A stretch of DNA of 37,222 nucleotides from positions 1 through 37,222 of the forward strand of contig JAEELJ010000017.1 in assembly GCA_016288855.1 (NCBI GenBank), in the 5' to 3' direction. This document shows, one piece after another, positions 1 to 37,222 of the stretch. Every line of letters begins with the position of its first letter. Positions within the stretch are counted from its first letter, which is position 1. This DNA comes from Acholeplasmatales bacterium. Its GTDB lineage: Bacteria; Bacillota_I; Bacilli_A; Acholeplasmatales; Anaeroplasmataceae. A program made the translations under genes and the position numbers. The notes below the pieces were generated by a model. The model saw only the letters and a program-made list of their open reading frames with translations, did not search any database and was not told where the DNA came from.

Positions 1-1
1 C

Positions 2-133
2 ATTCCTGATAATGAATTAAGAAGAGATTATATTGTACCTGGTGCATTTGATCCAAGAGTTGTTCCTGCTGTTGCTAAAGCAGTTGCTGAAGCAGCAATT
101 AAAACAGGAGTATCAAAATTATATAAAATGTAA
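2..133 (+). CDS. malic enzyme, C-terminal fragment (gene cut by window edge)
   Basis: The last 43 codons of a gene that begins left of the window, ending at TAA 131-133. The peptide contains DYIVPGAFDPRVVPAVAKAV, which closely resembles the C-terminal end of bacterial NAD(P)-dependent malic enzymes (typically DYI.P..FDPRVVPAVA.AVA.AA). These cytosolic enzymes decarboxylate malate to pyruvate, which would feed the pyruvate formate-lyase encoded later in the window. Catalytic residues lie upstream and cannot be checked. The gene is convergent with the membrane-protein gene at 569-3196 and is followed directly by a strong terminator. Identification rests on the tail only. Confidence 0.75.
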   Translation: MPDNELRRDYIVPGAFDPRVVPAVAKAVAEAAIKTGVSKLYKM

Positions 134-139
134 TATTTT

Positions 140-170
140 AAACCACCTTGCGAGGTGGTTTATTTTTTTA
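140..170 (+). terminator. Rho-independent terminator after malic enzyme
   Basis: A perfect 9-bp stem (AAACCACCT 140-148, AGGTGGTTT 153-161) with a TGCG loop is followed by a T-rich run (ATTTTTTTA). It starts 7 bases after the stop codon. Confidence 0.9.
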
Positions 171-185
171 TTATTTAAGATATTA

Positions 186-510
186 TCAAATTCAGGGGGA
201 TGAATGATAGCTCCTCAAATTCAGGGGGATGACAAATTTGTTCCATCCCCCTATTTTTGTGAAGCATTAATTACAGCTCGTTTTATTGTTAAAAATGTTA
301 GTTCTAACAAATATATAGTAAGTCCATATAATATTAGATATTAAGGTATTATAAACATTATTAATGAAATTTCTATAATAATACAAAAAGGGCATCAGAA
401 CTAGAATCCAATGTCCTTTCACTATTAATTTTTAGGTCATCCCCCTATTTTTGATAAGGGGTATCCCACCGAATTTGAATAGGGTTTTATCCCCTATCCC
501 CCTATATTTG
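186..510. repeat. cluster of six degenerate TCAAAWWYAGGGGGATGA repeats, possible IS relic
   Basis: This intergenic stretch holds no gene. Two near-identical direct copies lie at 186-203 and 215-232 (29-base period). Three copies in inverted orientation lie at about 241-259, 437-453 and 495-510, read on the plus strand as ATCCCCCTATTTTTG-like. A degenerate sixth copy, also inverted, lies near 461-480. Direct copies on the left and inverted ones on the right suggest the two ends of a transposable element whose interior was lost. IS21-family ends carry several short repeats of this arrangement, but assignment to that family is inference. The copies at 215-259 can also fold into a GC-rich hairpin. 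No open reading frame of note lies between the two groups. Confidence 0.6.
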
Positions 511-530
511 TGAAGTGCAATTATTTAAAG

Positions 531-562
531 AATCAAAAAAGGATGTGATTTCTCACATCCTT
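531..562 (-). terminator. terminator of the membrane protein gene
   Basis: A 10-bp stem (AAGGATGTGA 539-548 with TCACATCCTT 553-562, loop TTTC), read on the minus strand, is followed by a T run formed by the A run at 533-540. It lies just after the stop codon at 569. Confidence 0.9.
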
Positions 563-568
563 AATTTA

Positions 569-3196
569 TTATTCTTCTACAATTTCCTGATCACGAATGA
601 TCTTGATGCAACGGCAGTTAGCACACATTAACATCTTTAATGCATCTGCATCAAAGTATTCAGCATAGATTGTAAGCTTACGATCTAATGTGCCTCTAGC
701 TTTAATTCTTAATACATTACCGCTAGTTACAATATGTAATGACTTTAATAAATCAATTGTAATTTCATCACCATTTTCGAAATGGTTACATAATGTATCA
801 AGATATACTGTAGCTTCAACCTCTTCATCATCAAGAGGTTCACCATTAATCATTGGTAAGTATTCGTCTAAATCATCTGGCATATCATCTGGGATGCTAT
901 GAACATTGATAGAATCCTGTAGATAATCAGCTCTCATACCTAATGTAGCCATGATTGCTTCACCATTTGGAATTAATTCAGGCATGTAATTTGTAGGTTG
1001 GAAGTTTCTCTTAGGCTTAACACCACGATTTGCCATCATGATATCAACTAATTCCTTGAAGTACTTTAATGCTCTAGGAGATCTAACCTTAATCATTACT
1101 GGTACTTCAGCATATTGCTTCTTAGAAGAAACATCCTTTAAATGATACTTAGGATTTTCATCGATAAATTCAACAGGTAATGCTAAGAATACCTTAATTG
1201 ACTTACCACCTAATGCAACCTTAGAAACTAATCCTTTATATCTGAATGATTCACATCTAGATGAATTTCTACCCTTTGCACGATACATTACTAAGTAATT
1301 CTTAATTTCATTATAATATTCCTTAGTTTCATATGGAGCAAACATCATTCTAGAATTAAATCTTCTCTTAATCTTCTTAACGTTACCATCTTCATCGATA
1401 ACTTGGAAATCTTGAACAATAATTCCAGCTTCTTTTGTCTTAGGATGAATTTCTTCTACTTCTTCATCAGATTCATCATCTGCATATTCATCAGCATCGT
1501 CATCATCTTCTTCATCATCTTCTGCTTCAGCTTCTTCATCATCTTCAGCTTCTTCAGCAGGAGTTTCCTCAACTGGAGCTTCTTCAACAACTTCTTCTTC
1601 AACAACCTCTTCTTCAGGCTGTTCTTCTTCTACATTTTCTTCTTCAGCAGGAACTTCTTCAGTTTCCTCTTCAGCTACTTCCTCTTCAACAACTTCTTCA
1701 GGTTGTTCTTCTTCAACATATTCTTCTTCAGCAACTTCTTCCTCAGGTTGTTCTTCTTGAGCTTCTTCGTCACCATAATATGTCTTTAATAATTCTTCTT
1801 CCTCTTCAGAAATTGCGAATGGATCTTTTTCTTCTGGCTGTTCTTCAGCTTTTTCTTCTTCAGCTTTTTCTTCTTCGGCTTTTTCTTCTTCAGCCTTTTC
1901 TTCTTCTACTTCCTTCTTGTATTCATACTGCTTAACAACTTCAGATAAAGCATCATAATTTCTTAATCTGATAATTTGGATTAATAATGAATATAAGAAT
2001 AGTACACCTAAAACAATTGTAGCAACTAATGCCATAATGTTATCAGTTAAAACAGAGAAGTTATTCTTAATTGCAAGTGATACTACAAATGGAATAACAA
2101 ATGAAGAACCATATAACATTATAATTAATAAGCAATCAATCTTTTCAATCTTTGTAGATTTGAACTTTCTAAATAATAATGATAATACAATTAATAATAA
2201 TGAAACTACTAATACAATAATAGATCCAACCATTATGCTTGGTGTGTGACCAATAATCTTATTAACTGAATTACCAGAAATTTGGCCAACAACTGGTAAA
2301 GCTAATGCAGATAATACTACGAAACCAACTGCAACAGCTAAAGCTGCATTGAATTTATCATAAACTTGTAAGAAATAATATCTTACCTTATGGCTATTGT
2401 CGCCATAATACTTACCCTTATTATAAGTAAATCCTCTTACTATTAAACCGACTGATGCTCCAGCTGCTAATAATAAGTCAACCTTTAATGTAATTGATGC
2501 TATGCCAACAGCTGCACCTAAATAGATGAAATATGTTGTAGCAACAAATCCTATTGCTAATAATAAGTCTAATAAAGTAACATCGACATTACTATCTAAT
2601 CCAGAAATAATTAAAATTACTAATAATGCAACAACACCACCAACTACATAATACTTGTATTTAGCAAATTGACTAACAACAGGTAAATTTAAGTTTTGTG
2701 ATGCAAGAACTGTTACAGCAACTGCAAGTGCAATACCAACAACTAAAATTAAAATAGGGTTGAAAGCACCAGCTAAAGCGCCATAATAATTCTTGAAAGA
2801 TGCAGGTTCAGGATCATTAGCCTTAATAAATCTAACAACAATTTCACAAAGGAATACTGCTACAGTGCAAATAAATGGTAAATAAGCTTTCCATGAAGTC
2901 TTACCAATAATTGACATTACGATCATTACAATTGATGAAAAGAACCCTACAACTCTAATGAAATCAATAAACGAAATTTTTTCGCTCTTAAGTTTACATA
3001 AACCTAATACAGCAAAACCAATTAATAGAGCAATAGATGCTCCAAAAACTAAATTACGGATTTCTGCGCTTGAAATGATAGTCTTGTTTGCAACACTAAC
3101 ATAACCTATGCAGCAGAATGCAACTACCATAATAAGTGTCGCAAAAACTCCGTATGCCTTAAAATAGGACTTTAAAAAGTTTTCTTTTTCTGACAT
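569..3196 (-). CDS. polytopic membrane protein with acidic linker and uL15-like C-terminal domain
   Basis: An 875-residue protein with no named function. Residues 10-410 hold about twelve hydrophobic segments (for example 14-36, 48-68, 145-166, 183-200, 284-306, 320-342, 386-409). Residues 424-585 are an extremely acidic, low-complexity linker starting with KAEEE repeats. Residues 613-725 form a globular domain with the pattern ETKEYYNEIKNYL, SSRCESFRYKG, GKSIKVFLAL, KYHLKDVS and ALKYFKELVD, which I recall from uncharacterised gut-Firmicutes proteins. Residues 798-866 (GDEITIDLLKSLHIV, VLRIKARGTLDRKLTIYAEYFDADALKML) resemble the C-terminal half of ribosomal protein uL15. The linker and C-terminal domains are most likely cytosolic. 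The start follows a good SD (AGGAGAT). The gene stands alone between its own promoter and terminator. A role at the membrane-ribosome interface is speculation. Confidence 0.7.
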   Translation of the reverse strand: MSEKENFLKSYFKAYGVFATLIMVVAFCCIGYVSVANKTIISSAEIRNLVFGASIALLIGFAVLGLCKLKSEKISFIDFIRVVGFFSSIVMIVMSIIGKTSWKAYLPFICTVAVFLCEIVVRFIKANDPEPASFKNYYGALAGAFNPILILVVGIALAVAVTVLASQNLNLPVVSQFAKYKYYVVGGVVALLVILIISGLDSNVDVTLLDLLLAIGFVATTYFIYLGAAVGIASITLKVDLLLAAGASVGLIVRGFTYNKGKYYGDNSHKVRYYFLQVYDKFNAALAVAVGFVVLSALALPVVGQISGNSVNKIIGHTPSIMVGSIIVLVVSLLLIVLSLLFRKFKSTKIEKIDCLLIIMLYGSSFVIPFVVSLAIKNNFSVLTDNIMALVATIVLGVLFLYSLLIQIIRLRNYDALSEVVKQYEYKKEVEEEKAEEEKAEEEKAEEEKAEEQPEEKDPFAISEEEEELLKTYYGDEEAQEEQPEEEVAEEEYVEEEQPEEVVEEEVAEEETEEVPAEEENVEEEQPEEEVVEEEVVEEAPVEETPAEEAEDDEEAEAEDDEEDDDDADEYADDESDEEVEEIHPKTKEAGIIVQDFQVIDEDGNVKKIKRRFNSRMMFAPYETKEYYNEIKNYLVMYRAKGRNSSRCESFRYKGLVSKVALGGKSIKVFLALPVEFIDENPKYHLKDVSSKKQYAEVPVMIKVRSPRALKYFKELVDIMMANRGVKPKRNFQPTNYMPELIPNGEAIMATLGMRADYLQDSINVHSIPDDMPDDLDEYLPMINGEPLDDEEVEATVYLDTLCNHFENGDEITIDLLKSLHIVTSGNVLRIKARGTLDRKLTIYAEYFDADALKMLMCANCRCIKIIRDQEIVEE
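1842..1906 (-). repeat. 15-bp tandem repeat encoding KAEEE
   Basis: About four copies of a 15-base unit (plus-strand TTCTTCAGCTTTTTC-like) encode KAEEE repeats at residues 431-452 of the membrane protein. Copies differ at one or two positions. A tract like this can expand or shrink by slippage without breaking the frame. Confidence 0.8.
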
Positions 3197-3224
3197 CGCA
3201 TAACATCTCCTAACATATTTTTAT

Positions 3225-3253
3225 ATTTTAATTTTAGACCATTTATTTGTCAA
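3225..3253 (-). promoter_or_regulatory. sigma-A promoter of the membrane protein gene
   Basis: On the minus strand TTGACA (3248-3253) is followed by a 17-base spacer and TAAAAT (3225-3230), about 30 bases upstream of the start codon. Confidence 0.75.
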
Positions 3254-3364
3254 ATTCAATACTATTTAAGCAAAAATATCTATTTTTTTCGCATTTTCGT
3301 GGACTTTTTGATTTTTTTTCGGCAAAATACCCCTAGGAAAGTAAGGTTTTCATTCTCAAAATTC

Positions 3365-3398
3365 AAAAAAACAAAAAAGTTCGATTTTCTCGAACTTT
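3365..3398 (-). terminator. terminator of the LysR-RluA-PhoH operon
   Basis: A 9-bp stem (AAAGTTCGA 3376-3384 with TCGAACTTT 3390-3398) is followed on the minus strand by TTTTTGTTTTTTT. It lies 6 bases after the PhoH stop codon. Confidence 0.9.
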
Positions 3399-3404
3399 CT
3401 TGGA

Positions 3405-4364
3405 CTATTCTGATAATTTTTCGAATTTGTCAATAATCTTTGCAACAAGTGGATGTCTTACAACATCACATTTTTCAAATACGATAGTTTCTACTTCGTC
3501 CAAATTTTTCAATAAATTTGCAGAAATTTTAAGACCAGATTTCTTGTTATTAGGTAAATCTATTTGTGAAACATCACCAGTAACAACCATTTTTGAATTA
3601 AAACCTAATCTTGTAAGGAACATCTTTAATTGATCAACTGTCGCATTTTGCGCTTCGTCCAAAATTATAAATGCATTTTCTAATGTTCTACCTCTCATAT
3701 ATGCTAATGGAGCAATTTCAATTACTTGCTTATCAATTAGCTGTTGTACTTGTTCTACTCCAAGCATATCATATAATGCATCATATAATGGTCTTAGGTA
3801 TGGATCTACTTTTTCTTTTAAGTCACCAGGCAAAAATCCTAATGATTCTCCTGCCTCAACAGCTGGTCTTGTTAATATTATTTTTTCAAACTTACCACTT
3901 TTTAATAAGCTAACACCATAGCATACTGCTAAATAAGTTTTACCTGTACCAGCTGATCCAATAGAAAAAACTAAATCATGATTATATATTGATTTAATAT
4001 ATTCATCTTGCTTTAATGTTTTAGCATAAATAGGCTTATTATATCTTGTATAACAAATAGGCTTTCTATTAGTTAAAAACTTTATATATTTTTCCATCAT
4101 ATTAGATGAAACTATTTCTTTTACATATACTATGTCTCTTGGTGTTATATTCATGTCATGCTCAGACATAAATAACAAAGTTTTAAATAAATCATTTAAT
4201 TCATTGATTATTTCTTCATTTTCATCATCAACAATTATATATGGTCCATTAACTACAATAACTTTATTATATAATTCTTCAATGACTTTAATGTTGCAAT
4301 TGTTAACACCACATATATTTTTAGCATCAATGTTTCTTTTTATTTCAACATTAAGCTTCATCAT
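3405..4364 (-). CDS. PhoH family ATPase
   Basis: A 319-residue cytosolic P-loop protein of the PhoH/PhoL family, whose members are linked to RNA metabolism and stress. Walker A is GSAGTGKT (136-143), followed by the family-typical LTRPAVEAGESLGFLPGDL (164-182). Walker B is FIILDEAQN (232-240), and TGDVSQIDLP follows at about 262-271. The N-terminal 100 residues are a poorly conserved small domain. The gene begins with ATGATG; the SD GGAGG sits in the last codons of the upstream pseudouridine synthase gene, and the second ATG (4361) has the better spacing. The two genes overlap by 14 bases, so translation is likely coupled. In many Firmicutes phoH is beside ybeY and era; neither is here. Family assignment is firm, the biological role is not. 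Confidence 0.93.
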   Translation of the reverse strand: MMKLNVEIKRNIDAKNICGVNNCNIKVIEELYNKVIVVNGPYIIVDDENEEIINELNDLFKTLLFMSEHDMNITPRDIVYVKEIVSSNMMEKYIKFLTNRKPICYTRYNKPIYAKTLKQDEYIKSIYNHDLVFSIGSAGTGKTYLAVCYGVSLLKSGKFEKIILTRPAVEAGESLGFLPGDLKEKVDPYLRPLYDALYDMLGVEQVQQLIDKQVIEIAPLAYMRGRTLENAFIILDEAQNATVDQLKMFLTRLGFNSKMVVTGDVSQIDLPNNKKSGLKISANLLKNLDEVETIVFEKCDVVRHPLVAKIIDKFEKLSE

Positions 4365-5007
4365 CTACCTCCATAGAATTAAAAGTCATTATTTCTTTTG
4401 AAATGGGATGAGGGAAAGATAATTGATAAGCCTCAAGTGGAAATTGTAATGGATCTACTTCATTTTTACTTCCATACTTCTTATCACCATATAAAGGATG
4501 TCCTATATTAGCCATTTGACATCTAATTTGATGAAATCTTCCTGTTTTTAAATTAATTTCTATATCAGTAACATCTTTTCCATTAATTTTATAATTCTTT
4601 AATGCTCTAAATTCTAATATAGCTTCTTTACCATCTTTTCTTATATAGCTTTTTTTCTCTTTTTCATCCTTATAAATATTATCCTTAAGCAAAATGTATT
4701 CTTTATTTTTTAATATACCTTCTACAGTAGCAACATATTTTTTCTTAAGTGAATGATTTTTAACAGCTTCACTTAAACGTTCTGCCCCTTTTGAAGTTCT
4801 TGCAAACACCATAACTCCACTAGTATTTATATCTAGTCTATGAACAAGTCCTAAAAAAACATTTCCTGGTTTATTATATTTTTCTTTAATATACTCCTTA
4901 ACAATAGAAAGCATATCTTCTTTATTTGAACCATCTGGTTGCGATAATATTCCTTTTTCTTTATAACATACAATAATATGATTATCACAATAATAAACTT
5001 TAATCAT
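4351..5007 (-). CDS. RluA family RNA pseudouridine synthase
   Basis: A 218-residue cytosolic enzyme that isomerises uridine to pseudouridine in RNA. The catalytic motif is HRLDINTSG (57-65) with the nucleophilic Asp at 59, followed by VMVFARTSKGAERLS. The motif LKTGRFHQIRCQMANIGHPLYGDKKYG matches the RluA C-terminal region. There is no N-terminal S4 domain: the protein begins directly at the catalytic fold, like the short YabO/RluA-type enzymes. The RNA target (23S rRNA or tRNA) cannot be told from sequence. It overlaps the LysR gene upstream by 8 bases and phoH downstream by 14, so all three are co-transcribed and probably translationally coupled. Confidence 0.92.
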   Translation of the reverse strand: MIKVYYCDNHIIVCYKEKGILSQPDGSNKEDMLSIVKEYIKEKYNKPGNVFLGLVHRLDINTSGVMVFARTSKGAERLSEAVKNHSLKKKYVATVEGILKNKEYILLKDNIYKDEKEKKSYIRKDGKEAILEFRALKNYKINGKDVTDIEINLKTGRFHQIRCQMANIGHPLYGDKKYGSKNEVDPLQFPLEAYQLSFPHPISKEIMTFNSMEVDDEA

Positions 5008-5887
5008 TTACAGTACCAAGTTTCTTTTTTATATTACTAAATAATTGTGTTATTTCTTCATCTAGATAAGATACTTTATTATATATTAAATAGAAAGTTT
5101 GTGTAGGTGAGAAATTTAATAATGATATTTGCTTTAAGCTTCCATCATCAATATATTTTTTAACAGAGTCAAAATATGCAAAGCCAATACCATCATAGAA
5201 TTTAACCATCTTAACTAGCATGTCTGCATTATTAGTTTCTAATACCATATTATTTCTTAATCTGATATTCTTTTCTTTTAATACATCTGTTGTAGTCTTA
5301 TTAAGACCTGTATTAGTTTCAGATAGAACAATAGTTGCAGAATTTAACATATCTCTTGTAATTCTATCCTTATCCTTGTAATTACCATCACTAGAGCAAA
5401 CTAAAACAATTTCACTAGATGTAATAGCTATTGAATTAAATACTTCTGAATCAAATGAATGATCTATAATACCAAAATCATATTCCCCATTTAAGATTTT
5501 GTTTTCAATTGTTAAATAGTCAGTACAATAAATATTGAATGGTCTTTTATCACCGTTTAATAAAGCTAAAATTCTAGAAGACATTAAACATGAAGCAACC
5601 ATGTCTGTTAAACCTAGATTATAGCCTTGCTTATCTTCTTCTCTTTTTAAAGAATTTATAAGCTGTTCATCTTCTAACATAGCTTTCTTTGCATATTCAT
5701 ATAAAATCTTACCTTTTTTAGTTAAAGTAAATTTTTTTGTATCTTCAAATAAGCTTATTTTATAATCAGATTCCAATTGCTTAATATGATGTGTAACAGC
5801 TGGTTGAGTTATAAATAATTTTTTTGCAGTTTTCGTATAATTCTTTTCTTCTAACAAAGTTAGAAAAGTTTTTAGTTTAACGTCCAT
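5000..5887 (-). CDS. LysR family transcriptional regulator
   Basis: A 295-residue DNA-binding regulator of standard LysR length. The N-terminal winged helix-turn-helix is at about residues 3-60 (KTFLTLLEEKNYTKTAKKLF, TQPAVTHHIKQLESDY, FTLTKKGKILYEYA). The rest is a periplasmic-binding-like effector domain (about 88-290). It is the first gene of an operon with an RNA pseudouridine synthase and PhoH; no metabolic gene lies divergently, which is unusual for LysR. Its promoter contains AT-rich inverted repeats (ATTTATAAAT at 5930-5940) that could be an autoregulatory site. The effector and targets are unknown. Confidence 0.9.
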   Translation of the reverse strand: MDVKLKTFLTLLEEKNYTKTAKKLFITQPAVTHHIKQLESDYKISLFEDTKKFTLTKKGKILYEYAKKAMLEDEQLINSLKREEDKQGYNLGLTDMVASCLMSSRILALLNGDKRPFNIYCTDYLTIENKILNGEYDFGIIDHSFDSEVFNSIAITSSEIVLVCSSDGNYKDKDRITRDMLNSATIVLSETNTGLNKTTTDVLKEKNIRLRNNMVLETNNADMLVKMVKFYDGIGFAYFDSVKKYIDDGSLKQISLLNFSPTQTFYLIYNKVSYLDEEITQLFSNIKKKLGTVND

Positions 5888-5914
5888 ATTATCGTCTCCA
5901 TTTTTCCTTTTTTC

Positions 5915-5943
5915 ATTATATAAATTTCATTTATAAATGTCAA
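5915..5943 (-). promoter_or_regulatory. consensus sigma-A promoter of the LysR operon
   Basis: TTGACA (5938-5943), a 17-base spacer and TATAAT (5915-5920) on the minus strand: a perfect consensus promoter. The spacer holds AT-rich inverted repeats. Confidence 0.88.
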
Positions 5944-5965
5944 CAACTTAATAAATAAAATTTAT

Positions 5966-5997
5966 AGAAAAAAAAAGAGGATACAGATGTATCCTCT
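5966..5997 (-). terminator. terminator of lon
   Basis: A 10-bp stem (AGAGGATACA 5976-5985 with TGTATCCTCT 5988-5997) is followed on the minus strand by a run of about nine T. It begins 5 bases after the lon stop codon. Confidence 0.92.
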
Positions 5998-6002
5998 AAA
6001 TC

Positions 6003-8336
6003 TTATTTAAATAATGAAGCTAATATTTGAGAAATATGATCAACAGGTTGGATTTCTAAAACCTTTCTTACTTCTTCTGGAATATCTTCAATATCTCTTT
6101 CATTTTCCTTTGGAATAAAAATCTTCTTTAAGCCATTTCTTGTTGCGGCAATAGATTTTTCTCTTAAACCACCAATTGGTAATACATCACCACGTAATGT
6201 AATTTCACCTGTCATACCAATATGGCATGAAACTGGCTTATTAGATAATGCTGATACTAAAGCTGTTGTTAATGTTACACCTGCAGATGGACCATCCTTT
6301 GGTACAGCTCCTTCAGGAACATGAATATGAATATCATTTTCTTGGAAGACCTTATTATCGATACCAAATTCTTCTGCATGTGAACGAACATATGAGAATG
6401 CAGCTTGGGCTGATTCCTTCATAACATCTCCAAGCTTACCGGTTAGAATTAATCCACCCTTTCCTGGATATGATGTTACTTCAATATCTAATGTATCTCC
6501 ACCAAATTGAGTCCAAGCTAAGCCTGTAACAATACCAACTTGATCCTTCTCACGATTTTGGTTATCTAAGAATAAGATTTTACCTAAATAATCTGTTAAA
6601 TTATCTTCAGTAATTTCTACCTTTTCAACCTTTTCCATTAAAATCTTCTTTACTGTCTTTCTACATAATGCAGCAATTTGACGATTTAATTCACGAACAC
6701 CACTTTCTCTAGTATATCCACGAATAATCTTTCTCATTGCATCTTCAGTAATAGAAATTTGATTTTCTTTTAAGCCATGTTCTTCAATATTTCTTGGTAA
6801 TAAATATTGGAATCCAATATTAAACTTTTCAATTTCAGTATAACTTGATAATTCAATAATTTCCATACGATCTCTTAATGGAGCTGGAATTGATGAAATA
6901 TCATTAGCAGTTGTAATAAACATTACTTGAGATAAATCATATGGTTCTTCTAAGTAATTATCACTAAAATACTTATTTTGTTCTGGATCTAATACTTCAA
7001 GCATTGCAGCTGCAGGATCTCCTCTATAATCGGCAGTCATCTTATCGATTTCATCTAATAAGAATACTGGGTTAACAGTACCTGCATCCTTCATACCTTT
7101 AATGATACGTCCTGGTAAGGCTCCAATATAAGTTCTTCTATGACCACGAATTTCTGATTCATCTCTAATACCACCTAGAGATTGCTTAACGAACTTACGT
7201 CCTAATGCATCAGAAATAGATCTAGCTAAAGATGTTTTACCTACTCCTGGAGGACCTGCAAGACAAAGAATAGTTGATGGATTATGTCCAGTCATCATTC
7301 TTACTGCAAGATATTCAACAATACGGTCCTTTACCTTCTTTAGACCATAATGCTTAGAATCTAATTTCTTAATAACATCATTTAAATCTTGATTATCTTC
7401 AGTTTGCTTATACCAAGGTAAGTCACAAATTAATTCAAGATAACTTCTAATGATACCAGATTCAGCCATTTGTGAGCTTGTATTTGCATACTTCTTTAAC
7501 TCGTCCATAGCTTTTTCATACATACCCTTAGGTAGCTTTGCTTCTTCAAGTCTCTTACGAAGATTTTCAACATCTTCTTCAGTTCTTGCCTTATCACCAA
7601 GCTCAGATTGAATAGCCTTCATCTTTTCTCTTAGATAATATTCTTTTTGTGAATCATCAATTGATTTTTTTACATCCTTATTGATTTTATCTTCAATATC
7701 TAATATCTGCTTTTCTCTCTCAATATCTTCTAAAATCATTTCTAATCTACGAGATACTGATAATTCTGCTAAATATTTATATTTAGATTGTCCTGTTGAA
7801 GTCTTTAATTGATATGCAATAGAATCTGATAATAAATCAGCATTAGCACCTTCTCTTAATAATTTTGTAATTGAATCCATTGAACCAATAATCATAGATG
7901 CATTTTGTGCAACACCTTCTGATACTTGCTTAATTAAAGCTGTTTCAGTTTCATCATTATTAATAATTGAATGTAATTTTTCATAACTACATACAAAATA
8001 AGGTGCCACCTGAGTATATTCTACTACCTTAATACGATTTGCAATTGTAAATTTTACTCTATAATTACCATTAGGTAATTTTAGTTTTAATGTTACTCTA
8101 GCTAATACTCCGATTGGTTCTATATCATCCTTAGTAACTTCATTTTGAGTAGCACTCTTTTGAATTAACAATAGAATGTTACCGCCATACATCTTTTCGG
8201 CAGCATCTAAAGCTGAAACAGAATTTTCTCTTCCAACCTCAATTTTAAAATCATTTCCTGGAAGAGGAACAAAACCTCTTACAGCAATGGCAGGCAATAC
8301 AATCTTACTTGTGTTTTCAATTGTTGTTTCTTCCAT
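6003..8336 (-). CDS. lon: ATP-dependent protease Lon
   Basis: A 777-residue cytosolic AAA+ serine protease that degrades misfolded and regulatory proteins. Domains in order: N-terminal substrate-binding lobe (about 12-210), coiled-coil and helical linker (210-300), AAA+ module with Walker A GPPGVGKT (361-368) and Walker B VFLLDEID (424-431), and the proteolytic domain. The Ser-Lys dyad is S684 (in DGPSAG) and K727 (in GLREKSIAA). Their 43-residue spacing matches E. coli Lon S679/K722. Full length, nothing missing. It is a single-gene unit with its own promoter, a CIRCE-like operator (8431-8457) and a terminator, so heat-shock control is likely. Trigger factor lies upstream but has a separate terminator. 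Confidence 0.97.
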   Translation of the reverse strand: MEETTIENTSKIVLPAIAVRGFVPLPGNDFKIEVGRENSVSALDAAEKMYGGNILLLIQKSATQNEVTKDDIEPIGVLARVTLKLKLPNGNYRVKFTIANRIKVVEYTQVAPYFVCSYEKLHSIINNDETETALIKQVSEGVAQNASMIIGSMDSITKLLREGANADLLSDSIAYQLKTSTGQSKYKYLAELSVSRRLEMILEDIEREKQILDIEDKINKDVKKSIDDSQKEYYLREKMKAIQSELGDKARTEEDVENLRKRLEEAKLPKGMYEKAMDELKKYANTSSQMAESGIIRSYLELICDLPWYKQTEDNQDLNDVIKKLDSKHYGLKKVKDRIVEYLAVRMMTGHNPSTILCLAGPPGVGKTSLARSISDALGRKFVKQSLGGIRDESEIRGHRRTYIGALPGRIIKGMKDAGTVNPVFLLDEIDKMTADYRGDPAAAMLEVLDPEQNKYFSDNYLEEPYDLSQVMFITTANDISSIPAPLRDRMEIIELSSYTEIEKFNIGFQYLLPRNIEEHGLKENQISITEDAMRKIIRGYTRESGVRELNRQIAALCRKTVKKILMEKVEKVEITEDNLTDYLGKILFLDNQNREKDQVGIVTGLAWTQFGGDTLDIEVTSYPGKGGLILTGKLGDVMKESAQAAFSYVRSHAEEFGIDNKVFQENDIHIHVPEGAVPKDGPSAGVTLTTALVSALSNKPVSCHIGMTGEITLRGDVLPIGGLREKSIAATRNGLKKIFIPKENERDIEDIPEEVRKVLEIQPVDHISQILASLFK

Positions 8337-8417
8337 GTTGTATACCTTCTTTCTTAATACTTATCTTTCTTACTCTTAAGATATTATGAATATAATATGT
8401 CTTAATAAGCATTTATT

Positions 8418-8445
8418 ATTATAACACATTTTGGCACTATTGCAA
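8418..8445 (-). promoter_or_regulatory. lon promoter
   Basis: Minus strand: TTGCAA (8440-8445), 16-base spacer, perfect TATAAT (8418-8423). The CIRCE-like palindrome covers the -35 box and much of the spacer. Confidence 0.75.
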
Positions 8446-8457
8446 GTAGTGTGCCAA
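8431..8457. promoter_or_regulatory. CIRCE-like operator upstream of lon
   Basis: Arms TTGGCACTA (8431-8439) and GTGTGCCAA (8449-8457) are separated by exactly 9 bases, the 9-9-9 geometry of the HrcA operator CIRCE (TTAGCACTC-N9-GAGTGCTAA). Each arm matches the consensus at 7 of 9 positions. The outer seven bases of the arms are perfectly complementary. It overlaps the lon -35 box, where a bound repressor would block RNA polymerase. In Mycoplasma species CIRCE precedes lon, so the location fits. No hrcA gene is in the window. Confidence 0.6.
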
Positions 8458-8504
8458 AAAAATTAAAAATAACATAATTACATATAAAATTCACATATTA
8501 TATA

Positions 8505-8537
8505 AAGGAAAATAAGAGCCAGTTTTAACACTGGCTC
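8505..8537 (-). terminator. terminator of trigger factor gene
   Basis: An 8-bp stem (GAGCCAGT 8516-8523 with ACTGGCTC 8530-8537, loop TTTAAC) is followed on the minus strand by TTATTTTCCTTT. The T run is interrupted, so termination may be incomplete. Confidence 0.75.
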
Positions 8538-8567
8538 ATATATTATAGTTATTTTTTTTATTAAAAA

Positions 8568-10097
8568 CTATTCAGCCTTTTCTGAAGCTTTCTTTGTAGT
8601 TGTCTTCTTTGCTGTTGTAGTCTTCTTTGCTGCTGTAGTCTTCTTTGCAGGAGCCTTTTCAGCATCAGCAGCCTTAGCTGTTGTCTTCTTAGTTGTAGTT
8701 GACTTCTTTGCTGTTGTAGTCTTCTTTGCAGGAGCCTTTTCAGCATCAGCAGTCTTTGTTGCAGCCTTCTTAGCTGTAGCCTTCTTTGCAGGAGCTAAAG
8801 TCTTAGGTTCCTTAACTTCCTTTGCATATCCTAATAAGCATTCAACTAACTTGCTGTAAGCAATATTTGACCAATATCTTTGGAAATTAGCTTGTAAGTT
8901 TTGTTCCTTAGAGCGATGATTCTTCTTTGCATCTTCTTCAGCTGCAGCAGTTAATTCATCATTTGTTGGATTTAACTTTTCAGCTTCAATAATTGCAGAT
9001 GCAACTACATTGAATAATGCTTGTCTAGCACCTTCTTCATTTGCACGCTTATTGAAATCAGCTTCATTAGTACCCATGATCTGTAAGAATGTTGCAAATG
9101 GAATATTGTAAGCCTTAGCTTGACCTTCATATTGAGCCTTGAATTGGTTAGCTCTTTCTTCAATTAATGTTTGAGGCATATCAACATTTGTAGCATCTAA
9201 GATTTGTTGAATGATTTCATTGAACTGTCTATCCTTTTCAGATACAGCCTTTCTATCTTCAATTTCCTTCTTCTTAGCAGCCTTTAATGATGCTTCATCA
9301 GTTGCACCAGCAACATTTAATGACTTAACATATTCTTCAGTTAATTCAGGTAAAGTTTCCTTTTGGATCTTATGAACTGTAACCTTGAATACTGCATCCT
9401 TACCAGCTAATTCAGCAGCTTGATATTCCTTAGGGAATGTTACATTTAAGTCCTTAACTTCATCAACCTTCATACCGATCATTTGATCTTCAAATCCAGG
9501 AATGAATTGACCTGAACCAATTTCTAATTCATAATTTTCAGCCTTGCCACCTTCGAATTCAACGCCATCAACTGTACCAACGAAATCAAATGTAGCATAA
9601 TCGCCTTTTGCAATCTTGCTACCAGCTCTCTTGTCAGTCTTCTTAGCATCCTTTCTAACGATTGCCTTAATTGCATCTTCAACTTCCTTTTCAGAAGCAA
9701 CTAAGTCCTTTTCCTTAACTTCAATTGACTTATAATCAGGTAACTTAACTTCTGGTTGTACATCAATTGCTAAACCAATATTGAAAGCCTTACCTCTAAC
9801 TGGAGCTTCATCAATAACTGGTCTGAATTGACCAATGAAAGTCTTTGCTAATTCTTGATCCTTAGCAATTTCCTGTACTTTATCATTTAAAATTACATCT
9901 AAAGCAGCTGAGAATAATGATTCAACACCATAATTCTTTTCAAATACTGATCTTGGAGCATGTCCCTTTCTGAAACCAGGAATTGAAACCTTTTGTACTT
10001 CAGTTGCAAAAGCCTTATCTAATGCAGCTTCAAATTCTTCTGGTGTTACTTCAAATGTAAACTTCTTTTGGCTATGTTCTAAATTTTCAATTTTCAT
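8568..10097 (-). CDS. tig: trigger factor with H1-like Lys/Thr/Ala tail
   Basis: A 509-residue ribosome-associated chaperone and peptidyl-prolyl isomerase. The ribosome-docking signature GFRKGHAPRS is at 41-50, the FKBP-type PPIase domain at about 155-245, and the helical chaperone arms run to about 425. Ordinary trigger factors end there (about 430 residues). Here residues 430-509 add a low-complexity tail rich in Lys, Thr and Ala, with the unit ADAEKAPAKKTT present twice, like histone H1 or AlgP-type tails. The extension is strongly basic and predicted to be disordered; RNA or ribosome binding is inference. The start is fixed by an in-frame TAA 9 bases upstream. The SD (AGGAGG, 10136-10141) is about 38 bases away, with a hairpin between. 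Separate promoter and terminator. Confidence 0.95.
   Translation of the reverse strand: MKIENLEHSQKKFTFEVTPEEFEAALDKAFATEVQKVSIPGFRKGHAPRSVFEKNYGVESLFSAALDVILNDKVQEIAKDQELAKTFIGQFRPVIDEAPVRGKAFNIGLAIDVQPEVKLPDYKSIEVKEKDLVASEKEVEDAIKAIVRKDAKKTDKRAGSKIAKGDYATFDFVGTVDGVEFEGGKAENYELEIGSGQFIPGFEDQMIGMKVDEVKDLNVTFPKEYQAAELAGKDAVFKVTVHKIQKETLPELTEEYVKSLNVAGATDEASLKAAKKKEIEDRKAVSEKDRQFNEIIQQILDATNVDMPQTLIEERANQFKAQYEGQAKAYNIPFATFLQIMGTNEADFNKRANEEGARQALFNVVASAIIEAEKLNPTNDELTAAAEEDAKKNHRSKEQNLQANFQRYWSNIAYSKLVECLLGYAKEVKEPKTLAPAKKATAKKAATKTADAEKAPAKKTTTAKKSTTTKKTTAKAADAEKAPAKKTTAAKKTTTAKKTTTKKASEKAE
8641..8751 (-). repeat. 81-bp-period direct repeat in the tig tail
   Basis: A block of about 30 bases beginning TTCTTTGCAGGAGCC occurs at 8641 and again at 8722 with almost no change. 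The 27-codon period encodes two copies of the ADAEKAPAKK unit. This suggests recent duplication within the basic tail. Confidence 0.8.
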
Positions 10098-10141
10098 AGT
10101 TAATTATAGACTGAGATATTTCAGGAATAGTCTATCCTCCT
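10098..10141 (-). promoter_or_regulatory. hairpin separating SD and start codon of tig
   Basis: On the minus strand AGGAGG (10136-10141) is followed at once by ATAGACT (10129-10135), a 16-base loop, and the complementary AGTCTAT (10106-10112); 8 bases later comes the ATG (10097-10095). Unfolded, the SD is 38 bases from the start. With the 7-bp stem formed, the effective distance is about 8 bases. No other SD is visible nearer. Confidence 0.6.
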
Positions 10142-10199
10142 ATATTAATATATTTCATATTAGCTTTATCTCTATATTCCTTGTTAAACATACGTTTAA

Positions 10200-10227
10200 A
10201 TTATATCATATTCGCACTTAAAGTAAA
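10200..10227 (-). promoter_or_regulatory. probable tig promoter
   Basis: Minus strand: TTTACT (10222-10227), 16-base spacer, TATAAT (10200-10205). This gives a leader of about 95 bases. Confidence 0.6.
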
Positions 10228-10245
10228 GAATAATTTTATTTTAAA

Positions 10246-10284
10246 ATAATTTTTTCAAAATAAAAATACCATTTAAAATGGTAT
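10246..10284 (-). terminator. terminator of the 10293-11384 gene
   Basis: ATACCATT (10266-10273) and AATGGTAT (10277-10284) form an 8-bp stem with a 3-base loop, followed on the minus strand by TTTTATTTTG. It lies 8 bases after the stop codon. Confidence 0.85.
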
Positions 10285-10292
10285 CTTTATAA

Positions 10293-11384
10293 TTATTGTT
10301 CTTGATTAGTTTCATCAAGAGTTTTATTATCATTATTTTCTTTGTTATTTGTCTTTTTTTCTTTCTTTGGTTTCTTGCCATTAACCTTAACATCATAGAT
10401 ATGATATTCAACTATAGATATAATGACAGTAATTGCTGCTGTTGCTAATGCAATACTTCCTAAAGTTATATGTATATTCTTTTGATTATCAGTTGTATTC
10501 TTTATTGCACATAAGAAGCATGCAATTGTTATAAAGAAAATATTTAACCAAAACATATAATGAGAAGCTTTAGCTTTATGAATACATGTCTTCCATAAAT
10601 ATAATATTGCAACAGTATATAATATATCAGATAAATAATATAAATAATATGGTTCAACAACATTAACTGAAAACCATGCTTCCTTATCATACATATAAAC
10701 AAATCCGCATACACCCATAAATATTGCATATAACAATTCAATTAATCCAACAATCATGATAAATCTTTTTGATGATTTAGGGAATTCAGAATTAATAATA
10801 CTAAACATTGTTACTAAAGAAACAATAAGTGTTATACCTGAAATTGAATATAAAAGTACAAAAGTAGCTTCATATGTTTTATTAGTAAACGCAAATACAT
10901 ATAATACTATAGAAAGTGAAGTTAATAATACAGATGCAAAAATCTTAATTATAAATTGTCCTAATTTAAATTCAGGATCAACATTTGATTTTGTATTTTC
11001 TTTTCTAATCTCTTTTTTTATTTCTCTCTTAGATTTTTCTTCTTTTACTTCTACTTCATCATTATCATTTTTATCTTCTATAATTTCATCTTCATCTACA
11101 TTATTAATATCATCATTATCATTATCTGAGACAAAGTTATTATCATCTACTTGATTATAACTATTATCCTCTTCTTGATTATAATAATTATCTTCTAAAG
11201 GTTTCTCTTTCTTTGTTGCAGAAAATAAATCATCCCTAGTTATTTTAGTCTTATTATAATCTTCTTCTATATCATCCCCAGGATTAAAATCATCATTTGA
11301 CACATCAAAATCTTCATTTATTGAAGTTGATTCATTATTATCAATTTGTTCATTTTCATCTTTCCTTTTAAATTTAAACATCAT
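10293..11384 (-). CDS. unknown membrane protein with acidic N-terminal region
   Basis: A 363-residue protein I do not recognise. Residues 1-135 are hydrophilic and Asp/Glu/Asn-rich low complexity. Residues 145-167, 172-197, 207-231, 247-267, 276-294 and 304-328 are six likely membrane helices. The C-terminal tail (334-363) is basic then Asn/Asp-rich. There is no signal peptide, so the acidic region is probably cytosolic. It has its own extended -10 promoter and a terminator and is divergent from the ATP-grasp gene, so it is a single-gene unit. It shares the membrane-plus-acidic-region plan, but no visible homology, with the 569-3196 product. No function is proposed. Confidence 0.7.
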   Translation of the reverse strand: MMFKFKRKDENEQIDNNESTSINEDFDVSNDDFNPGDDIEEDYNKTKITRDDLFSATKKEKPLEDNYYNQEEDNSYNQVDDNNFVSDNDNDDINNVDEDEIIEDKNDNDEVEVKEEKSKREIKKEIRKENTKSNVDPEFKLGQFIIKIFASVLLTSLSIVLYVFAFTNKTYEATFVLLYSISGITLIVSLVTMFSIINSEFPKSSKRFIMIVGLIELLYAIFMGVCGFVYMYDKEAWFSVNVVEPYYLYYLSDILYTVAILYLWKTCIHKAKASHYMFWLNIFFITIACFLCAIKNTTDNQKNIHITLGSIALATAAITVIISIVEYHIYDVKVNGKKPKKEKKTNNKENNDNKTLDETNQEQ

Positions 11385-11413
11385 ATCACTCCTAAACGAA
11401 AATCGATAAAATT

Positions 11414-11422
11414 ATTATAACA
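11414..11422 (-). promoter_or_regulatory. extended -10 promoter of the membrane protein gene
   Basis: Minus strand TG-T-TATAAT with TATAAT at 11414-11419, about 30 bases before the start codon. The -35 region is poor, as is usual with an extended -10. Confidence 0.6.
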
Positions 11423-11471
11423 TAAAGTACATATAAAATAAATTCATTTAAGAATACAATTATATCTTTTG

Positions 11472-11480
11472 TGATATAAT
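11472..11480 (+). promoter_or_regulatory. extended -10 promoter of the ATP-grasp gene
   Basis: TG-A-TATAAT at 11472-11480, followed by SD GAGGGTG (11490-11495) and ATG at 11502. The leader is only about 15 bases. It is divergent from the 11414 promoter. Confidence 0.7.
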
Positions 11481-11501
11481 TTATTTAAAGAGGGTGAAAA
11501 T

Positions 11502-12692
11502 ATGAATTTTATTTTTATAAGTCCAGCATTTCCAAAATCATATTATAATTTCTGTGATAGACTTAAGAAAAATGGAATGAATGTATTAGGAATAGGTGAT
11601 ACTCCATATAACGACTTAGATAGTAATGTAATTAATTCATTAACAGAATATTATAAGGTTTCTAATATGCAAAACTATGATGAAATGTATAGAGCTGTTG
11701 CTTATTTCGCATTTAAATATGGTAAGATTGATTTCTTAGAAAGCAATAATGAGTTTTGGTTAAGACAGGACGCAAGACTAAGAACTGATTTTAACATTTA
11801 TGGTGCTAAAACAAATGATGTATTAACATTCACATCCAAAAGCCAAATGAAGGAATTCTATAAAAAGGCAAAAGTTCCTTGTGCAAGATATAAGTTTTCA
11901 ACTAATTATCAAGAAGATTTAGATTTTATTCAAAATGTTGTATCATTCCCTGTAGTTGTAAAGCCAGATGTTGGTGTAGGTGCCGCAAGAACATATAGAA
12001 TTGAGAATGAAAATGATTTAAAGGAATTTCATAATTCAGGATTTAATGTACCTTATATAATTGAAGAATATATTTATGGTGATATTATTTCTTTTGATGG
12101 AATATGTGATAATGAATCTAATGTTGTATTTTGTGATAATGAAGTATTCCCTCCATCAATAATGGATATAGTAAATAATAATTTAGAAATATCTTATTAT
12201 GTAAATAAGGAAGTACCAAAAAAAGTATTAGATATTGGAAAAAGAGTAATTAAAGCTTTTAACATTAAATCAAGATACTTCCATTTAGAATTCTTTAGAT
12301 TAATTAATGAGAAAAAAGGATTAGGTAAAGCTGGAGATATTGTAGCCTTAGAGGTAAACATGAGACCACCTGGAGGATATACACCTGATGTAATCAATTT
12401 CTCACAGTCTGTAGATACATATCAAATATATGCTGATGTCATGGCATATAACAAAGTTGTTAATGTAGATTTCTCTCATCCAAAATATTATTGTATTTAT
12501 ATAGGTAGACGAGATAGATTTAATTATAAATATGATTATGATTACATAAAATCACTATATTCTTCTATTGTTATGCATGATAGATGCCCTAATGCATTAT
12601 CAGATGCGTTAGGAAATGAATTCTTTATAGCTAAATTTGAAAGTTATGAAGAGATGGAAGGATTTAAAGAAATGGTATTTGAAAAAAATTAA
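11502..12692 (+). CDS. ATP-grasp family carboxylate ligase of unknown substrate
   Basis: A 396-residue cytosolic protein, one of only two complete plus-strand genes here. The N-terminal Rossmann-like domain (about 1-100, MNFIFISPAFPKSYYNFCDRL, VLGIGDTPYNDL) is followed by an ATP-grasp fold: FPVVVKPDVGVGAARTYRI (about 149-167, ATP-binding Lys), YIIEEYIYGDIISFDG, and the metal-binding end ALEVNMRPPGGYTPD (about 284-298). The family joins a carboxylate to an amine or thiol with ATP. I recall close relatives in many gut bacteria as unnamed ATP-grasp proteins, with no known substrate. There is no operon partner, so context does not help. Good SD; the gene ends at a bidirectional terminator shared with the AEC transporter. 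Confidence 0.85.
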   Translation: MNFIFISPAFPKSYYNFCDRLKKNGMNVLGIGDTPYNDLDSNVINSLTEYYKVSNMQNYDEMYRAVAYFAFKYGKIDFLESNNEFWLRQDARLRTDFNIYGAKTNDVLTFTSKSQMKEFYKKAKVPCARYKFSTNYQEDLDFIQNVVSFPVVVKPDVGVGAARTYRIENENDLKEFHNSGFNVPYIIEEYIYGDIISFDGICDNESNVVFCDNEVFPPSIMDIVNNNLEISYYVNKEVPKKVLDIGKRVIKAFNIKSRYFHLEFFRLINEKKGLGKAGDIVALEVNMRPPGGYTPDVINFSQSVDTYQIYADVMAYNKVVNVDFSHPKYYCIYIGRRDRFNYKYDYDYIKSLYSSIVMHDRCPNALSDALGNEFFIAKFESYEEMEGFKEMVFEKN

Positions 12693-12698
12693 TAAAAG

Positions 12699-12727
12699 AA
12701 AAATCTGGAAAATTTTTCCAGATTTTT
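12699..12727. terminator. bidirectional terminator
   Basis: AAAAATCTGGAAAA (12699-12712) and TTTTCCAGATTTTT (12714-12727) form a 14-bp A/T-flanked stem. T runs follow on both strands. It serves the converging ATP-grasp (+) and AEC transporter (-) genes. Confidence 0.9.
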
Positions 12728-12728
12728 T

Positions 12729-13805
12729 TTATAACATGCCTATTGCGGCAAGTGTAAATATTATCAAAAATAAAGATATTGCAGAAAGGGATGTTGTCCA
12801 AACTACAATTTGACCAGCTAATTCTTCATCCTGTCCCATTTGAGCTGCCATAGGTGCACTTGATACTGCAATAGGTGTTGCAAATAAAGCAACTAATATT
12901 GCATATTCAGTAGTACCCCATCCTAAGTTTCTTCCTAAGAAATAAGCTATTGTTAAGAATATTACTGGTGTAATTACTAATCTAAATGATACTGTAACAA
13001 CAAGCTGACGCCATAGCTTTTTAACTGCACTAAATTCAAATCTAGCTCCTAATACTAATAATGCGATAGGTGTTGCACAACGTCCTATATAATTGATTGC
13101 AGTACCTATAAAATGTAGATCTGCTAAATTATATAAAGAATTATCTGAAATAGCCACTGCGTTACCATCAATTACATCATATCTTACATTATAATCAGTA
13201 AATATAGATTTTAGTGTTCCATCAATTCCAGTAAGCTTATCAATACCAAGACCTATAAAGCATACAACTAAACCACTTACTACTCCAATGATTAATGGAT
13301 TAGTAGCTATCTTCTTTAAAATATCCTTAACACTAATTTTTTGACCTTCTTCATGGTCATAAATAGATAAAGCTATTACAGCAAGAATATTAAAAATAGG
13401 TACTGATACTGCTGCCATAACAGCTGCAGATGCTTCTGCCTTAGAACCACCTAATAAAACCGCAAGTGGTACACCTATGATTGCATAATTACTTCTAAAT
13501 GTTGCTTGAAGGATAACACCTTTTTGTTTTTTATCCTTAAAAGCCATAACAACAACTAATCCTATTGTAAATAGAATCAATATTGATCCTGCGCCAAAAC
13601 CAACGAATGCCCAATTTATAGTAGACAAATCCGCAAGATAAAGATTACTGAATAATAAAACAGGAATCAGTAGCTTAAATACAAGCTTATTTAAATTAGC
13701 CCAAAATTCTTCTGGAAGTAGTTTAATCTTTTTTAAAAAGAAACCAACTATAACCGGAATAATTATTGGTAAAATTGCATTTAATGTAAAAATTAGATAA
13801 TCCAT
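12729..13805 (-). CDS. AEC family transporter (auxin efflux carrier type)
   Basis: A 358-residue integral membrane protein with about ten hydrophobic helices in two halves. Family features include the N-terminal PIIIPVIVGFFLKKIKLLPEEF and LNKLVFKLLIPVLLFSNL, and the C-terminal TPIAVSSAPMAAQMGQDEELAGQIVVWTTSLSAI. Bacterial AEC members export or import organic acids such as malate and malonate, and sometimes amino acids. The substrate cannot be called. The middle (about 195-225) carries a hydrophilic insert. It is a single gene next to lysC but separated by a terminator, so a link to aspartate or lysine metabolism is only possible. Confidence 0.88.
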   Translation of the reverse strand: MDYLIFTLNAILPIIIPVIVGFFLKKIKLLPEEFWANLNKLVFKLLIPVLLFSNLYLADLSTINWAFVGFGAGSILILFTIGLVVVMAFKDKKQKGVILQATFRSNYAIIGVPLAVLLGGSKAEASAAVMAAVSVPIFNILAVIALSIYDHEEGQKISVKDILKKIATNPLIIGVVSGLVVCFIGLGIDKLTGIDGTLKSIFTDYNVRYDVIDGNAVAISDNSLYNLADLHFIGTAINYIGRCATPIALLVLGARFEFSAVKKLWRQLVVTVSFRLVITPVIFLTIAYFLGRNLGWGTTEYAILVALFATPIAVSSAPMAAQMGQDEELAGQIVVWTTSLSAISLFLIIFTLAAIGML

Positions 13806-13840
13806 CTTATCGCTTCCTTTACTTTTATTATTCTAGTACA

Positions 13841-13846
13841 ATTATA
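13841..13846 (-). promoter_or_regulatory. possible -10 box of the AEC transporter gene
   Basis: TATAAT on the minus strand, 36 bases before the start codon, with no clear -35 box. SD AAAGGAAG precedes the ATG. Confidence 0.4.
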
Positions 13847-13861
13847 ACTTAATTTTTGGAA

Positions 13862-13907
13862 AAATTAACTTAAAAATTAAAATAAAGTCCAATAATGTTG
13901 GACTTTA
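13862..13907 (-). terminator. terminator after lysC
   Basis: AAAGTCCAA (13885-13893) and TTGGACTTT (13899-13907) form a 9-bp stem with a TAATG loop, followed by TATTTTAATTTTT on the minus strand. It ends the lysine gene block. Confidence 0.9.
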
Positions 13908-13918
13908 CTAAAATAATA

Positions 13919-15229
13919 TTAATTATTTCTAATTAATGAATCATATAATGAAGAAACTGTTTCTTCATAATCTTTAGAAGAAATACCAATGATGATATTT
14001 AATTCACTTGGACCTTGTGCAAGTAATTTAACATTAATTGATTTCTTTCCTAATGTTTCAAAAATCTTAGCACATACACCACTTCTCTTAGCCATACCAC
14101 GACCAACAACTGCAACTAATGCTAAATCTCCTTCAACATTAACATTTGCACCTAATTCCTTCTTTAAGTCAGTAACTAATTCATATTGAACCTTTTCAAC
14201 CTGTGATGCAGCAACAACTACAGAGAATGAATCAATACCTGTTGGAGTATGTTCAATTGAAACACCATAGCGTTCAAAAATAGATAAGCCTTTTCTTAAG
14301 AAACCAACTTCATTAGACATATGGTCTTTTTGAATATTAAATGATAAGAAATCCTTCTTACCAGCAATACCAGTAACAATAGTCTTTGATGCAGGACAGT
14401 CATTTTGAATGAATGTACCAATATCTTCAGGTCTATTAGTATTCTTTAAATTAATTGGAATATTTAATTGCTGAACTGGGAATACAGTTTCTTCATGTAA
14501 AACTGATGCACCCATATAAGATAATTCTCTTAATTCAGCATATGTAATATAATCGATTGCACGAGGCTCTTTTACAAGTCTAGGGTCTGCTGCAAGAATC
14601 CCAGAAACATCTGTCCAGTTTTCATATAATGATGCGTTAATACAATTAGCTAAAATTGAACCAGTAACATCTGATCCACCTCTAGATAATAATCTTACAG
14701 AACCATTAGGGTATGCACCATAGAAGCCAGGAACTACGATTTGATTATTTTTAGATACTGCAAGCTTAACATTCTTTTGTGTTAATTCTTCATCTAATGT
14801 TCCATCATAGTTATATTTTAATAAATCCTTTGCATCTACCCATGAATATCCTAAATATGCAGCCATAAGCTTAGATGTTAAATATTCACCTCTAGAAACT
14901 AAATAATCTTGAGGAATATTTTTATTTAATTCCTTTTGTAATTCATCTAAATCATTTTTGATTTCATAGTCAATTCCTAATTCTTCTTTAACTCCTAGGA
15001 ATCTTGTATAAATCATATCCCAAATATCCTTATAAGGTACAGAATATTTTAAATGTGCATGTAATATATATAATAAGTCAGTTATTTTTGTATCTTCCTT
15101 ATCTCTTTTTCCTAATGCTGAACATACAACAATTTTTCTTTTTGGGTCAGATAAAACTATGTTTTTTACTTTTGCAAATTGTGTAGCACTAGAAAGTGAA
15201 CTACCACCAAATTTTGTAACAACTAACAT
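13919..15229 (-). CDS. lysC: aspartate kinase
   Basis: A 436-residue cytosolic enzyme that phosphorylates L-aspartate, the first step to lysine and diaminopimelate. The N-terminal kinase motif is VTKFGGSSLSSATQF (4-18). SRGGSDVTGSILAN (about 194-207) and the substrate-binding WTDVSGILAADPRLV follow. Two ACT domains (about 295-430) would give allosteric feedback, probably by lysine. It is a monofunctional kinase: the length excludes a homoserine dehydrogenase fusion. It starts 10 bases after asd and is the last gene of the lysine block. Confidence 0.95.
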   Translation of the reverse strand: MLVVTKFGGSSLSSATQFAKVKNIVLSDPKRKIVVCSALGKRDKEDTKITDLLYILHAHLKYSVPYKDIWDMIYTRFLGVKEELGIDYEIKNDLDELQKELNKNIPQDYLVSRGEYLTSKLMAAYLGYSWVDAKDLLKYNYDGTLDEELTQKNVKLAVSKNNQIVVPGFYGAYPNGSVRLLSRGGSDVTGSILANCINASLYENWTDVSGILAADPRLVKEPRAIDYITYAELRELSYMGASVLHEETVFPVQQLNIPINLKNTNRPEDIGTFIQNDCPASKTIVTGIAGKKDFLSFNIQKDHMSNEVGFLRKGLSIFERYGVSIEHTPTGIDSFSVVVAASQVEKVQYELVTDLKKELGANVNVEGDLALVAVVGRGMAKRSGVCAKIFETLGKKSINVKLLAQGPSELNIIIGISSKDYEETVSSLYDSLIRNN

Positions 15230-15239
15230 ATAAATCCTC

Positions 15240-16283
15240 CTAGAAATCTAATCCAACAAGCTTTAAAGCAATTTGTACTGCGTTAGTTGCAGCACCCTTT
15301 CTAACTTGGTCTCCACAACAGAATAATGAAATACCATTATCAAATACTAAATCCTTACGGATTCTACCAACATAAACAATATCCTGATCAGAAGTTAAAA
15401 TTGGCATAGGATATTCTTTATTAGCTAAATCATCATATAATTTGCAACCTTGTTCCTTTGCAATTTGTGCTCTAACCTCTTCAACTGTTAAAGGCTTTTC
15501 TGTATAAACAGTAACTGAAATAGAATGGCTTCTTACTACTGGAATTCTAACGCAAGTACAATTTACCTTTAATTCAGGTAAATGCATAATCTTTCTTCCT
15601 TCATTTTGCATCTTCATTTCTTCTTTTGTATAGCCATTATCTAATGCAGATGAAATATGAGGAATTACATTACCAGCGATTTGATATTGGAATACGCTAG
15701 GATTAGCCTTATCATCAATTACCTTAACCTCACCATTATTCTTATAATCTTGGTAAAGGTCACCCATTTGATTATATAATTCAATAGGTCCATTAATACC
15801 AGCACCACTTGTTGCTTGATATGTTGATACAGTCATGCCCTTGATATTAGATAATTTATTAATGCCCTTTACTGCCATTAATGTAACAATTGTTGAACAG
15901 TTAGGGTTTGCAATAACACCCTTGTTCTTAAATACATCATCACCATTAATTTCAGGTACTACTAGAGGAACATCCTCATCTAGTCTAAATGCACTTGAGT
16001 TATCAATAAATACTGCACCTGCTTTAACAATATCATCCTTAAATTCAATTGCAACAGGATTTGATGCAGCACCTAAAACAATATCTAAGCCTTCAAAAGC
16101 TTCATGACATGCAAGCTTAACTTCAATTTCCTTTCCGTCATATTCAATCTTCTTACCAACACTTCTTTCAGAAGCTAATAAACGTAATTCGTTAATTGGA
16201 AAATTTCTTTCTTTTAATACTTTTAACATTTCACGACCAACTGCACCAGTTGCGCCTAAAATACCTACATTATACTTTTTCAT
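15240..16283 (-). CDS. asd: aspartate-semialdehyde dehydrogenase
   Basis: A cytosolic enzyme reducing aspartyl phosphate to aspartate semialdehyde, the second step of the pathway. The NADP-binding motif GILGATGAVGREML is near the N terminus. The catalytic Cys is in ANPNCSTIV, and the substrate-binding region includes QATSGAGINGP and RIPVVRSHS. I place the start at MKKYNVGILGATG (347 residues), because SD AGGAG lies 12 bases upstream. The frame is open 17 codons further (to 16334), but that extension crosses the SD and matches no family N terminus. It sits 10 bases upstream of lysC. A long hairpin (16337-16392) separates it from dapB. Confidence 0.95.
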   Translation of the reverse strand: MKKYNVGILGATGAVGREMLKVLKERNFPINELRLLASERSVGKKIEYDGKEIEVKLACHEAFEGLDIVLGAASNPVAIEFKDDIVKAGAVFIDNSSAFRLDEDVPLVVPEINGDDVFKNKGVIANPNCSTIVTLMAVKGINKLSNIKGMTVSTYQATSGAGINGPIELYNQMGDLYQDYKNNGEVKVIDDKANPSVFQYQIAGNVIPHISSALDNGYTKEEMKMQNEGRKIMHLPELKVNCTCVRIPVVRSHSISVTVYTEKPLTVEEVRAQIAKEQGCKLYDDLANKEYPMPILTSDQDIVYVGRIRKDLVFDNGISLFCCGDQVRKGAATNAVQIALKLVGLDF

Positions 16284-16324
16284 TATATAATCACTCCTAT
16301 TATTTAAATAATAAACAATGTCAT

Positions 16325-16392
16325 TATAAAACAAAAACAGTAGTATTTCAATAAATAAAAACGCTTTTTGTTCAAAATATTTATACTACTGT
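16325..16392 (-). terminator. long hairpin between dapB and asd, terminator or attenuator
   Basis: ACAGTAGTAT (16337-16346) is repeated inverted as ATACTACTGT (16383-16392), a perfect 10-bp stem. The 36-base AT-rich interior can pair partly. On the minus strand the stem is followed by TTTTTGTTTT. It would stop or reduce read-through from the riboswitch-controlled lysA-dapB genes into asd-lysC. No clear promoter for asd was found downstream of it, so some read-through is probable. Confidence 0.6.
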
Positions 16393-16438
16393 CTTTTGTA
16401 GACGTACATTTACATCTATATGTATAAAATTATATTAA

Positions 16439-17155
16439 TTACTTATTAGAGCCAAATAATACGTCTTCCATGTCGTAATATCCATTTGGCTTACCAACTA
16501 ACCATCTAGCTGCTTTAATAGCACCAAGTGCGAATATTTTCTTTGAGCTAGCTGAATGCTTTAATGTAATAATTTCATCATCACCACAATACATAACCTC
16601 ATGCTCACCAACAATTGTTCCGCCTCTTACAGCAGAAACACCAACTTCTTCATGAGTTCTTGGGCAATAACCACTTCTTCCTTCAACAACCTTAAATCCA
16701 GTGTTTTCAACAATTGAATTAACAAGCATTTTAGCTGTTCCAGATGGAGCATCTAATTTCTTATTGTGATGTGCTTCTACAACTTCAATATCAAAGTCAT
16801 CCTTTAATATTGGAGTAATTTCCTTTACTAATCTATTTAATAAGATTACCCCCAAAGAGAAATTAGCACTTCTTAATACAGGAGCTACCTTAGATAATTC
16901 ATCAATTTTTTCTAGCTGTTCTTTTGTATAACCAGTTGTTGCAAAAATAACAGGCTTTTTAGTCTTTTTTACATAATCACAAATCATATCTAAATTTGCA
17001 ACATTTGAAAAATCAATAATTACATCAAAATTTCCATCAGTATCCTTTAAATCCTTAAATTCACATTCAGGTGCTACATTTGTAGAAAGCTCATCTCCTA
17101 ATAAATTAGAAATGATCTTACCCATTGCACCATAACCAACTACTGCTGCCTTCAT
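16439..17155 (-). CDS. dapB: 4-hydroxy-tetrahydrodipicolinate reductase
   Basis: A 238-residue NAD(P)H-dependent reductase making tetrahydrodipicolinate. The N-terminal nucleotide-binding motif is VVGYGAMGKI (5-14). ATTGYTKEQL follows, and the catalytic signature is EAHHNKKLDAPSGTA (about 127-141) with the His and Lys of the active site. It is slightly shorter than the E. coli enzyme (about 270) but close to other short Firmicutes forms. The start overlaps the dapA stop by one base (TAATG), so translation is coupled. Last gene before the 16337-16392 hairpin. Confidence 0.95.
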   Translation of the reverse strand: MKAAVVGYGAMGKIISNLLGDELSTNVAPECEFKDLKDTDGNFDVIIDFSNVANLDMICDYVKKTKKPVIFATTGYTKEQLEKIDELSKVAPVLRSANFSLGVILLNRLVKEITPILKDDFDIEVVEAHHNKKLDAPSGTAKMLVNSIVENTGFKVVEGRSGYCPRTHEEVGVSAVRGGTIVGEHEVMYCGDDEIITLKHSASSKKIFALGAIKAARWLVGKPNGYYDMEDVLFGSNK

Positions 17156-18036
17156 TAGAATATAATCTCCTTATCTTTATCAATAATATTATGTAGCTTC
17201 TTCTTATTGTCTTCTGCCATTTCATCAAGTGGTGCTCTATATCCACCAACATTAAATCCCATATAATTCATTGCTTCCTTAACTGGGATTGGATTAACTT
17301 CCATAAATAAACCATTAGTAAAATCTAATAAATCATTTGCTAAAGAAGTAGCTTCCTGGTACTTATTTTTAAAGCATAAGTCACAAATCTTTGCAGTTTG
17401 CTTTGGAGCACAGTTTGCAAGTACAGAAATAACACCCTTTGCACCAATAGACATCATTGGAACGATAATATCATCATTTCCTGAAAGCATAATGAAATCA
17501 TCATTTAAGAATTTTGCAATCTTCATAGTATAGCTCATATTACCACTTGCTTCCTTAATACCATAGATATTAGGATGCTTTGATAATACCTCAACAGCAT
17601 GAACAGACATAGACATACCTGTTCTACCTGGTACATTATACATAATTACTGGGCAATGAGATGCATCAGCAACTGCTGTAAAATGCTTAATTAAACCTGA
17701 TTCATTAGTCTTATTATAATATGGAGTAATTACTAAAACATAATCTGCTCCTAATTTAGAATACTTTTCAGACATAGTAACTGCTTTTTCTGTTTCATTA
17801 GAACCAGAACCAACAATTAATGGTACTCTATGATTTACCTTTGCTACAGAATATTTAACTATTTCAGCTTCTTCATCAAATGATAATGTAGAAGCCTCAC
17901 CTGTAGTACCTAAAATTACAATTCCTCCACTATGATTTGCAATATGGAATTCAAGTAATTCACCTAACTTTTCGAAATTTACACTTCCATCCTCATTAAA
18001 AGGTGTAACAAGTGCAACAATAGAACCTGATAACAT
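17155..18036 (-). CDS. dapA: 4-hydroxy-tetrahydrodipicolinate synthase
   Basis: A 293-residue TIM-barrel aldolase condensing pyruvate with aspartate semialdehyde. Substrate motifs GTTGEASTL (43-51) and YNVPGRTGM (about 133-141, active-site Tyr) are present. The Schiff-base Lys is in YGIKEASGN (about residue 161). Length is standard. It lies 2 bases after dapF and overlaps dapB by one base, in the tight lysA-dapF-dapA-dapB unit behind the lysine riboswitch. Confidence 0.96.
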   Translation of the reverse strand: MLSGSIVALVTPFNEDGSVNFEKLGELLEFHIANHSGGIVILGTTGEASTLSFDEEAEIVKYSVAKVNHRVPLIVGSGSNETEKAVTMSEKYSKLGADYVLVITPYYNKTNESGLIKHFTAVADASHCPVIMYNVPGRTGMSMSVHAVEVLSKHPNIYGIKEASGNMSYTMKIAKFLNDDFIMLSGNDDIIVPMMSIGAKGVISVLANCAPKQTAKICDLCFKNKYQEATSLANDLLDFTNGLFMEVNPIPVKEAMNYMGFNVGGYRAPLDEMAEDNKKKLHNIIDKDKEIIF

Positions 18037-18038
18037 GA

Positions 18039-18854
18039 TTATTCCTCCTTAACATATTTATAATCAATTTCAAAAATGTCATTAGCATCACCAGAAACAT
18101 AAACATTATCCTTTTTATCAGCTATTATAATAATATTTCCGTAATCTAATATACATTCACATTTGTTCTTTATAAATCCTAATTTCTTTGCAGCAACCAT
18201 TACTGCAGCACATCCATGTAAGGAAGCATGGACAAATCCATCTTCCTTATCATATGTTTTTACCATATACTTACCCTTTTCCTTTAGATAAGCAAATGAT
18301 ACATTTATTTTTTTATTAAATATTTTATATGATGATATTTCTTTAGCAATATCATGTAATTTTGAATTTATGACATCAGTAAATATTACTAAATGAGGTT
18401 CACCGATAAATAATGAATAAGAAGTTATATAAGTATTATTAATTATAAGCTCTCTTCCGAATGAATTTATAGAATCAGTAATATATAACATCTTATTGTT
18501 AAATAAAGGCTTACCTAGATTAATACTACAAGTAAATGGAACCTCACCTGTTATTTCTAATTCAACAATTCCTTTACCAGTTAAAACTTCAAATTTATGA
18601 GATTTAACAATTTTATTTTCAAACACATACTTACTAAAGCATATTAAAGCATTTGAATCAAATGTGATGAGCTTTCCATTTGAATCATACACTTTCATTT
18701 CTAAAGGCTTTTCTTTTACTAAAATTAACGCCTTTGCACCAACACCAAATATTCTATCTAAAATCTTTTTTGAAGCATTTGAATAATTAATTCCATCCTC
18801 TATTTTAGTTAATAAATAATCAGTGCCTAGTGAATGCATTTTAACTAAATGCAT
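18039..18854 (-). CDS. DapF-like protein lacking both catalytic cysteines
   Basis: A 271-residue protein with the diaminopimelate epimerase fold and length: KMHSLGTDYLL at 5-15 (family KMHGLGNDF), EMKVYDSNGK at 52-61, GEPHLVIF at 151-158, NVSF at 184-187. DapF normally uses two cysteines, one in a CGNG..CF motif and one in ACGTGA. Here the first motif reads FDSNALICF (65-73), with Asp66 at the cysteine position. The second reads HASLHGCAA (209-217), with Ser211 at the cysteine position. The ERG.GET substrate-binding segment is also lost (DKEDGFV, 202-208), as are the Asn residues of GLGND and GNPH. I therefore doubt normal epimerase activity. The gene is intact, starts on the lysA stop (TAATG) and lies 2 bases before dapA, so it is expressed with the pathway. 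It may be a regulatory pseudoenzyme, a scaffold, or an isomerase using Asp66 as its acid/base. Confidence 0.85.
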   Translation of the reverse strand: MHLVKMHSLGTDYLLTKIEDGINYSNASKKILDRIFGVGAKALILVKEKPLEMKVYDSNGKLITFDSNALICFSKYVFENKIVKSHKFEVLTGKGIVELEITGEVPFTCSINLGKPLFNNKMLYITDSINSFGRELIINNTYITSYSLFIGEPHLVIFTDVINSKLHDIAKEISSYKIFNKKINVSFAYLKEKGKYMVKTYDKEDGFVHASLHGCAAVMVAAKKLGFIKNKCECILDYGNIIIIADKKDNVYVSGDANDIFEIDYKYVKEE

Positions 18855-20089
18855 TATACTTCTCTTTCAATAAGCTCATCTAACGTCATTCTCTTTATTG
18901 CAATTCTAGACTTTCCATCTTCAACAAATACTACTGCTGGAGTTAAAGCCTTATTGTAATTTGAACTCATTGAATAACCGTAAGCACCAGTTGTATAAGT
19001 AATTAATAAATCTCCTGATTTTGCTTCAGGTAGATTAATATCTTCAATAATTAAATCTCCTGATTCACAGCACTTACCTGCAATAGTTACCTTGTGATTA
19101 TGTGCTTCATTTTCTTTACCAATTATTTCAGCATCATACTTAGCTTGATAAAGGGCAGGACGAATGTTATCTGTCATACCACCATCAATGAAATAATATT
19201 CCTTATTTGGAGTTTTCTTAGTAAATCCAATTGTATATAAAGTATAACCAGCTTCACCAACAATTGATCTACCTGGTTCAATTGCAAGCTTCTTAATCTT
19301 TATACCAGTTCTTCTAACTGCATCCTCTGCAGTCTTAATTAAAGTCTTAGAAACTATATCAAATGGAATAGGTGAATCTTCATTTGTATAATGTACACCA
19401 TAACCTCCACCAATATTCATTACTAGAGGATAGTTGAAATCCTTTGCCATTTCAAATAATTTATCAATTGATGCATTAAATGCACTTAAATCAAATATTT
19501 GTGAACCTATATGAGAATGGAATCCTAAAAATTTAATATTTTTAGAATTATCAATTATCTTCTTCATTTCTTTATAATCATCAGAACCATATAATACACC
19601 AAACTTTGAATCTACATGTGCAGTAACAATAAACTTATGTGTATGTGCAGAAACACCAACATTCATTCTAATAACAATATTAACTACCTTGTTTTTAGAT
19701 TTAGAAACTTCTTCTAAAACCTTTAATTCGTCTAAGTTATCTACAACAACTGTACCAATGTTATTATCTAATGCGTAATTAATTTCTTCTAATGATTTAT
19801 TATTTCCATGGAAGAAAATATGCTTTGGATCAAATCCAGCTTTAATAGCTGTATACATTTCACCAAGTGAAACAACATCTAAAGATAATCCCATTTCCTT
19901 TACTACTCTAATCATTTCCTTACAGTTAAATGCTTTAGAGGCATATTCAATTTCTGTTTCAAACATTTCTGATTTAAAATTATTCTTATATAGACTCATT
20001 ATATTCTTAATATGATTTACATCATAAATATATAATGGAGTACCATATTCATTTTTTAAATCTTTTACATCAACACCTGCGATTTCCAT
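18854..20089 (-). CDS. lysA: diaminopimelate decarboxylase
   Basis: A 411-residue PLP enzyme that decarboxylates meso-diaminopimelate to L-lysine. The PLP Lys is K52 in EYASKAF. HSHIGSQI is at 191-198, the PLP phosphate loop GGGYG at 227-231, EPGRSIV at 271-277, and the substrate motif GKCCESGD at 338-345 supplies the catalytic Cys across the dimer. YGYSMSSNYN near the C terminus binds PLP and substrate. All key residues are present, unlike the neighbouring DapF homologue. It is the first gene after the lysine riboswitch and overlaps dapF by one base. Confidence 0.96.
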   Translation of the reverse strand: MEIAGVDVKDLKNEYGTPLYIYDVNHIKNIMSLYKNNFKSEMFETEIEYASKAFNCKEMIRVVKEMGLSLDVVSLGEMYTAIKAGFDPKHIFFHGNNKSLEEINYALDNNIGTVVVDNLDELKVLEEVSKSKNKVVNIVIRMNVGVSAHTHKFIVTAHVDSKFGVLYGSDDYKEMKKIIDNSKNIKFLGFHSHIGSQIFDLSAFNASIDKLFEMAKDFNYPLVMNIGGGYGVHYTNEDSPIPFDIVSKTLIKTAEDAVRRTGIKIKKLAIEPGRSIVGEAGYTLYTIGFTKKTPNKEYYFIDGGMTDNIRPALYQAKYDAEIIGKENEAHNHKVTIAGKCCESGDLIIEDINLPEAKSGDLLITYTTGAYGYSMSSNYNKALTPAVVFVEDGKSRIAIKRMTLDELIEREV

Positions 20090-20117
20090 TACATTAATAC
20101 CTACCTTACTATCTAAA

Positions 20118-20140
20118 TAAAAAAAGACGCCAATGGCGTC
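20118..20140 (-). terminator. riboswitch-controlled terminator before lysA
   Basis: GACGCC (20135-20140 side) and GGCGTC form a 6-bp GC-rich stem with a 3-base loop and seven or more T on the minus strand. It lies 28 bases upstream of the lysA start. Confidence 0.9.
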
Positions 20141-20345
20141 GTATCATTAAAAAATAATCCCTTTTATAAATTGGATTTTTAAAATAATTAGCGCCTCTTC
20201 TTTATGAAGGAGTGATATAAGTATTTCTTATATCCCCATAGTCAATGAATACCTCCATTGCTATTCGGCAGTGATTACCTTTCACATACTTCACATGATG
20301 TCTCATCCATATGCTACTCATTTGCACTGCAACCTCTAACTTATT
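20118..20345 (-). promoter_or_regulatory. lysine riboswitch (L box) with terminator
   Basis: On the minus strand the leader carries the L-box conserved blocks in order: AGAGG (about 20338-20334), AATGAGTA (20322-20315), GTGAAAGG (20285-20278), CTGCCGAA (20272-20265), GACTATGGGG (20243-20234) and TATCACTCC (about 20216-20208). Helices can be drawn: GCAGTG with CACTGC (P2), ATAGCAATG with CATTGACTAT (P4), and ATATAAG with CTTATAT (P5). The expression platform is a GC-rich terminator, GACGCC-ATT-GGCGTC (20126-20140), followed by a T run. Lysine binding should favour the terminator and switch off lysA-dapF-dapA-dapB. The aptamer spans about 20205-20345. Confidence 0.92.
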
Positions 20346-20356
20346 TAGATATTCTT

Positions 20357-20385
20357 ATAATAACACAACAAATTTATGTTGTAAA
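20357..20385 (-). promoter_or_regulatory. promoter of the lysA operon
   Basis: Minus strand: TTTACA (20380-20385), 17-base spacer, TATTAT (20357-20362). Transcription would start about 5 bases before the riboswitch aptamer. The inverted repeat ACAACA-AATTTA-TGTTGT (20365-20382) fills the spacer. Confidence 0.75.
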
Positions 20386-20412
20386 CCTTTAATTTAAATA
20401 AATTGTATAAAA

Positions 20413-20457
20413 TTTAAAAAAATGGCCAAATGTTTTATAAAAACACTTAACCATTTT
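20413..20457 (-). terminator. terminator after gpsA
   Basis: AAAATGG (20419-20425) pairs with CCATTTT (20451-20457), with an inner TGTTTT/AAAACA stem. On the minus strand a T run follows. It lies 6 bases after the gpsA stop codon. Confidence 0.8.
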
Positions 20458-20463
20458 AAACTT

Positions 20464-21465
20464 TTACCAATATTTTTCGCTCTTTAGGCTTCTTGATAAT
20501 AAATTTTTTAATGCTTCTTTTGCATTTTCTTTTCCATTTACTACTTCATATGCTGCATTTATGATTGGTAATTCAACATTATATTTTTTACCAATTTCAT
20601 ATCCAGCTTCAATGGCACGAATTCCTTCAACATTTTGAGTAATTGAATGAATAGCTTCATCAATAGTCATACCCTTACCAATGTTTAATCCACACTGGAA
20701 ATTTCTAGAATTCATTGATGATGCAGTTACAATTAAATCACCAATTCCAGCAAGTCCGTATGCTGTTTCCATTTTTCCGCCTAATACATTAACTATTGTA
20801 ACTATTTCCTTTATACCACGTGTAATTAGGAATGCTCTTGCATTTTCTCCTAATCCCATACCATATAACACTCCTGATACAATAGCAATTGCATTTTTCA
20901 TAGCACCACCAGTTTCAACACCGATTACATCATCTGATGTATAAACACGTAAGTACTTTTCGTTATTAAATAATTCTTGAACAAACTTTGCACAAGAAGC
21001 GTCATCAGATGCAGAAACTAAAGATGTAACCTTACGTAAAATAACTTCTTCTGCATGAGATGGTCCTGATAATGCAACATAGCCTTTGAAGTTTTCTTTT
21101 GAAATTTCTTCTTTAACTATTTCAGATACTCTTTTTGAAGTAGAAGGTTCAATACCCTTTGATACATTAACAAAAAGCTTTGGTGTTTTAATTAATTTAT
21201 TTAAATCATGTAATACCATTCTTGTTACCTTTGTAGGTACACATAAAACAATAATATCACTAAAAAGAGCAGTTTCTTCTAAAGAAGATGTTGCCTTAAT
21301 AGATTCTGGTATAGTTAAATCAAAGAATGGGTGAAGATGCTTATTATTAATTTTATTAATAAATTCTTCATTAATATCTCTAATTAAAACTTTATTACCA
21401 TTATCAGTTAGTACTTGGGCTAATGTAGTTCCCCAAGAACCACCACCTAAAATTGAAACATTCAT
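20464..21465 (-). CDS. gpsA: glycerol-3-phosphate dehydrogenase [NAD(P)+]
   Basis: A 333-residue cytosolic enzyme reducing dihydroxyacetone phosphate to sn-glycerol 3-phosphate for phospholipid synthesis. The N-terminal dinucleotide-binding motif is ILGGGSWGTTLA (5-16). SKGIEPST (about 109-116), GPSHAEEV (about 144-151), the catalytic Lys in ETGGAMKNAIAI and GLAGIGDLIVT follow. The GPSHAEE form is the Firmicutes variant. It is the last gene of the rluB-cmk-S1-der-gpsA cluster and starts 4 bases after der; this order is also known from Bacillus subtilis. Confidence 0.96.
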   Translation of the reverse strand: MNVSILGGGSWGTTLAQVLTDNGNKVLIRDINEEFINKINNKHLHPFFDLTIPESIKATSSLEETALFSDIIVLCVPTKVTRMVLHDLNKLIKTPKLFVNVSKGIEPSTSKRVSEIVKEEISKENFKGYVALSGPSHAEEVILRKVTSLVSASDDASCAKFVQELFNNEKYLRVYTSDDVIGVETGGAMKNAIAIVSGVLYGMGLGENARAFLITRGIKEIVTIVNVLGGKMETAYGLAGIGDLIVTASSMNSRNFQCGLNIGKGMTIDEAIHSITQNVEGIRAIEAGYEIGKKYNVELPIINAAYEVVNGKENAKEALKNLLSRSLKSEKYW

Positions 21466-21469
21466 AATA

Positions 21470-22777
21470 CTAGTCTCTCTTTCTGAATTCTAATTTTATA
21501 GGAGTTGCGTAGAAGTCGAAATTCTTACGTAACTGATTTTCTAAATATCTATAATATGAGAAATGTAAAAATTGAGGATCATTTACAAAGAATGTAAATG
21601 TAGGAGGTTCAACACCAACCTGTGAAGCATAATAAATTTTAATCTTACCACCATTAAAAATAGATGGTGGGAACATTGAATATGCATCTAATACTACATC
21701 ATTTAATGTTGCAGTCTTAATTCTTGTATGATATGCAATATATGCTTCATCTATTGCAGGGAACATAGTTTGTACTCTCTTATTGTCTAATGCAGATAAG
21801 AATACAATTGGTGCAAAATCTAAATACTTAAAATGACTTCTTACATCATCTTCCCATTTCTTCATTGTCTTAGAATCTTTATCTGGAACAATATCCCATT
21901 TATTAACAACAATGATACATGGCTTATTATATTCATGAATATATTGTCCTACATGCATATCTTGATCAATAATACCAACACCAGCATCAATCATTAAAAC
22001 AACAACATCCGCACGTAAGATTGCATCAACAGTTCTAATTGCAGCATACTTATCAAGATTTTCATAAATCTTGCCGCGTTTCTTTAAACCTGCTGTATCA
22101 ATAACAGTATATTTTTTACCATCACGTACAAATCTAGTATCAATTGTGTCACGTGTTGTACCTTCAATATTAGATACGATATCACGCTCTTCATTTAAAA
22201 TTGTATTTGTAAGTGAAGATTTACCAACGTTAGGACGACCTATGATTGCAAATTTAATTGAATCATCAACTTCCTCATCTTTTTTAGTTGGTAGCAATGA
22301 AATAATCTTATCTAAAAGATTACCAATACCAACACCATGACCTGATGAAATAATTATAGGATCTCCAAATCCTAAAGAATAGAATTCATATTGAGATTCT
22401 CTAAATTGTTCATCATCAACCTTATTAACTGCAACAATTACAGGCTTATTTGTTTTATATAAAAGTTTTGCTATATATGAGTCATCACTCGTAAGTCCAT
22501 TACGACAATCAACAACAAACACAATAACATCAGCTTCTTCCATAGCAATTTCTGCCTGAGCTTTAATTTCTGTTAAAAAGGGAGCATCACTAAGCTCAAT
22601 GCCCCCTGTGTCAATCAAAAAGAATTCCTTTGTTAACCATGATGCCTTAGAATATATTCTATCTCTTGTAACACCTGGCTGATCATCTGTAATGGATAAT
22701 CTTTCACCTATGATACGATTAAATAATGTTGACTTACCAACATTAGGTCTACCTACTATCGCAACTTTAGGTAACAT
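21470..22777 (-). CDS. der: ribosome biogenesis GTPase Der (EngA)
   Basis: A 435-residue protein with two tandem GTPase domains and a C-terminal KH-like domain, needed for 50S assembly. First domain: GRPNVGKSTLFN (8-19), DTGG, NKVD. Second domain: GRPNVGKSSLTN (about 180-191), DTAGL, NKWD. The KH-like part starts at about 350 and includes PPTFTFFVNDP. Standard length. It is co-transcribed with the S1 protein gene upstream (35-base gap) and gpsA downstream (4-base gap). Confidence 0.97.
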   Translation of the reverse strand: MLPKVAIVGRPNVGKSTLFNRIIGERLSITDDQPGVTRDRIYSKASWLTKEFFLIDTGGIELSDAPFLTEIKAQAEIAMEEADVIVFVVDCRNGLTSDDSYIAKLLYKTNKPVIVAVNKVDDEQFRESQYEFYSLGFGDPIIISSGHGVGIGNLLDKIISLLPTKKDEEVDDSIKFAIIGRPNVGKSSLTNTILNEERDIVSNIEGTTRDTIDTRFVRDGKKYTVIDTAGLKKRGKIYENLDKYAAIRTVDAILRADVVVLMIDAGVGIIDQDMHVGQYIHEYNKPCIIVVNKWDIVPDKDSKTMKKWEDDVRSHFKYLDFAPIVFLSALDNKRVQTMFPAIDEAYIAYHTRIKTATLNDVVLDAYSMFPPSIFNGGKIKIYYASQVGVEPPTFTFFVNDPQFLHFSYYRYLENQLRKNFDFYATPIKLEFRKRD

Positions 22778-22812
22778 ATTACCACCACCATTTTGATTAT
22801 TTTTTTTAAATA

Positions 22813-24189
22813 TTATTTCTTTAATTTATCGCCTAAATTAGTTGATACTTCTTCATTATCGTTGTATTTTTCTAATTCAGCTCTTTCTTTATCTTCATTT
22901 ATCTTTCTTATTGATAAAACCATTCTCCATTGCTTTGGATCAATTTCAATGATTTTAGCTTCTACTTCATCATCCTTAGCAAAGAATGATGAAACATCCT
23001 TATTTCTATCATCATAAGATAATGCTTCTGACTTAGGAATGAAGCCATCAACACCTAAATCTGTTGCAACTTCAACTCCACCCTTGTTAGTTCCTAAAAC
23101 CTTAGCTTTAACAACATCACCAACTTTAGCTTCAACTCTATCCCATGGATTATCCATTAATGCTTTAATAGATAAATTAATCTTTTCACCATCTTCATCC
23201 ATAGATAAAATAGCGACTTCTAATTCATCACCAATAATTACTCTTGCAGCAAGATTATCATTTGGATTATAAGAATATTCACTTCTATGTAATAATCCCT
23301 TTAGGTTAGGTGCTAATTCTAATAATAGACCAAATGCTAACTTATTAGAAACCTTACCTTTAACCTTATCACCAACATGATGTTCTTTAGCAAATGCTGT
23401 AAATGGTGAATCAATTAAAGCCTTACGTGAGAATAAAAGCTTACCATTATCCTTTGATAAAACCTTAACTTCTAATTCATCGCCAACCTTTAATACCTTT
23501 TGTACGTCAACGAATTCATGAGCAACATCCTTAGCCTTAATCATACCTGAAACTTCACCACATTTAACAAATGCAGCATAGTTTTCAACCTTAGTAACAA
23601 CACCCTTTAATGTGTCTCCTACGTTAATTCCTTCAAGAATTGCTTCCTTCTTCTTTAATTGCTCTTGGATTGCAATTTCTTTTGCAGATACAACGGCTCT
23701 CTTTCTATCATCATCAATATCAATAACTAATACATTGATATTTGATTTTAACTTAATGTCTCTTGGAGATTGACTCTTAGGCATAAAGCATGTAATGCCC
23801 TTGTAATTAAGAATATATCCCTTACCATTAGCATCCTTACTAACTGTTGCTTCAACAGGTGTATGATTCTCCTGAGCAACCTTTAATTCATTAAATGCTT
23901 CTTCTTTTAATTCATCTAATCTAGATAATAAGATTAATGCATTTGGTTCATAAGATACTTTTGCAACTTCACATTCAATTACATCTCCAACCTTAACAAG
24001 GTCCTTAAAAGATGTTGCATTCTTATCCTTTGTGAAATGATCTAAATGCATTGTACCTTCTGTAAAGCTATGTACATCTAATAAGATAGTAAAATCATTT
24101 AAGATTCTTTCTACTGTTCCCCTTACCTTGTCACCAACCTTTAAGTCTTCACCCAAATTGTTGATAACTTCATCCATAAAACTACTCAT
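22813..24189 (-). CDS. S1 RNA-binding domain protein (RpsA/YpfD-like)
   Basis: A 458-residue protein with about five S1 repeats: 14-90, 95-165 (divergent), 172-248, 255-335 and 340-420. Each repeat has the pattern VGD.V.G.V (for example VGDKVRGTVERI, VGDTLKGVVTKV, VGDKVKGKVSNK, VGDVVKAKVLGT). The C-terminal end is charged and short. In Firmicutes this gene, between cmk and der, is called a ribosomal S1 homologue; it usually has fewer repeats than E. coli S1 and its ribosome role is less certain. It begins 2 bases after cmk, so translation is coupled. Confidence 0.9.
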   Translation of the reverse strand: MSSFMDEVINNLGEDLKVGDKVRGTVERILNDFTILLDVHSFTEGTMHLDHFTKDKNATSFKDLVKVGDVIECEVAKVSYEPNALILLSRLDELKEEAFNELKVAQENHTPVEATVSKDANGKGYILNYKGITCFMPKSQSPRDIKLKSNINVLVIDIDDDRKRAVVSAKEIAIQEQLKKKEAILEGINVGDTLKGVVTKVENYAAFVKCGEVSGMIKAKDVAHEFVDVQKVLKVGDELEVKVLSKDNGKLLFSRKALIDSPFTAFAKEHHVGDKVKGKVSNKLAFGLLLELAPNLKGLLHRSEYSYNPNDNLAARVIIGDELEVAILSMDEDGEKINLSIKALMDNPWDRVEAKVGDVVKAKVLGTNKGGVEVATDLGVDGFIPKSEALSYDDRNKDVSSFFAKDDEVEAKIIEIDPKQWRMVLSIRKINEDKERAELEKYNDNEEVSTNLGDKLKK

Positions 24190-24191
24190 AA

Positions 24192-24851
24192 TTATTTCCC
24201 TAACCTCTCATTTATTAAATCTATAATTTTATTAATAACTTCCTCTATACTTAAATTAGTTGTATCAACTAATATAGCATCATTAGCTTGTTTTAATGGT
24301 GCAATCTTTCTCGTTGAATCTTTTCTATCTCTTTCAATTATTTCTTTTAAAATAACATCATAGTTAGATTCAATTCCCTTTAATTCATTTTCTTTACATC
24401 TTCTTTCTGCTCTAACCTCAGCAGATGCTGTTAAGAAAACCTTTAAATCAGCATTGGGTGCAACAACAGTACCAATGTCTCTCCCATCCATTATAACCTT
24501 GCCGATTTTTAAACTTTCTCTTTGGAAATAAACCATTCTATCTCTTACAGCATTTATTCTTGCTGGTTGAGATGCATGATTTGTAACTTCTTGACTTCTT
24601 ATTTCCTTTGAAACATCTTCTCCATTTAAAAATGTTTTACCTTCTTTATAAATAATAGATAAATCATTAATGAATGAATAAGCATTTTCATCATCTAAAT
24701 CAATACCAAGTCTTAATGCATATAGTGTTACTGCTCTATACATAGCACCAGTGTCTATATGTGTAAAACCTAGTCTTTTAGCTACTTCTTTTGAAACAGA
24801 TGATTTACCAGAACCAGCTGGTCCATCAATCGCAACAACAAAATTATTCAT
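24192..24851 (-). CDS. cmk: cytidylate kinase
   Basis: A cytosolic enzyme phosphorylating CMP and dCMP with ATP. The P-loop is IDGPAGSGKSSVSKEVA. IDTGAMYRAVTL, GRDIGTVVAPNADLKVFLTASAEVRAERR and RDRKDSTRKIAPLKQA complete the family signature. I choose the second in-frame ATG (24851, MNNFVVAIDGPAG, 219 residues): it has a GAGG SD 6 bases away, while the ATG at 24863 overlaps that SD. It is the second gene of the rluB-cmk-S1-der-gpsA cluster. Confidence 0.95.
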   Translation of the reverse strand: MNNFVVAIDGPAGSGKSSVSKEVAKRLGFTHIDTGAMYRAVTLYALRLGIDLDDENAYSFINDLSIIYKEGKTFLNGEDVSKEIRSQEVTNHASQPARINAVRDRMVYFQRESLKIGKVIMDGRDIGTVVAPNADLKVFLTASAEVRAERRCKENELKGIESNYDVILKEIIERDRKDSTRKIAPLKQANDAILVDTTNLSIEEVINKIIDLINERLGK

Positions 24852-24911
24852 ATTAAACCTCATACTCTATAATTTTAACACAATTTATCTTCTTTTTAAA
24901 TAAATTTAATC

Positions 24912-25643
24912 TTATAAACTGTATAATTTTTTTATTTCATGTGGTTTAAGTTTTCTATATTCACCAACACCAAGTCCATCTAGTGTAACACCACCAAATG
25001 ATATTCTTTTAAGCTTTTTTACAGGGAATCCAACAGCCTCGCACATTTTTCTTACCTGTCTATTTCTTCCCTCAGTTATACCAAGCTTAATTAAAGTAGA
25101 TTTGTTCTTTCTATCAAAAGAAACAACCTCAACATGGCTTCTTTTTGTCATAACATTATCAATCATGACACCCTTTAATAATCTTTCAACTGCCTCTTGA
25201 GTAATAATGCCATCAAGTCTTGCTTGATATACCTTTTCTACTTCTTTTTCACTTCTTGTAAGCTTATATGATAATGTTCCATCATTTGTTAATAATAAAA
25301 CACCTGAAGTATCATAATCTAATCTACCAACTGGGAATATTCTTTCAGCATCAACTGTTTGTTTTTCTAAAAGATCCATTACGGTTCTTCTTCCTAATTT
25401 ATCAGATACAGTTGTTAAATAGCCTGTAGGCTTATTTAAAACATAATAAACTAATTCTTGCTTAAATAAAGGCTTACCATCAACAACTATTTCATCATTT
25501 TTAGATACTTTTGTTCCTAATGTAGTAACAATTTCTCCATTAACTTTTACTCTGCCCTGAGTTATAATCTCTTCACATTTTCTTCTAGAAGCAATTCCGC
25601 CCTGAGCCATAACCTTTTGTAATCTTTCTTTATTATCATCCAC
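24912..25643 (-). CDS. rluB: RluB/RsuA family 23S rRNA pseudouridine synthase
   Basis: An enzyme making a pseudouridine in rRNA. The N-terminal S4 domain (ERLQKVMAQGGIASRRKCEEII) is followed by the RsuA/RluB catalytic core with FPVGRLDYDTSGVLLLTNDG (Asp nucleophile in GRLDYDTSG) and EGRNRQVRKMCEAVG. The most likely start is GTG at 25643, because GGTGAT, matching the anti-SD, lies 4 bases upstream; TTG (25655) and GTG (25652) upstream in frame are alternatives. It is the first gene of the cluster, after an extended -10 promoter at 25681. Whether the target is position 2605 (RluB) is inferred from family and context. Confidence 0.9.
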   Translation of the reverse strand: MDDNKERLQKVMAQGGIASRRKCEEIITQGRVKVNGEIVTTLGTKVSKNDEIVVDGKPLFKQELVYYVLNKPTGYLTTVSDKLGRRTVMDLLEKQTVDAERIFPVGRLDYDTSGVLLLTNDGTLSYKLTRSEKEVEKVYQARLDGIITQEAVERLLKGVMIDNVMTKRSHVEVVSFDRKNKSTLIKLGITEGRNRQVRKMCEAVGFPVKKLKRISFGGVTLDGLGVGEYRKLKPHEIKKLYSL

Positions 25644-25680
25644 GACAATCACCAACCTAACAATTACAAATATTTCTCTT

Positions 25681-25689
25681 ATTATAACA
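25681..25689 (-). promoter_or_regulatory. extended -10 promoter of the rluB-cmk-S1-der-gpsA cluster
   Basis: Minus strand TG-T-TATAAT with TATAAT at 25681-25686, about 40 bases upstream of the rluB start. The -35 region is AT-rich and weak. It is divergent from the aminopeptidase promoter at 25757. Confidence 0.65.
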
Positions 25690-25756
25690 TATAATAAAAT
25701 TAATTAAAATTAATTTATTATTTTTTTTACTATTATATTTAATATAAAACATAAAA

Positions 25757-25765
25757 TGTTATAAT
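25757..25765 (+). promoter_or_regulatory. extended -10 promoter of the M18 aminopeptidase
   Basis: TG-T-TATAAT, with TATAAT at 25760-25765. It is followed by SD GGAGG (25775-25779) and ATG at 25789. Confidence 0.7.
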
Positions 25766-25788
25766 ATTAGCTACGGAGGTATTATATT

Positions 25789-27165
25789 ATGTATAACAAA
25801 AATGCATGGGAAAAATATACTGCAAAAGAATTTGATGCAGTTATGGAATTCTCAGAAGGCTATAAGAATTATCTTACAGCTTCTAAAACAGAAAGAGAAA
25901 TGGTTATTTCTTCTGTTGAATTAGCTAAAAAATATGGCTATAAGGACATAAAGGAATTCAAAACATTAAAGACTGGTGATAAGGTTTATGCAACTAACAA
26001 GGGTAAAAACTTTGCTGCATTTATCATTGGTAAGAAGTCAATTAAAGAGGGGTTAAATATTTTAGGTGCTCACATTGACTCACCAAGACTTGATATCAAG
26101 GAAAATCCTTTATATGAAGACAATAATATCGCTTATTTAGATACTCATTACTATGGTGGTATTATTAAGTACCAATGGGTTACTAGACCAATGGCTTTAC
26201 ATGGTGTAATTTGTAAAAAAGATGGTACAAATGTTATTGTTAATATTGGCGAAGATGAAAATGATCCAGTATTCTGTATTTCAGATTTATTAGTTCATTT
26301 ATCTCAAGACAAATTAACTAAAACTGCAGCAAAGGCTGTTGAAGGTGAAGATTTAGATTTAATTATCGGTGGCGGAATTACTTTTAAGGAAGACGATAAG
26401 AAAACAGTTAAAGCTAATATCTTAAACATTTTAAAGCAAAAATACGGTACAGATGAAGAAGATTTTGTTTCTGCAGAGTTAGAGGTAGTACCTGCAGGTA
26501 AAACAAGAGATTTAGGATTAGATCGTTCAATGGTATTAGGTTACGGACAAGATGATAAGGTTTGCTCATACACTTCTTTAATGGCTTTACTTGATTCATC
26601 TGATTTAGAAAGAACTTCTTCTGTTTATTTAGTTGATAAGGAAGAGGTTGGTTCAATCGGTGCAACAGGCGCTGAATCTAAATGGTATTTCAACCTTGTT
26701 GCAAGAATGATTGCAATGCAAGAAGGAAATTATAATGAATTAATGCTTATTGATTGCTTAGAAAAAACATTCATGCTTTCAAGTGATGTATCAGCAGGCT
26801 ATGATCCATTATATAAAGGTGTATTTGAAGCAAAGAATGCTTCTTACTTAGGAAATGGTATTACTTTCAACAAGTACACAGGTGCAAGAGGAAAATCTGG
26901 CTGTAATGATGCAATGCCTGAATATGTTGCAAAGATTAGAAAAATCATGGATGACAACAACATCAATTATCAAACTGCCGAATTAGGTAGAGTTGATGCA
27001 GGTGGAGGCGGAACTATCGCTTACATCATGGGTAATTACAATATGAATGTAATTGATGCTGGTGTTCCTGTATTATCAATGCATGCTCCTCAAGAAATCA
27101 CTTCTAAAGCTGATATTTATGAAGCTTATTTAGGATATAAGGCATTCATTAAAAACATTAAATAA
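25789..27165 (+). CDS. M18 family metallo-aminopeptidase
   Basis: A 458-residue cytosolic zinc aminopeptidase of the M18 (aspartyl aminopeptidase-like) family. The metal-ligand motifs are in order: GAHIDSPRLDI (His, about 91-101), GLDRSMVLGYGQDD (Asp, about 239-252), DKEEVGSIGATG (Glu pair), DVSAGYDP (Asp) and MHAPQEI (C-terminal His). DTHYYGGIIKYQWV is also typical. It would trim N-terminal residues from peptides. It is a single-gene unit with its own promoter and a strong terminator. Exact residue preference (Asp/Glu or broader) is not predictable. Confidence 0.93.
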   Translation: MYNKNAWEKYTAKEFDAVMEFSEGYKNYLTASKTEREMVISSVELAKKYGYKDIKEFKTLKTGDKVYATNKGKNFAAFIIGKKSIKEGLNILGAHIDSPRLDIKENPLYEDNNIAYLDTHYYGGIIKYQWVTRPMALHGVICKKDGTNVIVNIGEDENDPVFCISDLLVHLSQDKLTKTAAKAVEGEDLDLIIGGGITFKEDDKKTVKANILNILKQKYGTDEEDFVSAELEVVPAGKTRDLGLDRSMVLGYGQDDKVCSYTSLMALLDSSDLERTSSVYLVDKEEVGSIGATGAESKWYFNLVARMIAMQEGNYNELMLIDCLEKTFMLSSDVSAGYDPLYKGVFEAKNASYLGNGITFNKYTGARGKSGCNDAMPEYVAKIRKIMDDNNINYQTAELGRVDAGGGGTIAYIMGNYNMNVIDAGVPVLSMHAPQEITSKADIYEAYLGYKAFIKNIK

Positions 27166-27175
27166 TTTAAGCTAA

Positions 27176-27203
27176 GACACTAGATAGTCTAGTGTCTTTT
27201 TCT
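27176..27203 (+). terminator. terminator of the aminopeptidase gene
   Basis: GACACTAGA (27176-27184) and TCTAGTGTC (27188-27196) form a 9-bp stem with a 3-base loop, followed by TTTTTCTT. Confidence 0.92.
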
Positions 27204-27205
27204 TA

Positions 27206-27246
27206 TCAAAATATAACAAAAAGGGACTTTATTTCTAAAGTCCCTT
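27206..27246 (-). terminator. terminator of the split pfl operon
   Basis: AAGGGACTTTA (27221-27231) and TAAAGTCCCTT (27236-27246) form an 11-bp stem, followed on the minus strand by TTTGTTATATTTT. It is back-to-back with the aminopeptidase terminator. Confidence 0.9.
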
Positions 27247-27280
27247 ATATATATTAAAGATATTTTTGTACTTTCTTCAA

Positions 27281-27514
27281 TTACATTGATTCATGGATAG
27301 TACGAGAAATAACATCATCTTGCTGTTCCTTAGTAAGGTTGATGAACTTAACTGCGTATCCAGAAACACGAATTGTTAATTGAGGATATTTTTCAGGGTG
27401 AGCCTGAGCGTCTAATAATGTATCACGATTGAATACATTAACATTTAGGTGGTAACCACCATCTGATACATATGTATCAAGTAACTGAACTAAATTATTT
27501 ACTCTCTGTGACAT
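27281..27514 (-). CDS. stand-alone glycyl-radical subunit of pyruvate formate-lyase (GrcA-like)
   Basis: A 77-residue protein equal to the C-terminal domain of pyruvate formate-lyase. It carries the radical loop RVSGYAV with Gly52 as the radical site, preceded by [18 protein letters not shown] and PEKYPQLTI and ending in HESM, close to the PflB C terminus. The upstream pflB lacks exactly this domain. The gene has its own strong SD (AAGGAGG, about 9 bases before ATG) and lies 54 bases after the pflB stop. It is therefore a separate subunit rather than a frameshift product. In E. coli a similar spare part, GrcA, repairs oxygen-cleaved PFL. Here it must supply the only radical domain, unless an intact pflB lies elsewhere. 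Confidence 0.92.
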
Positions 27515-27568
27515 AATTGTTTCCTCCTTAATTTGTCTTATAGTAATCTATGCTTTTATACGTTAGAA

Positions 27569-29599
27569 TTAGTCTTCGTCCTTACCTAATGAAGCTGGAG
27601 TCATAGCGAATGTATTAGAAATACCATCTCTAGAATCTTCATATGGTAACTTAGCAACTGATTCAAGAGATGCTAATGCACCATTTGAATCTCTACCCAT
27701 CATTGGGTTTGCACCTGGAGCTAGAGGTACACCTACTCTACGACCATCTGGTGTATTACCAGTCTTCTTACCATATACAACGTTAGATGTAATAGTTAAG
27801 ATTGACATAGTAGGTTCAGATCCTCTATATGTATAATGCTTTCTGATATCGTTCATGAAAGTCTTTACTAGCCATACTGCGATTTCATCTACTCTATCAT
27901 CATTGTTACCATACTTAGGGAAATCTCCTTCAGTCTTGTAATCAACAACTAAGCCTTCAGCATCACGAATAGGAGTAACCTTTGCATACTTAATAGCTGA
28001 TAATGAGTCAACTGCTACTGATAAACCAGCGATACCTGTTGCGAAATATCTATGAACATTTGAATCATGTAAAGCCATTTCGAATGCTTCATATGAATAC
28101 TTATCATGCATGTAGTGAATTGCATTTAATGTATTAACATAAATGTCAGCTAACCAATCCATCATAATTTCATACTTATGCTTAACTTCATCGAAGTTTA
28201 ATGGACCATCGCCCATGATTGGCTGATATTCAGGACCAACTTGTACAGCCTTACCTGTAACCTTGTCCTTCAATAATTCATCCTTACCACCGTTAATAGC
28301 GTATAGTAAGCACTTAGCTAAGTTAGCACGTGCACCAAAGAACTGCATTTCCTTGCCTTCTCTCATTGAAGATACACAGCAAGCAATGTTGTAGTCATCG
28401 CCCATGTAAGGTCTCATTAATTCATCTGATTCATATTGAATTGCAGAAGTTTCAATTGATAATGATGCACAATATTCCTTGAAGCCCTTAGGTAATCTCT
28501 TAGACCATAAAACTGTTAGGTTTGGTTCTGGAGCTGGACCCATGTTTTCAAGAGTATGTAATAAACGGAATGCAGTCTTTGTAACTAAAGTTCTTCCGTC
28601 TGTACCCATACCACCGATTGATTCAGTAACCCATACTGGATCTCCTGAGAATAATTCATTATAAGATTGGATACGAGCAAATCTAACCATTCTTAACTTC
28701 ATAACGAAATGGTCAATGATTTCTTGTGCTTGCTCTTCTGTTAATGTACCATTCTTTAAATCTCTTTCGAAATAGATATCTAAGAATGCATTGTTACGAC
28801 CAATTGACATAGCAGCACCATTTTGGTCCTTAACAGCTCCTAAATAACCAAAATATAAGAATTGAACAGCTTCTTGAGCATTAGTAGCTGGCTTAGATGT
28901 ATCTACACCATAAGATAATGTCATTTCCTTGAAAGCCTTTAAAGCCTTGATTTGTTCAGCAATTTCTTCTCTATCTCTTACTCTATCTGGAGTCATTTCA
29001 CCACAGATTAAAGCCTTGTCTTCTTCCTTTTTCTTGATTAAGTAATCAACACCGTATAATGCAACTCTTCTGTAGTCACCAACGATTCTACCTCTACCAT
29101 AAGTATCAGGTAAACCAGTTAAAATGTGAGCTGTACGGCAAGCTCTCATTTCTGGAGTATAAACATCGAATACACCATCGTTATGAGTCTTACGATACTT
29201 TAAGAAGAAATTCTTAATAGTTTCATCTACAGTATAACCATATTGTTCAGCAGCTTGAACAGCCATTCTGATACCACCATTTGGCATGAAAGCTCTCTTT
29301 AATGGCTTGTCAGTTTGTAAACCAACGATCTTTTCTAAATCCTTGTTAATATAACCAGGCTTATGAGAGTTAACTTGTGATGGATTATCAATATCACAAT
29401 CTAAAACTCCACCCTTTGCATGCTCTTCCTTCATTAACTCTGAAACTTCTCTCCAAAGTTCTTTAGTAGCAGCAGTTGGACCAGCTAAGAAGCTAGCATC
29501 TCCTTCATAAGGAGTATAATTTCTTTGAATGAAGTCACGTACGTCGATTTCGTCGTTACTCCACTTTCCAGGAACGAATCCTTCCCATCCTTTGTACAT
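27569..29599 (-). CDS. pflB: pyruvate formate-lyase catalytic subunit lacking the glycyl-radical domain
   Basis: A 676-residue cytosolic enzyme that splits pyruvate with CoA into acetyl-CoA and formate under anaerobiosis. It aligns with E. coli PflB from the start (WEGFVPGKW) through the active-site pair C407-C408 in [25 protein letters not shown] to [16 protein letters not shown], where it stops. E. coli PflB continues about 80 residues with the glycyl-radical domain; here that domain is a separate gene (27281-27514). The two together (753) match the usual length of about 760. The SD before this gene (AGAGGT) is weaker than the one before the small subunit. It is transcribed from a consensus-like promoter with a palindrome and a Fur/PerR-like box. 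Confidence 0.95.
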
Positions 29600-29623
29600 A
29601 AAAATACCTCTTTCTTTCTATAT

Positions 29624-29645
29624 CAATGAGACATTTTCCTCATTG
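29624..29645 (-). other. hairpin in the pflB leader
   Basis: CAATGAG (29624-29630) and CTCATTG (29639-29645) form a 7-bp stem with an 8-base loop, about 25 bases upstream of the pflB start and just after the predicted transcription start. No T run follows, so it is not a terminator. It may stabilise the 5' end of the mRNA. Confidence 0.5.
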
Positions 29646-29653
29646 CCAAAAAC

Positions 29654-29682
29654 ATTATATATCAAATAAATTTGATATTCAA
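29654..29682 (-). promoter_or_regulatory. pflB promoter with overlapping palindrome
   Basis: Minus strand: TTGAAT (29677-29682), 17-base spacer, TATAAT (29654-29659). The perfect inverted repeat ATATCAAAT-AA-ATTTGATAT (29659-29678) fills the spacer, so a dimeric regulator bound there should repress. The regulator is unknown; the site does not match the FNR (TTGAT-N4-ATCAA) or Rex consensus. Confidence 0.75.
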
Positions 29683-29700
29683 TATATTTTATTTAATTAA

Positions 29701-29715
29701 TGAGAATAATTCTCA
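29701..29715. promoter_or_regulatory. Fur/PerR-type 7-1-7 box upstream of pflB
   Basis: TGAGAATAATTCTCA is a perfect 7-1-7 palindrome. It has the size and core (GAATnATTC) of operators of the Fur/PerR/Zur family (Fur core TGATAATnATTATCA). It lies 18 bases upstream of the pflB -35 box. Control by iron or peroxide is inference. Confidence 0.5.
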
Positions 29716-29835
29716 ACAATAACGTTTTCATAAATTTTATAGTTTTTTTCTTGTAAAAATCACATAATTATTTTATTATTATTTGTTTTTAGTGAATAAA
29801 ATTTCGTGTTTTTGTACAATTAATTATTATTTATC

Positions 29836-29883
29836 AAAATAAAAGAGGTAGTTTCTAATTTTAAATCAAAAACTACCTCTTTT
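29836..29883 (-). terminator. terminator of the pflA-thioredoxin-like operon
   Basis: AAAGAGGTAGTTT (29842-29854) and AAACTACCTCTTT (29870-29882) form a 13-bp stem, followed on the minus strand by TATTTTGAT. It lies 18 bases after the stop codon at 29902. The rest of 29600-29901 is the pflB control region and AT-rich DNA without a gene. Confidence 0.85.
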
Positions 29884-29901
29884 ATGAATTTTCTATAAAA
29901 A

Positions 29902-30234
29902 TTAAGATAAATTATATTTTTTCTTTATATCACTAATCTTTTTATCTAACCAGATTTCTAGTATTTCTTCTGGTTGAAATCCTCTACAACGTTCTTCTAA
30001 TTTATCATCATATAATATTAAAATCTGTGGTACAGATTCAACCTCATATTTAACAATTAATTCCATTGTATCAGGTGCTGCTTCTATATGATGTAGGTTA
30101 CAATCTGTTCTTTCTGATACTAATTTATGTAATATAGGCATTAATGTTAAACAGTTTGCACAAGATTCACCAGAAACTTCAACAACTGATATACCTTTTA
30201 AATATTCTTTATAATTCTTACTATTTAGCTGCAT
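29902..30234 (-). CDS. thioredoxin-like protein coupled to pflA
   Basis: A 110-residue single-domain thioredoxin-fold protein. The redox motif is SCANC (C25, C28), followed by LTLMPILHKLV. VESVPQILILYDDKL has the cis-Pro loop (VPQ) of thioredoxins and is followed by RGFQPEEILEIW. CANC is not the standard CGPC, so its potential or partner may differ. There is no signal peptide, so it is cytosolic. It overlaps pflA by 14 bases and is surely co-translated with it. A role in protecting or reducing the PFL system is suggested by context only. Confidence 0.85.
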   Translation of the reverse strand: MQLNSKNYKEYLKGISVVEVSGESCANCLTLMPILHKLVSERTDCNLHHIEAAPDTMELIVKYEVESVPQILILYDDKLEERCRGFQPEEILEIWLDKKISDIKKKYNLS

Positions 30235-30964
30235 CCTTAATCACTCCTAATAATATTTTTGCATGTCTTACTTCTTCTTTTGTAGGGATAGGTGTATCCA
30301 TTAAAGGATATTTAACACCTAACTGCTCATATTTAGGCTTTGCCATATCATGATATGGTAATACCTCAATTTTATCAACTGTCTTTAATGTATCAATAAA
30401 TTCCTTAGTTCTTTTTAAATATTCATCATTTAATGTAATTCCAGGAACTAATACATGTCTAATCCACATATGCTTACCATTATCTGATAAATATTTTGCA
30501 AATGCTAAAACATTTTTATTAGAATGGCCAGTAAGCTTTTTATGCTCATAATCATCAATATGCTTAATATCTAATAATACTAAATCAGTATATTTTAATA
30601 ATTCATTAACCTTTGCCATTATACTAGGATTGTTTTCATCAAACATTATTCCTGATGTATCTAATGCGGTATTTATTCCAGCTTCCTTAAATAATTTAAA
30701 TACCTCTGTAACAAATTCCATTTGTAGCATAGGTTCTCCACCTGTAATAGTAATACCACCATTATCACCAAAATAGCCTTTATATTTAATACCTCTATCA
30801 AATACTTCCTTTGGTGTAAATATTTGAGCATTATCCTGTGTCCAAGTATCTGGATTATGGCAATATAAGCAACGCATAGGACATCCCTTTACGAAAACAA
30901 CATATCTTATTCCAGGTCCATCTACTGTACCACCTGCAAAAAATGAATGTATTTTACCTTCCAT
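30221..30964 (-). CDS. pflA: pyruvate formate-lyase-activating enzyme
   Basis: A 247-residue radical SAM enzyme that installs the glycyl radical on pyruvate formate-lyase. The [4Fe-4S] motif is CPMRCLYC (C28, C32, C35). ITGGEPMLQMEF (SAM-binding GGE motif), DTSGI and HVLVPGITLNDEY follow. The N-terminal GGTVDGPGIRYVVFVKGCPM is diagnostic for PflA. Its partner Gly is on the separate small subunit at 27281-27514. It is transcribed apart from pflB, from an extended -10 promoter, and followed by the overlapping thioredoxin-like gene. SD AAGGAGGT is strong. Confidence 0.95.
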   Translation of the reverse strand: MEGKIHSFFAGGTVDGPGIRYVVFVKGCPMRCLYCHNPDTWTQDNAQIFTPKEVFDRGIKYKGYFGDNGGITITGGEPMLQMEFVTEVFKLFKEAGINTALDTSGIMFDENNPSIMAKVNELLKYTDLVLLDIKHIDDYEHKKLTGHSNKNVLAFAKYLSDNGKHMWIRHVLVPGITLNDEYLKRTKEFIDTLKTVDKIEVLPYHDMAKPKYEQLGVKYPLMDTPIPTKEEVRHAKILLGVIKDAAK

Positions 30965-30992
30965 ATTGGTACCTCCTTATATATGCAAAAAC

Positions 30993-31001
30993 ATTATATC
31001 A
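30993..31001 (-). promoter_or_regulatory. extended -10 promoter of pflA
   Basis: Minus strand TG-A-TATAAT (TATAAT 30993-30998), about 29 bases before the start. The sequence TATAATGTTTTTG is identical at the pflB promoter. Confidence 0.65.
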
Positions 31002-31042
31002 CAATCAAAATAAAGTTTATATAATCAATTTCTATTTAAGCG

Positions 31043-31074
31043 TTTTTCAAAAAAAATAAGGCCGGAGCCTTATT
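31043..31074 (-). terminator. terminator of the glyS-dnaG-rpoD-trmK operon
   Basis: AATAAGGC (31055-31062) and GCCTTATT (31067-31074) form an 8-bp stem with a CGGA loop, followed on the minus strand by TTTTTTTGAAAAACG. The stem overlaps the stop codon of the fusion gene. Confidence 0.9.
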
Positions 31075-32470
31075 TTAATTTATATTCTAACCACTTTAAA
31101 GAATATGAAACCCAATCTTCTACATATGGAATAATTTTTTCTTCATTTCCCTGTGCTGATTCAATATTTGCAACAGAAAGACCATGAGGCCCTAATGGGA
31201 ATAAATGATATTCAGCATTTAGATTATGTTTTTTATATGCTTCTAATAATAATAAAGAATTCATTACATTAACTGATGAATCAGTAAATGTGCCCCATAA
31301 GAATAAATCAGGCATTGAATCGTCAATTTGAGTTTCTAGTGACAAATAATTCATTAATTTAGGATCACCATATTTTTCAAATAAAATATGCTCAAAAGAT
31401 CCTTTATGAGAATATCTTTCATCACTTGTAACAACAGGATATGCAAGCATTAATAAATCACATCTTCTAATATTATAATCTTTATTATGACAATTAACCT
31501 CAAGCATACAATGACCACCAGCACTAAATCCTAAGCCAATCAGTTTAGAAACGTGATAATCATCCTGAATAAGACCAATAACATATGCTAGATAGCTTTG
31601 TGGTAATGGATAAGCTTCATCTTTAGTCTCTCTATAATTAACTATAACTACATGATAACCCTTTTCATGATACTTCTTCATTACAGGCTCTTCTTCTCTA
31701 GGGGATGTATATTGGTATCCACCACCTGCAGAAATAATTATTGTTGGTCTTGTTTCATCATCAATCCAGAAAGTTCTATAATAATTAGATGTTCCATTAA
31801 TATATTCCTTTTCATTAAAGGATATACCAATAATTTCATTTAATTCACTAATATTTCTTTCTAAATTCTTCTTTTTCATAGGATCTTTAATTTCTGATAA
31901 TCCTTTTGATAAAACATTAATTAAAGCCTCATAATGCTTAATAAAAGCTTCAGGCTTATTAGCTAAAAGCATTGGGCCATATTTGATTTCTTTTTCTGAA
32001 TAATCACATATACCATTCTTAAATACTATTATTTCATAATATTTACCATTATCAGTAATAGCATATTCCTTAGAAATCATAAATCCATTATCAGTTAGAT
32101 ATTTTCTTACGATATCAGAATCCTTATTAGCTTCAACAATGATTTTTTTACCATATATTTTATTATATGATTCTCTTAAGATATCTCTTATTAAGCTTCC
32201 ACCCATTCCAGCAACAATAACTGTATCAAATTCATCAATAATTTCTTTCAATCCATCAGATAATACAGTTTTTATTTTATCTTCTAAATGATTTTCTATA
32301 ATGCTTTCTTGCGCAGATTTTAATGGGCCTTCGTTAATATCACATGCGATTGCAGACTCACAGCCATAATATTTTACAGCTCTAATTGAAGCATATGCAT
32401 GATCACATCCTACGTCTACAACGCATTTCGAGCCTTTCGCAAGGCTCGCAATTAAATCTATTCTATCCAT
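31070..32470 (-). CDS. TrmK-like tRNA methyltransferase fused to an alpha/beta hydrolase
   Basis: A 466-residue two-domain protein. Residues 1-218 match TrmK, which methylates N1 of A22 in tRNA: SAM-binding VVDVGCDHAYASIRAV (17-32), ACDINEGPLKSA (42-53), TVIVAGMGGSLIRDIL (83-98), then the C-terminal coiled-coil (about 175-215). Residues 232-466 are an esterase-type alpha/beta hydrolase: oxyanion region AGGG (248-251), nucleophile elbow GLGFSAGG (312-319, Ser316), and acid and base at Asp397 (WGTFTDSSV) and His429 (GPHGLS), so the triad looks intact. The frame is continuous through the linker. In Bacillus subtilis trmK also lies downstream of sigA, but is not fused. It starts 1 base after the rpoD stop. 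No fusion of this kind is known to me; the hydrolase substrate is unknown. Confidence 0.85.
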   Translation of the reverse strand: MDRIDLIASLAKGSKCVVDVGCDHAYASIRAVKYYGCESAIACDINEGPLKSAQESIIENHLEDKIKTVLSDGLKEIIDEFDTVIVAGMGGSLIRDILRESYNKIYGKKIIVEANKDSDIVRKYLTDNGFMISKEYAITDNGKYYEIIVFKNGICDYSEKEIKYGPMLLANKPEAFIKHYEALINVLSKGLSEIKDPMKKKNLERNISELNEIIGISFNEKEYINGTSNYYRTFWIDDETRPTIIISAGGGYQYTSPREEEPVMKKYHEKGYHVVIVNYRETKDEAYPLPQSYLAYVIGLIQDDYHVSKLIGLGFSAGGHCMLEVNCHNKDYNIRRCDLLMLAYPVVTSDERYSHKGSFEHILFEKYGDPKLMNYLSLETQIDDSMPDLFLWGTFTDSSVNVMNSLLLLEAYKKHNLNAEYHLFPLGPHGLSVANIESAQGNEEKIIPYVEDWVSYSLKWLEYKLK

Positions 32471-32471
32471 T

Positions 32472-33707
32472 TTAGTCGTTATTAATAAAATCCTTTAATT
32501 TTTTTGACTTAGAAGGATGCTTTAACTTTCTAATGGCTTTTGCTTCAATCTGACGGATACGTTCACGTGTAACATTAAATTCCTTACCAACTTCTTCAAG
32601 AGTATGAGGTCTTGCTTCAATTCCATCATAATCAGGATCGCCTTCCTTAGGAATACCAAATCTTAAACGAATAACCTTTTGTTCACGATCTGTTAAAGTT
32701 CCTAAAACCTCATCAATTTCCTTACGAAGCTTAATCTTTTCAGTATATTCATATGGATCTAGTGCATGTGGATCTGAAATGAAATCTCCTAAGCAAGAAT
32801 CCTCTTCTTCACCAACTGGATTTTCAAGTGAAATTGGTTCTAATGCAATACGTTGAATTTGTTGAACCTTTTCAACAGAAATACCCATACGTTCAGCAAC
32901 CTCTTCTGGAGTTGCTTCTCTTGATAATTCTTGTACTAATTGACGTTGTACTCTTACAAGCTTATTAATTGTTTCAACCATATGAACTGGGATACGAATT
33001 GTTCTTGCTTGGTCAGCAACAGCTCTTGTAATAGCCTGTCTGATCCACCATGTTGCATATGTAGAGAACTTAAATCCTCTTTCTGGATCAAACTTATCAA
33101 CAGCCTTAATTAAACCCATGTTACCTTCTTGAATTAAATCAAGGAATGGTAAGCCTCTATTCATATATTTCTTTGCGATAGAAACAACTAAACGTAGGTT
33201 AGCATTGATTAATTTTTCTTTTGCAAATTCAGCTGCAGCAATCTTGCTTTCTAATGCTTCGAATTCTTCAGCAGAAATATTTGCTTGCTTTTCAGAATCT
33301 GCTTCAATAGCTAATTTCTTTTCTAATGCAGCACGACCTTCAACAACAAGATTTGCAAATCTTGTTTCATCATCTAATGATAATAACGCAACTTTACCAA
33401 TATCCTTAAGATACATTCTTACTGGATCATCAACTTTAATTGAAGATGGTAATACGTCGTATGAAGTAATATCTACTTCTTCAACAGCATCTAATGCTGT
33501 AGGACCGTCATCAATTTCTTCTTCCTCTTCTTGAGATGGCATAACGTCAATACCATTCTTTTCTAATTCAGCTTCAATCTTATCATACTCATCAGTATCA
33601 TCTGTATAATATTGTGCAATGTCCTTTTCGTAGATGACATTATCATTTTTCTTACCAGTTTCAATTAACTGATTAAGTACTTCATTGAAATCAATTTGCT
33701 TTTCCAT
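32472..33707 (-). CDS. rpoD: primary sigma factor (SigA/RpoD)
   Basis: A 411-residue housekeeping sigma-70. Region 1.1-like N terminus (about 1-85, acidic), region 1.2 ([16 protein letters not shown], from about 90), region 2 with [17 protein letters not shown] (2.3-2.4), region 3 ([11 protein letters not shown]) and region 4.2 helix-turn-helix [28 protein letters not shown]. All core promoter-contact residues appear present, in line with the TTGACA/TATAAT boxes found in this window. It lies 13 bases after dnaG and 1 base before the TrmK fusion, in the classic Firmicutes dnaG-sigA order. Confidence 0.97.
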
Positions 33708-33720
33708 TGCAATAATCCTC

Positions 33721-35574
33721 CTAGTTGCGTTTCTTTAACTTAGTTTCAAGTGAATGTTCTTGCTTTTTGTAAGATTGCATTCTTTGCGCTAATAACAATT
33801 TTTGTTTAGCATCAATTGCAGAATTCATCATAGCTCTTGTTTGGCTCATCTTTCCTTTGATAGAGACAATCATTAGTTTGGTAACGCACTTTTCTATTTC
33901 TTCATCATTCATCATGTTTTCAGTCCAATTTTTTCTTTTATATGCGCCAATATCTAAATATAATTTTCCCTCATCTTCAGAATTTAATAGCTTAACAAAA
34001 TATCCTTCAATGAATTCATCATATGTAACATAATACTCATTTACTAATTTCATCCATAGCTTTTGTCCTGCTGGAGAAAAGCCATCCATAAAATTCCCAA
34101 TTTCTTTATCTATTCTTAAAGCGATATCCTTACCTTGTAATCCAAGAAATATTAAATCTGGCTCACAAATGTCCTTCCATATTTTATGTTTAACATTTTG
34201 TGGTATGATATCTTCTCTAAATTCTTCTTTTTTAACATTGCTTGGTTTTACAATGTTATAGCCTTGATTTATTGCATGTGTCTGTTCAAATGCAATAAAA
34301 TCCTTCATTACAGCTTCATAAGATGAACCTAATTTAGTAGCTAGTTTTTTAATATAATCTTCTCTTAAAATTGCACTAGATTCTCCTAATACATTAGAAA
34401 ATATTATATTTTTAACTTCATTTAAGCCTTCTAAATCATTTAAGTCTCTACCTATAAATGCTGTATCAAACTTATATTGTAATGGATCTATTATATTATT
34501 ATCAAAATAATCTAGATAACCATCTTGACCATAATTCTTTATATATTCATCTGGGTCCATACCTTTTGGTAATAGGCATAAATGAACAACAAATCCATTA
34601 TTTTTAAACATATCAATTGCACGAAGAGATGCATGAACACCGGCAGAGTCACCATCATAACAAATTATTGCATGATTAGTATATTTAGCCATTATTTTAA
34701 TTTGGTCATTTGTTAGTGCAGTACCTAGTGTACAAACAGCTTCTTTAATACCAGCTCTATAGGATGCTAAAACATCCATCTGACCTTCATGTAATACAAT
34801 ACGTTTTTTTCTATTTATTTCTATTTTAGCTTTATTAAGGTTAAAGATTGTTTCACCCTTTTTAAATATCACTGTTTCACGTGAATTTAAATATTTAGGT
34901 TGACCTTTTGCTTTATCCTCATCTCTATATATTCTTCCAGAGAATGCTACTGGATTATCATATTCATCAAATATAGGGAACATTATTCTATTTGAGAAAA
35001 TATCATAATATCCATTATCATTTTTATCAATTAGTCCAACATCAGCTATATCAAGCTCCATGAATCCTAATTTCTTTAATACACTATATAGAATATCTCC
35101 AATTTGAGGAGCTAAACCAATTTTAAACTCTTTTATAAGATTTTCATCAAGACCACGTTTAATTAAATAATCTTTAGCACGTCTTCCATCTTCAGAGAAT
35201 TCTAAATTCTTTTGATAGAATTCAACTGCCTTAGACATTATTTCATAATACTTTTTTAAATGATCTGTTTTAGAATTAGTTCTAATTTTATATTCTAATC
35301 CATTGAATTGATATAATTCCTTAATAGCTTCTTGGTATGGAATATTATGGTACTTCATTAGGAAGCCTACCGCATTTCCTGAAGCACCACATCCAAAGCA
35401 TTTAAATATTTTTTTCTCAGGTGAGACCATAAAGGATGGAGTCTTTTCATTATGGAAAGGACATACACCTTTAAAATCTTTACCTTGTTTTTCCAAAGGA
35501 ACATATTTAGATATCAAAGAAACTATATCCGTTGATTCAATTACATCATCTTGGGAAGAAACCAAGGTATTCAC
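33721..35574 (-). CDS. dnaG: DNA primase
   Basis: A 617-residue primase that makes RNA primers at the replication fork. The N-terminal zinc ribbon is [11 protein letters not shown] with CFGCG (CHC2 type, about 40-65). The TOPRIM catalytic core has [21 protein letters not shown] and CYDGDSAG with the metal-binding acidic residues. The C-terminal helicase-binding domain is about 450-617. Length is normal. It lies 19 bases after glyS and 13 bases before rpoD. Confidence 0.96.
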
Positions 35575-35593
35575 CTTCCTTATTATCTTTTAA

Positions 35594-36985
35594 TTAGAAT
35601 TCTAATTTAGATTCAATAAACTTAATTGCATCTTCAACTGATAAAGTCTGTTGCTCCATAGTATCACGGTCACGAACAGTTACAGTTCCGTTTGCAATAG
35701 TATTATCATCTACACAGATACAATATGGTGTACCAATTGCATCTTGTCTTCTATAACGCTTACCAATGTTTGCAGTCTCATCATATACTGTTGAGAAATG
35801 TCTATTGAATTCATCAAAAATTTCTTCTGCCTTTTCACCATGGCTCTTTTTGATTAATGGTAATACAGCAGCCTTATATGGTGCTAAAGCTGGTGATAAA
35901 CGTAATACAGTTCTTTCAGATACCTTACCATCCTCAGAAGTATTCTTTTCAACATCATAAGCACTGAATAAAACTGTTAATAGCATTCTTTCAACACCAA
36001 CTGATGGTTCTACAACATATGGAATATATCTTGTATTAGTTTCAGGATCTAAATATGTTAAATCCTTTCCTGAATGTTCTTGATGCTGAGTTAAGTCATA
36101 TGATGTACGAGATGCAATACCCCATAATTCACCAAATCCCCAAGGGAATTCGAATTCGATATCTGTTGTAGCATTAGAATAGAATGATAATTCCTTTGCT
36201 TCATGATCTCTATATCTTAGCTTTGATTCATCAACACCAATAGAAACTAAGAAATCCCAACAATATTTTCTCCAATGCTTGAACCAATCCATTTCAGTTC
36301 CTGGTACACAGAAGAATTCAAGCTCCATTTGTTCGAATTCTCTTGTACGGAAAATGAAATTACCTGGAGTGATTTCATTTCTAAATGACTTACCAATTTG
36401 ACCTACACCAAATGGAAGCTTTCTTCTTGTTGTTCTTTGAATGTTTTTAAAGTTAACAAATATACCTTGTGCAGTTTCAGGACGTAGATAAACTTCATTC
36501 TTAGCATCCTCTACTACACCTTGGAAAGTCTTAAACATTAAATTGAATTTTCTAATATCTGTATAATCTAAGGCTCCACATACAGGACAAACAACATTAT
36601 TATCCTTCAAGTACTGAGTTAATTCTTCATTAGACATACCGTCTCCTGTGATTTCACCATGAGTGAAATCTTCAATTAACTTATCAGCTCTAAAACGAGA
36701 ATGGCACTTCTTACAGTCAACTAGTGGATCTGAGAATGAACCAATATGTCCTGATGCAACCCAAACTTCCTTATTCATAAGAATTGCAGCATCAAGTCCA
36801 ACATTTAACTTATTCTGCTTAACGAACTTTTTCCACCAAGCCTGCTTAATATTATTTTTAAGTTCAACTCCTAAAGGACCATAGTCCCAAGCGTTTGCTA
36901 AACCGCCATAAATTTCAGAACCAGGGAATACAAATCCTTGTTCCTTTAAGAAAGAAACTAATTCTTCAAGTGTTATTTTCTGCAT
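35594..36985 (-). CDS. glyS: glycyl-tRNA synthetase, single-chain type
   Basis: A class II synthetase of the one-chain (alpha2) type, not the alpha2-beta2 type. Motifs: [23 protein letters not shown] near the N terminus, [21 protein letters not shown] (motif 2), [10 protein letters not shown] (motif 3) and the C-terminal anticodon-binding domain (about 365-460). A zinc-binding set (CKKCH, CPVCG) lies in the insertion domain. I place the start at [13 protein letters not shown] (36985, 463 residues): SD GGAGG is 8 bases upstream. A GTG 15 bases upstream in frame overlaps that SD. First gene of the glyS-dnaG-rpoD-trmK operon. Confidence 0.96.
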
Positions 36986-37026
36986 ATGTAAAACCTCCAC
37001 GCTTAAACACTAAATCGCATTTTATT

Positions 37027-37055
37027 ATTATACTTTATTTAGTCAAATTAGTCAA
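37027..37055 (-). promoter_or_regulatory. consensus promoter of the glyS-dnaG-rpoD operon
   Basis: Minus strand: TTGACT (37050-37055), 17-base spacer, TATAAT (37027-37032). The leader is only about 35 bases, too short for a T-box. Confidence 0.88.
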
Positions 37056-37085
37056 GCACACCGCTATATAGTAAAATATAAATTA

Positions 37086-37204
37086 TGATTAACTTTTAAT
37101 AAAATCTTATTGATTAACTTTTGATTAGTTCCCAAAGGGTATGGGGAATGTGTCCCCATATAAATAAAAGAAAAAAAGAAAGGAATATAATTCCCTAGGG
37201 AATT
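37086..37204. repeat. direct repeat and palindromes at right window edge
   Basis: No gene is seen from 37056 to the end. TGATTAACTTTT occurs at 37086-37097 and 37111-37122. TATGGGGA/TCCCCATA (37140-37147, 37153-37160) forms an 8-bp hairpin. AATTCCCTAGGGAATT (37189-37204) is a perfect 16-base palindrome. Function unknown; the next gene to the right is not visible. Confidence 0.5.
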
Positions 37205-37222
37205 CGCGCTTCATATTTTATA

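Follow-up and report, generated by a model that had tools for sequence, protein, structure and literature searches.

DAP epimerase (DapF; TIGR00652, PF01678) is recognised by two catalytic cysteines, and its catalysis uses this thiol pair. An Escherichia coli DapF variant with both cysteines replaced (C73A/C217A) has no epimerase activity, yet binds and activates RppH (PMC4227774). A cysteine-less DapF can thus have a catalysis-independent protein-binding role, although in E. coli one protein does both jobs. In trypanosomatids, AdoMetDC and deoxyhypusine synthase each have a catalytically dead paralogue, called a prozyme, that stands beside the active homologue in a biosynthetic pathway (PMC5201418, PMC3663545). 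PhzF, CntK and HisR have the DapF fold with a changed activity, and the racemases among them keep the cysteines. No report of a naturally cysteine-less DapF was found in the open-access literature text.

Here we describe such a protein, referred to as pseudo-DapF, encoded in the lysine operon of an Acholeplasmatales bacterium. The window, i.e. the whole stretch of DNA analysed, comprises 37,222 nucleotides. Pseudo-DapF resembles DapF in predicted fold (TM 0.89–0.92), length, operon position and an above-cut-off family score, but neither catalytic cysteine is retained and most substrate contacts are replaced, and this loss accompanies the loss of DapH. It differs from the prozymes in that the candidate active partner, a second DapF (DapF2), is missing in about half of the genomes with a dead copy, and from PhzF, CntK and HisR in its greater structural distance (TM about 0.66–0.73) and in having no conserved replacement residues. 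Together with its relatives, it makes up a natural series in which a single operon gene is found active, cysteine-less or deleted, with DapH loss as the visible correlate. This series allows the birth of a pseudoenzyme to be followed stage by stage. TIGR00652, the standard DapF annotation model, calls the cysteine-less protein a DAP epimerase, which would mislead metabolic reconstructions.

A cysteine-less DapF homologue in the lysine operon

The operon is located on the minus strand of the window in the order lysine riboswitch, lysA, dapF-like gene, dapA, dapB, asd, lysC, with the following features:

20181–20346, minus strand: lysine riboswitch aptamer upstream of lysA (Rfam RF00168, 72.2 bits)
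18854–20089, minus strand: lysA, meso-DAP decarboxylase (TIGR01048, 440.6 bits, above cut-off)
18039–18854, minus strand: cysteine-less DapF homologue (pseudo-DapF), 271 aa (TIGR00652, 125.2 bits; predicted DapF fold)
18657–18659, minus strand: codon of D66, at the catalytic Cys73 position (Haemophilus influenzae numbering), computed from the ORF start
18453–18503, minus strand: clade-specific motif FNNxM...D...FGR, residues 118–134, kept after cysteine loss
18222–18224, minus strand: codon of S211, at the catalytic Cys217 position, computed from the ORF start
17155–18036, minus strand: dapA (TIGR00674, 322.3 bits)
16439–17155, minus strand: dapB (TIGR00036, 179.1 bits)
16335–16438, minus strand: dapB–asd gap of about 0.1 kb, site of dapH in cysteine-retaining relatives
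15240–16334, minus strand: asd, ORF called from TTG (NF011456, 430.5 bits, match from residue 18)
13919–15229, minus strand: lysC, aspartate kinase (NF006540, 499.5 bits)

For asd, an in-frame ATG 51 bases downstream of the called TTG is the more likely start. The pseudo-DapF gene is an intact ORF running from 18854 down to 18039, with an ATG start and no internal stops; it overlaps lysA at its 5' end and stops 2 bases short of dapA. The first-pass annotation had placed an intact gene between lysA and dapA under a lysine riboswitch, and the ORF and the RF00168 match confirm this arrangement, on the minus strand.

The TIGR00652 score exceeds the curated equivalog cut-off of 114.65 bits. Alignment with solved DapF structures places D66 opposite Cys73 and S211 opposite Cys217 of H. 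influenzae DapF, in agreement with the replacement of both catalytic cysteines read from the sequence at first pass. Changes in several substrate-binding residues, also proposed there, proved extensive: among the 13 substrate or catalytic positions that are invariant in 15 cysteine-retaining family members (cysteines included), only N68 and N184 are kept. Neither of the other two cysteines considered, C72 and C215, occupies a catalytic position. C72 aligns with the separate conserved cysteine of an 'RCF' motif, which active homologues have in addition to their catalytic cysteine, and C215 aligns with an Ala/Cys position four residues past the catalytic site. A sequencing or assembly error is ruled out as the source of the D/S pair, since an independent assembly, RUG12899 (G004), has the same replacement. 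The replaced residues suggest that epimerase activity is absent from this protein.

The AlphaFold2 model shows a two-domain DapF fold with a pLDDT of 94.7, the input alignment having included active DapFs. When this model was used in a fold search, true DapF structures ranked first (TM 0.89–0.92), and PhzF gave a TM of about 0.68. The PhzF family is characterised by a conserved acidic catalytic residue and by PhzF-like sequence and fold; D66 varies among the relatives of the window protein, and PhzF was not among the reported family matches. The analogy drawn at first pass with PhzF, on the basis of the acidic residue, is thus not supported: the model is nearer to DapF, and D66 is not conserved.

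Other DAP enzymes in the genome

The first-pass annotation had raised the matter of a second dapF, ddh or dapL elsewhere in the genome, and all three are present in the window genome (1.77 Mb, listed as 100% complete). The second dapF (dapF2; 281 bits) is canonical, with both cysteine motifs, and has dapL (490 bits) directly downstream; the same contig also carries ddh (424 bits), at a separate location. Between the window genome (G000) and G004, identity is 71% for dapF2 and 81% for pyrG, vs 91–94% for lysA and dapA, which suggests recombination or horizontal replacement of the dapF2–dapL–pyrG region.

No murE above cut-off was found in the window genome (20.7 bits vs 257.3). Mollicutes have no cell wall, and the Anaeroplasmataceae have been placed among them. 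Because murE was not found and the family belongs to this wall-less group, DAP is probably needed in the host for lysine only. The host, a gut or rumen bacterium, seems to have no cell wall. Related records carry the names Anaeroplasmataceae, Acholeplasmatales and Candidatus Avacholeplasma and also, as deposited, Erysipelotrichaceae.

Loss of the cysteines coincides with loss of DapH

We surveyed 32 DapF genes of the family that are of operon type or linked to DapH, scoring DapH as present when TIGR03532 was above cut-off. Both cysteines were kept in 16 of 16 DapH-positive genomes, and at least one was missing in 16 of 16 DapH-negative genomes, with no exceptions (Fisher value 3e-9, calculated with relatedness ignored). 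The operon order is conserved across the genus and the family. Intact relatives have dapH between dapB and asd; the window lacks it there and has the gap of about 0.1 kb. The operon copy is present in 19 genomes of the window's genus; both cysteines are found in four of them, and the other 15 carry the replacing pairs S/S, N/S, D/S, N/N, N/T and D/N. The proposal that D66/S211 form a conserved replacement pair is not borne out by this variety. In G031, from another genus, one cysteine is lost (S/C), and DapH is absent.

In seven genomes (G011, G013, G014, G017, G023, G027 and G033) dapF is absent altogether and lysA adjoins dapA. The riboswitch is found upstream of the operon in relatives with an intact, dead or absent dapF, including 3/3 dapF-absent genomes checked.

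On a lysA/dapA/dapB tree, the cysteine-less members of the genus form one main group plus G016/G020 plus G012, parts of the topology being weakly supported; G031 stands apart in another genus. On this topology, cysteines and DapH were lost together at least twice independently, perhaps four times. On the DapF tree the cysteine-less genus members cluster together, which may be a true grouping or a long-branch effect.

Another route to meso-DAP is generally available in the 15 cysteine-less genus genomes: ddh is found in 12, dapL above cut-off in 10 and DapF2 in seven, and G022 (84% complete) is the one genome without full evidence of such a route. Plant-type dapL above cut-off occurs without any DapF carrying both cysteines in G009, G013, G017, G018, G019 and G023. 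In G018 and G019, which have dapL and no cysteine-containing dapF, the Ser/Ser form may have weak activity.

Selection on the cysteine-less copies

Cysteine-less copies evolve about two to three times faster than lysA and dapA. Identity between G000 and G004 is 77% for DapF vs 94% for DapA and 91% for LysA, whereas in intact pairs of a neighbouring genus DapF is as conserved as DapA and LysA; root-to-tip lengths are increased in DapF only. NG86 dN/dS of dapF in cysteine-less pairs ranges from 0.17 to 0.28 overall (0.166 for G000/G004, 0.17–0.19 within the G003/G024/G025 group, 0.18 and 0.28 for two more pairs), compared with 0.06–0.19 for the neighbouring genes in the same pairs. Intact dapF gives 0.05–0.10 in genus g6, and a single pair of intact copies from the window's genus gives 0.17. 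Maximum-likelihood omega was unstable between genes, synonymous changes being near saturation in places, and the fit was used solely to reject omega=1, which was rejected in all five cysteine-less pairs tested (p<1e-34). The possibility that the gene is a decaying pseudogene is therefore rejected, and the product has been selected as a protein after cysteine loss. The window protein thus combines two marks of a pseudoenzyme, a homologue that has lost its catalytic residues and has been maintained by selection after that loss. Part of this purifying selection may act against misfolding.

The cysteine-less copies retain the 13 catalytic and substrate positions in 37% of cases and other invariant columns in 70%, and the counts of strongly kept columns in the two classes differ at p=0.05. 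A comparison within subclades did not bear out faster evolution of the pocket once the cysteines were gone: there the pocket is no less conserved than the remainder of the protein. This pattern would accommodate a new activity limited to G000 and G004. Family-typical residues kept after the loss are N120, M122, D127, F132-G133-R134, K47, P50, E52, F107, Y146 and S147. The motif FNNxM...D...FGR and its associated residues are absent from generic DapF and from DapF of other phyla.

Origin and possible role of pseudo-DapF

With a probability of roughly 0.6, we consider pseudo-DapF to be a former epimerase of the acetylase route that is catalytically dead, selected as a folded protein and probably endowed with a non-catalytic role, which some lineages can forgo. 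We infer the following order of events. The gene would descend from the original DAP epimerase of the operon, serving the route of DapH (tetrahydrodipicolinate N-acetyltransferase). Loss of dapH would have removed the LL-DAP source of the operon's own pathway, and meso-DAP would then have come from Ddh directly or from DapL and a second DapF. With LL-DAP epimerisation no longer needed, both cysteines and most substrate contacts could be lost, the cysteines probably changing to Ser first and then to Asn or Asp. The resulting pseudoenzyme would have stayed under purifying selection as part of the riboswitch-headed operon that also encodes LysA and DapA. The likely cause of the cysteine loss, which the first-pass annotation had not considered, is that this operon lost its DapH and another route took over.

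Within the lysine pathway, pseudo-DapF would most likely serve non-catalytically, as a regulator or binding partner, and lineages that lost the gene manage without it. By analogy with the E. coli precedent, a binding or regulatory role appears to be the most economical explanation. No E. coli-type RppH above cut-off was found in the window genome (best 32.7 vs 116 bits), and a role as RppH activator is rejected on this basis; other Nudix proteins are possible partners. Of the original suggestion of a pseudoenzyme regulator or a new activity, the pseudoenzyme label is fair, given the lost cysteines and contacts and the persisting selection, and the replacement pair and the PhzF comparison fall away. 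Several points weigh against our reading, among them that the gene is missing in seven relatives, which makes any role dispensable, and that the co-loss rests on only two to four independent events. Possible, though on present evidence doubtful, is the broader proposal that replacement of an upstream step triggered the conversion of an enzyme, at least twice independently in one probably wall-less family, into a lysine-operon protein with a selected regulatory or scaffolding function.

Since the gene is dispensable in several lineages, slow erosion without function is the main rival, although we consider it unlikely. A redundant gene would be heading for deletion, its frame persisting because of the harm that misfolding or truncation of the protein, or impaired translational coupling of lysA and dapA, would cause. 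The graded series from intact through cysteine-less to deleted, the extreme divergence of the G012 copy (49.7 bits) and the two- to three-fold rise in rate agree with this; an evolutionary rate above that of the neighbouring genes is compatible with erosion and with a new role alike. However, omega is about 0.2 and differs from 1 in each pair tested, and none of the 15 cysteine-less genus copies contains a stop. The gene is also not needed as a coupling bridge, because relatives without it keep lysA and dapA adjacent.

Readings that retain or redirect catalysis, or that require an active partner, are far less probable. A reshaped pocket (D66, S211, possibly H209) might catalyse a different reaction, as PhzF and the histidine racemases do on the same fold. 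D66, S211 and H209 are common to G000 and G004, their pocket segments are as conserved as the rest, and homologues on the DapF fold have changed substrate (PMC11602996), but both catalytic positions vary among relatives, H213 is Q in G004, the histidine racemases keep their cysteines and the model is closest to DapF. New chemistry is therefore improbable. Hardly better placed, and if anything a little less probable, is a prozyme-type activator that would heterodimerise with the active DapF2 from elsewhere in the genome. DapF forms dimers (PMC4227774), trypanosomatid prozymes offer a precedent, and DapF2 occurs in 7/15 cysteine-less congeners and in 0/4 with an intact operon DapF; however, eight congeners with a cysteine-less copy lack it, G018 (98% complete) and G016 (94%) among them, and G014 (99%) has DapF2 without a dead copy, a distribution on which DapF2 is rejected as an obligate partner. 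That Asp and Ser stand in for the two cysteines in a working DAP epimerase is very improbable, despite the equivalog-level score and the predicted DapF fold: Cys-to-Ser substitution severely impairs enzymes of the DapF fold (PMC12039745, PMC11602996), DapF with both cysteines changed to Ala is inactive (PMC4227774), most DAP-binding residues are changed as well and the step is covered by other enzymes.

Other genes in the window

An 875-aa ORF at 569–3196 (minus strand) had no Pfam match at E 1e-5. Downstream of lysC, at 12729–13805 (minus strand), a membrane transport protein (PF03547) is encoded, which may be an exporter transcribed together with the lysine operon. An ATP-grasp protein with weak family matches, encoded at 11502–12692 (plus strand), adjoins the operon, and an ATP-grasp gene also adjoins lysC in G008 and G010.

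Follow-up and report, generated by a model that had tools for sequence, protein, structure and literature searches.

Here we report that, in a 37,222-nucleotide contig of an Acholeplasmatales bacterium (hereafter the window), the gene for the tRNA methyltransferase TrmK runs without interruption into a gene for an alpha/beta hydrolase, a genuine fusion between two known families of enzymes that appears not to have been described before and is so far confined to one bacterial family. The best explanation, to which we assign a probability of about 0.74, is that neighbouring genes have fused repeatedly to yield a bifunctional protein with independent activities. The fused gene and its upstream neighbours are arranged as follows.

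31070..32470, minus strand: fused gene, TrmK plus alpha/beta hydrolase, one frame of 466 aa (open reading frame list and translation; same fused frame in 24 further genomes of the family)
32472..33707, minus strand: sigA (rpoD), the upstream neighbour of the fusion (open reading frame list, synteny)
33721..35574, minus strand: dnaG (open reading frame list and synteny in relatives)
35594..37000, minus strand: glyS, glycyl-tRNA synthetase (open reading frame list and synteny in relatives)

The open reading frame list and the translation gave, for 31070-32470 on the minus strand, a frame of 466 codons with an ATG start, a TAA stop and no internal stops, and both domain profiles matched within it, in agreement with the preliminary description of this DNA, which had read a single unbroken frame joining a TrmK-like part to an alpha/beta hydrolase. 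That description had also placed the fusion in the rpoD operon, and sigA indeed lies directly upstream, with its stop codon 1 nt before the ATG of the fusion; the order at the locus is glyS-dnaG-sigA, followed by the fused trmK-esterase.

The window carries one sigA, and the relatives with two adjacent sigA-like genes include L006, L013, L015, L034, L036, L043, L045, L048, L063 and L068. In six fused genomes of the window's genus, g1 (G002, G008, G009, G010, G017 and G026), the sigA copy that touches trmK is markedly divergent, scoring approximately 220-280 bits versus 530-570, which suggests that the primary sigma factor was duplicated inside its own operon in those relatives.

The N-terminal half of the fused protein comprises two parts.

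31997..32470, minus strand: TrmK Rossmann methyltransferase domain, residues 1-158 (PF04816, invariant residues, structural matches)
31832..31996, minus strand: TrmK C-terminal helical part, residues 159-213 (helices in the model; TrmK chains align over residues 1-215)

Residues 17-213 matched the Pfam TrmK profile PF04816 (E 1.4e-45; 155.8 bits against a curated cut-off of 27), solved TrmK proteins matched residues 3-214 of the fusion by sequence, and structure comparison of this half returned 3ku1, 3kr9, 7o4o and 6q56 at Z 27-28 (TrmK of S. pneumoniae, S. agalactiae, S. aureus and B. subtilis). The C-terminal part was modelled as helices at residues 159-164, 166-171, 174-191 and 197-213. The SAM-binding and catalytic motifs read D19-x-G21-x-D23-H24-A-Y and G88-M-G90-G, with D19, G21, D23, H24, G88 and G90 invariant in all 53 family rows; D23, as read from the aligned DHAY motif, is the equivalent of S. 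aureus Asp26, the proposed general base (PMC9190014). Inspection of the host genome revealed A22 opposite a non-U13 in the tRNAs for Glu, Leu, Cys, His, Tyr, Gln and Ser. The same tRNAs are among those methylated by G. stearothermophilus TrmK (PMC9801127), and the candidates include most known TrmK substrates. The motifs and the candidate substrates suggest that the N-terminal half would function as an ordinary TrmK, methylating A22 at N1 in the enzyme's customary subset of tRNAs.

The C-terminal half comprises the hydrolase and its catalytic residues.

31073..31786, minus strand: alpha/beta hydrolase domain, residues 229-466, acetyl-ester/xylan-esterase-like (PF20434; sequence and structure matches to solved esterases)
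31523..31525, minus strand: nucleophile Ser316 in G-F-S-A-G (invariant, 50/50)
31280..31282, minus strand: acid Asp397 (invariant, 50/50)
31184..31186, minus strand: base His429 (invariant, 50/50)

Residues 239-330 matched the BD-FAE profile PF20434 (E 6e-8; 32.8 bits against a cut-off of 26.8), residues 237-462 matched esterase models, and solved esterases matched residues 238-466 (3hxk, 6a6o, 4q3k and 4bzw by sequence). Structure comparison placed the same four entries at Z 31.0-34.1, the best being 6a6o (Z 34.1), an acetyl ester-xyloside (bifunctional) hydrolase of Caldicellulosiruptor lactoaceticus; together with BTAxe1 (7dwc), the closest structures, which include YeeB (3hxk), MGS-M1 (4q3k) and Cest-2923 (4bzw), span Z 30-34. 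The Ser316-Asp397-His429 triad had been described as intact, and the residues were correctly identified: S316, D397 and H429, together with the oxyanion glycines G249 and G250, are invariant in all 50 related hydrolase rows. A dead hydrolase is ruled out by the invariant triad and the low dN/dS given below. The NCBIfam equivalog cut-offs were missed for lp_1002 arylesterase (96 of 300 bits), AxeA1 (58 of 700) and PaeX (57.5 of 550). Judging from BD-FAE (PMC8165983) and from the titles of the matched structure entries, relatives of the hydrolase act on acetyl and feruloyl sugar esters. By its fold, triad and relatives, the C-terminal half would be a cytosolic serine esterase of the acetyl-sugar/xylan-esterase type, in which Ser316-Asp397-His429 would cleave short acyl esters, a substrate class drawn solely from distant relatives at 20-33% identity.

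The two halves are joined by a short linker.

31787..31831, minus strand: linker, residues 214-228 (pLDDT dip to 71; junction comparison)

The preliminary boundary, with TrmK at residues 1-218 and the hydrolase at 232-466, proved slightly off: the TrmK helices end at approximately residue 213, the linker spans approximately 214-228 and the hydrolase approximately 229-466. An AlphaFold model computed with 73 family sequences reached a mean pLDDT of 95.9 and a pTM of 0.71, with its sole clear dip (71) at the linker, at about residues 211-220, and can be read as two well-folded domains whose placement relative to each other is not fixed. Comparison of the junctions revealed that N219 occupies the place of the initiator methionine of the hydrolase in relatives, the window having AAT GAA AAG where relatives have ATG GAA AAG; G004, the closest relative at 86% identity, also has AAT (Asn) at the old hydrolase start codon. 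No in-frame start with a ribosome site was found near the junction in the window's species or in G004, so that in the window's species, which has no usable hydrolase start, the esterase can arise only within the fusion. There, loss of the esterase start codon has made the fusion obligatory; many fused proteins elsewhere retain the old initiator methionine of the hydrolase. Between G000 and G004, dN/dS was 0.11 for TrmK, 0.13 for the linker and 0.14 for the hydrolase, indicating that the whole chain is under purifying selection.

The search of domain architectures proposed in the preliminary description covered 55 genomes of the window's family, f1, which consists of uncultured gut and rumen bacteria, and the junction was read in each genome with a match. 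The fused frame was found in 25 of the 55 genomes (14 in g1, 7 in g4 and 4 in g6), and another 25 carried trmK and the hydrolase as separate genes on the same strand and in unchanged order, almost all of them only a few codons apart (the gap in G012 is approximately 870 bases). Three genomes (G018, G019 and G022) had trmK with no hydrolase behind it; the G022 contig ends 572 bases downstream of trmK, and the sole hydrolase match in G018 is weak and unrelated. The last two, both incomplete, gave no match, so that, of the 53 family genomes with a match, 50 have the hydrolase fused to trmK or next to it. As grounds for abandoning the fusion, a missed stop or frameshift near residue 220 and parts that are always separate in relatives had been named beforehand; neither holds, since the same join recurs in 25 genomes, and fused and separate arrangements are found in 25 genomes each, the window's own counted among the former. 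Outside the family, the fusion was not found in 160 genomes of the order or in 296 sampled genomes of the class (the sets overlap in part), and where both halves were reported they lay on different contigs or far apart. The literature searched contained no paper describing a TrmK-hydrolase pairing or TrmK fused to another enzyme.

To trace the origin of the fusion, we used a tree of both domains from which the junction columns were left out. The tree required six changes between the fused and separate states; placing all fused rows in one clade was rejected (p-AU 2.9e-5), and so was a clade uniting the fused rows of g1 with those of g6 (p-AU 1.3e-29). Joining or parting of trmK and the esterase gene has occurred several times in the family. 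Because the genera outside g1, g4 and g6 (g2, g3, g5 and g7) are all unfused, we infer that separate genes were probably ancestral and were then fused several times, possibly with a re-splitting within g6. Six g6 genomes have both genes in the same frame, with only the trmK stop and one further codon ahead of the hydrolase ATG (...EG*xMEK...), and their fused g6 relatives read ...EG-K-N-MEK or EG-Q-N-MEK, with AAA (Lys) or CAG (Gln) where TAA/TAG stands. Other genera have the separate genes in different frames, so that fusion there required a change of frame. With the trmK stop and the esterase start a few codons apart, single-base or small frame changes could join or part the genes, and two neighbouring genes of a glyS-dnaG-sigA-trmK-esterase operon would have become one real two-domain protein.

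The two activities of this protein are most likely biochemically independent, and the fusion would mainly fix co-expression or be near neutral. Of the functions considered in the preliminary description, shared expression fits best, and the idea that the hydrolase strips tRNA of an ester or acyl group found no support, with several observations speaking against it. Families of the order other than f1 have the hydrolase beside genes for a GH30 endo-1,6-beta-glucanase and an S51 peptidase, beside dnaE or beside tuf (the last in one f3 genome); one such context places it between a VTT membrane protein and the S51 peptidase/GH30 glucanase group. These varied contexts suggest that the hydrolase generally goes with its host operon, be it a housekeeping or a sugar operon. 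In family f5 (L042, L044 and L077), genes of this hydrolase family overlap the end of dnaE, which encodes DNA polymerase III alpha and was identified by profile in L042 and by size in L044 and L077. Synteny across nearly the whole of the window's family and repeated fusion exceed what a purely neutral passenger would need, and some functional tie is conceivable.

One alternative is a fusion selected as an expression device, which would bind the esterase 1:1 to the TrmK/sigA translation unit, with an internal start adding free esterase in some genera. We found that five of the seven g4 fusions have a perfect GGAGG 5 nt before an in-frame ATG and that a sixth has GGAG at 6 nt, as would suit such a device; free esterase may also be made from these g4 genes, to judge by the signals, giving two products per gene. 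The hydrolase is likewise packed behind housekeeping genes elsewhere, as in the dnaE overlap of f5 and next to tuf in one f3 genome. However, the hydrolase has been dropped altogether in three genomes, and the internal start is gone in the window's species, G002, G026 and G004, and we consider a selected device unlikely, although it is the alternative that survives best. The g4 fused genes with an internal GGAG(G) and ATG are those of G029, G035, G061, G062, G065 and G066 (L017, L022, L064, L061, L066 and L067).

Very unlikely, in our estimate, is a hydrolase that acts on tRNA or on an aminoacyl or acyl ester near TrmK, for example a trans-editing deacylase coupled to A22 methylation. The adjacency or fusion in nearly all matched family genomes and the more than one origin of the fusion speak for such a link, but TrmK is kept without any hydrolase in the three genomes named above, half of the family is unfused, and the hydrolase is far from trmK in other families of the order and in sampled genomes of the class. 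The nearest relatives of the hydrolase are acetyl-sugar esterases, its nearest structures being of the acetyl-ester/xylan type, and the hydrolase half is acidic (net charge -11 and pI 5.3 in the window; mean charge -6 in fused rows), with no charge sign of an RNA-binding surface. Moreover, TrmK has been modelled on the tRNA core and not on the acceptor/CCA end (PMC9801127), so that an ester at the CCA end would not be presented to the hydrolase. We give still less credence to a bifunctional tRNA enzyme in which the TrmK-borne esterase strips an acyl group from tRNA, aminoacyl-tRNA or a TrmK-linked ligand; if true, TrmK-borne deacylation would couple A22 methylation to a hydrolytic quality-control step.

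Finally, a missed stop or frameshift in metagenome assembly that hides two real genes is scarcely credible and was rejected: the window does come from a fragmented draft genome of 88 contigs and many relatives do have two genes, but 25 genomes are fused, including G004, with a conserved linker under purifying selection, some fused frames sit on long contigs (386 kb in G031 and 258 kb in G063), and the window junction offers no usable start for a separate hydrolase.

A short way downstream of the fused gene, the window also carries a split pyruvate formate-lyase (PFL).

27569-29599, minus strand: pyruvate formate-lyase body without the glycyl-radical C-terminus, 676 aa
27284-27514, minus strand: stand-alone glycyl-radical protein, 77 aa, with an RVSGYAV radical loop

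Together, the PFL body and the 77-aa piece resemble a glycyl radical enzyme that is naturally in two parts. The free piece occurs almost throughout the family at 79-94% identity, with 2-3 copies in G007, G028, G032 and G034, whereas PFL is one normal chain of approximately 750-790 aa in G018 and G019 and in the order outside the family. E. coli possesses YfiD/GrcA, a free spare part that bears the glycyl radical, alongside an intact PFL (PMC8683613). There, YfiD also allows a PFL truncated at residue 695 to be activated, which makes a natural two-part enzyme mechanistically plausible; no description of such a naturally split PFL was found in the literature searched. At 29902-30234 (minus strand), the window encodes a thioredoxin-like protein of 110 aa with a CANC motif, which may assist the split PFL. 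Its gene overlaps that of the PFL activase (30221-30964) and is also syntenic in relatives. Three sizeable frames of the window had no Pfam match at 1e-10: 569-3196 (minus strand, 875 aa), 10293-11384 (minus strand, 363 aa) and 11502-12692 (plus strand, 396 aa).

Returning to repeated fusion with independent activities as the preferred reading, the family provides a natural series in which two neighbouring housekeeping genes switch between the fused and the separate state through a change as small as one stop codon. The series has intermediates (an in-frame single stop, a retained internal start and a lost start), and it lends itself to testing whether fusions of this kind are neutral or selected. 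It also urges caution in reading function from fusion, the 'Rosetta stone' inference being weakened here by loss of the hydrolase and by its other genomic contexts.

Compared with acetyl-sugar/xylan-esterase-like hydrolases (6a6o, 3hxk, 4q3k, 4bzw, 7dwc and BD-FAE), the C-terminal half shares the fold, the Ser-Asp-His triad and the G-G oxyanion motif, and an added lid domain is absent; unlike them, it is fused behind a tRNA methyltransferase, has only 20-33% identity to them and falls below the NCBIfam equivalog cut-offs. In Bacillus, the usual gene partner downstream of trmK is NIF3/YqfO. In contrast to that TrmK-NIF3 pair, no NIF3 stands beside or is fused to trmK here, and a search, whose control was positive in 10 of 14 genomes, found NIF3/DUF34 absent from G000 and 59 relatives. 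The hydrolase as a one-for-one replacement of NIF3 is not indicated, since NIF3 is missing order-wide in the relatives searched, including families whose hydrolase is away from trmK. With the known TrmK proteins (B. subtilis 6q56, S. aureus 7o4m-o and S. pneumoniae 3kr9/3ku1), the N-terminal half shares the whole fold, including the C-terminal helices, the D-x-G-x-D-H-A-Y and G-M-G-G motifs, the place behind sigA and the A22-bearing tRNAs in the genome; unlike any of these, the window protein runs on into a second enzyme.
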